Shown here: positions 1 through 64,000 of the stretch, piece after piece | How the letters are laid out: each line of letters begins with the position of its first letter | Position numbering within the stretch: the stretch's first letter is position 1 | Assembly: GCF_001050195.2 (NCBI RefSeq) | Contig: NZ_DF967967.1 | Coordinates: 1-64,000 of the forward strand | Length of the DNA: 64,000 bases | Direction: 5' to 3' | Source of the DNA: Anaerolinea thermolimosa | GTDB lineage: Bacteria > Chloroflexota > Anaerolineae > Anaerolineales > Anaerolineaceae | The notes under the pieces: model-generated | What the model saw: the letters and a program-made list of their open reading frames with translations, nothing else | Database searches by the model: none | What the model was told of the DNA's origin: nothing | Made by a program: the position numbers and the translations under genes

Positions 1-113
1 GCCTCTCTGTTCGTCGGATGTGGGGTGGCTTGCTAACTACCCCTCATCCATTTAACCACCTTTTTACCAGCTTTGGAACGATCACGAAAATATGAAGCAA
101 ATATGGAGAGCAG

Positions 114-119
114 TATAAT
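114..119 (+). promoter_or_regulatory. possible -10 box of the MFS gene
   Basis: A perfect TATAAT lies 45 bases before the MFS start codon. No convincing -35 hexamer stands 16-18 bases upstream, so this rests on the -10 alone. The rest of positions 1-164 shows no gene or other recognisable element. Confidence 0.3.
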
Positions 120-164
120 CCATTATCCACTTATTCTCCGCACCCAGAAAGCACATCATCCAGT

Positions 165-1451
165 ATGTCCATCTCTGAACAGCGCAGAAAGATAGCCGAT
201 TTTCTTGGTCTCAAGAAAAGTATTGTCGCCGTGCTTATCATGGTCGTTTTGATCGGTATGGGCGAAAAAATGGCGGAGCGTTTTCTGCCGCTTTACCTCA
301 TGGTTTTAGGCGGCGGGACATTTTCTATCGGGTTATTGAACGGTCTCGACAATTTATTGAGTGCGTTGTATTCGCTCCCCGGTGGTTATGCCAGTGACCG
401 ATTAGGCCATAAGAAAGCCTTGCTGTTGTTCAACCTGATTGCAATGGCAGGATATGCGGTGGTGATTATCTTCCACTACTGGCAAGCTGTCATCGTTGGC
501 GCAATTCTTTTTATCTCCTGGACTGCCATTTCCCTGCCCGCCACAATGGATATGGTAGCGACTGTTTTACCTAAAAATAAGCGCACCATGGGCGTTTCGG
601 TCAATTCTTTGGTTCGCCGTATTCCTATGGCGCTGGGACCTGTTGTTGGTGGGGCGCTGATTGGGGCTTTCGGGGAAAAGACCGGCATCCTGATCGCTTT
701 TATCGTGGCGTTTGTTTTAGGGGGCGTGTCGCTCGTCATCCAGCAAACGATGATCGAAGATTCGCCAACAGCCCTCAAAGAGAATACATCGAAAAACGGA
801 ACTGCTTTACTTACGCCGCAATTGCGAAAACTGCTGGTATCCGATATCCTGATTCGTTTTTGTGAGCAGATCCCTTATGCGTTTGTCGTGATCTGGTGCG
901 TAAGCATCAACCGAATTACGCCGCTGCAATTTGGCCTGCTCACAACCATTGAAATGGCAACGGCGGTTCTGGTGTATATCCCGGTGGCCTATCTGGCAGA
1001 CAAGAGCACCAAGAAACCATTTGTTGTGACCACATTTGTATTTTTCACGCTATTTCCGCTTATCTTACTTGCGGCGCGATCTTTTTGGGGTTTGGTGATC
1101 GCCTTCATCATTCGCGGGCTGAAAGAGTTTGGCGAGCCAACTCGCAAAGCCCTAATCATGGATCTGGCCCCCGACGGCAGAAAGGCAGCCACCTTCGGCG
1201 TTTACTATCTCATTCGTGATGTCATTGTTTCCATAGCAGCGTTTGGCGGGGCATTGCTTTGGGACGCTTCTACCGCAAACCTGATTGTTAAGACAATCGG
1301 CTTTGGAAACTTTCTTTTACCTTTCTTCAACGCCGTGGCTTCGCCTGCAACCAATTTCCTGGTTGCTTTTGGGTTTGGCTTGATAGGCACATTGTATTTT
1401 GCTCTTTTCGGTCAGGATTTAGGGTATGTCCCAGTTTCACAAAAAGAATAG
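165..1451 (+). CDS. MFS transporter
   Basis: A 428-residue integral membrane protein with about 11-12 hydrophobic segments, the usual size for the major facilitator superfamily. The loop after the second membrane segment carries the MFS motif A (GYASDRLGHKKAL, about residues 74-86), which is the clearest family signature. The substrate cannot be read from the sequence. The stop codon overlaps the AGGAG ribosome site of the next gene, a ChrB-like protein, so the two are probably co-transcribed. Because ChrB-domain proteins are linked to chromate resistance, an efflux role for a metal oxyanion or related stress is possible but is inference. No Shine-Dalgarno site precedes the ATG. Confidence 0.85.
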   Translation: MSISEQRRKIADFLGLKKSIVAVLIMVVLIGMGEKMAERFLPLYLMVLGGGTFSIGLLNGLDNLLSALYSLPGGYASDRLGHKKALLLFNLIAMAGYAVVIIFHYWQAVIVGAILFISWTAISLPATMDMVATVLPKNKRTMGVSVNSLVRRIPMALGPVVGGALIGAFGEKTGILIAFIVAFVLGGVSLVIQQTMIEDSPTALKENTSKNGTALLTPQLRKLLVSDILIRFCEQIPYAFVVIWCVSINRITPLQFGLLTTIEMATAVLVYIPVAYLADKSTKKPFVVTTFVFFTLFPLILLAARSFWGLVIAFIIRGLKEFGEPTRKALIMDLAPDGRKAATFGVYYLIRDVIVSIAAFGGALLWDASTANLIVKTIGFGNFLLPFFNAVASPATNFLVAFGFGLIGTLYFALFGQDLGYVPVSQKE

Positions 1452-1463
1452 GAGTAAAAGAAT

Positions 1464-1901
1464 ATGAAATGGGTAACTCGTGCACATGTTCACGTTGACC
1501 GCGTTGCTTGTCCCTGGCTTATCACTCGATTCATTGACTCGGAAGCTGAGTTTATCTTTGTCGCCAGGAATCAGGTGGAACAGGTGGTAAAAGAAACAGG
1601 GGCGATTCCGTATGACGTTCCTGATGTTGAACTTGGACATAAGGACGGGAAATGTTCGTTTGAATCCCTGATCGAAAAGTATGGATTGACCGACCCCGCT
1701 TTACTTCGACTTGCCAAAATTGTCCATGCGGCAGATATCGAAAGCGAACTTCACACAGATCCAATTGCTGCGGGGCTGGAAGCGATTGCCACAGGTTTCA
1801 GCCTCCGTTTTCCCGATGACTTTGAAAATCTGGAAAGGCAATTTGAAGTATATGATGCATTATATGCGTGGTGTCGTTTGCAGGTAGCGGGCAAGCTCTG
1901 A
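1464..1901 (+). CDS. ChrB C-terminal-domain protein (chromate resistance protein type)
   Basis: 145 residues. It begins MKWVTRAHVHVDRVACPWLI and contains the conserved blocks typical of the ChrB C-terminal domain: RVACPWLITRFID near the N terminus, a central GHKDGKCSFE, and LAKIVHAADI. This domain occurs as the C-terminal half of ChrB, a chromate-responsive regulator, and as a stand-alone protein of unknown biochemistry. This copy is stand-alone, since the N-terminal half is absent. AGGAG at 1450-1454 gives a good ribosome site. It follows the MFS gene by 12 bases, so the partner here is an MFS pump rather than ChrA. The family call is firm; the function in this cell is inferred. Confidence 0.8.
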   Translation: MKWVTRAHVHVDRVACPWLITRFIDSEAEFIFVARNQVEQVVKETGAIPYDVPDVELGHKDGKCSFESLIEKYGLTDPALLRLAKIVHAADIESELHTDPIAAGLEAIATGFSLRFPDDFENLERQFEVYDALYAWCRLQVAGKL

Positions 1902-2058
1902 GATCAACAAAATGTTCATCTGATACGGCGGATTCTGCGATATTTCCGAGGATTTTTTCTGGCTTCGTGTTTTCTCTATTCCCAAAAGAACCCATAATCG
2001 TCTTCCTGCCACTAACACCAGCCGTTGGCTGGAAACCTTTCAGAAATTATAGGCGCTC

Positions 2059-2082
2059 AAACTTTGTTCGCAAACAAAGTTT
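2059..2082. promoter_or_regulatory. perfect inverted repeat
   Basis: The arms AAACTTTGTT and AACAAAGTTT pair over 10 bp around a 4-base loop (CGCA). It lies between the ChrB-like gene and the broken lipoprotein gene. No T-run follows on either strand, so an operator or mRNA structure is as likely as a terminator. Confidence 0.4.
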
Positions 2083-2104
2083 ATAAAAAGGGAAAAATCA
2101 GGAA

Positions 2105-2293
2105 ATGCAAAGGGTTTCGGTTTTGTGGTTGGTTTTCATTGTTTTAACAGCCTGCACATGAGCCGCCCCGGTAGTTCGTGTTTCAACAGACATGCCCACC
2201 CATACCCCCATCGTATTTTCCGCCGAAATACCCACACTCACCTGCCCGATGTTTTCCCCTATTCCTGAAGCAGGTTGCAGGCTCGAAGTCTAA
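2105..2293 (+). pseudogene. small lipoprotein gene broken by an in-frame TGA
   Basis: From ATG 2105 the frame gives a clean lipoprotein signal peptide ending in the lipobox LTAC (Cys at codon 17). A TGA at 2159-2161 (codon 19) interrupts it two codons later. The same frame then continues to a TAA at 2291-2293 with a Thr/Pro-rich segment (PTHTPIVF) and several Cys codons, just like the linkers of other lipoproteins in this window. A single base change would restore a protein of about 62 residues. No GGUCU-loop hairpin follows the TGA, so selenocysteine insertion is unlikely. It could be a genuine pseudogene or a sequencing error. The rest of the gap at 1902-2382 shows no other gene. Confidence 0.5.
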
Positions 2294-2382
2294 CGATTGC
2301 AATATTGAGTAAACGGATGGATAATAAACAAAATCCCGCATGTTCGCCACAAAATAATTAATCCTCGGTATGCATCTTTACC

Positions 2383-4929
2383 ATGTCTGCTCAATCTTTT
2401 CCTTCTGAACATCTTTCCAATTACTGGAGCGTAGAAGCACAACAGCTGCTGCAGGAATTGGGAACTACCCCGGGCGGTCTGAATACAGACGCCGCCCAGG
2501 AGCGTTTGAAACGTTCTGGCAAAAACACCCTGGAAGCGCAAACAGAGTTGACGCCCATTGGCTTGTTTCTCAATCAATTCAAAAGCCCGATCATTTTGAT
2601 TCTCCTGGTAGCCACTCTGATCTCTGCGTTCGTCCAGGACTGGACGGATGCAGTGATTATTCTGGCGATTATCTTCGGCAGTGCACTCCTGAGTTTTGTC
2701 CAGGAGTATCGAGCCAGTAATGCGGCAGCCCGGCTCAAGGCTCAGGTGAATGTAAAAGCGAAGGTCTTACGGGATGGTAAAGAACAGGCCATCCCCGCCG
2801 AGGAAGTGGTGCCTGGCGATATTGTGCTTCTTTCAGCAGGGAGCCTGATTCCGGCAGATGGAATACTCCTAGAGGCTAAAGATTTCTTTGTCAATCAGGC
2901 GGTGCTGACGGGGGAAACTTTCCCGGTCGAAAAACAGCCCGGAACGGTCCACGCCGAAGCGACTTTATCGGAACGCAGTAATTGCATCTTTATGGGAACA
3001 AGCGTGCGCAGTGGCAGTGCCAGAGCCCTGATCGTGACCACAGGTACACAAACCTTTTTTGGCCGCACAGCCAAACGCCTGACTCTGCGCCCTCCCGAAA
3101 CAGAATTTGAACGGGGCATTCGTAAACTGGGGAACCTGCTTACCGAGGTGATGCTCATTCTGGTGATCGTGATCTTCGCCGTAAATGTGTTCTTCCAGAA
3201 GCCGGTTCTGGATTCACTGCTGTTTTCCATTGCCTTAGCGGTTGGTTTAACGCCCCAACTTCTTCCGGCAATTATCAATATCAACCTTGCGAGAGGCGCG
3301 CGTAGAATGGCGGTCCACGGCGTTATTGTGCGCCGCTTGTCCTCCATCGAAAATTTTGGCAGTATGGATATTCTGTGCACCGACAAAACAGGGACCCTCA
3401 CCGAAGGCGTGGTGCGGCTGGATCATGCCTGCGATTTCCATGGACAGGACTCTGAGGAAGTGAAGCGCCAGGCATGGCTGAACGCTTATTTTCAGACTGG
3501 CATTTCGAATCCCCTGGATGAGGCTATTCTGGCTTCTGTGCAAAGCACTGTACAGGGAGCGGAAAAAGTGGATGAAATTCCCTATGACTTTGTGCGCAAG
3601 CGTCTCAGTGTGGTTGTACAGGAACAGGGTACACGTACCTTGATCTGCAAAGGTGCCCTGGAGAATGTCCTTTCAATTTGTACACATGCATTAATCGACG
3701 ATGCCGTTCAGGGATTAACTTCGGACCATCTGGCAGAGATTCAGTCCAGGTACACCCAGTGGAGTGCTCAAGGGTATCGCGTGCTGGGGGTTGCTTCGCG
3801 GGTTGTGGAAGTAAAACCCGCCTACTCTCAGGACGACGAAAGGGAACTGTGCTTCGCGGGCTTCCTGCTGTTCTTTGATCCGCCCAAGGCAGGAATCAAA
3901 GAAACCATTGCCCGCTTGCATGGCCTGGGGATCCATCTCAAAATCATAACGGGTGACAACAAATTGGTGGCCGCTCATATTGCCGAATCGATCGGCTTTG
4001 AATCGGCGAAAATTTTAACGGGCAGGGAGATGGATCAACTCAGCGATGAAGCCCTGTGGCATGTTGCCGAACAAACGGATATTTTTGCTCAGGTAGACCC
4101 CAACCAGAAGGAACGCATTATCCTGGCACTCAAAAAGATGGGACATGTGGTGGGCTATATGGGGGATGGAATCAATGATGCTCCGTCGTTGCATAGCGCT
4201 GATGTGGGAATTTCTGTGGAGAATGCCGTGGATGTTGCCAAAGATGCCGCCGATTTTGTGTTGCTCAAGCAGGATTTGGACGTGCTCGATGAAGGTGTTC
4301 GAGAAGGACGCAGAACTTTTGCCAATACCCTGAAATACGTTTTCATGGCGGTGAGCGCCAATTTTGGCAATATGTTCAGTGTGGCGGGCGCTTCACTGTT
4401 TTTGCCTTTCCTTCCACTTCTTCCCAAACAAATCCTGTTGATCAATTTCCTGACCGATTTTCCGGAGATGACCATTGCCAGCGATAATGTGGATAACCTG
4501 TACATTGAACGACCGCATCGCTGGGATGTGGATTTTATCCGCCGGTTTATGTTAATCTTTGGCCCTTTGAGTTCTGTGTTTGATTATTTGACCTTTGCTT
4601 TGTTACTCTGGTTCTTGAAAGCCAGTGAAGCACAATTTCAAACGGGGTGGTTTTTCGAGTCGGTGCTTTCGGCCATGTTTGTGGTCTTTGCCGTTCGCAC
4701 CCGGTTACCTTTCTTCCGCAGTCATCCCAGCCTTCTAATGATTGGCACAACCCTGGTGAGCGCTTTCGTCACTGTTGCCCTGCCATATTCCCCTCTGGGA
4801 AAGGTGCTCGGGTTTACTCCATTGCCCATTTTCTATATGCTAATGTTACTGGTTATCGTCCTGGTTTACTTTGTCTCGGCAGAACTGACCAAGCGCTGGT
4901 TCTATCGGGCTATCGAAAACAGAGAATAA
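2383..4929 (+). CDS. mgtA: magnesium-translocating P-type ATPase, MgtA type
   Basis: 848 residues, close to the family size. It has the P-type order: N-terminal cytosolic segment, two membrane segments, the actuator domain with TGETFPVEK, the phosphorylation motif DKTGTLTEG (Asp about residue 334), a nucleotide-binding region, the hinge GDGINDAPSLHSADVGIS and a C-terminal membrane bundle. The residues after the hinge (ENAVDVAKDAADFVLL) and the lack of N-terminal heavy-metal domains fit the P3B Mg2+ importers MgtA/MgtB. It would use ATP to bring Mg2+ into the cell. No Shine-Dalgarno site precedes the ATG. A TATGCA at 2369-2374 could be a -10 for a nearly leaderless mRNA. No Mg2+-sensing leader was recognised. 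It opens a run of cation-transport genes. Confidence 0.88.
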   Translation: MSAQSFPSEHLSNYWSVEAQQLLQELGTTPGGLNTDAAQERLKRSGKNTLEAQTELTPIGLFLNQFKSPIILILLVATLISAFVQDWTDAVIILAIIFGSALLSFVQEYRASNAAARLKAQVNVKAKVLRDGKEQAIPAEEVVPGDIVLLSAGSLIPADGILLEAKDFFVNQAVLTGETFPVEKQPGTVHAEATLSERSNCIFMGTSVRSGSARALIVTTGTQTFFGRTAKRLTLRPPETEFERGIRKLGNLLTEVMLILVIVIFAVNVFFQKPVLDSLLFSIALAVGLTPQLLPAIININLARGARRMAVHGVIVRRLSSIENFGSMDILCTDKTGTLTEGVVRLDHACDFHGQDSEEVKRQAWLNAYFQTGISNPLDEAILASVQSTVQGAEKVDEIPYDFVRKRLSVVVQEQGTRTLICKGALENVLSICTHALIDDAVQGLTSDHLAEIQSRYTQWSAQGYRVLGVASRVVEVKPAYSQDDERELCFAGFLLFFDPPKAGIKETIARLHGLGIHLKIITGDNKLVAAHIAESIGFESAKILTGREMDQLSDEALWHVAEQTDIFAQVDPNQKERIILALKKMGHVVGYMGDGINDAPSLHSADVGISVENAVDVAKDAADFVLLKQDLDVLDEGVREGRRTFANTLKYVFMAVSANFGNMFSVAGASLFLPFLPLLPKQILLINFLTDFPEMTIASDNVDNLYIERPHRWDVDFIRRFMLIFGPLSSVFDYLTFALLLWFLKASEAQFQTGWFFESVLSAMFVVFAVRTRLPFFRSHPSLLMIGTTLVSAFVTVALPYSPLGKVLGFTPLPIFYMLMLLVIVLVYFVSAELTKRWFYRAIENRE

Positions 4930-5040
4930 ACTGTGTCGTTCCCTGTTCTTATTGGCTTTATTTATCGTTGAATTTAATTCTGTGAGATAGACCGTAAATC
5001 GTTGCCATCCTTATTTGATGCGCCAGGGGAGCAGCAATTG

Positions 5041-6732
5041 ATGAAGCGTTATTCAACGAACTTAAAGAGAATCCCCAGTCTGGAAATCTGGGGGGTAAGG
5101 TTTTCCGCTATTTTTACCTTCCTGATGGGAATGGTCAATCTTATCTCAGCCGTTCAGCCGGCTTTACTGGAACGATTGACCATTCTGAGAGAAGCCGCCA
5201 TCCCGCTTGAAGTGAGGTTTGGGAGTCGGTTAACCTCTGCGTTTGCAGGTTTTGCGTTTTTACTTCTGGCGAACAGTTTGTTTCGACGGAAGCGGGTTGC
5301 CTGGATTCTAACCACGATTCTTTTGAGTGTTTCTGTAGTGAGTCATTTGCTTAAAGGGTTAGATGTCGAAGAGGCGAGCATTTCTCTGGCTTTGCTTATC
5401 TTGCTGATCCTTCTGCGTCACAGTTTCCATGCCTTATCAGATCCACCTTCTATCAGGCAGGGAATACTGGTTCTTGTCGGGGCGATTCTGTTTACACTGG
5501 TCTATGGAACGGTCGGGTTTTACTTCCTCGACCGACATTTCAGCACCCCTTTTAATTTTTCCGAAGCTTTCCGGCAAACCCTGATGATGTTTATTGCTTT
5601 TTATGATCCCGGCTTACAGCCCATCACCGGTTTTGGACGTTATTTTGCCGATTCGATTTATATCATTGGCCTTGGCACCCTGGGGTTTGCACTGGTGATG
5701 CTGATTCGCCCGGTGCTGGTGCGCCAGCCTGCCACCGCCGAGGAGCGTATGCGGGCTGAAAGCATTATTCAGCAATATGGGCGTACCCCTCTCGCCCGTG
5801 CTGCTTTGTTTGAAGATAAGTCTTATTTTTTTGGAAGTGAGGATACTGTTATTGCTTATGCTACCAGTGGACGTGGAGCCATGGCGTTAGGAGATCCGAT
5901 CGGGCCTGATGATCAAATAGCCACCGCGATCGAAAAGTTTCGAGATTTTTGTTCGCGGAATGATTGGACCCCGGCTTTTTCCTCCACCCTGCCAGACTAT
6001 TTGGAGATCTACCGGGCATTGGGTTTTGATGCCACCTGTATTGGTTATGAAGCCATTGTAGATTTAAATAGTTTTACGCTCGAGGGCAGCCAGAATAAAG
6101 GTTTGCGTAATGCCGTCAGCCGGATGGAGCGCAACGGTTATACTACTGAAGTACATCTTCCACCCCTGCAGGATAAATTGATCCATGATTTGCAACTGAT
6201 CAGTGATGCGTGGTTAACGGCACGCCATGGGGGAGAGATGCACTTTTCGGTTGGCTGGTTTGAAGAAAAGTATATTCGCCACAGCCCAATCATTACGGTC
6301 TGTAGTGCAGAAGGGAGAATGATTGCCTTTGCCAATCTGGTAACGGAATATCAGAAGAATGAACTGACCCTGGATTTAATGCGTCATTTTCCTGGTGTGC
6401 CCAATGGCACGATGGATTTCCTGTTTGTGAGAATGCTTCAATGGGCAAAACAACAGGGATATGATAGCTTCAGCCTTGGATTGAGCGCGATTGTTGGAGT
6501 GGGGGAAAAGCCAGAAGATCCGCGGGTAGAACAGGCCTTGCATGTCATCGCGGAGTATGTTTCTCGCTTTTATAATTTCAAGGGTTTGCACGCGTTTAAA
6601 GAAAAATTTCACCCCCGCTGGGAGCCACGTTATCTGGTGTATCCTGGAGTAGGCAGTCTCTCACTGGTATTAACCACTTTGCTGAAAGTACACTCAGGAG
6701 AGGGTTTTTTGTTCAAGTTTTTATGGAATTGA
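5041..6732 (+). CDS. DUF2156 membrane protein, MprF/lysyl-phosphatidylglycerol synthase type
   Basis: 563 residues from the ATG at 5041, chosen over a TTG at 5002 because AGGGGAG stands 9 bases before it. The first half is membrane-embedded with about six hydrophobic segments. The second half is soluble and reads like the aminoacyl-transferase domain of MprF and LysX-type enzymes (DUF2156, a GNAT-like fold), with GRGAMALGDPIGP and a conserved C-terminal YNFKGLHAFKEKFHPRWEPRY block. Family members move an amino acid from a tRNA to a membrane lipid, changing surface charge. The amino acid and lipid cannot be told here. It sits between two cation ATPase genes, suggesting a membrane-charge or ion-stress role (inference). 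Confidence 0.8.
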   Translation: MKRYSTNLKRIPSLEIWGVRFSAIFTFLMGMVNLISAVQPALLERLTILREAAIPLEVRFGSRLTSAFAGFAFLLLANSLFRRKRVAWILTTILLSVSVVSHLLKGLDVEEASISLALLILLILLRHSFHALSDPPSIRQGILVLVGAILFTLVYGTVGFYFLDRHFSTPFNFSEAFRQTLMMFIAFYDPGLQPITGFGRYFADSIYIIGLGTLGFALVMLIRPVLVRQPATAEERMRAESIIQQYGRTPLARAALFEDKSYFFGSEDTVIAYATSGRGAMALGDPIGPDDQIATAIEKFRDFCSRNDWTPAFSSTLPDYLEIYRALGFDATCIGYEAIVDLNSFTLEGSQNKGLRNAVSRMERNGYTTEVHLPPLQDKLIHDLQLISDAWLTARHGGEMHFSVGWFEEKYIRHSPIITVCSAEGRMIAFANLVTEYQKNELTLDLMRHFPGVPNGTMDFLFVRMLQWAKQQGYDSFSLGLSAIVGVGEKPEDPRVEQALHVIAEYVSRFYNFKGLHAFKEKFHPRWEPRYLVYPGVGSLSLVLTTLLKVHSGEGFLFKFLWN

Positions 6733-6762
6733 GGCTTTATTGCTATCTCTCACCAAAAGGCA

Positions 6763-9129
6763 ATGCATATGAATCTGTCCACCGCACATCCTGTGAATGT
6801 TGATTCAAATAAGCCTGCATTTAACGGCTTATCTGCATCGGAAGCAGCAGAAAGGCTGAAACAATACGGCCCCAATGCAGTTCGCGAGCAAAAAACCAGT
6901 TCTCTCTTGCTCCTGGTGAAGAAGTTTTGGGGGCCGATTCCATGGATGCTGGAACTCACCATTTTGCTGGAAATTTACCTTGGCAAAACTACCGAAGCAA
7001 TCATCATTGGCTCGCTTCTGGTATTCAATGCCATGCTGAGTTTCTTCCAGGAAAGACATGCGCAAAATGCTCTGGAGTTGCTTCGTAAAAAATTAACCAT
7101 TCAATCGCGGGTGTTGCGGGATGGCACATGGCAGGTTATTCCAGCCGAGAACCTGGTGCCGGGAGACGTGATCCACCTGCGCATGGGAGATTTGATCCCT
7201 GCGGATGTGAAATTGCTTGATGGCCAAATCCAGATGGACCAATCGAGTTTGACCGGTGAATCGACGCCTGTCGATGGGGGGAAAGATCAAATGGCTTATG
7301 CCGGGTCGATCATCAAACGGGGAGAAGCAACCGGTGAAGTGATGGCCACCGGCGCGCAGACCAGGTTTGGCAAGACGGCAGAACTGGTGCGTACGGCAAA
7401 AACCGCCAGTCACCTGGAAGAGGTGGTCTTCGCTATCGTGAAATATCTGGTTGTGGCGGATGTTGCCCTGGCTTTGATTGTGGCCGTTTATTCTATCATC
7501 CTTCAACTTCCCTGGCATACCATTTTGCCTTTTATCCTCATCCTTCTGGTGGCGTCGGTGCCTGTGGCGCTACCTGCCATGTTTACCCTGACCACGGCGC
7601 TTGGGGCCACGGAGCTTTCTCACAAGGGGGTGCTGGTATCCAGGCTATCTGCCATCGAAGAAGCGGCGGCGATGGATGTGCTGGCAAGCGATAAAACCGG
7701 AACGCTTACTGAAAACCGTCTTACCCTTGCGGCAATCAAGCCCTATCCTCCCTTCACGGAAGAGGATGTTTTGCGAATGGCCGTGCTGGCTTCCGATGAA
7801 GCTACGCAGGATCCACTGGATATGGCGATTCTCGATGCCGCCCGGCAAAGAGGAATCGCTGTTTCGGCGGAAACGATTCAATTCACGCCATTTGACCCGG
7901 AAAAGAAACGTTCTGAAGCCCTGATTAAACAATCTGATGGAACCACCCAGAAAGTCATGAAGGGTGCACCTCTCACCCTGGCAAAACTGAGTGGAACCGG
8001 CGAAAAGATTGAAGAAGAGGTCCGTGAATTTGCCCAGAAGGGTTACCGTGTTCTGGCAGTGGCTGCCGGAAACGATGACGAGTCTCTCCGCTTATCAGGG
8101 CTGATTGGCTTATACGATCCTCCCAGAAAAGATTCTAAAGAATTGATTCAATCACTCTCTGATTTAGGAATACGGGTTTTGATGGTCACAGGGGATGATG
8201 CGCAGACGGCACAGGCGGTGGCTCACCAGGTGGGTATCGCTGGAAATGCCTGTTCGGCAGAAACGCTTAAATCACCTACAGAAAGTGCAGATGGTTCCTG
8301 TACGATTTATGCGGGGGTATTTCCGGAAGACAAAATTCATCTGGTGCAGAAATTGCAAAAGGCCGGACACATTGTGGGGATGACTGGAGATGGCGTCAAT
8401 GACGCGCCGGCTTTGAAGCAGGCTGAGGTAGGAATTGCCGTCGCCAGTGCAACGGATGTGGCGAAGGCGGCAGCAAGCCTGGTGCTGACAACCCCCGGCC
8501 TCAGGAATATTTTGAGCGCTGTGGAAACAAGTCGAGAAATCTACCAGAGGATGCTGACGTATACCCTCAATAAAATTATTAAGACTTTCCAGATTGCTTT
8601 GTTTTTAAGCCTGGGGTTTCTTTTTTCCAGAGAATTTGTAATTACACCGTTGCAGATTGTTTTACTGTTGTTTGCCAATGATTTTATGACCATGTCCATT
8701 GCGACCGATCGGGTTACAGCATCACCAAAGCCTGATCGCTGGAACATCTTTTCCCTCATGAAAATCGCTCTATTCCTTGCTTTGCCGGTGCTGATCCTTT
8801 CTTTTGGCTTTTTCTATGCGGCAAAGAGCCTTTTTAACCTCCCTCTGGAACAGGTTCAGACCTTGATGTTTGTCATGCTGGTATTTACCGGGCAGGCAAA
8901 TGTCTATCTTGTCCGAGAGAGGCGTCATTTCTGGAATTCTATCCCCAGCCGCTGGATGCTTCTGGGAACGCTGGTCGATGTTATCCTGGTAGGCATGCTG
9001 GCTTCTCTGGGAATTTTGTTGCCACCCATTTCGTTTTCTTTCATTGTGATAACGCTGATAGTTGTGGCCCTGTATTTACTTCTGGTAGACAGGTTGAAAA
9101 TTACCGCCTTTAGATGGGCTCGGTTTTGA
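6763..9129 (+). CDS. plasma-membrane proton-efflux P-type ATPase (P3A)
   Basis: 788 residues, shorter than MgtA and typical of prokaryotic relatives of the fungal and plant H+-ATPase. Visible motifs are TGESTPVDG in the actuator domain, SDKTGTLTEN with the phosphorylated Asp near residue 310, and MTGDGVNDAPALKQAEVGIA at the hinge. The N terminus (GLSASEAAERLKQYGPNAV) is the short cation-ATPase N-domain. Its expected role is ATP-driven export of protons across the cell membrane. An AAAAGG stands before the ATG at 6763; an alternative ATG lies at 6769. It follows the DUF2156 gene by 30 bases and precedes a VIT-like gene by 36, so all three may share an mRNA. Confidence 0.85.
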   Translation: MHMNLSTAHPVNVDSNKPAFNGLSASEAAERLKQYGPNAVREQKTSSLLLLVKKFWGPIPWMLELTILLEIYLGKTTEAIIIGSLLVFNAMLSFFQERHAQNALELLRKKLTIQSRVLRDGTWQVIPAENLVPGDVIHLRMGDLIPADVKLLDGQIQMDQSSLTGESTPVDGGKDQMAYAGSIIKRGEATGEVMATGAQTRFGKTAELVRTAKTASHLEEVVFAIVKYLVVADVALALIVAVYSIILQLPWHTILPFILILLVASVPVALPAMFTLTTALGATELSHKGVLVSRLSAIEEAAAMDVLASDKTGTLTENRLTLAAIKPYPPFTEEDVLRMAVLASDEATQDPLDMAILDAARQRGIAVSAETIQFTPFDPEKKRSEALIKQSDGTTQKVMKGAPLTLAKLSGTGEKIEEEVREFAQKGYRVLAVAAGNDDESLRLSGLIGLYDPPRKDSKELIQSLSDLGIRVLMVTGDDAQTAQAVAHQVGIAGNACSAETLKSPTESADGSCTIYAGVFPEDKIHLVQKLQKAGHIVGMTGDGVNDAPALKQAEVGIAVASATDVAKAAASLVLTTPGLRNILSAVETSREIYQRMLTYTLNKIIKTFQIALFLSLGFLFSREFVITPLQIVLLLFANDFMTMSIATDRVTASPKPDRWNIFSLMKIALFLALPVLILSFGFFYAAKSLFNLPLEQVQTLMFVMLVFTGQANVYLVRERRHFWNSIPSRWMLLGTLVDVILVGMLASLGILLPPISFSFIVITLIVVALYLLLVDRLKITAFRWARF

Positions 9130-9165
9130 TGATAGGCACCTCCTGGAAAAAGAAAGGATTTGGAT

Positions 9166-9855
9166 ATGCCTCATAGAGAATCTCATTACACCGATCGTAT
9201 TGGTTGGATTCGGGCTGCGGTGCTGGGAGCCAATGATGGGATTGTCTCCATTGCCAGCCTGCTCATGGGCGTGGCTGCTGCTGGGACAGGGCACTCCGGG
9301 ATCTTAATCGCCGGGGTGGCGGGTCTGGTGGCGGGAGCGATGTCCATGGCTGCCGGAGAGTACGTCTCTGTCAGTTCACAGTCCGATACAGAAAAGGCAG
9401 ATCTTACTCGTGAGCGAGCAGAACTGGCGGCAGATCCGGCGGCAGAGCTGGAAGAATTGACGCAAATTTACGTTAAGCGGGGCCTGGATGAAGGATTAGC
9501 CCGTCAGGTGGCAATAAAATTGAGTGAGCGGAATGCCTTAGAAGCCCATGCCCATGATGAGTTAGGTATGTCAGAAGTCACTGTGGCACGCCCGATACAG
9601 GCGGCAATGACCTCCGCGCTGACTTTCTCGGCCGGGGGGATTCTTCCGGTGCTTTCTGCTGTCATTGCGCCGGTTTCCATGGCTCCTCTGATCATTCCAC
9701 TGGTTTCGCTGGTTGTTCTGGGTTCGCTTGGCGCTCTTTCTGCCTCTCTGGGTGGAGCGCCGATTGGAAAATCTGTTTTGCGTGTGACCTTCTGGGGAGC
9801 CATTGCCATGGCCATCACGGCTGGAATTGGAAAACTGTTTGGGGTTGCGGTCTAG
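9166..9855 (+). CDS. VIT1/CCC1 family iron/manganese transporter
   Basis: 229 residues from the ATG at 9166 (AGAAAGGA ends 7 bases upstream; a TTG at 9160 is less likely). The N terminus has WIRAAVLGANDGIVSIASLL and then GLVAGAMSMAAGEYVSVSSQ, the signature of the vacuolar iron transporter/CCC1 family. About five membrane segments flank a soluble helical Glu-rich stretch (about residues 85-135) that in family members binds metal. It would export or sequester Fe2+ or Mn2+. It lies between the P3A ATPase and an NRAMP-type importer, so this locus encodes both likely directions of divalent-metal flow. Confidence 0.85.
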   Translation: MPHRESHYTDRIGWIRAAVLGANDGIVSIASLLMGVAAAGTGHSGILIAGVAGLVAGAMSMAAGEYVSVSSQSDTEKADLTRERAELAADPAAELEELTQIYVKRGLDEGLARQVAIKLSERNALEAHAHDELGMSEVTVARPIQAAMTSALTFSAGGILPVLSAVIAPVSMAPLIIPLVSLVVLGSLGALSASLGGAPIGKSVLRVTFWGAIAMAITAGIGKLFGVAV

Positions 9856-9904
9856 GCAATGCCGATTTCCATGATCCTTTAAAACAAATTGGATATTTTA
9901 AGGC

Positions 9905-9933
9905 TTGATTTTTAGAAATCGCGGTAATATTGT
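9905..9933 (+). promoter_or_regulatory. candidate promoter of the NRAMP fusion gene
   Basis: TTGATT at 9905-9910 and TATTGT at 9928-9933 are separated by 17 bases, and the gene starts 50 bases downstream. Two mismatches in each box make this moderate at best. Confidence 0.35.
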
Positions 9934-9983
9934 ATATCCTGTATCAGGGATAAGGGCATCCAGTACAACCGTAAGGGCCATTA

Positions 9984-12266
9984 ATGAATATCTACTGGGT
10001 TGTAGCAGTTCTCGTTTTGATTGTCATCATTCAAACCATTCTCATCTTCCTGCTCTGGCGGCGAAGCAAGCGGGTAGTTTTAGGCTTGGATGAGGTTGCC
10101 GAAGATGCCCTGAAGGCCCTGTATCATCTCTCCCGTCAGAAGTCGCCCGTCACCCGGAGAGAACTCATCCGTGGAGCAGAGATTCACCCGGACCGTTTCC
10201 CCATGATTGTGGAAGAAATGATGCGCCGTAAGTGGATTTTCATGGATGGTGAAAATCTTACCCTCTTACCGGCAGGCGAGCGGCGCGCCGTGGAACTCAT
10301 TCGTGCTCATCGTTTGTGGGAGCGTTATCTGGCAGATAAGGAAGGGCTGGCTCTTCACGATCTGCATGAAGAGGCCATGCGCCGGGAGCACCTGACTTCT
10401 CCTGAAGAAGCAGATCGCCTGGCGGCGGAACTGGGGAACCCCCGGTTCGATCCGCATGGCGATCCCATCCCCTCACGCGAGGGCCTTTTAACTTATGGTG
10501 AAAAAGGGGTGCCTCTCACCCGTTGGCCCGAGAAGCAAATTGCTCAGGTGACGCATGTGGAAGATGAGCCCCCTGCTCTGTTTTCTCAACTGGCTCTTTT
10601 AGGCTTGACGCCTGGCGCGCAGGTTGAAATTGACGAGCGAGAACCCGGCCGAATCTTACTGTGGAGCGGTAGAAAGCGAATTGCTCTTTCACCCGCCGCC
10701 GCGGATTGTGTTTTTGTCATACCGCAACCTCCCCAACAGGTGGCTCTTTCGGAAATCGAGATCGGACAATCCGGCCGGATTCTTCGGCTGGGTGATACCC
10801 AGGCCTTGGATCCCATGCTGATCAACGCAGGGCTACGGGAAGGTTCTGAAATCGCCGCGATCCGTGCTGACCCCTTAGGAGACCCGGTTTACTATCGGGT
10901 GAACGGAGCTACCATTCCCCTGAAGCGTGTGCAGGCCAATCAAATTCAACTGGATGCAGGCACGATCCGCGAAATTCCTCTCCCCCAGAAACCCTGGTTG
11001 CAGGAAGAGTTTGAACGTCTTAAAGAATTAATGCTTCGGTATGGCAGCGGGCCGGTGCTTAAGCGGGCGTTTTTATTCTTTGGCCCTGCTTTCCTCATCA
11101 GCGTTGGTTACATGGACCCCGGAAACTGGGGAACGGATATTGAGGGGGGAGCGCGCTTCGGTTACCGGCTTTTATGGGTGATCCTGCTTGCCAATCTCAT
11201 GGCGATCTTAATGCAAACGCTGTCTGCTAAGCTGGGGATTGCTACAGGGAAATCCTTACCAGAAGTGTGTAGAGACCATTACCCCAAATGGTTGAGCGTT
11301 ATGCTTTGGGTGACGGCAGAACTGGCCGCTATTGCTACCGATCTGGCGGAATTTTTAGGCGGGGCTGTCGGTTTTTACTTGCTCTTCGGTATTCCTCTGT
11401 TCCCGGCCGCCCTGTTGACGGGTGGGATTATCTCGCTCATTTTGCTCTTGGAGCATTACGGCTTTCGCAAACTGGAAATGGTCATCATCGGGTTAATTGC
11501 TGTGATTGGCCTGATGTACATGGTGGAAATCTGGTTTTCCAGGCCTGATTGGTCGCAAATTGCGCGTGGTTTGCTCATCCCCACCCTGCCAGACGGCGCC
11601 TTGCTGGTGGCAGTAGGGATTATCGGGGCAACGGTCATGCCGCACAATCTATATCTCCACAGCGCCCTGATTCAAACCCGTGTCCGAGCCAGCGACTCAT
11701 TGAGGCGTAAGCAATCGGTTTACCGCCTGGCGATCTTGGACTCGGTTGTGGCGCTTAACGGCGCCTTTCTGGTCAATTCGGCTATTCTCATCATGTCGGC
11801 GGCGGCATTTTCAGGCGGACGGTTGCACGAATACTCGCTGGAATCAGCCCATCAAACCCTCACCCCACTCCTTGGCCCTCTGGCAGGAACGGCTTTTGCC
11901 ATTGCCCTGCTGGCTTCAGGGCTTTCCTCGTCCACCACAGCCACCATGGCTGGACAGGTGATCATGGAAGGATTCATCAACCATCATATCAATGTCTGGT
12001 TGCGCCGGGCCATTACGATGATCCCATCGCTGATCATCATTGGGCTGGGATTGAACCCCCTGACGATTTTGATCCTTTCGCAGGTCAGTTTGTCTTTCCA
12101 GCTGCCCTTTGCCATGATCCCCCTGGTGCTCTTTACCAGTAACCGCAAGATTATGGGAGAATTGACCAACCGCCCCTTTACCACTCTTCAGGCCTGGATC
12201 ACTACGGCGATTATTTTGACTTTGAACATTTTACTTCTGGTGCAGACGTTCTCTTCCGGGGGATAA
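9984..12266 (+). CDS. DtxR-FeoA-NRAMP fusion: membrane-anchored metal-sensor domain joined to a divalent-metal transporter
   Basis: 760 residues with an unusual build. Residues 3-25 form one hydrophobic anchor. About 35-165 resemble DtxR/MntR: a winged helix, then HRLWERYLADKEGL and a helix ending EEAMRREH, where DtxR has a metal-binding Cys and this protein has Met. About 190-325 hold two FeoA/SH3-like stretches (LGLTPGAQVEI and NAGLREGSEI). About 340-760 are an NRAMP transporter with DPGNWGTD (Asp about 378) and MPHNLYLHS (Met about 552), the metal ligands of Mn2+/Fe2+ importers. A DNA-binding-type sensor on the membrane suggests direct metal gating of transport, or a lost DNA role; both are inference. 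The start has weak SD support (AAGGGCC). Confidence 0.85.
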   Translation: MNIYWVVAVLVLIVIIQTILIFLLWRRSKRVVLGLDEVAEDALKALYHLSRQKSPVTRRELIRGAEIHPDRFPMIVEEMMRRKWIFMDGENLTLLPAGERRAVELIRAHRLWERYLADKEGLALHDLHEEAMRREHLTSPEEADRLAAELGNPRFDPHGDPIPSREGLLTYGEKGVPLTRWPEKQIAQVTHVEDEPPALFSQLALLGLTPGAQVEIDEREPGRILLWSGRKRIALSPAAADCVFVIPQPPQQVALSEIEIGQSGRILRLGDTQALDPMLINAGLREGSEIAAIRADPLGDPVYYRVNGATIPLKRVQANQIQLDAGTIREIPLPQKPWLQEEFERLKELMLRYGSGPVLKRAFLFFGPAFLISVGYMDPGNWGTDIEGGARFGYRLLWVILLANLMAILMQTLSAKLGIATGKSLPEVCRDHYPKWLSVMLWVTAELAAIATDLAEFLGGAVGFYLLFGIPLFPAALLTGGIISLILLLEHYGFRKLEMVIIGLIAVIGLMYMVEIWFSRPDWSQIARGLLIPTLPDGALLVAVGIIGATVMPHNLYLHSALIQTRVRASDSLRRKQSVYRLAILDSVVALNGAFLVNSAILIMSAAAFSGGRLHEYSLESAHQTLTPLLGPLAGTAFAIALLASGLSSSTTATMAGQVIMEGFINHHINVWLRRAITMIPSLIIIGLGLNPLTILILSQVSLSFQLPFAMIPLVLFTSNRKIMGELTNRPFTTLQAWITTAIILTLNILLLVQTFSSGG

Positions 12267-12395
12267 ATCATGATTTTCTCAAGAGTGCTCAGGGCTGTTT
12301 CTCTATAGAGAATTGAAGCGTATTCCAGAGCTTATTTTGATTCCCGACTTACTTAGAAAAGGGTTGGGGTTGGGCAAAATGTTCCTCTAACCAAT

Positions 12396-12424
12396 TTGAC
12401 ACTATTTTATTACTTATATACAAT
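12396..12424 (+). promoter_or_regulatory. strong sigma-70-type promoter of the TPR gene
   Basis: TTGACA (12396-12401) and TACAAT (12419-12424) are separated by exactly 17 bases, one mismatch from consensus in total. The ribosome site AGGGGTGG and the ATG follow within 40 bases. Confidence 0.8.
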
Positions 12425-12463
12425 CAAGAAAGCAAAAAATAACTAACTTAGGGGTGGAAATAA

Positions 12464-14440
12464 ATGAACTCTACCACATCGCTGAACCGTTCATTGATCC
12501 TTGTGGCGTTTGATGATACTCCTTATCAGAAAGGATTTATCCAAATCAGCCAGAAATATTATGAAGAAGCAAAAAGGTTGTTTCCTGAAATAAGCCAATT
12601 GCAATTGAGTGATATTTCCCAGGCCATTGGGATTTGGGGGCCATCAAAACTGGGGCATAAAAAAGCACTTCAATTGAAAGTTAAAGAAATTTTCCAAAAC
12701 CCCAACAGCCTTCAAATCAAGTTTGAGAAAACAGGTGAGGTTCCCCTGACTTCACAGGAAATAAAATTGCACGCCCGAGGTGTGATGAGAAAATCAACTT
12801 CCTGGAATGAGAATGGCTTCTTACCCCTGGTTTGCGTGTTTACATCCGAGCAAATCAGCCAGATTCTGGATGATCGTACATCGAGGGTCAAAGAACTATT
12901 CTCTGAGAACAATTGGGCCGGAATTTACGAACTTTATCAACCGATCAAGGATCTCCCTCAGAAACCTGAGATTTGGAACAACGCTGAAATATTGAGCAGT
13001 ATTGGTTTTGCGTGCGGGAAGTTATCGGAGGTTGGCACTCTCCCGGTTGAAATCTCCAAAGACAAGAAAAAGAAAGAGGAATATCTGAAACAACTGGCGA
13101 AGCATCGTCAGGAATGCACGCTGTTATATAAAAGATGTGTGGAATTAGAACCTGAGAATCCCCGGCATTATTCAAACCTGGGTTATCACTATTATTCTTA
13201 TGCTCTTCAACTTAAAGCTTCTCGAGAACGTTTAGAAGGAGATATCAATGAGATAATTTCTCTGGCTTTAAAGTATCTTGACAAGGCGTTATCTTTCTCT
13301 TCCGAGCGTCTGAATGACCTTTACCGGAAAGGTTATTTGCTCACCAGCGTTCTTCCTGATCAAATTCAGTACGGAGGTTATAAGGACATACTATCCCAAG
13401 ATGAAGCCAGAAAACAAGGGATAGCGTGTCTGGAAAAACTCATCGGTTGTTGGGAAGATTGGCCGGAAAACGACGACCGGAAAAAACGTTATCGGAAAGA
13501 ATATATTAAAAGTCTGTATACCCTTGGGCAGGCGTATTATGAACTCGTCAGGAATAATTGGGATGAGATCACTATCTTGCTGCAATTAAAAAGTACACCG
13601 CCTGCTTCTGAAGCGTATCTGGCACGTGACCTTGAAAATGCCCAAAAAGCATGGGATTATTTTTATAAATGCTGGCAGGTAGACCGACCCAATCCGAACC
13701 TGAGGTTGGATGAAAGCAATTTGGCTGAAACACCGTCCAGTGGCGAGGCAGAAGGGGTATATCGTCTTTACTGGTTGGGGAAAGTGGCTTTCTTGCAGTA
13801 CTGGATATTGAGCTGTTATGGGATGTGCAATACAGAAAAGGCTTTACCTTTCGCCGAAAAGTCATTGAAGTTTTTACAGGCGGCGTTGAATTTACCCTGG
13901 TCTCCCAAATCCAGCAACCAGCGAAAAGGCTTTGTCGTTGAGCTCCTGGGAAGGGTATATCTTGCCCTGGGGGAGCCGCAAAAGGCAGTACAGATGTTTG
14001 AAAGAAGTTTTAAAAACAGGCCGATAAGAGACGCTTATATTCAAAACACCTATGCCATGGGATTGATCCTGACGGGTTGTCATGAGAAAGCTGCCGAAAT
14101 TTTAGCAGAAGCCGAAAACAACAGATTTAATCTTAACCGAAAGACAACTGTTCTGTTACGAGGATGTAATTACTTATCCGCACGATCATTTGAGGAGGCA
14201 AAATCTCCATTCGAAACGATCCTTGAGGATAAGAACAATCCTGGCAAACAGACCCTGGCATATGCCTGGGTTGGCCTGGCCTTTGCGGCATACCATAATC
14301 AGGAGATAACGTCAGCGATCGAGAACTTGCAGAGAGCTCTAGAACTCCTTCCATATCACTCAGGCATTCGCCAAAAGATGATCGAATGGAAACAGCAGAA
14401 TTCTAAAAATGGTTCTACGCACAAAGTTCCCCCTGTTTAA
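12464..14440 (+). CDS. TPR-repeat protein of unknown function
   Basis: 658 residues with AGGGGTGG (12450-12457) six bases before the ATG. Residues 1 to about 150 form a domain I do not recognise (starts MNSTTSLNRSLILVAFDDTP). After that come helical pairs of the tetratricopeptide type, for example a PENPRHYSNLGYHYYSYALQL block, a GRVYLALGEPQKAVQMFERSF block and a final YAWVGLAFAAYHNQEITSAI block. There is no signal peptide or membrane segment, so it is probably a cytosolic scaffold. Base composition is clearly more AT-rich than its neighbours, which suggests transfer. The last 562 bases of the gene are part of a perfect tandem duplication. No enzymatic motif was found. Confidence 0.75.
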   Translation: MNSTTSLNRSLILVAFDDTPYQKGFIQISQKYYEEAKRLFPEISQLQLSDISQAIGIWGPSKLGHKKALQLKVKEIFQNPNSLQIKFEKTGEVPLTSQEIKLHARGVMRKSTSWNENGFLPLVCVFTSEQISQILDDRTSRVKELFSENNWAGIYELYQPIKDLPQKPEIWNNAEILSSIGFACGKLSEVGTLPVEISKDKKKKEEYLKQLAKHRQECTLLYKRCVELEPENPRHYSNLGYHYYSYALQLKASRERLEGDINEIISLALKYLDKALSFSSERLNDLYRKGYLLTSVLPDQIQYGGYKDILSQDEARKQGIACLEKLIGCWEDWPENDDRKKRYRKEYIKSLYTLGQAYYELVRNNWDEITILLQLKSTPPASEAYLARDLENAQKAWDYFYKCWQVDRPNPNLRLDESNLAETPSSGEAEGVYRLYWLGKVAFLQYWILSCYGMCNTEKALPFAEKSLKFLQAALNLPWSPKSSNQRKGFVVELLGRVYLALGEPQKAVQMFERSFKNRPIRDAYIQNTYAMGLILTGCHEKAAEILAEAENNRFNLNRKTTVLLRGCNYLSARSFEEAKSPFETILEDKNNPGKQTLAYAWVGLAFAAYHNQEITSAIENLQRALELLPYHSGIRQKMIEWKQQNSKNGSTHKVPPV

Positions 14441-14456
14441 TAGAGAAGAACCGGGC
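13879..14456. repeat. first copy of a perfect 575-bp tandem duplication
   Basis: Positions 13879-14456 recur base for base at 14454-15031 (period 575). The copies share only the 3-base junction GGC. The unit covers the C-terminal TPR segment, the stop codon and the 3' flank of the TPR gene. Confidence 0.95.
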
Positions 14457-15031
14457 GGCGTTGAATTTACCCTGGTCTCCCAAATCCAGCAACCAGCGAA
14501 AAGGCTTTGTCGTTGAGCTCCTGGGAAGGGTATATCTTGCCCTGGGGGAGCCGCAAAAGGCAGTACAGATGTTTGAAAGAAGTTTTAAAAACAGGCCGAT
14601 AAGAGACGCTTATATTCAAAACACCTATGCCATGGGATTGATCCTGACGGGTTGTCATGAGAAAGCTGCCGAAATTTTAGCAGAAGCCGAAAACAACAGA
14701 TTTAATCTTAACCGAAAGACAACTGTTCTGTTACGAGGATGTAATTACTTATCCGCACGATCATTTGAGGAGGCAAAATCTCCATTCGAAACGATCCTTG
14801 AGGATAAGAACAATCCTGGCAAACAGACCCTGGCATATGCCTGGGTTGGCCTGGCCTTTGCGGCATACCATAATCAGGAGATAACGTCAGCGATCGAGAA
14901 CTTGCAGAGAGCTCTAGAACTCCTTCCATATCACTCAGGCATTCGCCAAAAGATGATCGAATGGAAACAGCAGAATTCTAAAAATGGTTCTACGCACAAA
15001 GTTCCCCCTGTTTAATAGAGAAGAACCGGGC
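14454..15031. repeat. second copy of the 575-bp tandem duplication
   Basis: Identical to 13879-14456. The absence of any difference means a very recent duplication, ongoing homogenisation or an assembly artefact. A GGC microhomology at the junction fits slipped or illegitimate recombination. Confidence 0.95.
14461..15015 (+). pseudogene. duplicated 3' fragment of the TPR gene
   Basis: The second repeat copy keeps the reading frame of the last 184 codons of the TPR protein to the same TAA. It has no promoter or ribosome site of its own, and the only available start is a TTG inside the repeat. It follows the intact gene's stop codon by 20 bases. It is best read as a non-functional leftover of the duplication, though read-through translation of the TPR mRNA cannot be excluded. 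The following stretch, 15032-15183, shows nothing recognisable. Confidence 0.8.
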
Positions 15032-15183
15032 AATTTCCATTTAGGCCTGTTGAGAAGATCGCTTCCCTTCCTACTCTGAGTATTTAAACCCTTTATGCCT
15101 TGCTCAATGGCAGGGGCGAGCCTTTCTCCATGCCTTTCCCGGCCAGGGTACAGAAGTGATCAGGGCGCCAGCTGCAGAAATGG

Positions 15184-15765
15184 TTATCGCACCCGGCCAA
15201 GCAGGGTCTCTGTATCGACAATAGTCGCAAACTCTTCATGCAGGGTGGCCAGGGAAACCGCGTGAATTTCTTCGGCAGAATACCTTCGGCCATCGTGGCC
15301 CGTCAGCGCGAAAGCCGCGGTGGCATCCGAAACGACCAGAGTTCTGAACCCCAGGTTCCCGGCCATGCGGGCTGTGGTTGAAACACAATGAGGCGTGGTC
15401 AGTCCGGTGATGACCAGGGCTTCACAGCCCACTTCGCGGAGTTTCTCTTCCAGGTTTGTGCCGATGAAGGCGCTGTTGACGTGTTTCTGAAACAGGGGTT
15501 CGCCTTCGGCTGGCCTTGCCACTTCTTTGAGTTCGTGCCCGGGGTGCGCCGGGTTTAAGGGCGAGAGGGGTAACCGGGACAGGTGTTGTACGTGATAGAC
15601 CGGACGCCGGGTCATCCGCCAGCGCGCAAGCAGGCGGGCAATATTTTCTTCGGCCTGGGGGTTGTTTCTTTCTCCCCAGACCGGGTCATCGAATCCCTTT
15701 TGAACATCGATAAGCAAAAGGACGGTTTTCTGGGGGAGAAGATCTTCTGTGACACGGCTGTTCAT
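15184..15765 (-). CDS. isochorismatase-fold cysteine hydrolase
   Basis: 193 residues from the ATG at 15765, preceded on its strand by AAGGAAGGA. The catalytic triad of the isochorismatase-like family is visible: Asp in VLLLIDVQKGF near the N terminus, Lys in QKHVNSAF, and the nucleophile Cys in TTPHCVSTTARMAGNLG with the usual non-proline cis-bond context before it. Relatives include nicotinamidases, N-carbamoylsarcosine amidases and isochorismatases, and the substrate cannot be assigned. An in-frame extension upstream to 15885 lacks a ribosome site and was not used. It stands alone on this strand, with the duplicated TPR region downstream. Confidence 0.85.
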   Translation of the reverse strand: MNSRVTEDLLPQKTVLLLIDVQKGFDDPVWGERNNPQAEENIARLLARWRMTRRPVYHVQHLSRLPLSPLNPAHPGHELKEVARPAEGEPLFQKHVNSAFIGTNLEEKLREVGCEALVITGLTTPHCVSTTARMAGNLGFRTLVVSDATAAFALTGHDGRRYSAEEIHAVSLATLHEEFATIVDTETLLGRVR

Positions 15766-16050
15766 CGTATCCTTCCTTTTGATGAAGGTTCCACCCTCCA
15801 CGGTCATGGTTGTCAGGGTCATTAGCGCCTGAGGAGGGTGGAAGGCGCCCCTGGCTGTTGCTGATCGCTGCCCGAAGACCGCCATAAAGAAGGTGTGTAT
15901 TCCGGGGGCCAGAAAGCGAGGCAGAGGGTTGCATTCTACAAGGTGGGCGAGAGGTTGGGCGGTCAGCCCCCTGCTTCCAATAAAGGTGGGATTGCCTTTG
16001 GCTTCCTTTTCTGCGCCTGAAGGCCGATCGCGGTGTGCCGCATGACTTTA
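15766..16050. other. gap without a recognised gene
   Basis: About 285 bases between the isochorismatase-type gene and the terminator of the FGGY kinase gene. I see no convincing coding frame. The promoter of the hydrolase gene must lie here, but no clear -35/-10 pair was found. Confidence 0.4.
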
Positions 16051-16083
16051 AAGAAGGCAGGCATACTTTATGCCTGCCTTCTT
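16051..16083 (-). terminator. hairpin downstream of the FGGY kinase gene
   Basis: A perfect 15-bp stem (AAGAAGGCAGGCATA with its complement) closes a 3-base loop 14 bases after the kinase stop. On the minus strand the hairpin ends TTCTTTAAAG, a short T-run. It may also act on the other strand. Confidence 0.75.
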
Positions 16084-16097
16084 GACTGGCTGAAGGG

Positions 16098-17705
16098 TTA
16101 CTTCAATCCATCCACGGCGGCCCGTTCAATGACCAGCCCGTCTTTGTAGCGCTTCATGAATTGAGCGAAGCCGGCTACATCGGCGGGGTCGGGCGCAATG
16201 GTTGAAACCTTTTCTCCGGCAAAGACCTTCTCCGAGAGGTATTTTTCCAGAGATTCCTGAGACGATTTGCGGAGCATATAAGCGGCGAGCAAGGCAATGC
16301 CCCAGGCGCCGCCTTCTCCGGCGGTTTCCATGACCGAAACAGGGACATTTACCGCCGCGGCCATCATTCGCTGGCCCACTTCTCTGGTTTTGAAAAATCC
16401 CCCGTGCCCGAGGAGCTGGTCGAGCCTGACGCGCTCCTGCTCGAAGAGGATATCCATGCCTATTTTCAGGGCGCCGAGTGCCGAGAAGAGATGAACGCGC
16501 ATGAAGTTGGCCAGGTTAAAGCGGCTTTCGGGAGTGCGCACAAAAAGCGGGCGGCCTTCTTCGAAATGGGTGATGTGCTCTCCGGACACATAGTTGTAGG
16601 CCAGCAACCCACCGGCATCGGCATCTCCTGACAGGGCTTTCCGGTACAGAGTCTCGTACAGCTGAGCTTCACTCACTTCTACGCCGAGCCCCTGAATGGC
16701 TTCCTGAAAGAGGTGGATCCAGGCGTTCAGGTCTGATGTGCAATTGTTGCTGTGGACCATTGCCACGGGTTTCCCGGTGGGGGTGGTGACGATGTCGATC
16801 TCTGGATAGACTTTGGAGAGCGCCTTTTCGAGGACGATCATGGCGAAGACCGAAGTACCCGCAGAGACGTTACCGGTTCGCTCTGCAACGCTGTTGGTGG
16901 CCACCATGCCCGTACCGGCGTCACCTTCGGGCGGGCAAAGGGGAATGCCCGCCTGCAATTCACCGGAAGGATCGAGCAGTTTAGCCCCTTCTGGGGTCAA
17001 TACCCCGGCGGGTTCTCCGGCCACAAGCACTTTCGGCAGGAGTTCCTGGATCTTCCATGGAATGTTTTCGCGGGCGAGAAGGCCGTTGAACAGGTCAAGT
17101 TTCTGCCGATCATACTCCAGTGTCTGGCTGTCGATAGGGAACATGCCAGAAGCATCGCCTACTCCTAATACTTTTTGTCCGGTAAGTTTCCAGTGGACGT
17201 ACCCTGCCAGGGTTGTCAGGTGGCAGATATCTGGCACATGCGGCTCTTTATTTAAAATGGCCTGGTACAAATGGGCAATGCTCCAGCGCTGGGGAATGTT
17301 GAACTGGAATAACCGGGTCAGGGTTTCCGCAGCTTCTGCCGTCATGGTGTTGCGCCATGTGCGGAACGGAACGAGCAGGTTCTCGTTTCTGTCGAAAGCC
17401 ATGTACCCATGCATCATCGCGCTGAAACCGATGGCTCCCACCGTGGTGAGCGGGACGCTGTATTTTTCAAGCACGTCTGCGCGCAGATTGCGGAAACACT
17501 CCTGAAGCCCCGTCCAGATATCTTCGAGGCTGTACGTCCAGATGCCGTTCTCGTAGCGGTTTTCCCATTCGTGGCTTCCCGAAGCGAGCGGGGTATGATT
17601 CTCACCAATCAACACGGCTTTGATACGCGTTGAGCCGAACTCGATCCCCAGGGCGGTTTTTCCGCTGGTAATGGCTTGCTTGATCTCGTGTTTATCCAGT
17701 TGCAT
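16098..17705 (-). CDS. FGGY-family carbohydrate kinase
   Basis: 535 residues. The N-terminal phosphate-binding loop [13 protein letters not shown] opens the first actin-like domain. A conserved [13 protein letters not shown] follows, then in the second half [20 protein letters not shown] and the ATP-site glycines near GHGGFFKT. Members phosphorylate sugars such as xylulose, ribulose or gluconate. This subgroup is xylulokinase/ribulokinase-like, but the sugar cannot be fixed from sequence. A GGAGG ribosome site precedes the ATG. It lies just upstream, with respect to replication numbering, of a GH130/GT4 pair on the same strand, separated by 271 bases and a hairpin, so it is probably its own unit. 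Confidence 0.8.
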
Positions 17706-17904
17706 GATTATCCTCCAGGTTTCTCGTTCCTTCCCTGCGACTCCATCTTCCCGGTTAACCGGATGGGTGCGCGGATAGTTTTACTTTGCTATATAGTATA
17801 GAACAAAAGCTTTCAGGGAGGAGCCGTTTTTATAAAAAAGTTGTAACCCGGGAGAAATAAAAATATCGGTGAGGGTTCATTCTCCCTTTGAGCGAAGGAA
17901 ATAG

Positions 17905-17947
17905 TGCCGGGCATGCCCCGCGCTGGAGGGTGGATGCATGCCCGGCA
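17905..17947 (-). terminator. terminator-like hairpin after the GH130 gene
   Basis: The arms TGCCGGGCATGC (17905-17916) and GCATGCCCGGCA (17936-17947) pair over 12 bp around a 19-base loop, 30 bases after the GH130 stop. The sequence after it on the minus strand (ACTATTTCC) is only weakly T-rich. The rest of the 17706-17976 gap contains the leader of the FGGY kinase gene; an AT-rich TATACT/TATATA stretch near 17790-17805 may hold its -10, but no -35 is clear. Confidence 0.55.
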
Positions 17948-17976
17948 GTTCTGCGATCACCTGCTGGGAGGAGGCA

Positions 17977-18936
17977 TCAGGTGCTGAAGGTTGCACTGCT
18001 GTGCTCTTCCAGCCATGACAGAAGGTCGCGAACGCTGGCGGTAGCCAGTGCGATACAGGAATCGGCCGCACCATAATACAGGCGCAGGGTATCGCCATCC
18101 GGGGCAAGGGTGTATCCACAGGGGAAAACGACATTGTCTACATCACCATGCCGCTCGTAAGGCTCTTCGGGGCCAAAGATCCAGCTGTCGCTTCGCCGCA
18201 GGCAACGGGCGGGATTGTCGAGGTCGAAGAGGGCCAGCCCCAGGCGGTAGAGGGCCCCGGCGGCCGTCTGACGTACGCCATGATAAATTACCAGCCACCC
18301 CTGAGGGGTCTGGATGGGGGGAGAAGAGAGGCCAATTTTATTGGCGTCCCACCAGGCACCCCGGCGGGCTTCGAGCATCAATTTGTGGTCGCCCCAGTGC
18401 TTGAGATCGGGGGAGTAAGAGATCCACATGTGGGCGCCAAGGTAGCCAATGGGGCGATGGATCAGCGCCCATTTGTTACCGATGCGGTAAGGCAGTAAGG
18501 CGGCGTCTTTATCTTCGGGAGGCATGATCATGCCATAACGCTCGAAGTGTTGGAAGTCTTCCGTGAGCGCCAGTGAGACTCCCGGCCCGCCCCGCGAATA
18601 GGCTGTGTAGACGACCGCGTAACGGTTCAACTCGGCAAGATAGGTGATGCGCGGGTCTTCGATGCCCCAGAGCTCTTCGGGGTAATTTTCGGGGTCGGGT
18701 GGCAGGGTGGGAGACGGGTCAATCTGCCAGCCATCCACCCCGTTTGCCGAACGGGCCACGCACAGGTGTGAGCGCCCGGTGCGGTCTTCTACCCGGCACA
18801 AGAGTAATGTGGAGCCATCGGGCAACAGGGTGGCGCCGGGGTTGAACACCGTGTTCACCGGGTAGGGCCAGTCGGCGGCAGTGAGGATCGGGTTGCGCCG
18901 ATGGCGGTGGAAAAGTTCAGGGTATTGATGGTTCAT
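17977..18936 (-). CDS. GH130-family glycosidase/mannoside phosphorylase
   Basis: 319 residues with the five-bladed propeller pattern of family GH130. It shows FNPGATLLPDGSTLLLCRVEDR near the start, the acid motif GIEDPRITYL in the middle, and conserved WLVIYHGV and VVFPCGY blocks. GH130 enzymes are mostly phosphorylases that split beta-mannosides with phosphate to give mannose 1-phosphate, and a few are hydrolases. There is no signal peptide, so it acts in the cytosol. Its start overlaps the end of the GT4 gene by 20 bases, indicating translational coupling. The pair probably makes and remodels the same mannose-containing glycan, but that is inference from the pairing. Confidence 0.85.
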   Translation of the reverse strand: MNHQYPELFHRHRRNPILTAADWPYPVNTVFNPGATLLPDGSTLLLCRVEDRTGRSHLCVARSANGVDGWQIDPSPTLPPDPENYPEELWGIEDPRITYLAELNRYAVVYTAYSRGGPGVSLALTEDFQHFERYGMIMPPEDKDAALLPYRIGNKWALIHRPIGYLGAHMWISYSPDLKHWGDHKLMLEARRGAWWDANKIGLSSPPIQTPQGWLVIYHGVRQTAAGALYRLGLALFDLDNPARCLRRSDSWIFGPEEPYERHGDVDNVVFPCGYTLAPDGDTLRLYYGAADSCIALATASVRDLLSWLEEHSSATFST

Positions 18937-21220
18937 TGGAACGAGCCTCCACCGATTGCAGAGAATTTTCGAGCAGCTTCAACTCGAGCAGAGCCTGAAG
19001 GAATGCCAGGGTCGATTCTGCTCCCTGGTTCTCATTGGCACGGTCAGGGTGAAGCCCATCACGGCAGCCACCTGTAGTGGGATCGTAGAGCGACAGGTTG
19101 AGGTCATTGCGCCCCAGGAACCATTCAAAGGCGCGTTCGGCTTCCTTCCGCCAGTACGAGTCGCCCGTGAGGCGGTAGGCTTCGAGACAGGCTGAAACCA
19201 TCGCCTGGGCTTCTACCGGTTGCTGATCGAACCGCGCCCGTTCGCCCCCTTTCAGATAGAAGCCCTGGGTGCCTACCGGCACGAAGTGGCCATTTTCGCC
19301 ATTGTCACGCTGGAGGTCTGCCAGCCAGCGAAGCGACCTGAGCGCAGTGTCGCTCATGGCGGGGTCAGGAATGGCCTCACCGCAAAGCAACAGGGCATGG
19401 GGCAGGCTGGCGTTGCAGTAGGTGAGTCGGTCTTCAAACCAGCACCAGTCCGGCGTGGCGTGAGCCTGATAAAGGGCCATCAGGCGGGCGGCCAGCTCTT
19501 TGCGCACCTGGCTTACCATGCGGTCGCCGGTGAAGCGCCGGAGATATTCGTGGATGCCAATGAGTGCAAAAGACCAGGCACGAGGGCTGGTGGTTTCGAG
19601 GATGGCGGGCAGGGCGTGCTCAAAGAGCCGTGTGGCCGTGCCCTGGAGCGGGAGAGAAGCTGAACGCCCCAGAACAGTACCCAGGGCCCAGAGCGCCCGG
19701 CCGTGGCAGTCGTCTGAGCCGCGTTCTTCCAGCCAGCGGCGTTGATAGTCCATGTAATTGCGGAAGCGGCCATTTTCGGGGTTAAAGGCATACCAGAGGA
19801 AAGCCAGATACCGCGAGGCCAGATCGAAAGCCACCCCGTTCCCCAGTTCTTCCAGCAGAACGCTCACCATCAACGCGCGGGCATTGTCATCGGTGGTATA
19901 GCCCTCGGCGTAATTAGGAATGGTAAAGATGGCATGTTGCAAGATCCCCGTGCTGTCGGTCAACCGGTGCAGATGGTCGAGTTTAATAAGCGGAAGTTCG
20001 TCCGGGCGCTTTTTAAGCGGTCGGAACGTAAAGAGGTACCGGCTGATCTGGCTTCTTTGCTCGCGGGCGCGCTCAAAGGTTTCCATGTACTGCCGGGCTA
20101 CCTCTGGCCAGATCATGCGGCGGCCAAAGAGATAGGCCCTCTTGCGCATGGCATGCCGTTGGGCTTCATTATCCAGCAGCTGGTTAATGCTTTCGGCCAG
20201 GGCCGCGGGGTCACGGAAGGGGACAAGGACACCACGTCCATCGGCCAGCATCTCTTCGGCGTACCAGTAGGGAGTTGAAATCACGGCTTTCCCCATTCCC
20301 AGAGCGTAGGAAAGCGTGCCCGAAGAGATTTGCGCCGGGCTGAGGTAGGGGGTAATGTAAATATCCGCCGCACCGATAAACTTGATCAGTTCATCCAGGC
20401 TGACGAAACGGTTGTAGAAGAGCACCCGGTCTTCCACTCCCTTTTCATGGGCCAGCCGTTGCAAGGAAAGGCGGTAAGTTTCTCCTTCGTGCTGTCTGAC
20501 GTGCGGATGAGTGGCACCCAGGACGATATAGACCACGTTGGGATGGCGGTCCAGAACGGCTGGCAGGGCCGAAATGACGTTTTCGATGCCCTTGTTGGCC
20601 GAGAGAAGCCCAAAGGTGAGCAGGACGATCTGATCTTCTACCCCGAAATGGTCCTTGTAAAAGGCGGGGTCCACGAAGGGTACATCGGGGATGCCGTGGG
20701 GAATGATATCGATTTTTTCAGCCGGAACACGGTAAATTTCCTGCATAAACTCCGAGGCGCGGTTGCTCATCACCACCAGCCGGTCCGAAAGCGCGGCGAT
20801 CTCTTCCATCACCCAGCGCTGGTCTGGATCCGGTTCGCGCAATACCGTGTGCAGGGTGGTAACAATGGGCATACGCAGTTCACGCAGCAGGCCCAGGATG
20901 TGGCTCCCGGCGCGTCCGCCGAAAATACCATATTCATGTTGCAGGCACACCAGATCGACATTGTTGATGTTCAGGAAATCTGCTGCGGAGCGGTATGAAT
21001 CGATATTTTTCTCTTCCAGTTCAAAACGGACACGGGGCGGATAGGCATATCCGCTTTCTATATCGTTGACCGGCAGGGCAATGCAGTTGGTGTCGGTGAA
21101 TTGCGTTGCAAAGGATTCACACAGGTCGGTAGTGAAGGTGGCAATACCGCACTGCCTTGGCAAATAATTCCCGATGAAAGCCACATGACGGATCGCTGAA
21201 GATGCAAGCCTCTGCTCCAT
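18917..21220 (-). CDS. GT4 glycosyltransferase fused to an (alpha/alpha)6-type domain
   Basis: 767 residues. Residues 1 to about 390 are a GT-B family 4 glycosyltransferase: FIGNYLPRQCGIATFT at the N terminus, LTFGLLSANKGIENVI, and the donor-site region YLSPAQISSGTLSYALGMGK. From about 410 the protein reads like an alpha/alpha-barrel, with repeated aromatic helices (YTTDDNARALMV, DDCHGRALWALG, DWCWFEDRLTYCNA). Such domains accompany mannan-type GT/GH130 pairs. It has no signal peptide or membrane segment. AAAGGAGAAAGG precedes the ATG, and a 7-bp inverted repeat (21238-21262) lies in the leader. The donor is probably a nucleotide-mannose (inference). Confidence 0.8.
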   Translation of the reverse strand: MEQRLASSAIRHVAFIGNYLPRQCGIATFTTDLCESFATQFTDTNCIALPVNDIESGYAYPPRVRFELEEKNIDSYRSAADFLNINNVDLVCLQHEYGIFGGRAGSHILGLLRELRMPIVTTLHTVLREPDPDQRWVMEEIAALSDRLVVMSNRASEFMQEIYRVPAEKIDIIPHGIPDVPFVDPAFYKDHFGVEDQIVLLTFGLLSANKGIENVISALPAVLDRHPNVVYIVLGATHPHVRQHEGETYRLSLQRLAHEKGVEDRVLFYNRFVSLDELIKFIGAADIYITPYLSPAQISSGTLSYALGMGKAVISTPYWYAEEMLADGRGVLVPFRDPAALAESINQLLDNEAQRHAMRKRAYLFGRRMIWPEVARQYMETFERAREQRSQISRYLFTFRPLKKRPDELPLIKLDHLHRLTDSTGILQHAIFTIPNYAEGYTTDDNARALMVSVLLEELGNGVAFDLASRYLAFLWYAFNPENGRFRNYMDYQRRWLEERGSDDCHGRALWALGTVLGRSASLPLQGTATRLFEHALPAILETTSPRAWSFALIGIHEYLRRFTGDRMVSQVRKELAARLMALYQAHATPDWCWFEDRLTYCNASLPHALLLCGEAIPDPAMSDTALRSLRWLADLQRDNGENGHFVPVGTQGFYLKGGERARFDQQPVEAQAMVSACLEAYRLTGDSYWRKEAERAFEWFLGRNDLNLSLYDPTTGGCRDGLHPDRANENQGAESTLAFLQALLELKLLENSLQSVEARSNEPSIP

Positions 21221-21352
21221 AACAACCTTTCTCCTTTCCTTATGAGATTACCCTGCATAAGGGTTCAGCGAAAGCTTGAGTTGGATGATTGCGTCTTCAG
21301 AGAGTGTATTGCTCGTTGGCTCTTGCCGTACAGCTGGAGGATGTACCTTCGG

Positions 21353-21952
21353 TTAATTCTCCCGGTTGCCTTCCGGCGGTTTGAGCCGCAAATTGGCCAG
21401 AACGATGGGTAAGATGCGCCCCACATATTCCTCGGCTGCGGGACGGTTCTTTTCGTGGCTCCACTCTTGAGCCAGCCCGTAGACGACCCAGCTGGCGGCG
21501 GTGGCGGCGATGGCGGGGTCAAGCTCGGAGCCGACCTGGTTCAGCCATAATTCCAGCAGAAGGCGAATCTGTTGCCTTACCTGGGTTTCTACCAGCGACT
21601 CGAACTGACTCTCGAGCGATTTGCAATGGCCGCTTGAGCGGGCGATAAATTCGCACACGGTCACCAGCAGGGCGTTCAGGTTCTGTTCACTGTAATGGCA
21701 GGCGTTCAGGGTGCGTTTTTCCAGCTCTTGCCGAAAGGCCTGCTGAATGCTGGACTCAAGCAGGGCATATTTATCTGAAAAGTGGGCATAAAACGTGGCG
21801 CGGTTGATCTCTGCCCGTGCGGTTATATCCTGCACAGTGATGGCATGAAAGCCTTTTTCCGTGAGCAGTTCACTGAAAGCCCGTTCAATGAGCGCCCGCG
21901 TGCGCCGCACACGCGGGTCGAGTTTTTCCTGGGGAAGAGGGGTTGTCAACAT
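21353..21952 (-). CDS. TetR/AcrR-family transcriptional regulator
   Basis: 199 residues. The N-terminal helix-turn-helix is clear: RRTRALIERAFSELLTEKGF, then the recognition region ITVQDITARAEINRATFYAHF. The C-terminal half is helical and less conserved, as expected for the ligand-binding part. It is divergent from the LUD-domain gene, with 185 bases between them, so it may control that gene as well as itself. The ligand is unknown. The gene reads away from the LUD gene and towards the GT4 gene, with 132 bases between. Confidence 0.85.
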   Translation of the reverse strand: MLTTPLPQEKLDPRVRRTRALIERAFSELLTEKGFHAITVQDITARAEINRATFYAHFSDKYALLESSIQQAFRQELEKRTLNACHYSEQNLNALLVTVCEFIARSSGHCKSLESQFESLVETQVRQQIRLLLELWLNQVGSELDPAIAATAASWVVYGLAQEWSHEKNRPAAEEYVGRILPIVLANLRLKPPEGNREN

Positions 21953-21997
21953 TTTTTCTCCTCTGTAGCTTATCCAACAAAGCAGATAAATTGATGG

Positions 21998-22026
21998 TTG
22001 ACCCGCCTGTGCATCGGATGTTTAAT
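21998..22026 (+). promoter_or_regulatory. promoter of the LUD-domain gene
   Basis: TTGACC (21998-22003) and TTTAAT (22021-22026) have a 17-base spacer, with one mismatch in each box. The region just downstream has a short ATAC/GTAT symmetry (about 22045-22060) that could be part of a TetR operator, but this is weak. Confidence 0.65.
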
Positions 22027-22137
22027 AAGCAACAGTCGTTGTTTATACGATGATTGTATCTTATCATACCGCCGGGAGCGAGTCAAGACCTTCCCGGTGT
22101 GCCGGACCAATCATCAACATCATTCACTGGAGGAAAG

Positions 22138-22773
22138 ATGACCGAGAAAATGGCAACCATCGATGCAAAGTATGCTCAACTGGCTTCAGATGAGCAGATC
22201 GAGCGCACCAGGCAGGCGCTTGAATCCAATGGAATTCGTACCGTGGTGGTTGAAAACCGCCAGGAAGCCAGAAAAAAGCTTCTGGAACTGCTCCCCGAGA
22301 AAGCAGAGGTGTTTCTGGGAAGTTCGGTGACTCTGCAAGAACTGGGGGTGAGTGAGGATATTGACCATTCCGGGCGGTACGACTCGGTGAGGGTCAGGCT
22401 GGCAAAAATGGATCGCGCTACCCAGGGCCGGGAAATGGTTAAGATGGGCGCTGTGCCGGAGTATATGGTTGGGAGTGTGCATGCGGTGACCGAAAGCGGT
22501 AGTGTGCTGATTGCCTCTAACACGGGCAGTCAGCTGGCGGGGTATGCGGCCAGCGCGGCACATGTAATCTGGGTGGTTGGAACCCAGAAGATCGTCCCGA
22601 CCCTGGAAGAAGGGTTCAGGCGCATCGAAAACTATTGCCTGCCTCTGGAAGATGAACGGGCCTTGCAGGCTTACGGGATGCACAGTAATATCAGCAAGGT
22701 CCTCATCGTTCACCGCGAGGTCATGCCTGGCCGTACCACCATGATCCTGGTGAAAGAGAAACTGGGTTTTTAG
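22138..22773 (+). CDS. LUD-domain protein (LutC/YkgG-like)
   Basis: 212 residues from the ATG at 22138, which has GGAGGAAAG directly before it; an upstream in-frame start at 22054 has no such site. The LUD (lactate utilisation, DUF162) domain fills the protein: VFLGSSVTLQELGVSEDI near the front, AVTESGSVLIASNTGSQL in the middle and IVGTQKIVPTLEEGF-like sequence (VVGTQKIVPTLEEGFRRI) later. LutC proteins help oxidise L-lactate together with the iron-sulfur proteins LutA and LutB, which are not in this window. This is a single-domain copy, and solitary family members are common. The role is therefore open. Confidence 0.82.
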   Translation: MTEKMATIDAKYAQLASDEQIERTRQALESNGIRTVVVENRQEARKKLLELLPEKAEVFLGSSVTLQELGVSEDIDHSGRYDSVRVRLAKMDRATQGREMVKMGAVPEYMVGSVHAVTESGSVLIASNTGSQLAGYAASAAHVIWVVGTQKIVPTLEEGFRRIENYCLPLEDERALQAYGMHSNISKVLIVHREVMPGRTTMILVKEKLGF

Positions 22774-22897
22774 AGGTGTGTTCCGGTCCAAAGCACCGGT
22801 GAAAGGAACGAAGTATGGGCTCCGTATGGAGTGAAAAATTCGGTCAGGGGATTCAATGTGCTGAGAACAGAGCCGCACCCGGGGCTACGGGCATTCC

Positions 22898-23827
22898 ATG
22901 AGCGCCTCTTTTGTGCCCCAACCTGTGGCGATTGCGCCGCACCGCATTCATCCTGAGACTCGCCCGGGTATGGTTCACCTGAAGGTCGCCAGCCTGGAAC
23001 GGCAGGTTCGGTTTTACCAGCAGGTATTGAGGCTGAGGTTGCACTGGCGAGAAGGAACGAGAGCTGGTCTGGGGGCCGGAGGTGCCGACCTGGTGCGCCT
23101 GAGCGAAATTCCTCACGGGCGGCGTTACCGCGGAGTGAGTGGGCTCTATCACTTCGCCATTCTTTTCCCAGACCGCCGCGAGCTGGCCCGCGCCATTGCC
23201 CGGCTGATGGAACTGCGCTGGCCGAACGCCCCCACAGATCACATCATGAGCAAGACCACATATCTGGATGATCCTGAAGGGAACACCATCGAGCTTTATT
23301 GTGAATCAGCAGAAGACGGCTTTTTTGGCGTGGAAGGTGAGGAGTTTGTTGCGCGGCGCGCGGATGGATCGCTCAGCGATGGGCGTGAACCTCTGGACCT
23401 GCGGGCGCTTTTCGCATATCTGCCAGAAACCGAGCCGTTAGATCTGCCGATCCCGTCTGAGGCAAGGATAGGGCACTTTCATCTTTACGTGGCCAGTCTG
23501 GAGGAGACCCTGCATTTCTATCACGGTCTGCTCGGGTTCGACCACATGGGGTTGATGCGTTCATTCCGTATGGGAATGGTTTCGGCGGGAGGGTATCATC
23601 ACCACATTGGTTTCAATACCTGGCAGGGGGAGGGTGTCCCTCCTCCGCCGCCAGATGCGCTTGGCCTGAAGTATTTTTCGTTTGTGCTCCCCAGCGCTGA
23701 CGAAATGGCACGTCTTACGGCTCATCTTCAGCATGTGGGGGTGCCGTTCCAGCAGAGAGATGGAGAACTGGTACTGCACGATCCATCCCGGAATGAGCTG
23801 GTTTTTACTCTGGGGGAAGTCAGGTGA
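22898..23827 (+). CDS. two-domain VOC/glyoxalase protein, catechol-2,3-dioxygenase (CatE) type
   Basis: 309 residues with two VOC modules, about 25-145 and 165-305. Likely metal ligands are visible: His in MVHLKVASL, His in LYHFAILF and Glu in NTIELYCES for the first; HFHLYVASL and HHHIGFNTW for the second. The layout matches CatE-like extradiol dioxygenases and related proteins whose true substrates are often unknown. No Shine-Dalgarno site precedes the ATG. An upstream TTTTAG stretch separates it from the LUD gene by 124 bases. It converges on the DUF1349 gene. Confidence 0.78.
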   Translation: MSASFVPQPVAIAPHRIHPETRPGMVHLKVASLERQVRFYQQVLRLRLHWREGTRAGLGAGGADLVRLSEIPHGRRYRGVSGLYHFAILFPDRRELARAIARLMELRWPNAPTDHIMSKTTYLDDPEGNTIELYCESAEDGFFGVEGEEFVARRADGSLSDGREPLDLRALFAYLPETEPLDLPIPSEARIGHFHLYVASLEETLHFYHGLLGFDHMGLMRSFRMGMVSAGGYHHHIGFNTWQGEGVPPPPPDALGLKYFSFVLPSADEMARLTAHLQHVGVPFQQRDGELVLHDPSRNELVFTLGEVR

Positions 23828-23848
23828 GGGTACGGAGCGTGTCAGACC

Positions 23849-24478
23849 CTACTCATGCGCCAGCCACTGGCATTCTTCCAGTTGCAGGTGGTCAAAGCAG
23901 GCCTCGAAGGAGGAATGAAGCGGGCTGCACGCATAGACACCGAAGGAGATTGGCCGTTCTGTCGAGGCAGGCGGGTTGCTTTTGCCTATCTCAGGGGTGG
24001 TTTCTCCCAGCGGGTGCAGGTGGAAAATCCGCATCTGGTGAAAACTGAGCCCGTCGGCAGAGGCCTCGATAAGAAAATCGGGGCCTCTGCGGCTGAGGCG
24101 ATACCACATTTCGGTGGGGGTGGAGATATCGGTGGTGGCCCAGTCTGAATAGCCGAAATGAGTCACCACACTTCCCAGGCGCGAGAGGGTTTCCGTTTCG
24201 TATTCAACGGAGGCTTTGAACCAGTGATCGTGATCGAAATACAGGATTAACCCGCACTGGTCGAACCTGCCCCGATAATGAAACGAAGCTCTGGCAGTCA
24301 ATGTGAAACTGGTTGTGCTTTCCCAGAGCAGAGCATGGCCATTCTCGTTGCGAAAGCCGTAGTAGGTGCGCTGCCAGAAATCGGTTTGGGGGTCGGTGAT
24401 AATCCTGACACTCTGGCTGGTGATTTCGAAGGAACGGGGGCGGTTAAGCCATCGGGCGGATGATCCATCGAGGTTCAT
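23849..24478 (-). CDS. DUF1349 domain protein
   Basis: 209 residues, all in one domain of the DUF1349 type, a concanavalin-like beta-sandwich. The core block YRGRFDQCGLILYFDHDHWFK followed by ASVEYE and LGSVVTHFGYSDW is diagnostic. There is no signal peptide, so it is cytosolic. Some relatives bind or process sugars, but no catalytic residues can be named. It lies 75 bases after thrB on the same strand and may be the last gene of that operon, though the spacing allows its own promoter. Confidence 0.78.
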   Translation of the reverse strand: MNLDGSSARWLNRPRSFEITSQSVRIITDPQTDFWQRTYYGFRNENGHALLWESTTSFTLTARASFHYRGRFDQCGLILYFDHDHWFKASVEYETETLSRLGSVVTHFGYSDWATTDISTPTEMWYRLSRRGPDFLIEASADGLSFHQMRIFHLHPLGETTPEIGKSNPPASTERPISFGVYACSPLHSSFEACFDHLQLEECQWLAHE

Positions 24479-24553
24479 ACTGTCTCCTTTTGATGATTGC
24501 TGTTAACCGATGAGTATGGCGAGGTTCTCTCCTCTCGACGTGTGCGGAAGCGG

Positions 24554-25459
24554 TCAGATGAGCACCTGAGCCCCTTCCAGCGAGGTGGTGAGGTGGAGGA
24601 TCCGGGTAGAAACGCCTGCCTGTTCGAAGGCGGCCTGCATGGCCGCACCGATTTCAGGGTGATGATGGTCGGCAAAGGCGATCAGGCTGGGGCCAGCCCC
24701 CGAAAGAGCTACCCCCGCGGCTCCAGCGTGGCGGGCGGCCTGCATGGCCTCTGCGGCACCGGGGATGAGCTGAAGGCGGTAGGGTTGATGCAGGCAATCG
24801 TGGATGGCCCGGCTGAGGAGCTCCAGGTTGCCGGTTGTAAGAGCTTCGATCATCAGAGCGGTGCGCCCGATGTTATGGATGGCGGCTTCGCGGGAGACTT
24901 GTTCGGGCAGTGCTGCCCGGGCAACCCGGGTGGGGAGGTTTATCGCTGGCAAAGCAAGGATCACCTGCAGAGGGGGAACGGGATAACGCCGCACCAGCCA
25001 ACCCTGTGCTTCATGAATGGAGAGCGTGAGCCCGCCATATAAAGCCGCCGACGTATTATCGGCATGGCCTTCCACTTCGCAGGCCAGGGTGAGGATTTCT
25101 TCCAGGCTGGCCGGTGACCCGTACAACCCGTTGGCGGCCAGAAGCCCAATCAACAGCGCCGATGCGCTGGAACCCAGCCCGGAAGCGGGTGGAATGCGGT
25201 TACGGCAGAGGATCTTCAGTCCCGGGGGATGCGGCAGATGGCGAGCCTTCAGGAACAGGAAGAATCCCTGTGCCACGGCATTGCTGGAATCTATGGGCAG
25301 GCTCCCGATGCCTTCTCCCTGCAGTTCGATGCACAACCCGCTGCCTTCCAGGGAGAAGTCGGCCTCATTCCACAGGTTGAGGGCCAGCCCCAGACAGTCG
25401 AAGCCCGGCCCCAGGTTGGCCGTGGTGGCAGGGACGCGCACCGTGATCGCCGTGTTCAT
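24554..25459 (-). CDS. thrB: homoserine kinase
   Basis: 301 residues of the GHMP kinase family. The N terminus VRVPATTANLGPGFDCLGLAL, the ATP loop IPPASGLGSSASALLIGLLA and the C-terminal GVALSGAGPSLIAF are the three GHMP motifs in the homoserine-kinase form. It makes O-phosphohomoserine from homoserine and ATP, the substrate for ThrC encoded just upstream. The start codon overlaps the thrC stop (TGATG), so translation is coupled. Length and motif order are normal. Confidence 0.92.
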   Translation of the reverse strand: MNTAITVRVPATTANLGPGFDCLGLALNLWNEADFSLEGSGLCIELQGEGIGSLPIDSSNAVAQGFFLFLKARHLPHPPGLKILCRNRIPPASGLGSSASALLIGLLAANGLYGSPASLEEILTLACEVEGHADNTSAALYGGLTLSIHEAQGWLVRRYPVPPLQVILALPAINLPTRVARAALPEQVSREAAIHNIGRTALMIEALTTGNLELLSRAIHDCLHQPYRLQLIPGAAEAMQAARHAGAAGVALSGAGPSLIAFADHHHPEIGAAMQAAFEQAGVSTRILHLTTSLEGAQVLI

Positions 25460-26544
25460 CAGGCGGCCCCCAGGAGGGCATCTTCGAGGGCGGCAAGACG
25501 GGCGGGCAGGCGACGCGGTGCAGGCATGCTGTGAGCGATAATTTCGGGGTCTTTCAGGCCGTGTCCTGTGCAGATGCCCACCACCCGTTTTCCCCGCAGT
25601 TCTGAAAGTTCCAGCTGCCCTTCACGAAGCTGGCGTGCCAGCCCGGCCAGCCCGGCGGCAGAAGCCGGTTCGACCCAAACACCGCTGGCCGCCAGTCGGC
25701 GCTGCATGTGGAGGATTTCCTCATCGGTCACGGCAATGATCCGCCCCTGAGACTGTTCAGCGGCTTCAAGGGCCTGTTCTCCACGCGCAGGTTTGCCAAT
25801 GCGAATGGCCGTGGCCACTGTTTCGGGGTGTTCTACGGGGTGCCCCAGCACCAGTGGCGCTGAACCGGCCGCCTGCACCCCCAGAATACGCGGCAGGCCG
25901 GTTCCCTTCAGGGTATGGTACTGGCGGAATCCCATCCAGTACGAGGTGATGTTTCCAGCATTGCCCACCGGCAGGCAGAGCCAGTCCGGGGCGGTGCCCA
26001 GCTGGTCGCAAATTTCGAAGGCGGCGGTTTTTTGCCCTTCCAGGCGGTAGGGGTTCAGAGAATTGACAAGCGCGATGGGATGATGCTGGGAGATCTGTAC
26101 TACCAGAGAAAGGGCATCGTCGAAAGAGCCTTCGATCTGGATCACTTCAGCCCCGTAGGCAACGGCTCCGGCCAGTTTGCCAGCGGCCACTTTTCCTTCG
26201 GGGATGATTACCACGGCACGCATCCCGGCGCGGGCGGCATAAGCTGCGGCTGAGGCGGCTGTGTTACCGGTGGAGGCGCAGATTACCGAGCGGGCGCCCC
26301 GCCCGAAAGCTTCGCTGATGGCTACCGTCATTCCCCGATCTTTAAAAGAACCGGTGGGGTTCATCCCCTCAAATTTAACAAACAGCTCAAAGCCGCCTCC
26401 CAGTTCTTCGGCCAGGCGCGGCATGGGGATGAGAGGGGTATCTCCCTCTTGCAGGGTCACAGGTATGGTGTGGGGTGGAAGGTCAAGGAGGGCGCCGTAA
26501 CGCGCCAACACTCCCGGCCTGGGTGAGTTGCTTAAGTTGGGCAC
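25459..26544 (-). CDS. thrC: threonine synthase
   Basis: 361 residues from a GTG at 26544 with CGGAG five bases before it; a GTG at 26604 would add 20 residues but lacks a ribosome site. The PLP lysine lies in NPTGSFKDRGMTVA, the phosphate loop is visible as LPVGNAGNITSYW, and VICASTGNTAASAAAYA is the usual substrate block. The enzyme converts O-phosphohomoserine to threonine. It reads directly into thrB. The genes before it (osmC, csoR-type, fmdB-type) are on the same strand within 48-76 bases, so threonine synthesis may share an mRNA with redox-type genes. Confidence 0.92.
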   Translation of the reverse strand: MPNLSNSPRPGVLARYGALLDLPPHTIPVTLQEGDTPLIPMPRLAEELGGGFELFVKFEGMNPTGSFKDRGMTVAISEAFGRGARSVICASTGNTAASAAAYAARAGMRAVVIIPEGKVAAGKLAGAVAYGAEVIQIEGSFDDALSLVVQISQHHPIALVNSLNPYRLEGQKTAAFEICDQLGTAPDWLCLPVGNAGNITSYWMGFRQYHTLKGTGLPRILGVQAAGSAPLVLGHPVEHPETVATAIRIGKPARGEQALEAAEQSQGRIIAVTDEEILHMQRRLAASGVWVEPASAAGLAGLARQLREGQLELSELRGKRVVGICTGHGLKDPEIIAHSMPAPRRLPARLAALEDALLGAA

Positions 26545-26619
26545 GTGATCTCCGGGAAAGGGAATTCGCCCTATTTTAACCCCGTTTTTGAATTGAAGTG
26601 ACACGTGCGGATGAGAAAT

Positions 26620-27027
26620 TCAGGATTCGATGATTTCGTAACTGAGGCTCACCTGGGCGGTAGGTTTCACCGTGGACGAAACCGAGCAATATTTCTCTTC
26701 CGCCAGATGCAGAGCCTGTTCGGCTGCCTTAGGGGTGAGGCCTTCACCCTTCAGGCGAAAGTGAAGGTGGAACTTCCGAAAAGTCCAGGGCGGGTCGGCG
26801 TCTTGCTCGCTGGTCACCGTCACTTCCAGCAGGCTGAGCGTAATTTTCTTCTTGCGTAAAATTTCCACCACATCCACGGAAGGGCAGGCGCCCATGGCCA
26901 GGAGCAGTAAGTCGGAGGGTTTAACCCCCACTCCTTCCGCAGGGGTGGAAATGGTTACTAAGTGTTGGGTGGAGTCAATGCCGACGTAGGTTTGTCCACC
27001 AATCCAGCGTACGGTAGCTGTGCCCAC
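26620..27027 (-). CDS. OsmC/YhfA-family protein
   Basis: 135 residues. The two catalytic-type cysteines of the OsmC fold are present: GACPSVDVVEIL (about residue 48) and EKYCSVSSTVKP (about residue 112). Family members are thiol-dependent peroxidases or related redox proteins; the YhfA-like group has less well-known function. It lies 48 bases downstream of the CsoR/CstR-type gene. If that repressor senses persulfide, an OsmC protein would be a sensible target (inference). Its own ribosome site AGGAGGAC precedes the ATG. Confidence 0.85.
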   Translation of the reverse strand: MGTATVRWIGGQTYVGIDSTQHLVTISTPAEGVGVKPSDLLLLAMGACPSVDVVEILRKKKITLSLLEVTVTSEQDADPPWTFRKFHLHFRLKGEGLTPKAAEQALHLAEEKYCSVSSTVKPTAQVSLSYEIIES

Positions 27028-27075
27028 AAAGTCCTCCTGATGGCGGGGTTGGGATACTCCCTGAGGGTAACGCCC

Positions 27076-27360
27076 TCAGGGGGCCCGGTTGAGTAGCTCG
27101 ATCAGTTCACGAAGGTTGCGTTCCTGCTCCTGCCGGTTGAGAGGCTGGCCTTCTTCGGGCAGGAGACAGGAAAGCGCGTAATCTTCCAGCAGAACCCGGC
27201 TGAAGCTGTGAAGCGCCGATTGAATGGCGCTCAGCTGTTGAATAATTTCACGGCATTCACGCCCCGAGGTGATCATGGCTTCCACGCCGTGAACCTGGCC
27301 GCCGATGCGGCGCAGGCGCTGAACCAGACGGGTTTGGGTTCTTGGGTCTGTAAGTTTCAT
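27076..27360 (-). CDS. CsoR/FrmR/CstR-family (DUF156) metal- or sulfur-sensing repressor
   Basis: 94 residues from the ATG at 27360. A longer upstream frame reaching 27627 overlaps the FmdB gene and was rejected. The sequence RLRRIGGQVHGVEAMI is the family signature. Ligand positions are Cys36 (RECREI), position 61 = Tyr (in CsoR this is His) and Cys65 (ALSCLL). CsoR copper sensors use Cys-His-Cys. CstR persulfide sensors keep two cysteines without the His, so the pattern here leans to CstR. The gene is in an operon with fmdB and osmC, and a palindrome overlaps the promoter (27643-27658). Confidence 0.82.
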   Translation of the reverse strand: MKLTDPRTQTRLVQRLRRIGGQVHGVEAMITSGRECREIIQQLSAIQSALHSFSRVLLEDYALSCLLPEEGQPLNRQEQERNLRELIELLNRAP

Positions 27361-27407
27361 AGAAGTAGGGTCAATCCGGCGCACGGCCGGAAAAAGGGTT
27401 AACCTGC

Positions 27408-27617
27408 TCAGCTGAATCGTCCGCCAGTGGAACAACTGCCGCCGGAGGAAGGAATGCCGGGCGCGCCTGAAGCCGGAGAAGCGAAGGTGGAGAGGCGTTT
27501 GCTGGTTTGAAGGCTGTTGCAATGGGGGCAGGGTGGGTTGGTGTTGGCCTCTGAGAAGCGCACCATCTTTTCGAAATCGGCGCCGCATTCCTGGCAATGG
27601 TACTCGTAAAGGGGCAT
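27408..27617 (-). CDS. FmdB-family zinc-ribbon protein
   Basis: 69 residues. It begins MPLYEYHCQECGADFEKMV and has the paired CxxC motifs of the FmdB/CxxC_CxxC_SSSS domain (CQEC and CPHC), followed by the Ser/Gly-rich tail GGSCSTGGRFS. The family is small, zinc-binding and proposed to be regulatory, with no fixed function. GGAGGTGAATCGTT precedes the ATG. It is the first gene of a minus-strand run leading through the CsoR-type repressor, OsmC and thrCB. A second, unrelated-length FmdB protein lies 900 bases away on the other strand. Confidence 0.85.
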   Translation of the reverse strand: MPLYEYHCQECGADFEKMVRFSEANTNPPCPHCNSLQTSKRLSTFASPASGAPGIPSSGGSCSTGGRFS

Positions 27618-27642
27618 AACGATTCACCTCCAGAAAGATATA

Positions 27643-27658
27643 CTATACTGGAGTATAG
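27643..27658. promoter_or_regulatory. palindromic operator candidate
   Basis: CTATAC and GTATAG form a perfect inverted repeat around TGGA. The right arm contains the -10 box of the fmdB-csoR promoter. Known CsoR/CstR operators are also TATAC/GTATA-type palindromes around a short GC-rich centre, so autoregulation by the CsoR-type protein is likely (inference). Confidence 0.6.
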
Positions 27659-27679
27659 CATAGGCGATGGATCTGTCAA
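27652..27679 (-). promoter_or_regulatory. strong promoter of the fmdB-csoR-osmC-thrCB run
   Basis: On the minus strand TTGACA (27679-27674) and TATACT (27657-27652) have a 16-base spacer. The first gene starts 35 bases downstream of the -10. Confidence 0.8.
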
Positions 27680-27705
27680 GGGAAGACAAACGGTGCCTGC
27701 CCGGC

Positions 27706-27735
27706 TTGCATTGAGCCTCTCCTTTTTGCTATACT
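27706..27735 (+). promoter_or_regulatory. promoter of the CBS-domain gene
   Basis: TTGCAT (27706-27711) and TATACT (27730-27735) with an 18-base spacer, 61 bases before the ATG. It is divergent from the fmdB promoter. Confidence 0.6.
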
Positions 27736-27795
27736 GTGATCATCCAATAAGGTTGGAGGGTTTTTCCATCGATTCACTGCCCAAGGAGGGTGCCT

Positions 27796-28212
27796 ATGCA
27801 ATTCAGAGTGCGCGACTGGATGATCGATCTGGTGGTCTTTGTTGACCCGGATACGCCGGTGACAGAGGCACTGGCCACGATGCGCCGTCGGTACATCAAC
27901 AGTGTCATCGTCAATAAATCGGAAACGAACCCGGATTACGGAATCCTCACCTCCACAGATATCAGCGATAAGATCGTTGCCAAAGAACGCAACCCTGAAG
28001 AGGTCAAGGTGCGCGAAATTATGACCAGTCCGCTCATCACCGTTCCACTGGATATGTCGATTTTTGAATGCGCACGGTTGATGAACGAGCACCGTATTCA
28101 CCACCTGCCAGTGGTGGATGACCATGGCATAGTGATCGGGATGATTTCGGCGACGGATTTCCTGGTGGTGGCTGAAGCGATGGGGCGCAAAGGCGATCGC
28201 TCGCTCAGCTAA
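27796..28212 (+). CDS. CBS-domain-pair protein
   Basis: 138 residues from the ATG at 27796 (AAGGAGGG six bases before; a GTG at 27790 overlaps that site). Two CBS motifs fill it: about 8-65 (VRDWMIDLVVFVDPDTPVTEAL ... ILTSTDISDKIV) and about 72-130 (VREIMTSPLITVPLDMSI ... HHLPVVDDHGIVIGMISATD). Paired CBS domains bind adenine nucleotides and act as energy or ligand sensors. No effector domain is attached, so it probably binds a partner protein. It stands alone between divergent promoters and a hairpin. Confidence 0.88.
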   Translation: MQFRVRDWMIDLVVFVDPDTPVTEALATMRRRYINSVIVNKSETNPDYGILTSTDISDKIVAKERNPEEVKVREIMTSPLITVPLDMSIFECARLMNEHRIHHLPVVDDHGIVIGMISATDFLVVAEAMGRKGDRSLS

Positions 28213-28236
28213 TCAAGGTTCAGAAGCAGGCTTTTG

Positions 28237-28276
28237 ATCTCGGGCGCGGTCGAGCTTTCGATACTGCGCCCGAGAT
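28237..28276 (+). terminator. hairpin after the CBS gene
   Basis: The arms ATCTCGGGCGC (28237-28247) and GCGCCCGAGAT (28266-28276) pair over 11 bp around an 18-base loop, 25 bases after the stop. No clear T-run follows. The remaining gap to 28442 holds no gene that I can see. Confidence 0.5.
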
Positions 28277-28442
28277 TGATTATGATTTGCCCATGGCCCG
28301 GAAAGTTTTTTACACCGGAAGCAGGTCTGGGGCTGGTTGGTGAGGTGCACAAAAAAAGAAACGTTAACATTAAGGGCTGATTTTCTTATTCATTTCATAC
28401 AAAAAGGGGGTATAGTTGCGAGTGTCGTGTCTCAGAAGTCTC

Positions 28443-28472
28443 TTGTCAGATGGCCCGAAAGGGTCGTATAAT
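28443..28472 (+). promoter_or_regulatory. promoter of the second FmdB gene
   Basis: TTGTCA (28443-28448) and a perfect TATAAT (28467-28472) with an 18-base spacer, 57 bases before the start codon. Confidence 0.7.
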
Positions 28473-28528
28473 GAAGGGACTGTGCCGGAATATGGAGGCA
28501 CGGTAGTTCTTGAGAGTTCGAGGTGGTT

Positions 28529-28813
28529 ATGCCAATCTATACCTACCGGTGCGAGAGTTGTGGTGTGCGGTTTGAACAGAACCAGAAGTTCAGCGACCCC
28601 CCGCTGACCCGTTGCCCGGAATGCGGGAAAAAATCTCTACGGAAGGTTTACCAGCCGGTTGGGATTGTTTTTAAGGGGTCGGGGTTTTATGCCACCGATC
28701 ACCGCTCCCCATCTGGCGGCGGGAAAGTGGGCAACCACAACGAGGGAAAATCTGAAAATAAAGGCTCGTCAGAAACGAAAACCGCTTCCTCCTCTGCTGA
28801 GAAATCGGAATAA
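28529..28813 (+). CDS. FmdB-family zinc-ribbon protein
   Basis: 94 residues from the ATG at 28529 (GAGG five bases before; a GTG at 28523 overlaps that site). It begins MPIYTYRCESCGVRFEQNQ with CESC, then CPECGK, the paired zinc knuckles of FmdB. The block LRKVYQPVGIVFKGSGFYATDHR is typical of the longer FmdB members. The last 30 residues are Lys/Glu/Ser-rich and probably disordered. It is monocistronic: a strong promoter precedes it and a strong terminator follows. The function of the family is not established. Confidence 0.85.
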   Translation: MPIYTYRCESCGVRFEQNQKFSDPPLTRCPECGKKSLRKVYQPVGIVFKGSGFYATDHRSPSGGGKVGNHNEGKSENKGSSETKTASSSAEKSE

Positions 28814-28844
28814 ACTCATCGGATGCGAAGATGATCTTCTGGTG

Positions 28845-28872
28845 CCCGGCTCCTGCCGGGTTCTTTCTTTTG
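28845..28872 (+). terminator. intrinsic terminator of the second FmdB gene
   Basis: CCCGGC and GCCGGG form the stem around TCCT, followed at once by TTCTTTCTTTT. Confidence 0.85.
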
Positions 28873-29283
28873 GAGTGAATAACGCTTAAAAATCTGCAAT
28901 CGTTCTGTAATGCGCATAACTAAAGGCAGTCTCTATAATGAAAATAGAGGTTTCAGGGTGAGGGTGTCTGAATTTCTGCGGGGCGGCTCCTGTGATTTAC
29001 TCTCTACAAAAAGATGAACGATTGACAGGTGGGGGTGAATGAATTCACCGCTCTACATCAGAGGGCAGGCTGGATTTTTTATGGTATTTTTATCCTGACG
29101 GAAAGGTTAACGAATACAATGGGGATAGCTTTCTTTATCAGGAAACCATGTTTCAGATTTGAGGATGGGTGAGTGATTCGGCAAGGGATACGGCCGCTGA
29201 GAAAATATGGGGCGGCATATCCGAAGATTGGGTAGATTTCATTGCGGTGCGGTTTCTATCCGAACCCTGGCAGGGGGAGACGA
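28873..29283. other. long leader/intergenic stretch without a recognised gene
   Basis: About 410 bases before the lipoprotein gene. A TATAAT lies at 28934-28939 and a TTGACA at 29022-29027, but neither has a good partner at the right spacing. A 7-bp inverted repeat GGTGAAT-GA-ATTCACC lies at 29034-29049, just after the TTGACA. No open frame looks coding. Confidence 0.4.
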
Positions 29284-30735
29284 ATGAATTGGGTCAATAG
29301 GAAGGGTCGATATTACCTTCAGATAATCCTTCTCCTCTGGCTGGTGGCCTGTGGGCCGGTGGGGGCCTTTGGCCCGACTGAGCCCCAGATCCCGGTCAGT
29401 GCACTCTCGGTTGACCCGCTCTTCAAGGAGTTTTACCAGGCCCTTGGCGGTCAGGAAGTGCTTGGTTTGCCGCTCAGCGGGGTGGTGGAGCTGGAGGGTA
29501 AAAAGTGCCAGTACGTTGAAGCAGCTCTGATGTGTTTTTATCAGAACGAACTGGAAAACAGCCGACGCTATGCCCTGGAAGGGCTGGGGTATCGGATGGG
29601 AGTGAAAGATGACCCGGGCATTCCGGTACCGCTTGACCCCGGAGATCGAGACCTGGGGGGTGGATACTCACTGTATCATGAATTCATACCCCTTTACGAC
29701 CGCCTGTATGGGGCTCTGTATGCTGGGCGGCCACTCACCCGCGTTCGGGTAAACCACGAGACACGCCGGTTTGAACAATTTTTTGAGAACGTGGGGTTCT
29801 ACCGCCGTTTCGACGATCCGAAAGGGCAGGTACATCTTTTGCCTTACGGGGAATATCTCTGCGGGGCGGGGTGCTCGCGAAATTTAAAAGAGTACTGGTC
29901 GATTGTGCGCCAGGGGGAGATAACCCAGCCCTTTGAACTCGCCCTCTATCGCCTGGGCTGGAATGGCTTTGGGCGCCCGCTCGGTCAGGCACGCCGGGCT
30001 GATGATGGAATGATCGAACAGCTCTACGATCGTGCTTTGCTTTATGCCGCGCCGGATGATCTGGCTCATCCGCATTTGCGACCGCTGGCTCTCTGGCTGG
30101 GGGTACAGGCACAACCCCTTACTACGGAAATCTCGCACGAACAGCTGGTATTTTATGGGGTGGAAAATGGACTGGGGCACAACGTGCCGGTTTTCTTTGA
30201 CGCGTTCATTGCCGCCCATGGCGGGCGGGAGAACGCCGGGCATCCGTTGACCGAATTTTATCCTGTGGAAGGGGGGCGGTACCGACAGTGTTTTGAAAAT
30301 TACTGTCTTGAGTACGATCCTTCGGCTCCGTCTGACCGGCGGGTGCGTCTGGTCGATCTGGGCTGGGAGTATGCCATGGCCACGGAACCCGCGCAAATTG
30401 CCCGCCGACGTTTCGATGCTGAAACGCTGACCCTTCAACTCTCCGAAGCTCATCCCCAGCTTGCCCGGGGTGCAATGCAGGTTATCCAGATTCAGGTGAT
30501 TTCGTGGCAGGATGGGCAAGGCATTGCTCTGGCCACCGGAACGATCAGCCTTCATTTGCCCGGCCAGGAGGGCCGTCCCTTCCCGCCTACCAACGAAGAG
30601 GGCCGTTCAGAAGTAACCCTCCCTCCGCTGGAGGGATTGCCGCCCATGAGTGTGGTGGAATACCAGGTTTGCCTCGATTTTACCGACCCATCCCCGGTGT
30701 GTGCGGTAGACAGCTTTGTTTATCGCGGGGATTGA
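29284..30735 (+). CDS. secreted lipoprotein with LGFP-like repeats
   Basis: 483 residues from the ATG at 29284 (AGGGGGAG five bases before; an upstream in-frame start at 29242 has none). A signal peptide ends in the lipobox WLVAC with Cys23, so the protein is anchored outside the membrane. Two or more segments follow the pattern GG-x-E-x-x-G-x-P-L ... QCFEN/CFYQN (for example about 50-90 and about 315-355), resembling LGFP-type repeats that occur in wall-associated proteins. The C-terminal 100 residues look like a beta-sandwich. No catalytic motif was recognised. It converges on the CpaE-like gene with 15 bases between stop codons. Confidence 0.7.
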   Translation: MNWVNRKGRYYLQIILLLWLVACGPVGAFGPTEPQIPVSALSVDPLFKEFYQALGGQEVLGLPLSGVVELEGKKCQYVEAALMCFYQNELENSRRYALEGLGYRMGVKDDPGIPVPLDPGDRDLGGGYSLYHEFIPLYDRLYGALYAGRPLTRVRVNHETRRFEQFFENVGFYRRFDDPKGQVHLLPYGEYLCGAGCSRNLKEYWSIVRQGEITQPFELALYRLGWNGFGRPLGQARRADDGMIEQLYDRALLYAAPDDLAHPHLRPLALWLGVQAQPLTTEISHEQLVFYGVENGLGHNVPVFFDAFIAAHGGRENAGHPLTEFYPVEGGRYRQCFENYCLEYDPSAPSDRRVRLVDLGWEYAMATEPAQIARRRFDAETLTLQLSEAHPQLARGAMQVIQIQVISWQDGQGIALATGTISLHLPGQEGRPFPPTNEEGRSEVTLPPLEGLPPMSVVEYQVCLDFTDPSPVCAVDSFVYRGD

Positions 30736-30750
30736 GGTGAGGTCTGTAAG

Positions 30751-31986
30751 CTACACATTCTTGACAAATAAACGGAAGCGTTCTTCGCTCCCCAGAGAGG
30801 TTACTTTCTGTTTGATGCGCTCGCTCAACTCAACAATGGCCTGAGAGATATCGGCATTGGGGTTGCTCATCAGAAGTGGATTGCCCAGGTTTGCCGCCCG
30901 CAGTGCCGCTTCATAGTCTTCCGGAATGGTGAGTTCTACGGGATGGTTGAGGGTTTCGCTGATCTTACGGGCGGTGAGTGCGCCAGATTTACGATATTTA
31001 TTAAGCACCAGCACCAGTCGGTCGCGCTTCATGCCCAGGCCGTCCCAGAGTTCAAGGAAAGCGCGCATGGATTTGATGGCGACAATTTCCTGTGTGATGA
31101 CCAGCACCACCAGGTCCGCCGTGTCCAGTGCGGCCAGGCTCGATTCGGTGAGTAAACTGGTGGTGTTGAGTACCATGTAGTCAAAGAAATTACGAATGTA
31201 ATCCAGCACGCGGGCGATTTGTTCGCCGCTGATGGCCTCCTGGATGACCGGACGTTTGGGGGGCGCAAGCAGAAAGATGCCCGAAGAGCGATGCAACATC
31301 ATCACTTCTTTGACCACTTTGGGATCAAGCTCGTAAGCGATGGGAACCAGATCCATGAGCGACACCTGCCCCACCTCGTTGAAAAGGATGTCCACGTCGC
31401 CGAACTGGAGGTCGGTGTCGATGAGGGCAATCTGACTTTCGTTGTCGCGAAAGGCGAGCGCCAGGTTGTTGGCGATGGTGGTCACGCCACTTCCCCCGCG
31501 CGGGCTGTACACGCTGATTGCATGAGCTCTGGAGGTACCCGCGGTATCATCAGGTTTGATTGTTTCGGGAGCGAAGTAAGGGTGATACTTCGTGCGTTCG
31601 ATGGCGGCCTGTTCGGCGGCGCGAAGAACGGCCTCCCGGAATTCGCCCACCGAGACATCATGAGCCAGAAAATCGGAGGCACCAGTACGCAAAGCCCGCA
31701 GGACGGTTTCGTAGTTTTTATCCTGAGAGATGATGATGACCTGCGTGGTGGGGTAGTCACGCCGAATGATTTCGGTAAAGCTGATGCCATCGATGTCGGG
31801 CAGGTGCTCCTCCACCAGCATAATGTCGGGCTTCATCTGGCCGACCAGTTCAAGCGCCTCCTGGGCGGTGGAGATAAAATCGAGCACTTCGATGTTTTCG
31901 ATCAGCGAAAGCAGCTTGCGAAAATTCTTGGCTGCCTGGGCGTTGTTTTCTACGACCAGAACACGGGTAACTTTTTGCGGACTCAT
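30751..31986 (-). CDS. CpaE/TadZ-like protein: receiver-like domain plus MinD/ParA ATPase
   Basis: 411 residues. Residues 1 to about 125 are a CheY-like receiver, but the usual phospho-accepting Asp (…LLD…) is replaced in IMLVEEHLPDIDG, so it cannot be phosphorylated in the ordinary way. Residues about 150-400 are a MinD/ParA-type ATPase with the deviant P-loop SPRGGSGVTTIANNLA, lacking the usual signature lysines as in CpaE/TadZ, and ALIDTDLQFGDVDI as the second Asp-rich motif. CpaE/TadZ proteins place tad-type pili at a cell site. The rest of a tad locus is not in the window. It is divergent from an HD-GYP gene. Confidence 0.82.
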   Translation of the reverse strand: MSPQKVTRVLVVENNAQAAKNFRKLLSLIENIEVLDFISTAQEALELVGQMKPDIMLVEEHLPDIDGISFTEIIRRDYPTTQVIIISQDKNYETVLRALRTGASDFLAHDVSVGEFREAVLRAAEQAAIERTKYHPYFAPETIKPDDTAGTSRAHAISVYSPRGGSGVTTIANNLALAFRDNESQIALIDTDLQFGDVDILFNEVGQVSLMDLVPIAYELDPKVVKEVMMLHRSSGIFLLAPPKRPVIQEAISGEQIARVLDYIRNFFDYMVLNTTSLLTESSLAALDTADLVVLVITQEIVAIKSMRAFLELWDGLGMKRDRLVLVLNKYRKSGALTARKISETLNHPVELTIPEDYEAALRAANLGNPLLMSNPNADISQAIVELSERIKQKVTSLGSEERFRLFVKNV

Positions 31987-32195
31987 GACTCCCTCCAGGT
32001 CACAGCAGAAATATGCTGATGAAAAGTATTGTATTCAACATCGATTGAAAAGGCAAACCCTTTTACAACTCAAAGGGGCAGAAGCGCAACTGATCTGTGA
32101 TGAAACTCGGAATAAAAATAGAGTTATAATCAACCCAGAATAGTTAGGTTTCGCCAGGTGAGCCTTGTGGATCGATTTCATGGACGGGGGCATGA

Positions 32196-33848
32196 ATGGG
32201 GAGTAAGCAGTTACACTGGACGGAGAGATCCGACGTGAGCGAAGAAGAAAGACAGCCAGCCGAGGTCAGCCAGACGAAAGCGGAACGAGGTTTCAGGCGT
32301 TTCACCTCCGAATTTCGAGAGTGGCGGGGGTTGAGGGCGCGTGTGTCCTCTTTCCCGGAGCAGGTGGAAGAGAAGATTCGGGCGCTTGAAGATAGCCTGA
32401 GTGAATACCGCCTGGTCATTTCGGAGTTGGATTACAAGGCTCCCGATACCGATCAGCGTGTCTGGGATTTATATGACCATATTCAAACTGAGAAACAGCG
32501 CCTGATCACAGAGATGGAGCGGCGGCCTCTGTTCTTGCGCGGGCTGAAAGAATTGCGCTCTCTGAACGATGCCTGGGAGAAACTCCTGACGGATCAGCAG
32601 GCTTTGCAGGAGATGATCGCCAGGGCGCCGGCAGAACTCAAGGAATACAATGAACGGCAGCTTGAGCGTGAGCGCCAGCGGCAGGAAGAACAACGCAGGG
32701 CTGATCTTCAGTCGCGAATTGCGGCAGCGAGGCGCTCGTTAGACCTGGCGCTGGGCTACATCGAACAGCTTGACCGCGAGGGGCGAGTGACCTTTGGGTC
32801 GCAGGTGCTTCAGCTGGAAGAGGCCCAGAAGTACTGGATTGATCATCTCAACCAGATTTTACGGAAAAACGAAGTGGGGGAGCTTCACCCTGATGAGGTG
32901 GTGCTTAACATATACAACCTGGAATCGATGATTCGCGATGCGCCGAATCTTTCGATGCGGGTGCGAGAAGTGGAAGAGCGCTTCACGCGGCTGGTCACCA
33001 AGCACGATATGCTGGTTTCCTTTGGGAAGACGGTCATCTCGCAGCAGGAGATCGCCCGGATGACGATCAAACTGCATGAACAGGTGCCGGAATTGTGGAT
33101 CACCGGCCAGCGGCAGGAGCTGGAGCGTGCTCTGGAAGTGCTTGAAAGTTTTGTGGCCACTTATGAGTCCACCATCGAGACCGAACTGGCCTACCTGGAG
33201 CGCCGCCGGCCCGGATTGACCCGTGCCCTGGCGACGGTTTCGGAGGGAGACGAGACGGCGCTGCTCCAGATGAGCGCCATGGCGCGTTCGCTGATCTCGG
33301 CCATCGATTCGCGCGACCGTTATATGCGCGGACATTCCGATGTGGTCAGCCGTCTGGTGGTTAAAATGGCGCGGAATGCAGGCTGGAATAAGACGGACAT
33401 CGATTACTTGATGATCGCGGCTCTGCTCCACGATGTCGGGAAGGTTTCGATCCCGGAACATATCCTGAACAAGACCGATCCTCTTACGGAGGATGAGTGG
33501 CAGACCATTCAGATGCACCCGTATTACGGGGCGCAAATCCTCAAACCGGTTGATGCGCTGTCGCGTATCATTCCATGGATCTACCACCATCAGGAGCGCT
33601 GGGATGGGCGCGGTTATCCTGATCACCTGACCGGGCGACAGATTCCTATCCCGGCCAGTTACATTGCCGTGGCTGAGGCCTTCTCGGTGATGACGGTGGA
33701 TTTGCCCAACCGTCCGGCGAAGAGCAAGGAAGAGGCCATCGATGAACTCCGAAAGGCGGCCGAGACGCAGTTCAGCCCTGAGGCGGTTGAAGTGCTGGCG
33801 GATGTGGTGGCCAAAGAGAAGAAACAGGCCGAGCCCGAAAACGAATAA
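32196..33848 (+). CDS. HD-GYP domain protein with long coiled-coil N terminus
   Basis: 550 residues. About 1-340 are strongly charged and helical, predicted to form coiled coils. About 350-530 are an HD-GYP domain: LLHDVGKVSIPEHILNK, MHPYYGAQIL, YHHQERWDGRGYPDHL. HD-GYP enzymes break down cyclic di-GMP. The usual DAFDAMT ligand motif reads EAFSVMT here, so one metal-binding Asp is changed to Glu and activity may be altered. The start is not certain: the GTG at 32235 has GGAGAG seven bases before it and is a good alternative. A TATAAT lies at 32125-32130. It may act with the divergent CpaE-like protein in surface behaviour (inference). Confidence 0.82.
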   Translation: MGSKQLHWTERSDVSEEERQPAEVSQTKAERGFRRFTSEFREWRGLRARVSSFPEQVEEKIRALEDSLSEYRLVISELDYKAPDTDQRVWDLYDHIQTEKQRLITEMERRPLFLRGLKELRSLNDAWEKLLTDQQALQEMIARAPAELKEYNERQLERERQRQEEQRRADLQSRIAAARRSLDLALGYIEQLDREGRVTFGSQVLQLEEAQKYWIDHLNQILRKNEVGELHPDEVVLNIYNLESMIRDAPNLSMRVREVEERFTRLVTKHDMLVSFGKTVISQQEIARMTIKLHEQVPELWITGQRQELERALEVLESFVATYESTIETELAYLERRRPGLTRALATVSEGDETALLQMSAMARSLISAIDSRDRYMRGHSDVVSRLVVKMARNAGWNKTDIDYLMIAALLHDVGKVSIPEHILNKTDPLTEDEWQTIQMHPYYGAQILKPVDALSRIIPWIYHHQERWDGRGYPDHLTGRQIPIPASYIAVAEAFSVMTVDLPNRPAKSKEEAIDELRKAAETQFSPEAVEVLADVVAKEKKQAEPENE

Positions 33849-33896
33849 GGAGAGAAGCCAGCCTCGGAGCAGGCGATATTCTATATAATAAGCACA

Positions 33897-33921
33897 ACAC
33901 GGCAGATGCTCTCTGCCGTGT
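33897..33921. terminator. hairpin between convergent genes
   Basis: ACACGGCAGA and TCTGCCGTGT pair over 10 bp around a 5-base loop between the HD-GYP gene and the transglycosylase-like gene. GTTATT follows on the plus strand and a T/A-rich stretch follows on the minus strand, so it could serve both genes. Confidence 0.65.
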
Positions 33922-33953
33922 GTTATTCTGCCCGGAGGTTCCCCGGAATTTTA

Positions 33954-35258
33954 CTACCGGGGGGTAGGGGTTGCCGTGGGTTGTTCGGGCGGCGGGGTGG
34001 GGTTAGGAGCTATTTCGGGCATATAAATGATCTCTTCAACATACCCCTTGGCGCTGGCGCAGTAATCGGGCAGGTTGGCGGCGACGAGTGCCCAGGTGAG
34101 GTCGTAGCCCTGGGTTTGCGCGGCGCGAATGGCTCCCGCCAGGCACCCCGAACCGGCATGATAATTCACCAGGGTAAAGAGCCACAGGTCTTCATAGGTG
34201 CTGATGCGGTTGGGCGGGCGTTTGGTCTCATTCAGGATGATCTGAGCCACCTGGCTGCAATTGGCCACCAGGTTTTCGGCAAAGACGCGCACACTGAACT
34301 CTGCCAGGAAGGGATCCACGCCCTCGGGGCAGGTGGGGCAGGTGGCGTTTACCATGCGCACCAGTGCGCCGGTGAGCATTTGCTGTTCCTGAACGGTCAG
34401 GTTGGTGTATCCTTTGCGGCAGGCTTCGGGGATGAGCACCTGTGGACAGAATTGGTTGTAAAAATTGGGGTTCCACATCAGGAGCACGTCGGCGCCGCTC
34501 ACCGTGAGCTGTCCGAACCCGGCTTCTTCCAGGGTGGTGAAGATGCCCGGCCAGAACTGGCTTTCGCGGCTGAAGATATTCTTCATCAACTGGGCCGGAA
34601 CACCGGTCTCTCTGGCGATATTAAGGATGACCTGGTTGAAGCGGTTTTGCCACTCGATGACCGCCGGATAGGCTTTTGCCAGACCACAGTTGTTGGCCAC
34701 CCACATGTTGTTGGCGGAGATTCCCCCGTTATCGCATTCTGAAGCGTCTACAGCTTTGTTGCGAATCAACATGGCCGCCAGGAAGTAGAGCGAGACTTTG
34801 GAATAAATTTGTTCCGGGCGGTCGGGAGTGGTGAGATAGTTGGGCAGGCGGGTGTAATCGGGCACCATTTCCCAGATGGCTGCACATCCCCCGCCATCCT
34901 GAAGGGGGCGGAAACTGCGGGCAAAACGGTAAATATACTCATTGGCCGGATCGATGGGAGCGCTGGCCGGTTGGAAAACCTGCAACGGGCTCTCAGCCAG
35001 GGCGGGCTGCACAGCGTTGGCGTCAGGGGCATGGCTGGCCGGGGCGGCCAGCGGGGCAACAGGAACTTCAGCTGCCTGAAGAGCCCCCATGATCACTGGC
35101 GTTGCAGGAAGGGGTGTGCGGTGTTCGCGTGGTGTGGCCAGCCCGGGTGCGGGCAGTTCTGCCTGAACAGCGGATGGCTGGCGCGATTGCCAGGCAATCC
35201 CGGCTCCGAGGAGTACGACAATCGCACTGAAGGCGGCGAAGCGTTTTAGAGCGCCCAA
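33954..35258 (-). CDS. secreted lytic-transglycosylase-like protein
   Basis: 434 residues. A hydrophobic N-terminal segment (about 8-24) without a lipobox acts as a signal peptide or anchor. A Pro/Ala-rich linker to about 120 follows, then a globular domain. The sequence IARETGVPAQLMKNIFSRES places a Glu in the position used by SLT-type lytic transglycosylases, and FGQLTVSGADVLL corresponds to the following substrate-groove motif. Many cysteines suggest disulfides outside the cell. The C terminus is a short Pro/Thr tail (TPPPEQPTATPTP). The likely role is cleavage of peptidoglycan, but sequence match to the family is distant. Confidence 0.65.
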   Translation of the reverse strand: MGALKRFAAFSAIVVLLGAGIAWQSRQPSAVQAELPAPGLATPREHRTPLPATPVIMGALQAAEVPVAPLAAPASHAPDANAVQPALAESPLQVFQPASAPIDPANEYIYRFARSFRPLQDGGGCAAIWEMVPDYTRLPNYLTTPDRPEQIYSKVSLYFLAAMLIRNKAVDASECDNGGISANNMWVANNCGLAKAYPAVIEWQNRFNQVILNIARETGVPAQLMKNIFSRESQFWPGIFTTLEEAGFGQLTVSGADVLLMWNPNFYNQFCPQVLIPEACRKGYTNLTVQEQQMLTGALVRMVNATCPTCPEGVDPFLAEFSVRVFAENLVANCSQVAQIILNETKRPPNRISTYEDLWLFTLVNYHAGSGCLAGAIRAAQTQGYDLTWALVAANLPDYCASAKGYVEEIIYMPEIAPNPTPPPEQPTATPTPR

Positions 35259-35341
35259 GATCTCCCCCGCAACAAAAAGTATGGTAATGATTTTATTCTA
35301 CATCAAAAACAGAAGTATGAATCCTCTGGAAGAATTGAAGG

Positions 35342-35347
35342 TACAAT
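35342..35347 (+). promoter_or_regulatory. -10 box directly before rarA (leaderless-type)
   Basis: TACAAT ends 7 bases before the ATG of the RarA gene. Transcription would begin at or next to the start codon, and no Shine-Dalgarno site is present. No good -35 was found. Confidence 0.45.
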
Positions 35348-35354
35348 ACAATTT

Positions 35355-36746
35355 ATGGATCTGTTCGACCATGCCATGCAGGAACGGATGGAAAAAGAGG
35401 CCCCGCTGGCGGCCCGGATGCGGCCGCGTACGCTGGATGAGGTGGTCGGGCAGGAGCATATCCTTGGGCCGGGGCGGCTGTTGCGTCGGGCGATTGAAAC
35501 AGACCGCCTTTTTTCTTCCATCATTCTCTGGGGGCCGCCGGGGACGGGGAAAACCACCATTGCCCGCCTGATTGCCCAGCATACCCGGGCGTATTTTGAA
35601 AGTATTTCGGCAGTGCTGGCCGGAGTGGCTGAACTGCGCCGTGTCATTACCGAGGCCGAGGAACGCCGCCGATTGTATCATCAACGGACGATCCTTTTCG
35701 TAGATGAGGTACACCGCTGGAACAAAGCGCAACAGGATGCTCTGCTTCCGCATGTGGAAAGCGGCATGATCACCCTGGTGGGGGCGACCACCGAGAACCC
35801 TTACTTTGAAGTGATCAGAGCGCTGGTTTCACGTTCGCGGATTTTCCAACTGCAACCTCTCAAAGAGGAACACCTTGCCACCCTGCTCGACCGTGCCCTG
35901 AGCGACCCGGAGCGCGGCTACGGAGGTCGGGCGATTGAGATCACCCCTGAGGCGTGCCAGCATTTACTGGACGTGAGCGGCGGCGATGCCCGAAACCTGC
36001 TCAATGCGCTCGAACTGGCCGTGGAAAGTACCCTGCCAGATGAGCACGGTGTTCAGCACATCACCCTGGAGGTGGCGCAGGAGTCGATTCAGAAGCGCGC
36101 CATCCTGTATGATAAAGACGGTGACGCGCATTATGATACCATCTCGGCGTTCATCAAGTCGGTTCGCGGCTCAGACCCCGATGCCGCGCTCTACTGGCTG
36201 GCCAAGATGCTGGCTGCCGGAGAAGATCCGCGCTTTATCCTGCGCAGGTTGATCATTTTGGCCGGAGAGGACATTGGTCTCGCGGATCCGCAGGCGCTGG
36301 TTGTGGCCGCTGCGGCGGCACAGGCCTTCGAATTTGTCGGGCTGCCTGAAGGTGTGTACCCCATCGTAGAGGCCACGCTTTACCTGGCCACTGCCCCCAA
36401 GAGCAATTCGACCGGCGCATATTTTAAAGCACTGGAGCTGGTCGAGAAAGAGGGGGCCGGAGCGGTTCCGACCCATCTTATGGATGCTAACCGCGATGCG
36501 AAAGGACTGGGGCACGGAAAGGGATATCAGTACCCGCACCAATTCCCCGGTCATTTTATCCCCCAGCAATACCTGCCCGATGGCCTGCTGGGCACGATCT
36601 TCTATGAGCCGTCGGATCAGGGATACGAGGCGAAGATCGCTGAACGTCTGGCGGCCTGGCGAAAATTACAGTTAGAAGGGCTACGACCCCGCGGAGACCA
36701 GGAAGAACATGACCACCCTGATTCTGATTCGTCACGGAGAGAATGA
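35355..36746 (+). CDS. rarA: replication-associated recombination protein A (RarA/MgsA)
   Basis: 463 residues of an AAA+ clamp-loader-related ATPase. It opens with [20 protein letters not shown], then Walker [14 protein letters not shown], Walker [17 protein letters not shown], sensor 1 [11 protein letters not shown], and the C-terminal MgsA region ([31 protein letters not shown], and [12 protein letters not shown]). These are diagnostic for RarA, which acts at stalled replication forks. The 3' end overlaps the next gene by 38 bases in another frame. It is probably translated from a leaderless mRNA. Confidence 0.92.
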
Positions 36747-37422
36747 TTTTGTCGGGAAGCGCCTGGCTGGCCGCCTGCCCGACGTGCACCTGAACGAGCG
36801 CGGCCAGCAACAGGCCCTGGCGCTTGCGCAGGCACTTGCCGGGGCGCCTGTACGGGCCATTTACAGCAGTCCGCTGGAGCGTGCCCGCGAAACCGCCGCA
36901 CCGCTGGCAGAGATGATGGGGCTTGAAGTGCTCATCGAGCCCGGGCTGAATGAGATCGATGCGGGGCAGTGGCAGGGGCGGTTCCTTCGCCAGCTGCGCC
37001 GCCTCAAAGCCTGGAAAGCAGTGCAAAACCAGCCTGCGACCTTTCGCTTCCCCCAGGGAGAGACTTTTGCCGAGGCTCAGGCGCGCGCTGTCGAGGCGCT
37101 TCAGCGCATTGCGGAACGTCACCCCGATGAGCTGGTGGCCTGTTTCACTCATGCAGATGTCATTCGCCTGGTGACGGCCTATTTCCTTAACATGCCGCTG
37201 GATTCTTTCCAGCGTCTTGGGGCTGATACAGCCTCGATAACCGTGGTGCATCTCGGCAAAGATGGCCGGGTGGGGGTTCCGCGATTTAACCAGGTGGTGG
37301 GGTTTGTGTGGCTCGAAGAAAAGAAAAAGCCCGCCTCAGCAGGAAAGGCGGGCAGGCAACCCCGGCAGGGCTCTCCCTCCAATGGGAAGGAAAGCCCACC
37401 GGGCAAGAGCGCTACACCATGA
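36709..37422 (+). CDS. histidine phosphatase family protein
   Basis: 237 residues. The phosphohistidine motif [10 protein letters not shown] is at the N terminus, with the second Arg in SSPLERARETAAPL and the catalytic Glu/His pair in LNEIDAGQWQG and CFTHADVIR. The family includes phosphoglycerate mutases and many phosphatases; the substrate is unknown. It overlaps rarA by 38 bases, so expression is linked. The last 33 residues are a Lys/Pro/Gly-rich tail that is encoded by DNA which, on the other strand, forms the terminator of the protease gene (37318-37353). The tail is therefore probably not a conserved part of the fold. Confidence 0.85.
   Translation: MTTLILIRHGENDFVGKRLAGRLPDVHLNERGQQQALALAQALAGAPVRAIYSSPLERARETAAPLAEMMGLEVLIEPGLNEIDAGQWQGRFLRQLRRLKAWKAVQNQPATFRFPQGETFAEAQARAVEALQRIAERHPDELVACFTHADVIRLVTAYFLNMPLDSFQRLGADTASITVVHLGKDGRVGVPRFNQVVGFVWLEEKKKPASAGKAGRQPRQGSPSNGKESPPGKSATP
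37318..37353 (-). terminator. intrinsic terminator of the S2P-type protease gene
   Basis: On the minus strand GCCCGCC and GGCGGGC form a 7-bp GC stem around an 11-base loop and are followed by TTTTTCTTTT. It lies inside the coding sequence of the convergent histidine phosphatase gene. Confidence 0.8.
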
Positions 37423-38608
37423 TGAGTGGGACGGGGATGAACACCAGCAGGAATACGATCAGTGCCACAATGGCCAGGAGCTTCCGGGGTGTGTCCAGGG
37501 GGGTGATCTCGTCCAGGGGTTCGGCGTAGGCACGCCCGAAGAGGAAGATCAGCACAGCCCACAACCACCAGCCCGACCAGAAAAACCCCAGAGCAACCAG
37601 CAATACCAGCACCACCGGCAGAAGCCGTGCGGCGCGTTTGCGTCCGAGCAACACATAAAGCACGTGCCCGCCATCCAGCTGCCCTGCGGGGATGAGGTTA
37701 AGCGAAGTGATCAACATGCCACCCCAACCTGCCCAGGCCACCGGATGGATGGTGACATCAATCCCGCCGAAGGGGAAGGGCTGCCCGGTAAAGAAATATC
37801 TCAGCCAGTAAAGTAATACAGGGGTGTTGCCGTAATCGGCGGGGGCCGGGAGCCACTGGCCAAAACGCAGATACTTCAGGAAGAGGTAAAGCAGGGAGTT
37901 CCCTTCCATGGTGATTTGAGGGGTCGCGCCTGGCGATGCCGGCAGGCGGCTGAGGGTGGAGAGCGAAAGGCCGATCGTCAGCACCAGGATGGTCACCACC
38001 AGCCCGGCCAGCGGCCCGGCCAGGCCGATATCCAGGAGCACACGGCGGTTCTTGGGCTGTTCCTTCATATTGATGAACGCGCCAAAAGTTCCAAAAAGGC
38101 TGACAAAAGGCATGGGGATGAAGTAGGGCAGGCTGACCCGCACCCCGTGATAGCGCCCCACCAGAAAGTGCCCGAATTCGTGGGCCGTCATGATGGCCAG
38201 GAAGCTCACCGTGAAAGGCACAGCAGCCAGCAGAAGCCGGGGCAGGGTGGGCTGGGCGTTTTCAGGCAGGCCGGCAGGTGCGAAGAGAGCCCCTGAGATT
38301 AACACACTGATCAAGGTGGCGATGAAAAGAAATACATTGACGCGCGGATTCCCGGTCTGGGGGCGTTCTCGCTGGGGGACGATGAGCACGGCATGGCGGT
38401 CGCCGTCCCAGCGGAACAGTGGCATGAGGTGGTAGGGCTTGAGCAGATCGCTCAATTGATCATAAGCTGCGGCAGTATCTTCGTTGTAGAGGCGCCCGCG
38501 GTAACGCTGCAGGAAAGGATCCTTCTCTCCGCCGATGGTTTTATCTTCGATGCGGAGAACCCGTCCGACGAGCATATCAATGGAAAGTTCATCATAACCG
38601 ATATTCAT
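37412..38608 (-). CDS. M50 site-2-protease-family metalloprotease
   Basis: 398 residues from the ATG at 38608 (AAGGA eight bases before; a longer frame to 38833 runs over a spacer and lacks a site). Several membrane segments are visible. The zinc motif lies in IMTAHEFGHFLVGR, and the third ligand motif in NLIPAGQLDGGHVLYVLLG. A soluble N-terminal part (about 1-90) precedes the first membrane segment. Such proteases cut membrane proteins and release regulators, often in envelope stress. The substrate is not apparent. It has its own -10 (38645-38650), and its stop overlaps that of the histidine phosphatase gene by 11 bases. Confidence 0.87.
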   Translation of the reverse strand: MNIGYDELSIDMLVGRVLRIEDKTIGGEKDPFLQRYRGRLYNEDTAAAYDQLSDLLKPYHLMPLFRWDGDRHAVLIVPQRERPQTGNPRVNVFLFIATLISVLISGALFAPAGLPENAQPTLPRLLLAAVPFTVSFLAIMTAHEFGHFLVGRYHGVRVSLPYFIPMPFVSLFGTFGAFINMKEQPKNRRVLLDIGLAGPLAGLVVTILVLTIGLSLSTLSRLPASPGATPQITMEGNSLLYLFLKYLRFGQWLPAPADYGNTPVLLYWLRYFFTGQPFPFGGIDVTIHPVAWAGWGGMLITSLNLIPAGQLDGGHVLYVLLGRKRAARLLPVVLVLLVALGFFWSGWWLWAVLIFLFGRAYAEPLDEITPLDTPRKLLAIVALIVFLLVFIPVPLIMV

Positions 38609-38644
38609 GGAATGATCCTTCCTCGGATGATCATGATGTAAACC

Positions 38645-38650
38645 ATTATA
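38645..38650 (-). promoter_or_regulatory. -10 box of the protease gene
   Basis: A perfect TATAAT on the minus strand, 36 bases before the ATG. The -35 is weak (CTTCAT-like), so this is a partial promoter call. Confidence 0.45.
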
Positions 38651-38747
38651 ACGCTCTGGCGGGTGAATGAAGGGCACCGGTCGACCGGGAAACAGGGCCG
38701 GTGAGGAACCCGGAGAGCGTATCAGGCCATGAAGGTGCTGGAGCGAG

Positions 38748-38841
38748 CGGGAATGGATGGGAGTCGAACCCACCGCGGCCCGCAACGCGACCCGCCAACG
38801 GTTTTGAAGACCGCGAAGCCCACCGGGGCTCATCCATCCCC
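38748..38841 (-). tRNA. selC: selenocysteine tRNA (tRNA-Sec, anticodon UCA)
   Basis: A 94-base tRNA on the minus strand. The acceptor stem has 8 bp (GGGGATGG with CCATTCCC, one G-U), and the T stem has 5 bp, giving the 13-bp total of bacterial tRNA-Sec, with discriminator G. The D arm has a 6-bp stem (GAGCCC with GGGCTT) and a 4-base loop. The anticodon loop CTTCAAA has UCA, and the T loop is TTCGACT. A long GC-rich variable arm (GCGG...CCGC) separates them. These are exactly the features that set tRNA-Sec apart. UGA can therefore be decoded as selenocysteine in this cell, which supports the Rdx selenoprotein at 57131-57382. SelA, SelB and SelD are not in this window. Confidence 0.95.
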
Positions 38842-38847
38842 GGATTA

Positions 38848-38876
38848 AGCATACCTGATGGGTGCGAATACGTCAA
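38848..38876 (-). promoter_or_regulatory. promoter of selC, positioned to start at the first tRNA base
   Basis: On the minus strand TTGACG (38876-38871) and TATGCT (38853-38848) have a 17-base spacer. The -10 ends 6 bases before G1 of the tRNA, so transcription probably begins at the mature 5' end. Confidence 0.7.
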
Positions 38877-38886
38877 CCGTTGACGT
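38870..38886. promoter_or_regulatory. 17-bp perfect palindrome over the selC -35 box
   Basis: ACGTCAAC and GTTGACGT mirror each other around a single C. The site covers the -35 box of the selC promoter, as a repressor site would. Confidence 0.5.
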
Positions 38887-38973
38887 TGGAACGACCGGTT
38901 TCCGGGCACTGGTGGCAGAGAAACGCCAAACCCGGATTACCCCCTGATTAAAAAAACTGCCTTCGATCCAAAA

Positions 38974-39001
38974 TGCACAGCTCATTGATCCATGATATAA
39001 T
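38974..39001 (+). promoter_or_regulatory. promoter of the D-Ala-D-Ala-ligase-like gene
   Basis: TGCACA (38974-38979) and a perfect TATAAT (38996-39001) with a 16-base spacer. Transcription should begin near 39008, at the first base of the leader hairpin. Confidence 0.5.
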
Positions 39002-39006
39002 AGCCT

Positions 39007-39040
39007 TCTGGTCACTGAAGCCGGTGACCAGATATTTTTT
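39007..39040 (+). terminator. terminator-like hairpin at the 5' end of the mRNA
   Basis: TCTGGTCAC and GTGACCAGA pair over 9 bp around an 8-base loop and are followed by TATTTTTT. No plus-strand gene ends upstream, so this is a leader element of the downstream gene: an attenuator, a 5' stability hairpin or an early terminator. Confidence 0.6.
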
Positions 39041-39062
39041 GCCGTAAAGAGGAAATAAAACG

Positions 39063-40268
39063 ATGGACCTGCAAAAGTTGTTTGAACAAGAACAGGAGCA
39101 AGAAGCCGAGAAGCCTCCCAGTCTTCGTCCGCGACCGGCCCGACCCTGGCGGGTGGCTGTGATTGCGAACGTGAAGGGGGAGACAGCACTGCCATTCGAT
39201 GCCCCGCCGGATGCCGGAGCGGAATTTGATCGAAGAGAAACGGTTCAGTCCATTCAGGACGCCATCGAATCTGACGGACATTCCACCCGATTTTTATCAG
39301 CCGATCATACCCTGCTCGATACCCTGCGCGAATATCACCCGGATATCTGCTTCAACATTGCCGAAGGGATTATGGGTGACTCGCGAGAGGCCCAGGTGCC
39401 GGCACTGCTGGAGATGCTGCGCATCCCGTATACGGCTTCGCGCGTGCTGGCCAATGCCATCGGGTTGGATAAGACCTTAACCAAGCGTATCTGGCGCGAC
39501 CAGGGCCTGCCCACCGCGCCTTTCCAGGAGTTTATCACCGGCAGTGAACCGCTCGATCCTGATTTGCACTTTCCGCTTTTTGTCAAACCGGCGCGGGAGG
39601 GCACCGGCATGGGTATGGATGAGCACTCCATTGTGGAGAATGAGGTGCAGTTGCGTCGGCGGGTGAACTGGATCATCCAGTCCTATAAACAGCCTGCGCT
39701 GGTCGAAGCCTATCTCCCCGGGCGCGAGTTTACGGTGGGGGTGCTTGGCCGGACAGATGCCCCACAATGGGCGTACAACCCCACCCTTTACCGGGCGGAT
39801 GGGTTTCACCGGTTCCCGATTTTAGAAGTGGACAACTCCAATACCATCACGCCGGGCGTTTATGGCCACCTGGCCAAGACGCTTCATCCCGGAGAAGCTG
39901 GGGTGCCCGGCTTTCTGTGCCCGGCGCCGATCGACGCTACGCTGGCCGAGACACTGAGTGGGCTGGCGATCCGCGCGCATCAGGCCATTGGCGCGCTGGA
40001 TGTGTCGCGGGTGGATATTCGCCTGGATGGCGAGGGGCATCCTCGCCTGCTGGAGATCAACACCCTGCCCGGGCTGACGCCCGGCTTCAGTGATCTGTGT
40101 GTTATCGCACAGGCTGAGGGCATCTCGTACCGCGATCTCATCCTGGAAATTCTCTATCTGGGAGCGTCGCGTTTCGGTTTGCTGGTTCAGCCACAGCGGG
40201 TATTGAGGGCCACCCTGCGTGCGTCAGAAGTGCATCCGGTAGGGGTGCAGGTTTCGGCAAAAGTGTAG
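39063..40268 (+). CDS. D-alanine-D-alanine ligase-like ATP-grasp enzyme
   Basis: 401 residues with AGAGGA eight bases before the ATG. A charged leader (about 1-30, FEQEQEQEAEKPP) precedes an ATP-grasp domain. ICFNIAEGIMGDSREAQVPALLEML is the substrate-loop block of Ddl-like enzymes. FVKPAREGTGMGMDEHSIV is the nucleotide-binding loop, and SRVDIRLDGEGHPRLLEINTLPG gives the Mg2+-binding Asp/Glu/Asn of the family. True Ddl enzymes make D-Ala-D-Ala for cell wall; this one has extra sequence at both ends, and other Ddl relatives ligate other amino acids, so I do not assign the ddl symbol. A terminator-like leader hairpin lies upstream. Confidence 0.8.
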   Translation: MDLQKLFEQEQEQEAEKPPSLRPRPARPWRVAVIANVKGETALPFDAPPDAGAEFDRRETVQSIQDAIESDGHSTRFLSADHTLLDTLREYHPDICFNIAEGIMGDSREAQVPALLEMLRIPYTASRVLANAIGLDKTLTKRIWRDQGLPTAPFQEFITGSEPLDPDLHFPLFVKPAREGTGMGMDEHSIVENEVQLRRRVNWIIQSYKQPALVEAYLPGREFTVGVLGRTDAPQWAYNPTLYRADGFHRFPILEVDNSNTITPGVYGHLAKTLHPGEAGVPGFLCPAPIDATLAETLSGLAIRAHQAIGALDVSRVDIRLDGEGHPRLLEINTLPGLTPGFSDLCVIAQAEGISYRDLILEILYLGASRFGLLVQPQRVLRATLRASEVHPVGVQVSAKV

Positions 40269-40286
40269 GTTGTTTTGAGATATCCG

Positions 40287-40323
40287 GCCCGATCCGGGAA
40301 GTTTCCGGGTCGGGCATTTTTTT
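40287..40323 (+). terminator. intrinsic terminator of the ATP-grasp gene
   Basis: GCCCGA and TCGGGC, continued by CCGGGAA/TTCCGGG, form a strong stem followed by ATTTTTTT, 19 bases after the stop. Confidence 0.85.
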
Positions 40324-40432
40324 ATGAGGAAGGATGGCCCGAGCCCTGTTGTGAGGAAGGGGCAGGGTTTGGGCCGCGCGATAACCACTTTCTGAAGCTA
40401 ATTGAGATAGAATCGGTGATGGGGAGGTGTGC

Positions 40433-40846
40433 ATGAGCGAAATCGATGAGTTTTTAGCCCGCCCGCTTCTGGCGCGGCTGGCCACGGCTGACCCTGATAC
40501 CCTCCAGCCGCATGTGGTGCCTGTCTGGTACGGCTGGGATGGGCAGGGGTTATGGATCAGTGCGTTTCGCAGTACCCGCAAGGTCAAAGAATTGATGAGG
40601 AATCCGCGGTGTTCCATTGTCATTGATGTGGATGGCCCCACTTCCGGACTGCGTGCCGTGCTCATGGAAGGTGAGGCCAGGCTGGTGACCACCCCACCCG
40701 AACTCCTGCGCGAGAAGACCACCTGGGTTTATGCGCGTTATCTCGGCCCGCAGGGGGTGCTGGAAGCTGAGCCGCAATCGTGGATTGAAGACCCGGAGAA
40801 CCTGCTGATTCATTTGAAACCTTCGTTGATCAAGACCTGGAAGTGA
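40433..40846 (+). CDS. pyridoxamine 5'-phosphate oxidase-like flavin/F420-binding protein
   Basis: 137 residues from the ATG at 40433 (GGGGAGG at 40421-40427; the GTG at 40427 overlaps it). The split-barrel fold is indicated by the N-terminal EFLARPLLARLATAD, the central PHVVPVWYGWDG and WISAFRSTRKVKELMRNPR, and the strand MEGEARLVTTP. This group binds FMN or F420, often used in redox reactions or heme handling; the reaction cannot be told. It stands just before the end of the large minus-strand regulator gene and is followed by 52 bases. No operon partner is visible on its strand. Confidence 0.8.
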   Translation: MSEIDEFLARPLLARLATADPDTLQPHVVPVWYGWDGQGLWISAFRSTRKVKELMRNPRCSIVIDVDGPTSGLRAVLMEGEARLVTTPPELLREKTTWVYARYLGPQGVLEAEPQSWIEDPENLLIHLKPSLIKTWK

Positions 40847-40898
40847 AATCTTACGATTGGAGCTGGAGCGGGGAGAAGGGATTGGCCTGTGGTCTCGA

Positions 40899-43800
40899 TC
40901 AACGGATGAGGCTCTGGTAGAGTTGCTGGGTCTGGGGGCTGGGAGGTGTGCCGTATTCCTCCTGAAGCATCCTGGTGCAGGTTTCGTAGAGCCGAATCAC
41001 CCCGGCGCGGTTTCCCCGACCGGCGTGGATGAGCATTCCCAGGCGGTAAGCATCTTCAAGGCAGGCATCTTCTGCGAGCATGCGCTCCACACAATTCAGG
41101 GCGGCATCGAATTGATGCCGTTCCAGCTCCAGCATGCCCAGCCTGAGCAGGGCATCCAGATACCGCTGGTGTAACCGCTGGCGTTCAGGCAGTGCCCAGC
41201 TCTCTTTCAGGTCGGGGAGAAAAACCCCCCGGTAGACCTTCAACGCGGCGCGGTAATGATGGATTTTCTGTTCTGCGTCTCCGGAACGGGCGGCCAGGTC
41301 AAGTTCGCGCTGAAAGATTTCACTGTCCTCTTCATAATCCAGACTGCGGTTAAAGCGGTAGATTTCATCCTCGAAGAGGATGGCTTCTTTGCCCACCGCC
41401 CGGCGCACGCGGTAAATGTAATTTTTGAAACGAATTTTTAGCTCGTCGGGAGATGCATCGGGCCAGAGGATGGCCCCAATTTCTTCTTTGGTCAGGCCTT
41501 CGGGATGGAACACAAGGAGGAGGAAGAGATCGCGCGTGCTCTGGGTTGTCCAATCGGTGAGGGTGAGGGTGTGCCCGTTGACTTTGATCTGCACGCGCCC
41601 CAGGGTGTGGATGATGAGCCTGGGAGGGCCGGAGGCAACCATTTGCGATTGCCGCCGTAACTGACGGCGCAGGGCGGGAATGCGCTGGTCAAAGGCATCG
41701 ATGAGTGCCAGCAGGCTGCCAACCGGACGTTCGAAGAGGCTGTCAGTGCGTAAAGCCGCCAGATGGTCGCGCACTTCTCGCCCGGCCACAAGCACCGGGG
41801 TGCGGGCGTTTTCATCCAGCGCGGCGATGGAAGCCTTTTGAATGTGGGAGAACGCCGCGTCGCGGTGTTTCAGAGAAGCATGCGCCACCGCAAGGTAAAG
41901 GTGTGCCACCATGCTTTCGGCGCGTCGTCCTTCCCGCTCAAAGTAGGTCAGAGCTTCCGTCAGGTCGGTGGTTGCGGCAGTGTAATCGCCCCGGCTGGCG
42001 GCCATCTTGCCCCGCTCCAGACGGCACAGATTTACCTGGTAAGCCGAACCGCTCTGACTGGCGGCCTGCCAGGAACTTTCGATCAGCCGCTGGGCGTGTT
42101 CGGTGTGGTTCATCTGACGCGAGAGGGAGGCTTCCATCAGGTCGAGGTAGAAAGTGAGGAAGCGATCATTGACCCGCAACGCGATGGCACGTGCCTGACG
42201 GTAGGCATCCTGGGCTTCTTCAAAGGCACTCAGGTCGCGGTAGAGATCGCCCAGGCTGACCAGAGCGTAGGCTTCCAGGCGGATGAACCCCCCGATGCGC
42301 GCATACTGGACGGCTTTTTCAAAAGAAGATGCGGCATCTTCGAAGGCCCCGCGCCAGTGCTGTAAGACGCCAAGGTTGTTGAGCACATTCCCCTGCCAGA
42401 TGAGATTGCCACGGGCTTCGTAATATTGAAGCGCCTTCCGATAAGCGCGTTCTGCTCCGGGAAAATCTCCCAGGGCGCGCGCCACCACGCCCAGCTGCAT
42501 GGAGGTTTTGGCCACACTTTCTTCATCTCCGATTTGTTCGAAAGCCTCAATGGAGCGTACCAGCCAGGCCTGAGACTCGGCCAGGTTGCCGAGGTGAAAG
42601 TGGGCACTGCCAATGCCTGCCAGGGCATCGGCGGCTACGGCAGTGGCTTCCGGGAGCTGTCGGGCAATTTCATAAGCCCGGCGCATGTCATCCAGCGATT
42701 GTCTGTACTGGCCCGCCAGTTTATGTGCCGTGGCTTTGCGGGTGAGTGTGCGCGCGAGGTTGAAGAGGTCGCCGGTTTGTTCAAATGCCTGGCTGGCCTC
42801 GGTGAGCAGTGAAACCCCCTCTTCGCTGCGCCCGTTGATGGCGGCTATTGCCCCCTTCAGGGAGAGCAGGGTGGGGCGGACTTGAACACCCTGGGGGAGG
42901 GACTCGATCCATTCGGCCAGGGTGGTAATCTGCCCGCGGGCAATGAGGTCTGCGCCGGCCTGTTCGATCAAACGCGCCATTTCCTCGATGCGCCCGAGCT
43001 GTCGATATACCTGGTAACTGCGTTCCCACTCACCGCGTTCGGCCCAGGTTCTGGCGAGGTTGAGCTGGATCTGTTCCGCCTCAAGCGGGTAAAGTTGCTT
43101 CATGCGGTCTTGCAGGAAATCGCGGAACAGGTGGTGATAACGCAGGAAAACCGGGTCTTCACCGATGGGTTGAATGAAGAGGTTGGCGTGCAGGGCGGCT
43201 GTAATCAGCTCGTGCCAGTGATTATCACCGCCTGTAAGCGGCCCGATGACCTTCTGACAGAGGTCAGCATCAAATTCCTCCAGGAGGGAGGTGCGCAGGA
43301 GGAACTGCTGCATGGGCAGGGGCTGGCGCTCCAGCACCTGGCGGGCAAGGTATTCGTACAGCCCCACACCTGGCACCCGGGCACTGCCTTTCTTTTCACC
43401 CGTTTGGCCGCTTCTTGCCTGCCGACTGAGAAGCAGGCCGGTGATCCATCCTTCGGTTTCAGTGGCCAGGCGGGCCACTTCGTTCTCTGAAAGGTGCAGG
43501 TGAAAGTTGCGCAGCCATAGCTCGCGGATTTCATCCGGTTGAAAGGCAAGTTCCTCAAAAGAAAGTCCGGCTACCTGAGAGCGCGCCACCAGCAGAGGCA
43601 TGTCGGGCAGGTTGAGCAGGGTGCGCGAGGCGATGATGAAGTGACAGTTCTCATCAACGCTCTGGATGAGCTGGTTGAGCAGTCCCGTCACCGGGCGGCT
43701 GTCTTCAATGAGATGGTAGTCGTCGAGGACGATGGCAAAATGTTCGCGGGTGGTTTCGTAGAGATCGTTGGCGATGAGCGAGGCCAGGGATTCGAGGCTG

Positions 43801-44132
43801 ATTTGTTGCTGATCCAGATTCTGGATGGCCGCCATGCTGGTGTGCCCAAAGGATTCAAAGCGGCGCTGAACCGAAGCAATGAGGTGGGCACAGAAGCGTT
43901 GAAGGTCCTGGTCATAGGCATCGAGCGATAGCCAGCAGATGGGGAGTTTCCCGGTGGTGGCAAAGTCAACCAGAAGGGAGGTCTTGCCGTATCCGGCAGG
44001 AGCGGCGACGATGATCAGGCGGGCATCCATCCAGTCGGTTAACAGTTGAATCAGCCGCGGGCGCGGCAAAATATCCTCGCGCCTGCGGGGAATGAGGATT
44101 TTCGTGGTGAGGATGGGTAGCCTGCTATTCAT
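40899..44132 (-). CDS. MalT/LuxR-type STAND ATPase with TPRs and a C-terminal SARP/BTAD domain
   Basis: 1077 residues. The N-terminal STAND NTPase has the P-loop VAAPAGYGKTSLLVDFA (about residue 45) and FAIVLDDYHLIED as Walker B. A long region of TPR-like repeats spans about 400-830 (for example GEWERSYQVYRQLGRIEEMARLIE and similar pairs). The end, about 860-1077, has a winged-helix DNA-binding domain (VNGHTLTLTDWTTQSTRDLFLLLVFHP) and the BTAD helices (YLDALLRLGMLELERHQFDAAL), as in SARP regulators. The LuxR-type HTH of MalT is replaced by this domain. It would sense a ligand in an ATP-dependent way and activate transcription. The target genes are unknown; the divergent Ub-Mut7-C gene is the nearest. 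Confidence 0.83.
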   Translation of the reverse strand: MNSRLPILTTKILIPRRREDILPRPRLIQLLTDWMDARLIIVAAPAGYGKTSLLVDFATTGKLPICWLSLDAYDQDLQRFCAHLIASVQRRFESFGHTSMAAIQNLDQQQISLESLASLIANDLYETTREHFAIVLDDYHLIEDSRPVTGLLNQLIQSVDENCHFIIASRTLLNLPDMPLLVARSQVAGLSFEELAFQPDEIRELWLRNFHLHLSENEVARLATETEGWITGLLLSRQARSGQTGEKKGSARVPGVGLYEYLARQVLERQPLPMQQFLLRTSLLEEFDADLCQKVIGPLTGGDNHWHELITAALHANLFIQPIGEDPVFLRYHHLFRDFLQDRMKQLYPLEAEQIQLNLARTWAERGEWERSYQVYRQLGRIEEMARLIEQAGADLIARGQITTLAEWIESLPQGVQVRPTLLSLKGAIAAINGRSEEGVSLLTEASQAFEQTGDLFNLARTLTRKATAHKLAGQYRQSLDDMRRAYEIARQLPEATAVAADALAGIGSAHFHLGNLAESQAWLVRSIEAFEQIGDEESVAKTSMQLGVVARALGDFPGAERAYRKALQYYEARGNLIWQGNVLNNLGVLQHWRGAFEDAASSFEKAVQYARIGGFIRLEAYALVSLGDLYRDLSAFEEAQDAYRQARAIALRVNDRFLTFYLDLMEASLSRQMNHTEHAQRLIESSWQAASQSGSAYQVNLCRLERGKMAASRGDYTAATTDLTEALTYFEREGRRAESMVAHLYLAVAHASLKHRDAAFSHIQKASIAALDENARTPVLVAGREVRDHLAALRTDSLFERPVGSLLALIDAFDQRIPALRRQLRRQSQMVASGPPRLIIHTLGRVQIKVNGHTLTLTDWTTQSTRDLFLLLVFHPEGLTKEEIGAILWPDASPDELKIRFKNYIYRVRRAVGKEAILFEDEIYRFNRSLDYEEDSEIFQRELDLAARSGDAEQKIHHYRAALKVYRGVFLPDLKESWALPERQRLHQRYLDALLRLGMLELERHQFDAALNCVERMLAEDACLEDAYRLGMLIHAGRGNRAGVIRLYETCTRMLQEEYGTPPSPQTQQLYQSLIR

Positions 44133-44258
44133 TCAAATGGGCTGCTTCCAGAGCGAGGGTGTGGGAGGCCTGTCAATGAGGTGCAAGGATTTATCTATAC
44201 CACGGGCAATACTTTTATTATAGTGATTTCGAGAACACACTCCAGCATTTGAATGGGA

Positions 44259-44264
44259 TAAAAT
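44259..44264 (+). promoter_or_regulatory. -10 box directly before the Ub-Mut7-C gene (leaderless-type)
   Basis: TAAAAT ends 6 bases before the ATG, with no Shine-Dalgarno site between. The -35 region (ACACAC-like) is poor. Confidence 0.4.
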
Positions 44265-44270
44265 TAATCC

Positions 44271-44993
44271 ATGCCCTGGGTTACGTTATCTTTCGATCCG
44301 GCTCTGGCGGTCTTGCTCCCACCGGAATACCGTGATGGGCCGTTCCGGCGGCGTTTTCGCGGCCAGGTGACGGTGAAACACCTGGTTGAATCGCTGGGGG
44401 TGCCCCATACCGAGGTGGGTCAGGTGCGGATTAACGGTAGAGAAGCGCCGCTCGATGCCCTGTTGCGGAGCGGTGACCACCTGGAGGTCTTCCCACCTTT
44501 GCCGTCGGCGGGCAGGGAGCCGCCGGTTTTACCGCGTTTTGTGCTGGATAATCACCTGGGCCGCCTGGCGGCGTTGCTCCGCCTGCTCGGATTCGATGCC
44601 CTTTACCGCAATGATTTTCAGGATGAGGAGCTGGCAGAAATTGCCAGCTCTGGCGAACGCATTTTACTCACCCGCGACCACCGTCTGCTCATGCGAAAGG
44701 CTGTAGAACGCGGATACTGGGTGCGCAGTCTGAAGCCTGAGGAACAGGTGCGAGAAGTGGTGCGGCGGTTTCAGCTGGCGGGGTACGTTCAACCTTTCCG
44801 GCGCTGTCCGCGTTGTAATACGCCGCTGGAGCCGGTCGAAAAGGAGGCCATCCTCGACCGTCTGCAGCCGCTTACCCGGCAGTACTACGACGAATTTCAT
44901 CGCTGTCCGGGATGCGGGCAAATTTACTGGAAAGGTTCTCATTACGAGCGCATTCGTGCCCGGCTTGACCGAATTCTGCAAGAAGGCTCATGA
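44271..44993 (+). CDS. Mut7-C RNase-domain protein with N-terminal ubiquitin-like domain
   Basis: 240 residues. About 1-80 are the ubiquitin/MoaD-like domain that precedes some Mut7-C proteins (VTVKHLVESLGVPHTEVGQV ... GDHLEVFPPLP). From about 88 the Mut7-C domain runs: FVLDNHLGRLAALLRLLGFD, LLTRDHRLLMRKAVERGY, and the four-Cys zinc ribbon CPRCNTPLEPV ... CPGCGQIYWKG. Mut7-C belongs to the PIN-fold RNases, and the acidic residues (Asp in VLDNHLG, Asp in LTRDHRL) match the catalytic set. It probably cleaves RNA. The stop lies inside a strong hairpin shared with the convergent GH13 gene. No ribosome site precedes the ATG. Confidence 0.83.
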   Translation: MPWVTLSFDPALAVLLPPEYRDGPFRRRFRGQVTVKHLVESLGVPHTEVGQVRINGREAPLDALLRSGDHLEVFPPLPSAGREPPVLPRFVLDNHLGRLAALLRLLGFDALYRNDFQDEELAEIASSGERILLTRDHRLLMRKAVERGYWVRSLKPEEQVREVVRRFQLAGYVQPFRRCPRCNTPLEPVEKEAILDRLQPLTRQYYDEFHRCPGCGQIYWKGSHYERIRARLDRILQEGS

Positions 44994-45023
44994 GGGGCAG
45001 CCACACCGGGCTGCCCCTCATGA
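44988..45023. terminator. 15-bp hairpin between convergent genes
   Basis: TCATGAGGGGCAGCC and its complement pair around a 6-base loop, covering the stop codon of the Ub-Mut7-C gene and lying just before the GH13 stop. No T-run follows on the plus strand. Confidence 0.6.
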
Positions 45024-45027
45024 AATG

Positions 45028-46656
45028 TCAGCCGATCTGGTAGGCGATGCCGCTTACAGGGGGCAGGCGGAGGAGCCAGCCCTGGGGATGGCGGGTGAGG
45101 GCGTCTTTCGGGCCGAAGAGGGTCTGCTGCACTTGCGAGAGCAGGGAGGCTTCCAGAAGCACTTCCACCGGTTGGGCCGAAGGGTTGAGGGCCACCAGGA
45201 TTTTCTGATCACCGCGGGTGCGCAGGTAGACGAAGGGTAGTTTGCCGCCTTCGGCATAGATAATTTGAAGGTCAGCGCTGGCCTGGAGGGCAGGATGGCT
45301 GTGGCGCAAAGCTACCAGACGGCGCACGCGGTTGAGCAGAGAATGGGGGTCTTTTTCTTGCGCGGCCACGGTAGGGCGCCCGGGGGTCTCATCGACCGGC
45401 AGATAAAGTTTGCTGGCGGGGGCGCTGGAAAAGCCCGCGTTGAGAGAATCATCCCACTGCATGGGGGTGCGTGATCCGGTGCGCTCGTAACCCCCTTCTT
45501 TGGAGGGTAGATCGAGCGTTTGCATGCCGATCTCATCGCCATAGTAGATAAAAGGCGTGCCGGGGAAGGTCATCAAGAAGAGATAGAACACTTCCAGATC
45601 GTCCCAGTCCCGGTTCTTGGCCAGGCGGGGGTTGATGTCGTGATTGCCGGTAGGAATGGCAATATGGCCCTTCCCGGCAATTTGCTCATAATAGGCGAGG
45701 TACTCATCGAGGAATTCACGAATGTTGCCGTGCCCGGAGCGATCGAAGAAGGGGAAGCTGTAAGGATCGCCGTGCCATCTGGCGTAAGGTTTACGCAGCA
45801 AAGCGGTGTAGCCGCGGCTGCCGAAATGCAGGAGAAAATCCATGTGGTAACCGGCCTGCCGGATGGCTACCGGGGGGTTGCTCCATTCCGAAACGAGAAC
45901 GGCTTCAGGGTATTCCACGTCCAGCCAGTCACGGATGGAACGCCAGAAGCGGGCCGTCTCGACCTGTCCGGGGTCGTTCTTGACCAGAGAACCGGCCATA
46001 TCTACCCGGAAGCCGTCGGCGCCCAGGTCGAGCCAGAACTTCATGATGTTGCGCACTTCCTGCCGGACGCGCTGAGGCCCGGGGGCATCTACCGGCTGCT
46101 GCCAGGGCTTTTGCGGATCGGGCTGGGCGAAGCCAAAGTTGAGGGCGGGCTGGGAGTAGAAGAAATTGGTCAGGTAGTTTCCGTGGCGGTCGGCATACCC
46201 ATGCACGACATGGAAGCCGGGTTCATCCCACCGCCAGGGATTGTCGTTCCAGATGTACCAGTCGGAATATTCGTTGCGCTCGGCCTTGCAGGATTCTTTG
46301 AACCAGCGGCATTCGATGCTGGTGTGCCCGACGACCAGGTCGAGGAGGACGCGCATCCCGCGCTGGTGGGCTTCGTCGAACAGGCGCTTGAGATCATCAT
46401 TGGTGCCGTAGCGGGGAGCCACTTTGTAGTAATCGGCCACGTCGTAACCGGCATCGAAGAAGGGGGACTCAAAACAGGGGTTGAGCCAGATGGCATTGGC
46501 TCCCAGGGATTGGATGTAATCCAGCTTGGCAATGATACCGGGCAAATCACCGATGCCATCACCGTTGGTGTCGTAAAAGGTTTGCGGGTAGATCTCGTAA
46601 AAGACGGCGTCTTCCAGCCAGGCAGGGCGGGAAGAGATTGAGGAAGAGACAGGCAT
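45028..46656 (-). CDS. alpha-glucosidase/trehalose-synthase-like enzyme, GH13
   Basis: 542 residues with an intact TIM-barrel. The opening WLEDAVFYEIYPQTFYDTNG is typical. The catalytic nucleophile lies in ADGFRVDMAGS (about 220), the acid Glu in VLVSEW, and the third Asp in PTGNHDINPRL. The C-terminal beta domain follows. There is no signal peptide, so it acts on sugars taken into the cell. Its subfamily is close to oligo-1,6-glucosidases and trehalose synthases; specificity cannot be fixed. AAGGAG precedes the ATG. It follows the amidohydrolase gene by 27 bases and is probably in the same mRNA. Confidence 0.87.
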   Translation of the reverse strand: MPVSSSISSRPAWLEDAVFYEIYPQTFYDTNGDGIGDLPGIIAKLDYIQSLGANAIWLNPCFESPFFDAGYDVADYYKVAPRYGTNDDLKRLFDEAHQRGMRVLLDLVVGHTSIECRWFKESCKAERNEYSDWYIWNDNPWRWDEPGFHVVHGYADRHGNYLTNFFYSQPALNFGFAQPDPQKPWQQPVDAPGPQRVRQEVRNIMKFWLDLGADGFRVDMAGSLVKNDPGQVETARFWRSIRDWLDVEYPEAVLVSEWSNPPVAIRQAGYHMDFLLHFGSRGYTALLRKPYARWHGDPYSFPFFDRSGHGNIREFLDEYLAYYEQIAGKGHIAIPTGNHDINPRLAKNRDWDDLEVFYLFLMTFPGTPFIYYGDEIGMQTLDLPSKEGGYERTGSRTPMQWDDSLNAGFSSAPASKLYLPVDETPGRPTVAAQEKDPHSLLNRVRRLVALRHSHPALQASADLQIIYAEGGKLPFVYLRTRGDQKILVALNPSAQPVEVLLEASLLSQVQQTLFGPKDALTRHPQGWLLRLPPVSGIAYQIG

Positions 46657-46683
46657 GTTTGAACTCCTTAAGGTGAGATTGGA

Positions 46684-48003
46684 TCAAAGGGTTGTACCCT
46701 CAGGCTGCAATTGCAGACCAAAGAACTGATTGGCATTCTCAAAGAGCCATCCGCGGGCGATTTCTCTGGCTTCGTCGAGGTTGAGGTATTCCATTTCTAC
46801 CAGGTTGGCCAGGGCAATGGCGATATTGTCGCGCGCCAGGTCGGCGTGGGCCCAGGCGCAGATGAGAGCATCTCCGGGGAGGTCGGAGCCATAACCATGA
46901 ATTTTGGCGTGCGGCACGCTCGAAATGGCCTGCGCGAACATTTGCTGGCAGTAAATGGGATCGACCATGTTCGCCCAGCAAAAATCGATGGCCACGTTGG
47001 GGTAATTTTTGGCCAGGAAAAGCAGTTCTCCGCTATAGGGCCAGTTGGCGTGAAAGAGGTCGAAGCGCGTCTGACGGTGGAGCTCGATCAACGGGGTGAG
47101 ATGCACGGCGTTGGTTTTGGTGATTTCGTTACGGATGCCGGCCATGTGCCCGGTGTGAATTTGCACCGGCAGGTCAAGATCACGCGCCATACGCATGAAC
47201 TGGTGGAACAGGAAATCTCCCAGCGGGCGGTTGCCTTCAGGATAAGAAAGGCGTCTGCGGGGGTCTTCCATGATCCAGTTGAAGGCTTCTTCGGCGGCAG
47301 AACGGGTGGGGTTGGTGTAGTCGAGCGGGCGGGTGTAGGCCGACTGATCTTTGAAGGCCACTGCTCCGGCCTCTTTGCAGCGGGTGAAGAGCGTGCGGCA
47401 GGCTTCCAGATATTCATCGAGGCTGGTGACAGTGAGGCCAAGCGGGGCAACGTTAGACTGCACCTCTTCATAACTGGTGATGGCGTGGTACGGAGGAAGG
47501 CCGATGATCAGGCGTGAACGCGGGGGTTGTTTTAATTTTCCCCGTGCGGCGTCGGGTGCGGCGCCGATGTCCTCCAGCCGGACGAGTATGCCCGCCTGAT
47601 CGAGCACCGAGAGGTAATTGCGCTCATCGCTGAAGTCGATCATCTTTTCGCTGATGCGGCGCAGTGCGGCCAGGGTCAGTTCTTCTTCACCGTAAAACCG
47701 CCGCATGGCGCGGCGAACAACCTGGGCGTAGCCGGTGAAGCGTGTACGCTGCCAGGCTCGTTCCAGCACCGGCCAGCGTTCTTCGAGAGGGCGGGCAGAG
47801 TCAAAAATGATTTGAATGTCAGCATCGGAAGAGGCACTGTGCAGATCGCTCTGCATGTACCAGTCGATGACAGCGCGGATGGGATCGGAAGGTTGGGGGC
47901 CGGTCTGAGAAGAATGATCGTGACAGTCGATGAGGGGGATGGTTTCCAGGTAGGCACGCAATGCATCGTAACAACGGGCGGGAGATCGCATAAGGGCCTG
48001 CAC
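46684..48003 (-). CDS. amidohydrolase-family protein
   Basis: 439 residues. Metal-ligand histidines of the amidohydrolase superfamily are seen at IPLIDCHDHSSQTG (about 28), VQIHTGHMAG and FHANWPYSGE, and an Asp at HGYGSDLPGD. The protein is close to the PF04909 type, which includes decarboxylases and lactone hydrolases. The substrate is not clear. The start is a GTG at 48003; an ATG at 47991, four codons in, is an equally possible start, and neither has a strong ribosome site. It is divergent from the DeoR gene, with CGAAA-type boxes between them, and reads into the GH13 gene. Confidence 0.75.
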   Translation of the reverse strand: MQALMRSPARCYDALRAYLETIPLIDCHDHSSQTGPQPSDPIRAVIDWYMQSDLHSASSDADIQIIFDSARPLEERWPVLERAWQRTRFTGYAQVVRRAMRRFYGEEELTLAALRRISEKMIDFSDERNYLSVLDQAGILVRLEDIGAAPDAARGKLKQPPRSRLIIGLPPYHAITSYEEVQSNVAPLGLTVTSLDEYLEACRTLFTRCKEAGAVAFKDQSAYTRPLDYTNPTRSAAEEAFNWIMEDPRRRLSYPEGNRPLGDFLFHQFMRMARDLDLPVQIHTGHMAGIRNEITKTNAVHLTPLIELHRQTRFDLFHANWPYSGELLFLAKNYPNVAIDFCWANMVDPIYCQQMFAQAISSVPHAKIHGYGSDLPGDALICAWAHADLARDNIAIALANLVEMEYLNLDEAREIARGWLFENANQFFGLQLQPEGTTL

Positions 48004-48130
48004 TTTCGTCTGATGCGGAGAGGGAGATTGGTTCTATGTGTATTAAACCACAGGATTAAACATTGAATGTCATGCTTTTCTGCATCGATTGACACGGGAA
48101 GGCTGTCGGTGACCCCTTTCAAGAGGCGGG

Positions 48131-48180
48131 CGAAACGAAAACGAATGAGCAAAAGTGAACGTAAACGAAAGGTGTTTCGT
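48131..48180. promoter_or_regulatory. repeated CGAAA boxes, probable DeoR-family operator
   Basis: Two copies of a CGAAAACGAAT/CGTAAACGAAA element lie 24 bases apart (about 48136 and 48160), and ACGAAA-GGTG-TTTCGT forms an inverted repeat at 48165-48180. DeoR-type proteins such as AgaR bind TTTCGTTT-type repeats. The rest of the 48004-48308 gap holds the DeoR promoter and no gene. Confidence 0.55.
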
Positions 48181-48232
48181 GTGAGGCGCGGCATAAATGC
48201 CTGATAGAATGCATGAAAATGATTGAAACCTA

Positions 48233-48260
48233 TTGATTTTTGCGTGAATCATGCTAAACT
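48233..48260 (+). promoter_or_regulatory. promoter of the DeoR gene
   Basis: TTGATT (48233-48238) and TAAACT (48255-48260) with a 16-base spacer, 48 bases before the ATG. Confidence 0.45.
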
Positions 48261-48308
48261 GAGGGTGTAAGTTGCTCTTTCCCTTCATCCAGCAAGGGAG
48301 TCCACCCG

Positions 48309-49064
48309 ATGAAAGTTCACCGACAGGCTCAAATTCGCAAGCTCCTGGAACAGCAACAGCGCGCGACGGTGGCTGAGTTGAGCGCCATGCTCAATGTGAG
48401 CGAGGCTACCATCCGGCGAGACCTGGATGAGCTGGACGGCAGCTGGTTACAGCGCACACGCGGCGGGGCAGTGATCCGTCAGGCGAGCACGGCTGAACTG
48501 CCCGTCATTCAGCGCATGCCCCGAGAGGCCGAGATCAAACGGCGCATCGGGCAGCGGGCGGCGCAGATGGTCAACCCCGGAGAAACGATTTTCATCAGCA
48601 GTGGTACGACTGCGCTCGAGGTGGCACGCCATCTCCCGGTTGAAATTCCCCTCACGGTGATCACCAATTCATTGCCGGTCATCAATGAATTGACGGGCCG
48701 GAAGAACATCAGCCTGGTGGTGATTGGCGGCATGTTACGCCCGGATGAGCTTTCGATGGTGGGGCATCCTGCCGAACAGATGCTGGATGAGTTCCGTGCC
48801 GATAAAACCTTTATGGGAATGCGTGCCATTGATCCTCACCTGGGGTTCACCAACGATTATCTGCCAGAGATTCTCACAGACCGGAAGATCCTTCATATTT
48901 CATCGCAGGTGATTGTGGTGGCAGATCACACCAAGTTTGGCCGGATTTGTTCGGTGTTCGTTGCGCCGGTCACCGCCGCGCACGTTATTGTGACCGATGA
49001 CCGCGTGGCGCCTTCGATGATCACTGAACTTGAACAAATGGGTGTGCAAATGATCATGGTCTAA
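48309..49064 (+). CDS. DeoR/GlpR-family sugar regulator
   Basis: 251 residues. The N-terminal HTH is classic: RQAQIRKLLEQQQRATVAEL then LNVSEATIRRDLDEL. The DeoR sensor domain follows, with the phosphosugar loop FISSGTTALEVARHL and ADKTFMGMRAID, then VVADHTKFGRICSVF. Such repressors respond to phosphosugars. It stands between the divergent amidohydrolase-GH13 pair and the sugar ABC operon, and the CGAAA boxes are within 180 bases, so it probably controls one or both. A single repressor gene for a small sugar locus is the usual arrangement. Confidence 0.88.
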   Translation: MKVHRQAQIRKLLEQQQRATVAELSAMLNVSEATIRRDLDELDGSWLQRTRGGAVIRQASTAELPVIQRMPREAEIKRRIGQRAAQMVNPGETIFISSGTTALEVARHLPVEIPLTVITNSLPVINELTGRKNISLVVIGGMLRPDELSMVGHPAEQMLDEFRADKTFMGMRAIDPHLGFTNDYLPEILTDRKILHISSQVIVVADHTKFGRICSVFVAPVTAAHVIVTDDRVAPSMITELEQMGVQMIMV

Positions 49065-49225
49065 AGCGGAGTGAGACCTGCATTGGGGCAGAAGCGTCCC
49101 CTGACCTGTAGAAGGGGTGGGGATGCCTGGAAGGAGGTGAAGCGGAAGGAGAAATGAATCTACGTCCAGCAGAACCGAGATCGTGCTTCTAATTTTGAGT
49201 CTTTGAATCGGAAATGGAGGATGAA

Positions 49226-50590
49226 ATGTCTGCTCAGAAATCGATGTCCCGCCGTGACTTTCTGCGTGTAGCGGCGCTTTCGACGGTGGGAGGGGCACTG
49301 GCAGCCTGCCAGACGGCCACCCCGGCCCCTGCCGGTGGTGAACAACCCAAGCCCGATGCGGGCTCTAAAGAGAAGATCACCCTGCGAATGTGGTCTCATC
49401 AAAACCCGTCCTTCGTGGGCGCCAATGAAAAGCTGGTGGCCCGTTACATGGAATTAAACTCGAACATCGAGATTAAATACGAGAACTTCCCCTACAACGA
49501 CTTCATTACCAACATCCAGACCTCTATGGCGGCCAAAAATGAGGCCGATATTATCGAAATGTTCGGCAGCTGGGTGCAATCGTACGCCAAGGGGGGGACT
49601 CTGGCGCCCGTGGATGAGGGTGTGCTGACGCTGGGTAAGGCTCGTGAGCTGTTCTATGCCGCCCCGCTGGATGGTTACGTGTGGGAAGGCAAGCTTTACG
49701 GAATGCCCAATGAATACAACCTGGAGAACGGCGCTGTGCTGGTCAACAAGCGCATGTTTTCCGAAGCCGGTGTGAAAGACCCACCCGACTGGCCCTCATG
49801 GGATGCGCTGGTGGCCGATGCCAAGAAGATGACGAAATTTGACGGCCCAACCATGACGGTGGCGGGGTTCCACTTTGTCAACGGGGATGGGCTGGGCTTC
49901 CTCTTCTGGGAAGGTGTTCTGGAGAAAGGCGGCGAATATTTTGCCAATGATGGGGTGCATCTCAACCTGACCAGTCCGCAGGCCAAAGAAACCGTACAGT
50001 GGATGTACGACATGGCGGTGAAGGATAAGGTGGTAGACCCCATGACCTTCAACCCCAACTCTAACTGGGTGGGTGAGTCCTTCTTCCAGGGGCTGGTAGC
50101 CATCGGGTTCATCGGGCCGTGGATTGTCCCCGAAGGGCGCCGCAACTATCCGGATTTTGCCGACCCGTGGGGCTACGTCTCCTGCCCGCATTTCGGTTCC
50201 GAGCGCAAATTTGCGGCTGACTCTGGCTGGGGCAAGGTGGTTTCTCCGAACAGCAAGGCAATTGACGAATGCTGGAAGTTCGCTGCCTTCTGTACGATGG
50301 ATAAAGCCAACGCCCGACAGTGGAATGTAGCCACGGGCACCATCCCGGCGCTCATTGAGGTCGCCGAGGATCCTACCCTGCTTCAGGACATCGACTGGAT
50401 TGGACCCAGCCTGAAGGTGCTCCCGCAGGGGCGTTATGTGGGTTTCCTCCAGGATCGTGACTATATCTGGTACACGGTGCTAGCTACCCGCATAACCGAG
50501 TGCTTGCAGGGCGCCCGCTCGGTGGATGAGACCATGCAGCTGATGAACAATGAAGCCAATGCGATGATCGATCAGAAGTTGCAGGGATAA
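49226..50590 (+). CDS. sugar ABC transporter substrate-binding lipoprotein
   Basis: 454 residues from the ATG at 49226 (GGAGG five bases before; the ATG at 49214 overlaps it). The N terminus has SRRDFLRVAAL, a twin-arginine-type motif, and a lipobox ALAAC, so it is an exported lipoprotein. The mature part is a family-1 solute-binding protein: LRMWSHQNPSF, YGMPNEYNLENGAVLVNKRMF, and WIVPEGRRN. The bound sugar is unknown, but the aromatic content is high. It heads the operon of two permeases, a UroD-like protein and a GH4 enzyme. No ATPase gene accompanies it, so a shared MsmK-type ATPase encoded elsewhere is expected. Confidence 0.88.
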   Translation: MSAQKSMSRRDFLRVAALSTVGGALAACQTATPAPAGGEQPKPDAGSKEKITLRMWSHQNPSFVGANEKLVARYMELNSNIEIKYENFPYNDFITNIQTSMAAKNEADIIEMFGSWVQSYAKGGTLAPVDEGVLTLGKARELFYAAPLDGYVWEGKLYGMPNEYNLENGAVLVNKRMFSEAGVKDPPDWPSWDALVADAKKMTKFDGPTMTVAGFHFVNGDGLGFLFWEGVLEKGGEYFANDGVHLNLTSPQAKETVQWMYDMAVKDKVVDPMTFNPNSNWVGESFFQGLVAIGFIGPWIVPEGRRNYPDFADPWGYVSCPHFGSERKFAADSGWGKVVSPNSKAIDECWKFAAFCTMDKANARQWNVATGTIPALIEVAEDPTLLQDIDWIGPSLKVLPQGRYVGFLQDRDYIWYTVLATRITECLQGARSVDETMQLMNNEANAMIDQKLQG

Positions 50591-50689
50591 CGTTGCGTTT
50601 TCACTTCTGGGCGGTGTTCCAGAGGGAACCCGCCCAGATTTTCTTGCTACCTGGCCGCGCCGCGCGGCCAGAGGGAAAGGAAGGCCAGC

Positions 50690-51655
50690 ATGGCGGTTGC
50701 GACACCCAAAAAAGGCAGCCTGTTTCGCCGACAGCATCTTTTTGCCGGAGTCACTCTCACGCCGATCATGGTCTACATGATGTTTTTCACCATGGTGCCC
50801 ATGGTCTGGGGAATTCTCATTACTTTCTTCCGTTACAGCCCCACCCGGGCGGGTGAAGGGTTCCTTGGTCTGGGAGGGGCCAACCCGTTTGTTGGCATCA
50901 ATAATTACCTGGACCTTTTTGCAAACACCCCCACAGGGCAGTTATTTCGGATTTCTCTGAAGAATACTCTGATTTTCTCACTGCTTTACCTGCCGCTCAA
51001 CCTCATCGTTACCCTGCCCCTGGCGGTGTTGATCGAATCGGTTTCCAGCCGGATTAAGAGCTTCTTCCGCACCATTTACTTTCTGCCCACGGTCACTTCA
51101 GCTGTGGCAGTATCTCTCGTCTGGGGGGTGATTTATCACCCTACCTTTGGCCTGCTCAACCTGGGATTGCGAGCGCTGGGATTCAACGGCTTTGCATGGC
51201 TGAGCGATCCCAATACCCGCGTGCTGGGTATTCCCCTGCCGATGATCTGTGTGCTGATCACCTATCTATGGTCGGATATGGGGTACAACATCGTCATTTT
51301 CATGGCAGGGTTGCAGGGCATTCCGGATGTGTATCATGAAGCTGCGGTGGTGGACGGGGCAAATGCCTGGCAGCGCTTCAGGTACATCACCCTGCCTTTA
51401 TTGCGCTCCACGCTGACCTTTGTCATGGTGATGACCATGCTTTCTTCGTGGCAGGTATTTGTGCTCTTTTTCGTGATGACTAACCGCGGTGGGCCGGCCA
51501 ACCTGACGCGCGTGCTGGTGTTGCACATTTACGAGACAGCGTTCCGCTATCAGGAAATGGGGCTGGCGGCTACGGTGGCGATGGTGCTCTTCCTGATCAT
51601 CATGATCACCACGCTCATCCAGCTCAAACTGCTGCGTAAAGACTGGGAGTACTAA
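50690..51655 (+). CDS. sugar ABC transporter permease, MalF/UgpA type
   Basis: 321 residues with six membrane segments. The cytosolic N terminus is followed by LTPIMVYMMFFTMVPMVWG, and the ABC-permease EAA loop is visible as YHEAAVVDGANAWQRFRYITL, contacting the ATPase. AAAGGAAGG stands before the ATG. It pairs with the next permease (3 bases between), as in other sugar importers of the CUT1 group. Confidence 0.9.
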   Translation: MAVATPKKGSLFRRQHLFAGVTLTPIMVYMMFFTMVPMVWGILITFFRYSPTRAGEGFLGLGGANPFVGINNYLDLFANTPTGQLFRISLKNTLIFSLLYLPLNLIVTLPLAVLIESVSSRIKSFFRTIYFLPTVTSAVAVSLVWGVIYHPTFGLLNLGLRALGFNGFAWLSDPNTRVLGIPLPMICVLITYLWSDMGYNIVIFMAGLQGIPDVYHEAAVVDGANAWQRFRYITLPLLRSTLTFVMVMTMLSSWQVFVLFFVMTNRGGPANLTRVLVLHIYETAFRYQEMGLAATVAMVLFLIIMITTLIQLKLLRKDWEY

Positions 51656-51658
51656 ACC

Positions 51659-52552
51659 ATGGCTGTTCTTGGAAAACCCCAAACACTTTTGAAAGAAACC
51701 ACCGGCACCGCTCCGGCGAAAACAGGTCTCCATGTCACACTGGGGCAGGTGCTGGTGTATCTGGTATTGACCGTCGGGATCATTTACACCCTGATTCCCT
51801 TCCTCTGGATGCTGGGTACGTCCTTCAAATCGGCTACGGAGATCGTGCGCATGCCGCCTACGATCATCCCGGAGAAATTCACTCTCAACAGTTATCTCAC
51901 CATTTTTAACGATCCGCGCGTGCCGCTGGGGCGCTTTTACATGAACAGTGTCATCGTTACCTTCAGCATTGTAACGATGGTGCTTTTTACCAGCTCGCTG
52001 GCGGGGTTTGTGTTTGCCAAGTATCAATTCTTTGGGAAGAATGTGCTCTTCACGCTCATTCTGGCCACGATGATGATTCCCTTCCAGGTGACGATGATCC
52101 CGCTCTATCTGGTGCTGGTGCGCCTGGGAATTACCGATTCTCTGCTGGGTTTGATTGTTCCCGGTGCGACGAGCGCGTTTGGCATCTTCATGATGCGTCA
52201 GTTTATCGAAGGAATTCCCTCCGAACTGATCGACGCGGCGCGGATTGATGGTGCTTCAGAATTCGGGATTTACTATCGCATCATCCTGCCGCAAATGGGT
52301 TCTGCGCTGGCCACCCTGGGCATTTTCCAGTTCATGGGCACGTGGAACGACTACCTCTGGCCGCTGATTGTCATCACCACCACCGAAAAGCGCACCCTGC
52401 CCATCATGCTCACCTGGTACAACTCACAGCATGGTTCACGCGCTGACCTGACCATGGCGGCTTCGGTGCTGGTGATCTTACCCATCGTGGTGATTTACTT
52501 CTTCTTCCAGCGCTGGATTGTGCGCGGTATTGCCCTTACGGGCTTCAAATAA
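51659..52552 (+). CDS. sugar ABC transporter permease, MalG type
   Basis: 297 residues with six membrane segments. The typical opening [15 protein letters not shown], the region [12 protein letters not shown], and the EAA loop [20 protein letters not shown] are all present. It is the partner of the preceding permease and completes the membrane part of a CUT1 importer. The C terminus ([16 protein letters not shown]) is the standard MalG end. Confidence 0.9.
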
Positions 52553-52570
52553 ACCATCAGGAGAACAGGT

Positions 52571-53635
52571 GTGTCCATGAATCGACGCGAACGCCTGCTT
52601 ACCGTGCTCCGTGGCGGGATGGCAGACCGTATCCCCTGGAACTGTTACGCCTGGCTGGTGCCACAGAATGAGGCCTCACGCCGCCTGCAGGAAAAGGGCC
52701 TGAGCCTGATGGGCACGCGGCGTATCTTCCGTGAGGTGGTTTCGGGGGCTTCCATCCGTGAAGAAACCACCCTGGAAGGTGGAGAGACCATTTACCATAC
52801 GGTGATCGAAACCCCGGTGGGCACCCTCACCCAGAGGGCCATCCGTGAAAAGGGATATGGCAGTCTGTGGATTCGGGAATATTTCATTAAAGGTGTGCAG
52901 GATTATCCCGCGGTGGAGTACCTTTTCAGGCATACGCTCTGCGAGCCGGATTATGCTCCGTGGATCGAGGCAGACCGCGAGATGGGAGAAGCCGGGATTG
53001 TGGTGGGTGAGATCATGCCGGTGCCGATTATGACGCTCATGGTGAACTGGATGGGCGTGGAAGGGCTTGCTGAGGGTATCTATGAACACACGGCAGAATT
53101 TGAAGCTCTTCTCGATGCACTGACAGGGCTGTATATGCAGCAGATGCAGATCGCCGCTGAAAGCCCGGCGGAGATCATCTGGTTTGGCGATAACGTCACC
53201 GGAACGATCATTTCGCCGCGCCTTTTTGAGCGCTACCTTGCGCCAACCTATGCACGGGCGCTGGAGGTGCTGCGACCTGCGGGGAAGATTCCCATTGCGC
53301 ACTACGACGGTTCTAACCGCCCGCTGGTCAAGTGCCTGGCGCGAACTGCCCTGCCGGTGATCGAGGCCTTTACCCCACCGCCGGGAGGTGACCTGAGTGT
53401 GGTGGAGGCCAAGGCCGCCTGGCCCGACAAAGTGGTCTGGGTGAATTTCCCCGCGGGGATGTTCCTGGAAGAAGAAGAGGTGATTTTTAACTACACCCTG
53501 GGGTTACTGGAGGAATCGGCCCCTGGCGGACGGTTGGTGATGGGGTGTACAGAGGATTTCCCCTTCGAGCACTTCGAGAAAACCTTCACGGCCATCGGAC
53601 GGGCGCTGGCAACGTACGAAGGGCGGGAGTGGTAA
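52571..53635 (+). CDS. uroporphyrinogen decarboxylase-like/MtaA-type protein
   Basis: 354 residues. The start GTG at 52571 has AGGAG seven bases before it; an ATG at 52577 is an alternative. It has the UroD fold pattern: [20 protein letters not shown] at the N terminus, [20 protein letters not shown] in the middle, and [14 protein letters not shown]. Relatives include the heme enzyme and methyltransferases such as MtaA/CmuA that move methyl groups. In a sugar operon the heme role is unlikely, so a methyl-transfer or lyase reaction on a sugar derivative is more plausible (inference). It lies 18 bases after the permease gene. Confidence 0.72.
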
Positions 53636-53655
53636 GTCTTAAACGGGAGGTTTGC

Positions 53656-55026
53656 ATGACATTGGAAGAGAAGATTGTCCTGATCGGAGCCGGGAGCGCC
53701 ATGTTTACCCGGGGGCTGGTCAGCGACCTGATTCATACAGGAATGCGGGGCGAGCTGGCCCTGGTGGATATTGACCCGGTGGCTTTACGGACGGCCAGCG
53801 GGCTGGCCGAGAAAATGATCGCCGCTTCTGGGGCGCCTCTTCGTCTGAGCGCCGCTCTGGAACGCAGAGAGGTTTTGCGAGGGGCCACCATTGTGATAAC
53901 CACCATTGGGGTGGGGGGCAGGCGCGCCTGGGAGCAGGATGTCTTCGTGCCGCGCAAATATGGGCTGTATTATCCGGTGGGAGATACGGTTGGGCCGGGG
54001 GGCACATCGCGTGCGTTGCGCATGATCCCGGCGATGGTGGAAATTGCTCGCGATGTACTCGACCTGGCACCGGATGCACTGTTTATTAACTATGCCAACC
54101 CCATGGCAGCGGTCTGCCGGGGGGTGATAAAGGCCACAGGCGCCCGGTTGATAGGTCTGTGCCACGGGACGGTTGACACAGCGCGCTTCCTTGCAAGCCT
54201 GCTGGGGGTGAAGCTGGAGAACCTGGCGTACACGGCAGTGGGCATCAACCATCTCACCTGGTTTACCGAGGTGCAGGTAGATGGTCAGGATGCCATGCCG
54301 CGCCTGCATGCCATTGCCGATGGGGTGCTGGCCCGGCTGGCTGAGGCTGAAGCGGCTCATGCCGCCGGACAGCCCATGCCGCACTGTGGCAGCCCCTTCG
54401 AGTCGTCGCTGGAGCATCCTTTTAGCTGGCAATGTCTGAAGTGGTTTGGGGCCTTTCCGGCACCGCTCGACCGGCACGTCACTGAATTCTTTCCGCAGTT
54501 CTTCCGCACCGGGGCTTATTACGGGAAGACCCTGGGGGTGGATGAGTTCTCCTTTGAGGGGACGATTGCTGTGGGAGATCAGGTATACGCTGAAATGCAG
54601 GCAGAGGCAGAGGCGCCTGGAGCTCTTCCAGAGGATTACTTTGAGCGGCTTTCGGGCGAGCATGAACAGGCGCTGGAGATCATTCAGGCGATTCGCTCCA
54701 ACACCCCGCGGCTGTATTCGGCCAATTTACCCAACACGGGGCAGGTGCCCAACCTGCCTCTGGGAGCGGTGGTAGAAGCACCCGCCGTTACCGATTCTCG
54801 TGGCCTTCACCCGGTGGCGCTGCCCCCTCTGCCGCCCGCCATTGCTGGTACCCTGGCCACGCGCTTCCAGTGGGTAGAGACGGTGGTCGAGGCGGCGCTG
54901 GAACGGAGCCGGGAGAAGTTCATCCAGGCTCTGATCCTTGATGGGGGAGTATCCTCACCGGAGGTGGCGGTGAAGCTGGCCGATGACCTGCTGGCCGCAC
55001 AGCGCGAAACCCTTCACTGGTCGTAA
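53656..55026 (+). CDS. GH4-family 6-phospho-/alpha-glycosidase
   Basis: 456 residues from the ATG at 53656 (GGGAGG five bases before; a longer upstream frame overlaps the UroD-like gene). The N-terminal NAD+ loop [16 protein letters not shown], the metal and catalytic region [10 protein letters not shown], the Cys of [10 protein letters not shown], and the His of [11 protein letters not shown] are the GH4 signature, with redox NAD+ and Mn2+ chemistry. Substrates may be alpha-glucosides, alpha-galactosides or glucuronides. There is no signal peptide, so it is cytosolic. It is the last gene of the operon; a strong terminator follows 5 bases later. Confidence 0.87.
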
Positions 55027-55030
55027 TCAA

Positions 55031-55064
55031 AGCGGGGCAAACACACGTTTGCCCCGCTTTTTTT
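55031..55064 (+). terminator. intrinsic terminator of the sugar operon
   Basis: A 12-bp stem (AGCGGGGCAAAC with its complement, closing ACAC) whose 3' arm runs directly into TTTTTTT. Confidence 0.92.
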
Positions 55065-55088
55065 CTGCCTTATAACGGCTGAAGAGAA

Positions 55089-56078
<990 letters not shown>

Positions 56079-56147
56079 ATCAGTACCTCCTGAGGAGTGA
56101 GGCCGGTTCCAGAAGAAACCGGCAAGGCGGGGGAACCCCCCGGTTAA

Positions 56148-57134
56148 TCAGGGCAGGCCGATGGCGTCGCGGACTTCAGCCATGGTCTGCTCTGCGATGA
56201 CGCGTGCCCGGCGTTCACCATCGCGGAGCACGTCCAGAATGTCATCCGGGTTCTGTGCCAGGGCGGCGCGGCGCTCGCGGAAGGGAGCCAGATGAGCATT
56301 GAGGTTTTTAGCGAAGAGCTTTTTACAGTCCACACAGCCGATGCCTGCCCGTCGGCATTCGAGATTGATCATGGCCACTTCTTCCGGGCTGGAGAACACC
56401 TTGTGCATGCTGAAAACATTGCACACATCGGGGTTACCGGGGTCACTGCGGCGTTTGCGGGCCGGATCGGTAACCATGGTCATGACCACTTTTTCGGTTT
56501 CTTCGGGGGTCAGGGCAAGCTCGATATGGTTGTTCAGGCTCTTGCTCATCTTTTGCTGGCCGTCGGTGCCGATTACTTTGGGCACCTCGGTGAGTTTGAT
56601 ATCGGGTTCTTTGAGGACGCTGGTGTTGTAGCGGAAATTAAAAGATCGCACCGTTTCGCGGGCAAACTCGACGTGCGAAGCCTGATCGATCCCCACCGGC
56701 ACCAGGTCGGCTTTATAGAGGACGATGTCGGCGGTCATAAGCACAGGGTAACCTACCAGCCCCAGGTTGACGTTGTTCGGCTGCATGCGCACTTTTTCTT
56801 TAAAGGTGGGCAGATCGGTGAGCTTTCCCAGAGGCGTGACCATGGAGAGGATGGTGAACAGTTCCATTACCTGAGGGACATGGGACTGAATGAAGACGAT
56901 GGATTCTCGCGGGTCGATGCCAGCGGCCAGCCAGTCGAGAGCCATCTCGTAGGTGTTGTTCTTGATATCGCGCGTGGTTTCGAGGGTAGTAAGAGCATGA
57001 ACATCGACAATGCAGTAGATACAGTCGTATTCTTTTTGCAGAGCGACGTAGTTCTGGATGGCTCCCAGGTAGTTTCCCAGATGCTGGCGTCCGGTGGGGC
57101 GAGCCCCCGAAAAAACACGACCTTTTTTTGTCAT
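56148..57134 (-). CDS. trpS: tryptophanyl-tRNA synthetase
   Basis: 328 residues of a class I synthetase. GARPTGRQHLGNYLGAIQNY holds the HIGH-type motif and DGQQKMSKSLNNHI the KMSKS motif, both in the form seen in TrpRS. AAAGGGAAC precedes the ATG. The start codon overlaps the stop of the selenoprotein gene (ATGA), so the two are translationally coupled. Downstream, two short hairpins (56102-56123 and a GGGGG-AA-CCCCC block near 56130) stand before the aldo/keto reductase gene. Confidence 0.93.
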   Translation of the reverse strand: MTKKGRVFSGARPTGRQHLGNYLGAIQNYVALQKEYDCIYCIVDVHALTTLETTRDIKNNTYEMALDWLAAGIDPRESIVFIQSHVPQVMELFTILSMVTPLGKLTDLPTFKEKVRMQPNNVNLGLVGYPVLMTADIVLYKADLVPVGIDQASHVEFARETVRSFNFRYNTSVLKEPDIKLTEVPKVIGTDGQQKMSKSLNNHIELALTPEETEKVVMTMVTDPARKRRSDPGNPDVCNVFSMHKVFSSPEEVAMINLECRRAGIGCVDCKKLFAKNLNAHLAPFRERRAALAQNPDDILDVLRDGERRARVIAEQTMAEVRDAIGLP

Positions 57135-57382
57135 AAGTTCCCTTTCTTAAGCAAGGCTTTGAATAACTCAACCACTTCGCCCGGGTTGGCATGACGCCCG
57201 GTTTTTAACTTGGAATAAAGGAGCTGGCCGTTCACCACCACTTCGAACCGGCCACCATCAGACGGAATGAGCGTGAGCCGGGCGATCTCGGGCTCGAATG
57301 CTTTCAGCAACTCTGCTGCCAGACCGGCAGCGCGTTCGGTGTAGTGTCAGACCGTGCAATAAGTAATTTCAATGGACCACAT
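57131..57382 (-). CDS. selenoprotein of the SelW/Rdx family (CxxU), read through an in-frame UGA
   Basis: 84 codons from ATG 57382 to TGA 57133-57131, with a UGA as codon 12 (57349-57347). It starts MWSIEITYCTV and has Cys9-x-x-Sec12, the CxxU redox motif of Rdx proteins. After the UGA it continues HYTERAAGLAAELL, and later GGRFEVVVNGQLLYSK and NPGEVVELFKALL, which match the family fold over its full length. GGAGG precedes the ATG. The family has a thioredoxin-like fold and a likely redox role, exact function unknown. A SECIS-type hairpin follows the UGA (57315-57331), and tRNA-Sec is encoded at 38748-38841. The alternative, a true stop, would leave an 11-residue peptide and is unlikely. Confidence 0.9.
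57315..57331 (-). promoter_or_regulatory. bacterial SECIS-type hairpin
   Basis: On the minus strand GCTGCC and GGCAGC form a 6-bp stem closing a GGTCT loop, the loop recognised by SelB in bacterial SECIS elements such as that of E. coli fdhF. The loop begins 21 bases after the UGA, within the usual range. Confidence 0.85.
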
Positions 57383-57411
57383 GAGCTTTTCCTCCCAAAG
57401 GATTGAGTGTA

Positions 57412-57417
57412 ATTATA
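57412..57417 (-). promoter_or_regulatory. possible -10 box of the selenoprotein-trpS operon
   Basis: TATAAT on the minus strand, 29 bases before the selenoprotein ATG. The -35 (CAGAAC-like) is weak. A TATAAT also reads on the plus strand at 57414-57419, before the sugar transferase gene. Confidence 0.35.
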
Positions 57418-57465
57418 ATATAGAAGCCGGTGGGGTTCTGGCCGGCATCATCCACAGGGAGAAGG

Positions 57466-58092
57466 ATGACCTTGGTGTTGTTTCCACGCGGTGTGCCGGT
57501 TGTTAAACGTATCCTGGATTTAATCCTGACGATCCCCGCCCTGGTGCTGCTCTCACCGTTGATGGCCTTTCTGGCCTTGTTGATCTGGGCGACCCAGGGG
57601 AGACCGATTCTTTTCCGGCAACAACGCCCCGGCTATCGGGGGCAGGTTTTCACGCTGTATAAATTCACCACCATGCGCGATTTACGCACCCCGGATGGCT
57701 CTCTGCTTCCTGACGCTGAGCGCCTCACCCCGCTTGGGCGCTTTTTACGCTCCACCAGCCTGGATGAACTCCCTGAGCTTTACAATGTGTTGCGCGGAGA
57801 AATGAGCCTGGTAGGGCCGCGCCCGCTCCTGGTGAAGTATCTGCCGCTTTACTCTGCCGAACAGAGGCGGCGCCACGATGTTTTGCCGGGGATCACCGGC
57901 TGGGCTCAGATTAACGGGCGCAATGCCCTGCGCTGGGCCGATAAATTTCGCCTGGATGTGTGGTACGTAGACCACTGGTCTCTGTGGCTTGATTGTAAAA
58001 TTCTGGCGGTGACCCTCTGGAAAGTGCTGATCCGGGAGGGAATCAACGAACCGGGGCAGGCAACGGCTCAGGAATTCAACGGCGAGAACTGA
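57466..58092 (+). CDS. sugar transferase of the undecaprenyl-phosphate hexose-1-phosphate transferase type
   Basis: 208 residues from the ATG at 57466 (GGGAG before it; an upstream GTG at 57430 is possible). One membrane segment at the N terminus (RILDLILTIPALVLLSPL) leads into the polyprenyl-phosphate transferase domain: FRQQRPGYRGQVFTLYKFTTM, then LDELPELYNVLRGEMSLVGP, and LPGITGWAQINGRNAL. This is the monotopic PglC/EpsL-type enzyme that moves a sugar-phosphate from a nucleotide sugar to a lipid carrier, the first step in surface glycan synthesis. No other glycan genes are next to it. Confidence 0.87.
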   Translation: MTLVLFPRGVPVVKRILDLILTIPALVLLSPLMAFLALLIWATQGRPILFRQQRPGYRGQVFTLYKFTTMRDLRTPDGSLLPDAERLTPLGRFLRSTSLDELPELYNVLRGEMSLVGPRPLLVKYLPLYSAEQRRRHDVLPGITGWAQINGRNALRWADKFRLDVWYVDHWSLWLDCKILAVTLWKVLIREGINEPGQATAQEFNGEN

Positions 58093-58106
58093 TCTTCAAC
58101 GGTGCA

Positions 58107-59192
58107 TTATTCGCCGGGCACGCTGAGGGGGCTGATTTGCCCACTGATGACCTCCTGCATAATCGCCCGCACCAGCCGTTCACGGCCCGGGGTGAAAAGG
58201 TCGGGATTGATGTGGGTCAGATCGATCGGCACCGTAAGCTGACCGGCACTTTTACCTCCGAGCAGACCGGGGAGGGCCTGGCGCAGGGCTGAAGGCAGAT
58301 CAAAACTGACGCTGAGCGCCCATTGACTCTGGACTTCGGGCGGGGGTGGGAGAATGCCCACCAGCCTGACGGGCGTGTCGAACTGGGACAGTCCGTTCAG
58401 ATAGGCAAGTACCTCGGGGCGGGTGGCTTCAGGTGAGAGGAAAAACACATCCACCTTGCCCTGGTCGAAGAAGCTGGCGGCCACGGCCTGCCAGGCGGGG
58501 CCGTCCTGCGGGGGCTGAGCGCCACCCGCGAGAGGAAAGTTGAACCCCAGCGGCCACCCGGGAGCGCATTCGCCGCAATAATAACGCCCGCCGTTAACGA
58601 AAGCCTCCTGAAGCGTGGGAGATTCAGCGGGAATCAGCCCGGCGGCACGCCAGTCATTGGAAAGCAGGGTTGAGGCCAGACCGGCGACGAACATCTGGGC
58701 CTCTGAGTCCAGGTGGAGTACCGTTAAATTGGCGGCAGGATCGATAGACTGGTCGGTTACCACCAGAAATTGAACCTGAGGGTTCGCCGTCAGGAGGGCG
58801 GGTAGATCGGGCAGAGAAGCCAGGCTCACCACCAGTTGCAGTCGGGAGGGTAATGGCGCAGGATCAAGCTGGGAGGAGGTTTCTACAGTAAGGCCGGCAG
58901 GGGCGGTGAGTTCCTGCAACACGGCCAGGGCAGGCTCCGTCCACTCGGGGTGAGAGGGGTCGGGGATCAGTACTGCCAACCCCGGGGCTGAGGTGGGGGT
59001 AGGCTCAGGGGTTGAGGTGGGTGGGGTGAGCGCTTGAAGGGATGCGGTTGGATTCACCTCCGGGGGGGGAGAGCTGAAAGGAGAACTGCAGGCTGCCAGC
59101 ACCACGGCCAGAACCCAGAAGGGGAAGAGGATGAAAACGGCGCGTTTCATACGAGGAGGGGTGTTGTGAAGTGGCCCGGGGAGAGAAGTCAT
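58107..59192 (-). CDS. lipoprotein with a BMP/ABC-substrate-binding-like domain
   Basis: 361 residues from the ATG at 59192, which overlaps the stop of the upstream gene (ATGA). An internal ATG at 59150 would give a shorter, cleaner signal peptide; both are possible. The lipobox VLAAC sits at Cys35 of the longer form. A Thr/Pro-rich linker (TPPTSTPEPTPTSAP) follows, then a domain that looks like basic-membrane-protein or sugar-binding proteins (GLAVLIPDPSHPEW, IPAESPTLQEAFVNGGRYY). The ligand is unknown. It probably sits on the outer surface and works with the preceding lipoprotein. Confidence 0.68.
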   Translation of the reverse strand: MTSLPGPLHNTPPRMKRAVFILFPFWVLAVVLAACSSPFSSPPPEVNPTASLQALTPPTSTPEPTPTSAPGLAVLIPDPSHPEWTEPALAVLQELTAPAGLTVETSSQLDPAPLPSRLQLVVSLASLPDLPALLTANPQVQFLVVTDQSIDPAANLTVLHLDSEAQMFVAGLASTLLSNDWRAAGLIPAESPTLQEAFVNGGRYYCGECAPGWPLGFNFPLAGGAQPPQDGPAWQAVAASFFDQGKVDVFFLSPEATRPEVLAYLNGLSQFDTPVRLVGILPPPPEVQSQWALSVSFDLPSALRQALPGLLGGKSAGQLTVPIDLTHINPDLFTPGRERLVRAIMQEVISGQISPLSVPGE

Positions 59193-59734
59193 TGTACGGA
59201 GTAGTGTGCCACCTGGTCGAGCGTGCCATTGACGTAAATTTCAACTTTATAGGTTCCGGCCGGCCAGGATGAATCGGAGGTGAGGGAAAAATCGATGTTC
59301 CGCGTGCCTTCGGTGGTGATCTCGTATTCGGTGATTTTCATATTGCAGGCGGCAGGGTCATCAGGAATGGTCACCGCCCACCAGACGGCCTTGAAGACAG
59401 TCCCCCGGGGGGCGTTCTGGATGGTGGCCACGGCGTGAATGGTATCAGAAGCCCCAAAGGTCGTGGTGACGTCTACCGGGTTTTTGGCTTCTCCCTCGGT
59501 GCCTCTGGCCAGGGTCAGGGTGGTGATGATCCCTGAAGGCGCAGGAGATTGATCTACCGCCGGGCAAAATTCTGGTGCGGCGGGTGTGTTGCCCAGCGGG
59601 AGGGTGGGCGCTGGCAGGAAGGTGGCTGTGGGTGCGCCTGTGGAGGTGGGTGCGGTGATCGGTGCGGCGCAGGCGATCTGAACCAGGGCCAGCACGAACA
59701 ACCCGATGAGCAGGGCGGGAATGGTATTTCTCAT
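59189..59734 (-). CDS. small secreted lipoprotein
   Basis: 181 residues from the ATG at 59734; a longer frame to 59824 has no site and no sense. The signal peptide ends in QIAC (lipobox), and a Pro/Thr linker (TAPTSTGAPTATF) joins to a beta-rich domain of about 110 residues with the phrases IQNAPRGTVFKAVWW and FSLTSDSSWPAGTYKVEIYV. The domain is like immunoglobulin-type modules of surface proteins; no function is assigned. Coupled by ATGA to the next lipoprotein. Confidence 0.7.
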   Translation of the reverse strand: MRNTIPALLIGLFVLALVQIACAAPITAPTSTGAPTATFLPAPTLPLGNTPAAPEFCPAVDQSPAPSGIITTLTLARGTEGEAKNPVDVTTTFGASDTIHAVATIQNAPRGTVFKAVWWAVTIPDDPAACNMKITEYEITTEGTRNIDFSLTSDSSWPAGTYKVEIYVNGTLDQVAHYSVQ

Positions 59735-59849
59735 GAGGTCAAGCTCTCCTTTACAATACCAGGCTGGCCGACCATTCAGCCAGACTTGAAAGGCAATTAT
59801 ACGCGCAATCGGGGCAGTGTGCACGGAACGGCCTGGCGGAGGAGTGTAT

Positions 59850-59855
59850 TATAAT
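59850..59855 (+). promoter_or_regulatory. -10 box directly before the HAD gene (leaderless-type)
   Basis: A perfect TATAAT ends 6 bases before the ATG at 59862. No Shine-Dalgarno site lies between. The -35 is poor. Confidence 0.5.
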
Positions 59856-59861
59856 TGCTTT

Positions 59862-60332
59862 ATGATCGAATTGAATGTGCCCGGCGTGGGGGTGCTTCAG
59901 TTGGAGCACCTGGTATTCGACGTCAACGGCACTCTGGCCGTAGATGGACAACTCATTGAAGGGGTGGCTCGCGCAGTTAACCGACTGCGAGATCGGTTGA
60001 CCATTCATTTGATCACTGCCGATACCCATGGTCACCAGGCGCTGATCGACCGGCAATTAGGGCTGACGGCGGTGCGCATCCAGAGTGGAGATGAAGCGGC
60101 TCAAAAAGCCGCTTATGTGCGCCAGCTGGGGGCCGAGCGGGTGGCGGCCATCGGGCAGGGGGCGAACGACTCGGCCATGCTCAGGGAAGCGGCGCTGGGA
60201 ATTTGTGTGCTCTCGCCGGAGGGGACAGCCACCGTGTCCATGCTTTCTGCCGACATTCTGGTCAGGGATATTCTTGCCGGGCTGGAACTGTTTGAAAGAC
60301 CTTTACGATTGGTGGCGACACTGCGCAGATGA
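59862..60332 (+). CDS. soluble P-type-ATPase-like HAD protein (COG4087 type)
   Basis: 156 residues from the ATG at 59862. The N-terminal HAD motif reads LVFDVNGTLAVDG: the first Asp is kept but the usual second Asp is Asn, as in the soluble P-type-ATPase-like group. TADTHGHQA and VAAIGQGANDSAMLREAALG are the later HAD motifs, the last with GxxND in P-type form. It has no membrane segments, only the P-domain. Its role is not known. It overlaps the DUF389 gene by four bases (ATGA). Confidence 0.8.
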   Translation: MIELNVPGVGVLQLEHLVFDVNGTLAVDGQLIEGVARAVNRLRDRLTIHLITADTHGHQALIDRQLGLTAVRIQSGDEAAQKAAYVRQLGAERVAAIGQGANDSAMLREAALGICVLSPEGTATVSMLSADILVRDILAGLELFERPLRLVATLRR

Positions 60333-61558
60333 GTTTACCGGCCAGCGAACCCATTCCCATGCCTGAAGAAGAGCTTCCACCGGCCCGTCGGCGGCGGCTG
60401 AACCGCATGGTGCTCCCTGAGGACGGCGATGAGCAAAGCGCCCGTCTGGATGAGCTGGGCAAACGCGCCATTCCAGGGGCCGAGTTTTATCTTTCGGCAT
60501 TGCTGGCCGGGCTGGTGGCCGGGCTGGGGTTCTGGCTGGATTCTCCGGCGCTGGTGATTCTGGCGGCTTTACTGGTGCCTTTCATGGGGCCGCTGATGGG
60601 TCTGGCCGTGGCCACCGTGGCCGGGTCGGTGCGTTTCCTGCTCCGCTCGCTGGGGAGCCTGATGATTGCCGCGGTGATCTTCCTGCTCACCGGTACGCTG
60701 GCCGGGTGGGGGGCGAGGCTCTTCCCGCCGGTTTCGCTCATTCAGGCGGGGTATCAGACGCGCTTCACCTGGCCTGATGCCGCTCTGCTGACGGTGGGTG
60801 TGGTGGTTACCCTGGCGCTGATGAACCGCTCGCCATCTCAACGTCCGCTGGTGAGCAGTGTGGCGGTGGCGTACACGGTCTTCCTCCCGCTCTCGGCCGC
60901 GGGGTTCGGGTTGACCTCCGGGGTGCTACCCGGCTGGGAGATGGGGCTGGTGGTTTTTCTGGCGCACCTCATCTGGGGGGTACTCTGTGGCACGCTTACC
61001 CTGGTATTTCTGGGGTTCCGCCCGTTGCGCTTTCTCAGCTATGCTCTGACCGGCGGATACGCATTGCTCTGCCTGGCTGGAGGCCTGGTGTATTTCCTTT
61101 CTTCTGAAGGGGCAGTGCGCCCTCCGCCATCCCTGCCAGCGGCTTTACCGCCTGTACTTGAAACCCCGACCGCCTTTACCGGCGAACAAAGCGAGCAGGG
61201 ACTCACCCCGCTGGCAGAGGTTCCTTCGCAAACCCCATCACCCACGGTCACCCTTACCCCCACTGCCACCCACACGCTGGTGCCGACGCGCACCCCCACG
61301 GTGACGCTTACCCCCGCACCGACCCCTGTTTATGCGCGCATTAACGCCAGAGGCGGCAATGGTGCATTTATTCGCGCTGAACCCAGGTATGATGCGCTCA
61401 TTGTGGTGAGTATGCTCAACGGGAATGTGGTGGAAGTGTTGGAAGACGTAACTGTAAATGAAGGCGTAACCTGGGTGAAGGTGCGCACCGCAGATGGAAA
61501 AGAAGGTTGGATTGTCCGGGAATTGCTGGCCACGGCCACCCCGGCTCCGGGCTGGTAG
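60329..61558 (+). CDS. DUF389-like membrane protein with C-terminal SH3b domain
   Basis: 409 residues. A cytosolic charged start is followed by about seven membrane segments (about 50-260) with LSALLAGLVAGLGFWLDSPA and ILAALLVPFMGPLMGLAVAT, which match the DUF389 membrane core. A Thr/Pro linker (about 295-335) leads to a bacterial SH3 domain with ARINARGGNGAFIRAEPRYD and GVTWVKVRTADGKEGWIV. The SH3b part should lie outside and bind wall material. No transport substrate is known. Its start overlaps the HAD gene, which suggests that the two act together. Confidence 0.75.
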   Translation: MSLPASEPIPMPEEELPPARRRRLNRMVLPEDGDEQSARLDELGKRAIPGAEFYLSALLAGLVAGLGFWLDSPALVILAALLVPFMGPLMGLAVATVAGSVRFLLRSLGSLMIAAVIFLLTGTLAGWGARLFPPVSLIQAGYQTRFTWPDAALLTVGVVVTLALMNRSPSQRPLVSSVAVAYTVFLPLSAAGFGLTSGVLPGWEMGLVVFLAHLIWGVLCGTLTLVFLGFRPLRFLSYALTGGYALLCLAGGLVYFLSSEGAVRPPPSLPAALPPVLETPTAFTGEQSEQGLTPLAEVPSQTPSPTVTLTPTATHTLVPTRTPTVTLTPAPTPVYARINARGGNGAFIRAEPRYDALIVVSMLNGNVVEVLEDVTVNEGVTWVKVRTADGKEGWIVRELLATATPAPGW

Positions 61559-61591
61559 GCCCATATTTTATAAAATCAAAGGAGAACTTTC

Positions 61592-63052
61592 ATGCCGATT
61601 CATTTTGGCACCGATGGCTGGAGAGCCGTCATCTCAGACACATTTACGTTTACCAATCTTCGCATGGTCACGCAGGCCATCGCAGATGCTGTGGGGAGCG
61701 GTTCCTGGTTGAATGGTGCTGCTCTCGACGCGTCGATTGACCCCCGGAAGATGGTGGTGGGGTTCGATACGCGTTTTCTCTCCGACCGTTTTGCTGTGGA
61801 AGTGGCACGGGTGCTGGCGGCCAATGGTTTCACTGTGTACCTGGCCCATGCCGACGCTCCTACTCCGGCCATCTCCTTTACCGTGAAACATTTAAACGCC
61901 ATCGGCGGGGTGATGATCACCGCGTCTCACAATGCCCCGCGTTATAACGGTGTAAAGCTCAAATCCGCTTACGGCGGCTCGGCGCTACCTGAACAGTGCC
62001 GCCAGGTGGAGGTTTACCTGAATGATAATGAGGCGACGGCGCGCGGCCCGAACCTGATGGAATACGAACAGGCCCTGGAGTTGAAGCGGATTGTGCGGTT
62101 CAACCCCATTCCGGCCTACAATGACCATTTGCGCAGGCTGATCGACTTTGATGTCATCGGCAGTGCCCCCCAGCGCTTCATTGTCGACTCTATGTACGGG
62201 TCGGGGCGGGGAGTGATCCGGGGAATTTTACAGGGGACGGGCTGCGAGGTGTTCGAAATCCGTGGTGAGATGAACCCTGGCTTTGGCGGAGTACATCCCG
62301 AACCCATTGCCCGTTACCTGGGAGCACTTTCGGGAGCGATCGGGAGTGGCATGGGAGGGTTTGGGTTGGCCACCGATGGAGATGCCGACCGCATTGGCGC
62401 CATGGACGAGAGCGGGGCGTTTGTAGACCCGCACAAAATTATGGCGCTGGCGCTGCGTTACCTGGTAGAAAAACGCGGTCTGACCGGTTCGGTGGTGCGC
62501 ACGGTTTCCACCACCAGGATGATCGACCGGCTGGCGAATCGATATGGCCTGACCCTGCATGAAACCCCGGTCGGTTTTAATCACATTGCCGATTACATGC
62601 TCAAAGAGGATGTGCTCATCGGAGGAGAAGAGTCGGGAGGGATTTCGTTCAAGGGGCATATTCCTGAAGGAGACGGTGTTTTAATGGGGCTGCTGATTGT
62701 GGAAATGGTGGCTGCCTGTGGTTGCACCCTGCGCGACCTGGTGGATGACCTTCTAAAGGAAGTTGGGCCGGCATTCTACGAACGCACTGATCTTCGCCTG
62801 AAACACCCCGTATCGAAAGCGGCCATGACCCAGAAACTGGTGGATGAGCCGCCTTCTGCGATCGGCGGTGAGAGTGTGCGCCAGATAATCACCATCGATG
62901 GTGTGAAGTATATTCTGGCGGATGACTCCTGGTTGCTCATTCGTCCTTCCGGGACAGAACCGGTGCTGCGCGTTTACGCTGAGGGGCGCACCCCTGAAAT
63001 GGTGCGGGCGTTGCTGGGATACGGGGAGCAGGTGGCCGCTTCGGTTACCTGA
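61592..63052 (+). CDS. phosphoglucomutase/phosphomannomutase-family protein
   Basis: 486 residues. Four hallmark motifs are present: the opening FGTDGWRAVISD, the phosphoserine loop GGVMITASHNAPRYNGVK, the Mg2+ loop ATDGDADRIGAMD, the sugar loop GGEESGGISFKGHIPE, and the phosphate loop RPSGTEPVLRVYAEG. It interconverts hexose 1- and 6-phosphates (glucose, mannose or glucosamine). AAAGGAG precedes the ATG. It may provide precursors for the glycan genes in this window. A bidirectional terminator follows. Confidence 0.9.
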   Translation: MPIHFGTDGWRAVISDTFTFTNLRMVTQAIADAVGSGSWLNGAALDASIDPRKMVVGFDTRFLSDRFAVEVARVLAANGFTVYLAHADAPTPAISFTVKHLNAIGGVMITASHNAPRYNGVKLKSAYGGSALPEQCRQVEVYLNDNEATARGPNLMEYEQALELKRIVRFNPIPAYNDHLRRLIDFDVIGSAPQRFIVDSMYGSGRGVIRGILQGTGCEVFEIRGEMNPGFGGVHPEPIARYLGALSGAIGSGMGGFGLATDGDADRIGAMDESGAFVDPHKIMALALRYLVEKRGLTGSVVRTVSTTRMIDRLANRYGLTLHETPVGFNHIADYMLKEDVLIGGEESGGISFKGHIPEGDGVLMGLLIVEMVAACGCTLRDLVDDLLKEVGPAFYERTDLRLKHPVSKAAMTQKLVDEPPSAIGGESVRQIITIDGVKYILADDSWLLIRPSGTEPVLRVYAEGRTPEMVRALLGYGEQVAASVT

Positions 63053-63078
63053 AATGCAGGGCAAATCGATTTAAAAGC

Positions 63079-63121
63079 AAAAGCACCTGGTCGGTGAAGT
63101 TCTCGATGACCGGGTGCTTTT
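63079..63121. terminator. bidirectional terminator
   Basis: AAAAGCACCTGGTC and GACCGGGTGCTTTT pair over 14 bp with one G-U, flanked by A and T runs on both sides, between the mutase gene and the LPxTG-protein gene. Confidence 0.85.
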
Positions 63122-63139
63122 ATGATTCCGGGGGGTGAA

Positions 63140-63745
63140 TCAGGCTGGTCTGGAGCGAAGCCGCCGCGCCAGGATAATGATCACAACCAGTGCCAGGGTC
63201 AGACCGAAGAGGCCAGGCAGACCTACTTCATCGGCAAAACCAGTATTGGGCAGGGCAGTGGAGGTGGCGATGACGGTGGCGGTGAACTTCCCCGAGGCCA
63301 GCTCGGTTTGCTGGGCCGCCAGGGTGGCCTTTTGGACATCGGAAATCGAGGTGGCCGTTATGGTGGGGGTGTTCGTTGCAAGCGGCGCCACAACCGGGGT
63401 ATTGGTGGATGTAGGCAGGAGGGGGGTGTTGGTGGGTACCGGGGTGGCGGAGGGCGTCAGCAGGATGATGGCTTTCATGGCTTCATCGGTAACGAACTGC
63501 GCAGTGGCTGTGTTCGCTGCCAGTTGAGCGGCAGTCTGTTGCAGGCGGGCCGCGTTGCGCTGGGGCAGGACGAACAACACCACGACCACCAGAGCGGCTG
63601 CGACGAGTACAAAGATGCCCCCCAGAATGCCCAGGGCGACAAGGAAATTTCGATTATCTGGTTTGGGTTCTTCGGGAGGTTCGCCGGGTTGCGAGCTTTC
63701 GCCGAAATCGAGTTCTTCCAGGTCGTTATCATTTGAATTAGCCAT
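63140..63745 (-). CDS. membrane protein with LPNTG sorting-type C terminus
   Basis: 201 residues. A charged N terminus (about 1-32) precedes one membrane segment (about 34-60), then a Thr/Ala/Pro-rich outer region. The C terminus reads LPNTGFADEVGLPGL, then a hydrophobic stretch and the basic end RRLRSRPA, the pattern of a sortase substrate. An N-terminal membrane anchor plus an LPxTG end is unusual. No sortase gene is in the window. GAGGAG precedes the ATG. Confidence 0.7.
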   Translation of the reverse strand: MANSNDNDLEELDFGESSQPGEPPEEPKPDNRNFLVALGILGGIFVLVAAALVVVVLFVLPQRNAARLQQTAAQLAANTATAQFVTDEAMKAIILLTPSATPVPTNTPLLPTSTNTPVVAPLATNTPTITATSISDVQKATLAAQQTELASGKFTATVIATSTALPNTGFADEVGLPGLFGLTLALVVIIILARRLRSRPA

Positions 63746-63775
63746 TTGCGCTTCTCCTCAAAATAGGTTTGCAAT

Positions 63776-64000
63776 CTACACGATGACTTCCAGATTGGCC
63801 AGCGGAACGATGACCTGGGTATCCTGTTCCAGGCGTACCTCAGCTGCCGGCGCACGCAAGCCATTGGGTAAGACGGTGAGGCCGGGAAAAACCTGCCCGA
63901 TGGTGCCGATGCGTCCCCGATAGGGCTCGCCCTGCAGACGCACCGTCTGGTTAGGTGCAAAGTAGGCCGTCTCAGGGGCAGGTTGGCCGATCGAAGGAAG
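63776..64000 (-). CDS. C-terminal end of an unidentified protein (truncated by the window edge)
   Basis: On the minus strand the frame from 64000 to the TAG at 63776-63778 gives 74 residues: ...PETAYFAPNQTVRLQGEPYR then GTIGQVFPGLTVLPNGLRAP and IVPLANLEVIV at the end. The composition and the YRGRIGTIGQV block look like a KOW/SH3-type beta domain. The 5' part is outside the window. It stands 31 bases before the LPNTG gene and is probably its operon partner upstream. Confidence 0.6.
   Translation of the reverse strand, partial: LPSIGQPAPETAYFAPNQTVRLQGEPYRGRIGTIGQVFPGLTVLPNGLRAPAAEVRLEQDTQVIVPLANLEVIV

Follow-up and report, generated by a model that had tools for sequence, protein, structure and literature searches.

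A promoter placed for a predicted start at the first base of tRNA-Sec in Anaerolinea thermolimosa

Results

The window analyzed here, a 64-kb stretch of DNA from Anaerolinea thermolimosa, a member of the Anaerolineales in the Chloroflexota (positions 1 to 64,000 of the 118,868-bp contig NZ_DF967967.1), contains a single tRNA gene, which ARAGORN reports as tRNA-SeC(tca) at 38747-38841 on the minus strand. The Rfam tRNA-Sec model RF01852 matches 38749-38841 on that strand over its full length with 75.4 bits (E 1.2e-13; gathering score 47 bits) and is the only Rfam family above its gathering score in the whole window, the high-scoring minus-strand hit that the first-pass annotation had expected of a covariance-model search. 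Together with pair support in 43 homologues, these matches place selC, encoding tRNA-Sec(UCA), at 38748-38841 (minus strand), in agreement with the 94-base tRNA first proposed there once the discriminator G is counted. The structural description given at that stage was likewise correct in every part, as seen in the sequence and the ARAGORN drawing: the gene shares with bacterial tRNA-Sec (RF01852) its length, an 8-bp acceptor and 5-bp T stem forming a 13-bp stack, a 6-bp D stem with a 4-nt loop, a long variable arm, the anticodon UCA (38805-38807, minus strand; ARAGORN position 35) and G73, and differs from it in having no encoded CCA. Across 43 order-level tRNA-Sec genes neither the T-stem pairs nor the discriminator G varies, and the acceptor pairs are kept in 42-43, with G-C, A-U and G-U swapping at positions 4 and 5; the 8-bp acceptor, the 6-bp D stem and the UCA are conserved in relatives. 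The locus is thus a genuine, ordinary selC gene for a known kind of tRNA, present in one copy in the 4.17-Mb genome.

An M50 metalloprotease-like gene (37412-38608, minus strand; Pfam PF02163 and synteny) lies downstream of selC in the same orientation. It follows selC in this way in about 30 of the 43 order-level loci, at a spacing of nearly always 17-236 nt (one outlier, 997), and was not found in the selC flanks examined outside the order. Cotranscription of the two genes is plausible in relatives with short gaps; it is not claimed for the window, where the gap holds a separate TATAAT.

Farther along the window, an 83-amino-acid Rdx (SelW-like) selenoprotein gene occupies 57131-57382 on the minus strand, its stop overlapping the start of trpS. 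Its product exceeds the Pfam cut-off for PF10262 and begins MWSIEITYCTVU, the U of the CTVU motif being the single internal TGA (57347-57349, minus strand), which in translation is read as Sec. Rdx occurs in 36 of 61 related genomes, and 35 of these 36 genes carry one internal TGA, the sole exception (G020) reading CVPC; in G020 selC and selB are retained and the only Rdx match is this cysteine form. Among the 11 of 61 genomes in which selC and selB are both missing, Rdx is present in one (G038, assembled in 640 contigs), and this copy carries the UGA even though neither selB nor selC was found there.

Comparison across homologues places a SECIS-like hairpin (GCUGCC-GGUCU-GGCAGC) just after the Rdx UGA, at 57315-57331 (minus strand). 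In 34 distinct UGA-bearing sequences it consists of a six-pair stem and a 5-nt apical region (GGUCU, AGUUU or AGUCU) whose start lies 24 nt downstream of the U of the UGA codon. Covariation (U-A, C-G, G-C) is seen at the pair whose two members are both third codon positions; this pair is formed in 29/34 sequences against 22.3 by shuffling, and 0 of 2,000 shuffles did as well. Shifting the stem out of register lowers the number of pairs from 177 to at most 130. Folded as a single sequence, the hairpin of the window does no better than its shuffles (z 0.08), so it is the comparative result that carries the argument. Rdx is thereby supported as a UGA-encoded selenoprotein gene with a conserved SECIS-like hairpin, resembling the SelW-like family of bacterial selenoproteins (PMC1794560) in its small Rdx-family protein, CxxU motif and hairpin directly after the UGA, and differing from it in nothing notable. 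The proposal that the tRNA-Sec favors this reading of Rdx is strengthened by the CxxUGA, by the UGA in 35/36 of the relatives' genes and by the covarying hairpin. Nothing can be made of the two genes lying in one window, which the first-pass annotation had pointed out: they are 18.5 kb apart, which rules out an operon, and in relatives they are usually distant or on different contigs. A second selenoprotein candidate at 33906-35249, with one in-frame TGA, was rejected, as neither side of the TGA has a Pfam family and a long open reading frame (33954-35258) runs on the opposite strand.

Outside the window, the genome encodes selA (551 bits), selB (319) and selD (350), each above its curated cut-off, on its largest contig, which is not that of selC, and far from one another. 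The selD gene has an in-frame UGA of its own, reading SSCAGU, and SelD of this genome is probably itself a selenoprotein. What the Sec-decoding trait requires is therefore present: selA, selB and selD, genes with in-frame UGA (Rdx and SelD), and a SECIS hairpin after the UGA.

Within the order-level set selC was found in 43 of 61 genomes, and in 226 of 301 Chloroflexota genomes sampled, a share far higher than the 21.5% that a 2006 survey gave for the Sec-decoding trait among bacterial genomes (PMC1794560). Six genomes with selB and a UGA-containing Rdx (G026, G028, G037, G043, G049 and G050) seemed at first to be missing selC. Searching their DNA revealed a contig end within the gene in G028 and G043 and a run of N interrupting it in G037, so that an interrupted or unusual tRNA-Sec gene was dismissed in all three as an assembly artifact; selC was not found in G026, G049 and G050. 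With three assemblies broken inside the gene, selC is undercounted in draft genomes. One genome (G055) has two tRNA-Sec and two selB genes, with about 4 kb between selC and selB in one of the pairs, and could contain a duplicate system or be a mixed assembly.

Upstream of selC we recognized, from the sequence and from promoter comparison, a putative sigma-70-type promoter with a -35 box TTGACG (38871-38876, minus strand) and, 17 nt from it, a -10 box TATGCT (38848-38853, minus strand) that ends 6 nt before G1. With the usual sigma-70 distance of about 7 nt between -10 box and start site, transcription is predicted to begin at 38841, which is G1 itself; the selC promoter is thus spaced for initiation at the tRNA's own +1. 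In E. coli K-12, by contrast, the best box of selC lies 31 nt from the tRNA. In an order-level scan that applied one scoring scheme to all genes, with approximate E. coli sigma-70 frequencies, 31 of 40 strong selC promoters lay 6-7 nt before G1, against 0 of 36 promoters of the other tRNAs of the A. thermolimosa genome (Fisher p 2e-13, an optimistic value given that the genomes are related). These other tRNAs have a median gap of 12 nt, and in those with strong promoters most boxes are 9-14 nt away. The contrast persists when the scoring matrix is dropped, a TATNNT standing at 6-7 nt in 31 of 43 selC genes but in none of the 47 others, and shuffled upstream sequences reach this placement in 1.9% of cases. 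The boxes themselves also differ, mostly TATGCT or TATCCT at selC and mostly TATAAT or TAAAAT at the other tRNAs.

By lineage, 30 of the 31 genomes from the window's family have the 6-7 nt gap (no promoter at 6-7 nt was found by the scan in one member, G016), as do all 10 genomes sampled from a second family. Gaps of 12-30 nt precede selC in other families of the order, and the spacing is also different in much of the phylum. Within the window's family the gap measures 7 nt, not 6, in 18/31 genomes. Immediately upstream of G1, all 31 order-level selC genes with the 6-7 nt gap have a pyrimidine (18 T, 13 C), which fits initiation at a purine.

Discussion

The analysis supports two readings of different reach, one of what the genome can decode and one of how its tRNA-Sec may be made. 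It is close to certain that the genome has a tRNA-Sec and a complete Sec-decoding system. The first-pass annotation had taken selC by itself to show that the cell can decode UGA as selenocysteine; a tRNA alone is no proof of this, and the conclusion stands with the presence of selA, selB, selD and the UGA-containing genes. Gene, partner genes, UGA codons and Rdx hairpin are all there in the DNA, and the chemistry that would join them is supplied by the known bacterial pathway: the tRNA-Sec would be charged with serine, SelA would convert the Ser-tRNA using selenophosphate from SelD, and SelB would carry the Sec-tRNA to those UGA codons that precede a SECIS hairpin, the ones in Rdx and SelD at the least. 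As for the tRNA being a UGA suppressor or a tRNA-Ser-like pseudo-tRNA with no role in selenocysteine, tRNA-Ser genes too match the tRNA-Sec model, if weakly, and those below-cut-off matches of the genome that were examined by ARAGORN were tRNA-Ser and tRNA-Leu. Yet none of the remaining matches exceeds 46.2 bits, which is below the cut-off, against 75.4 bits for selC, the 8-bp acceptor, 6-bp D stem and UCA are kept in relatives, and selA, selB and selD are all in the genome, leaving this explanation scarcely credible. Hardly better placed is a recent horizontal transfer of selC with Rdx as a selenium-use island, which we regard as very improbable: the two genes do share one 119-kb contig in A. 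thermolimosa, and they are about 17 kb apart in G001, whereas selA, selB and selD sit at distant places on another contig, and the occurrence of selC in 43/61 genomes, with the same M50 neighbor in about 30/43 loci, points to vertical descent.

Regarding biogenesis, we think it somewhat probable, judging from promoter placement, that transcription starts at G1, in which case the tRNA-Sec would be made with no 5' leader and would need no RNase P cut; a start one or two bases off would leave a leader of 1-2 nt. Bacterial start sites do vary by a base or two, and an alternative that we hold to be less probable, and worth serious weight, is that the tRNA-Sec is real and is transcribed with a very short leader, which RNase P cuts off, the placement of the -10 box being a habit of the lineage with no effect on processing. 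The 7-nt gap in 18 of the 31 family genomes fits such a leader, as do the mostly 9-14 nt gaps of the genome's other strong-promoter tRNAs, which thus need RNase P. What speaks for initiation at G1 instead is the constancy of the 6-7 nt gap together with the invariant pyrimidine before G1, a combination that sets selC apart from the other tRNAs.

Leaderless tRNAs have been described elsewhere. The eukaryotic tRNA[Ser]Sec is transcribed without a 5' leader (PMC6627462), starting at the first base of the tRNA as is predicted here from sequence alone, although it does so with RNA polymerase III, a TATA box, a PSE and a DSE in place of a sigma-70-type promoter. In Nanoarchaeum equitans, 5'-leaderless tRNAs compensate for the general absence of RNase P (PMC10941002); there, too, promoters are set to start at the tRNA, whereas in A. 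thermolimosa this would concern selC only, the other tRNAs having leader-sized gaps. No report of a leaderless bacterial tRNA-Sec was found in the literature searched, mostly papers available without subscription, which is weak evidence of novelty. We lean, by a modest degree, toward the wider proposal that tRNA-Sec, and no other tRNA of Anaerolineaceae-like bacteria, is begun at its first base, avoids the RNase P cut and may retain its 5' triphosphate, an independent bacterial arrival at eukaryotic-type biogenesis, perhaps as the 8-bp acceptor is an awkward RNase P substrate. In E. coli, the 8-bp acceptor of tRNA-Sec is ascribed to an abnormal RNase P cut, and such a cut would be a reason to avoid the enzyme.

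For the genome, the tRNA-Sec fixes how UGA is to be read, and gene callers for which UGA is always a stop will truncate Rdx and SelD. The leaderless start, if true, would be a bacterial parallel to eukaryotic tRNA-Sec and would point to the long acceptor stem itself as favoring avoidance of RNase P.
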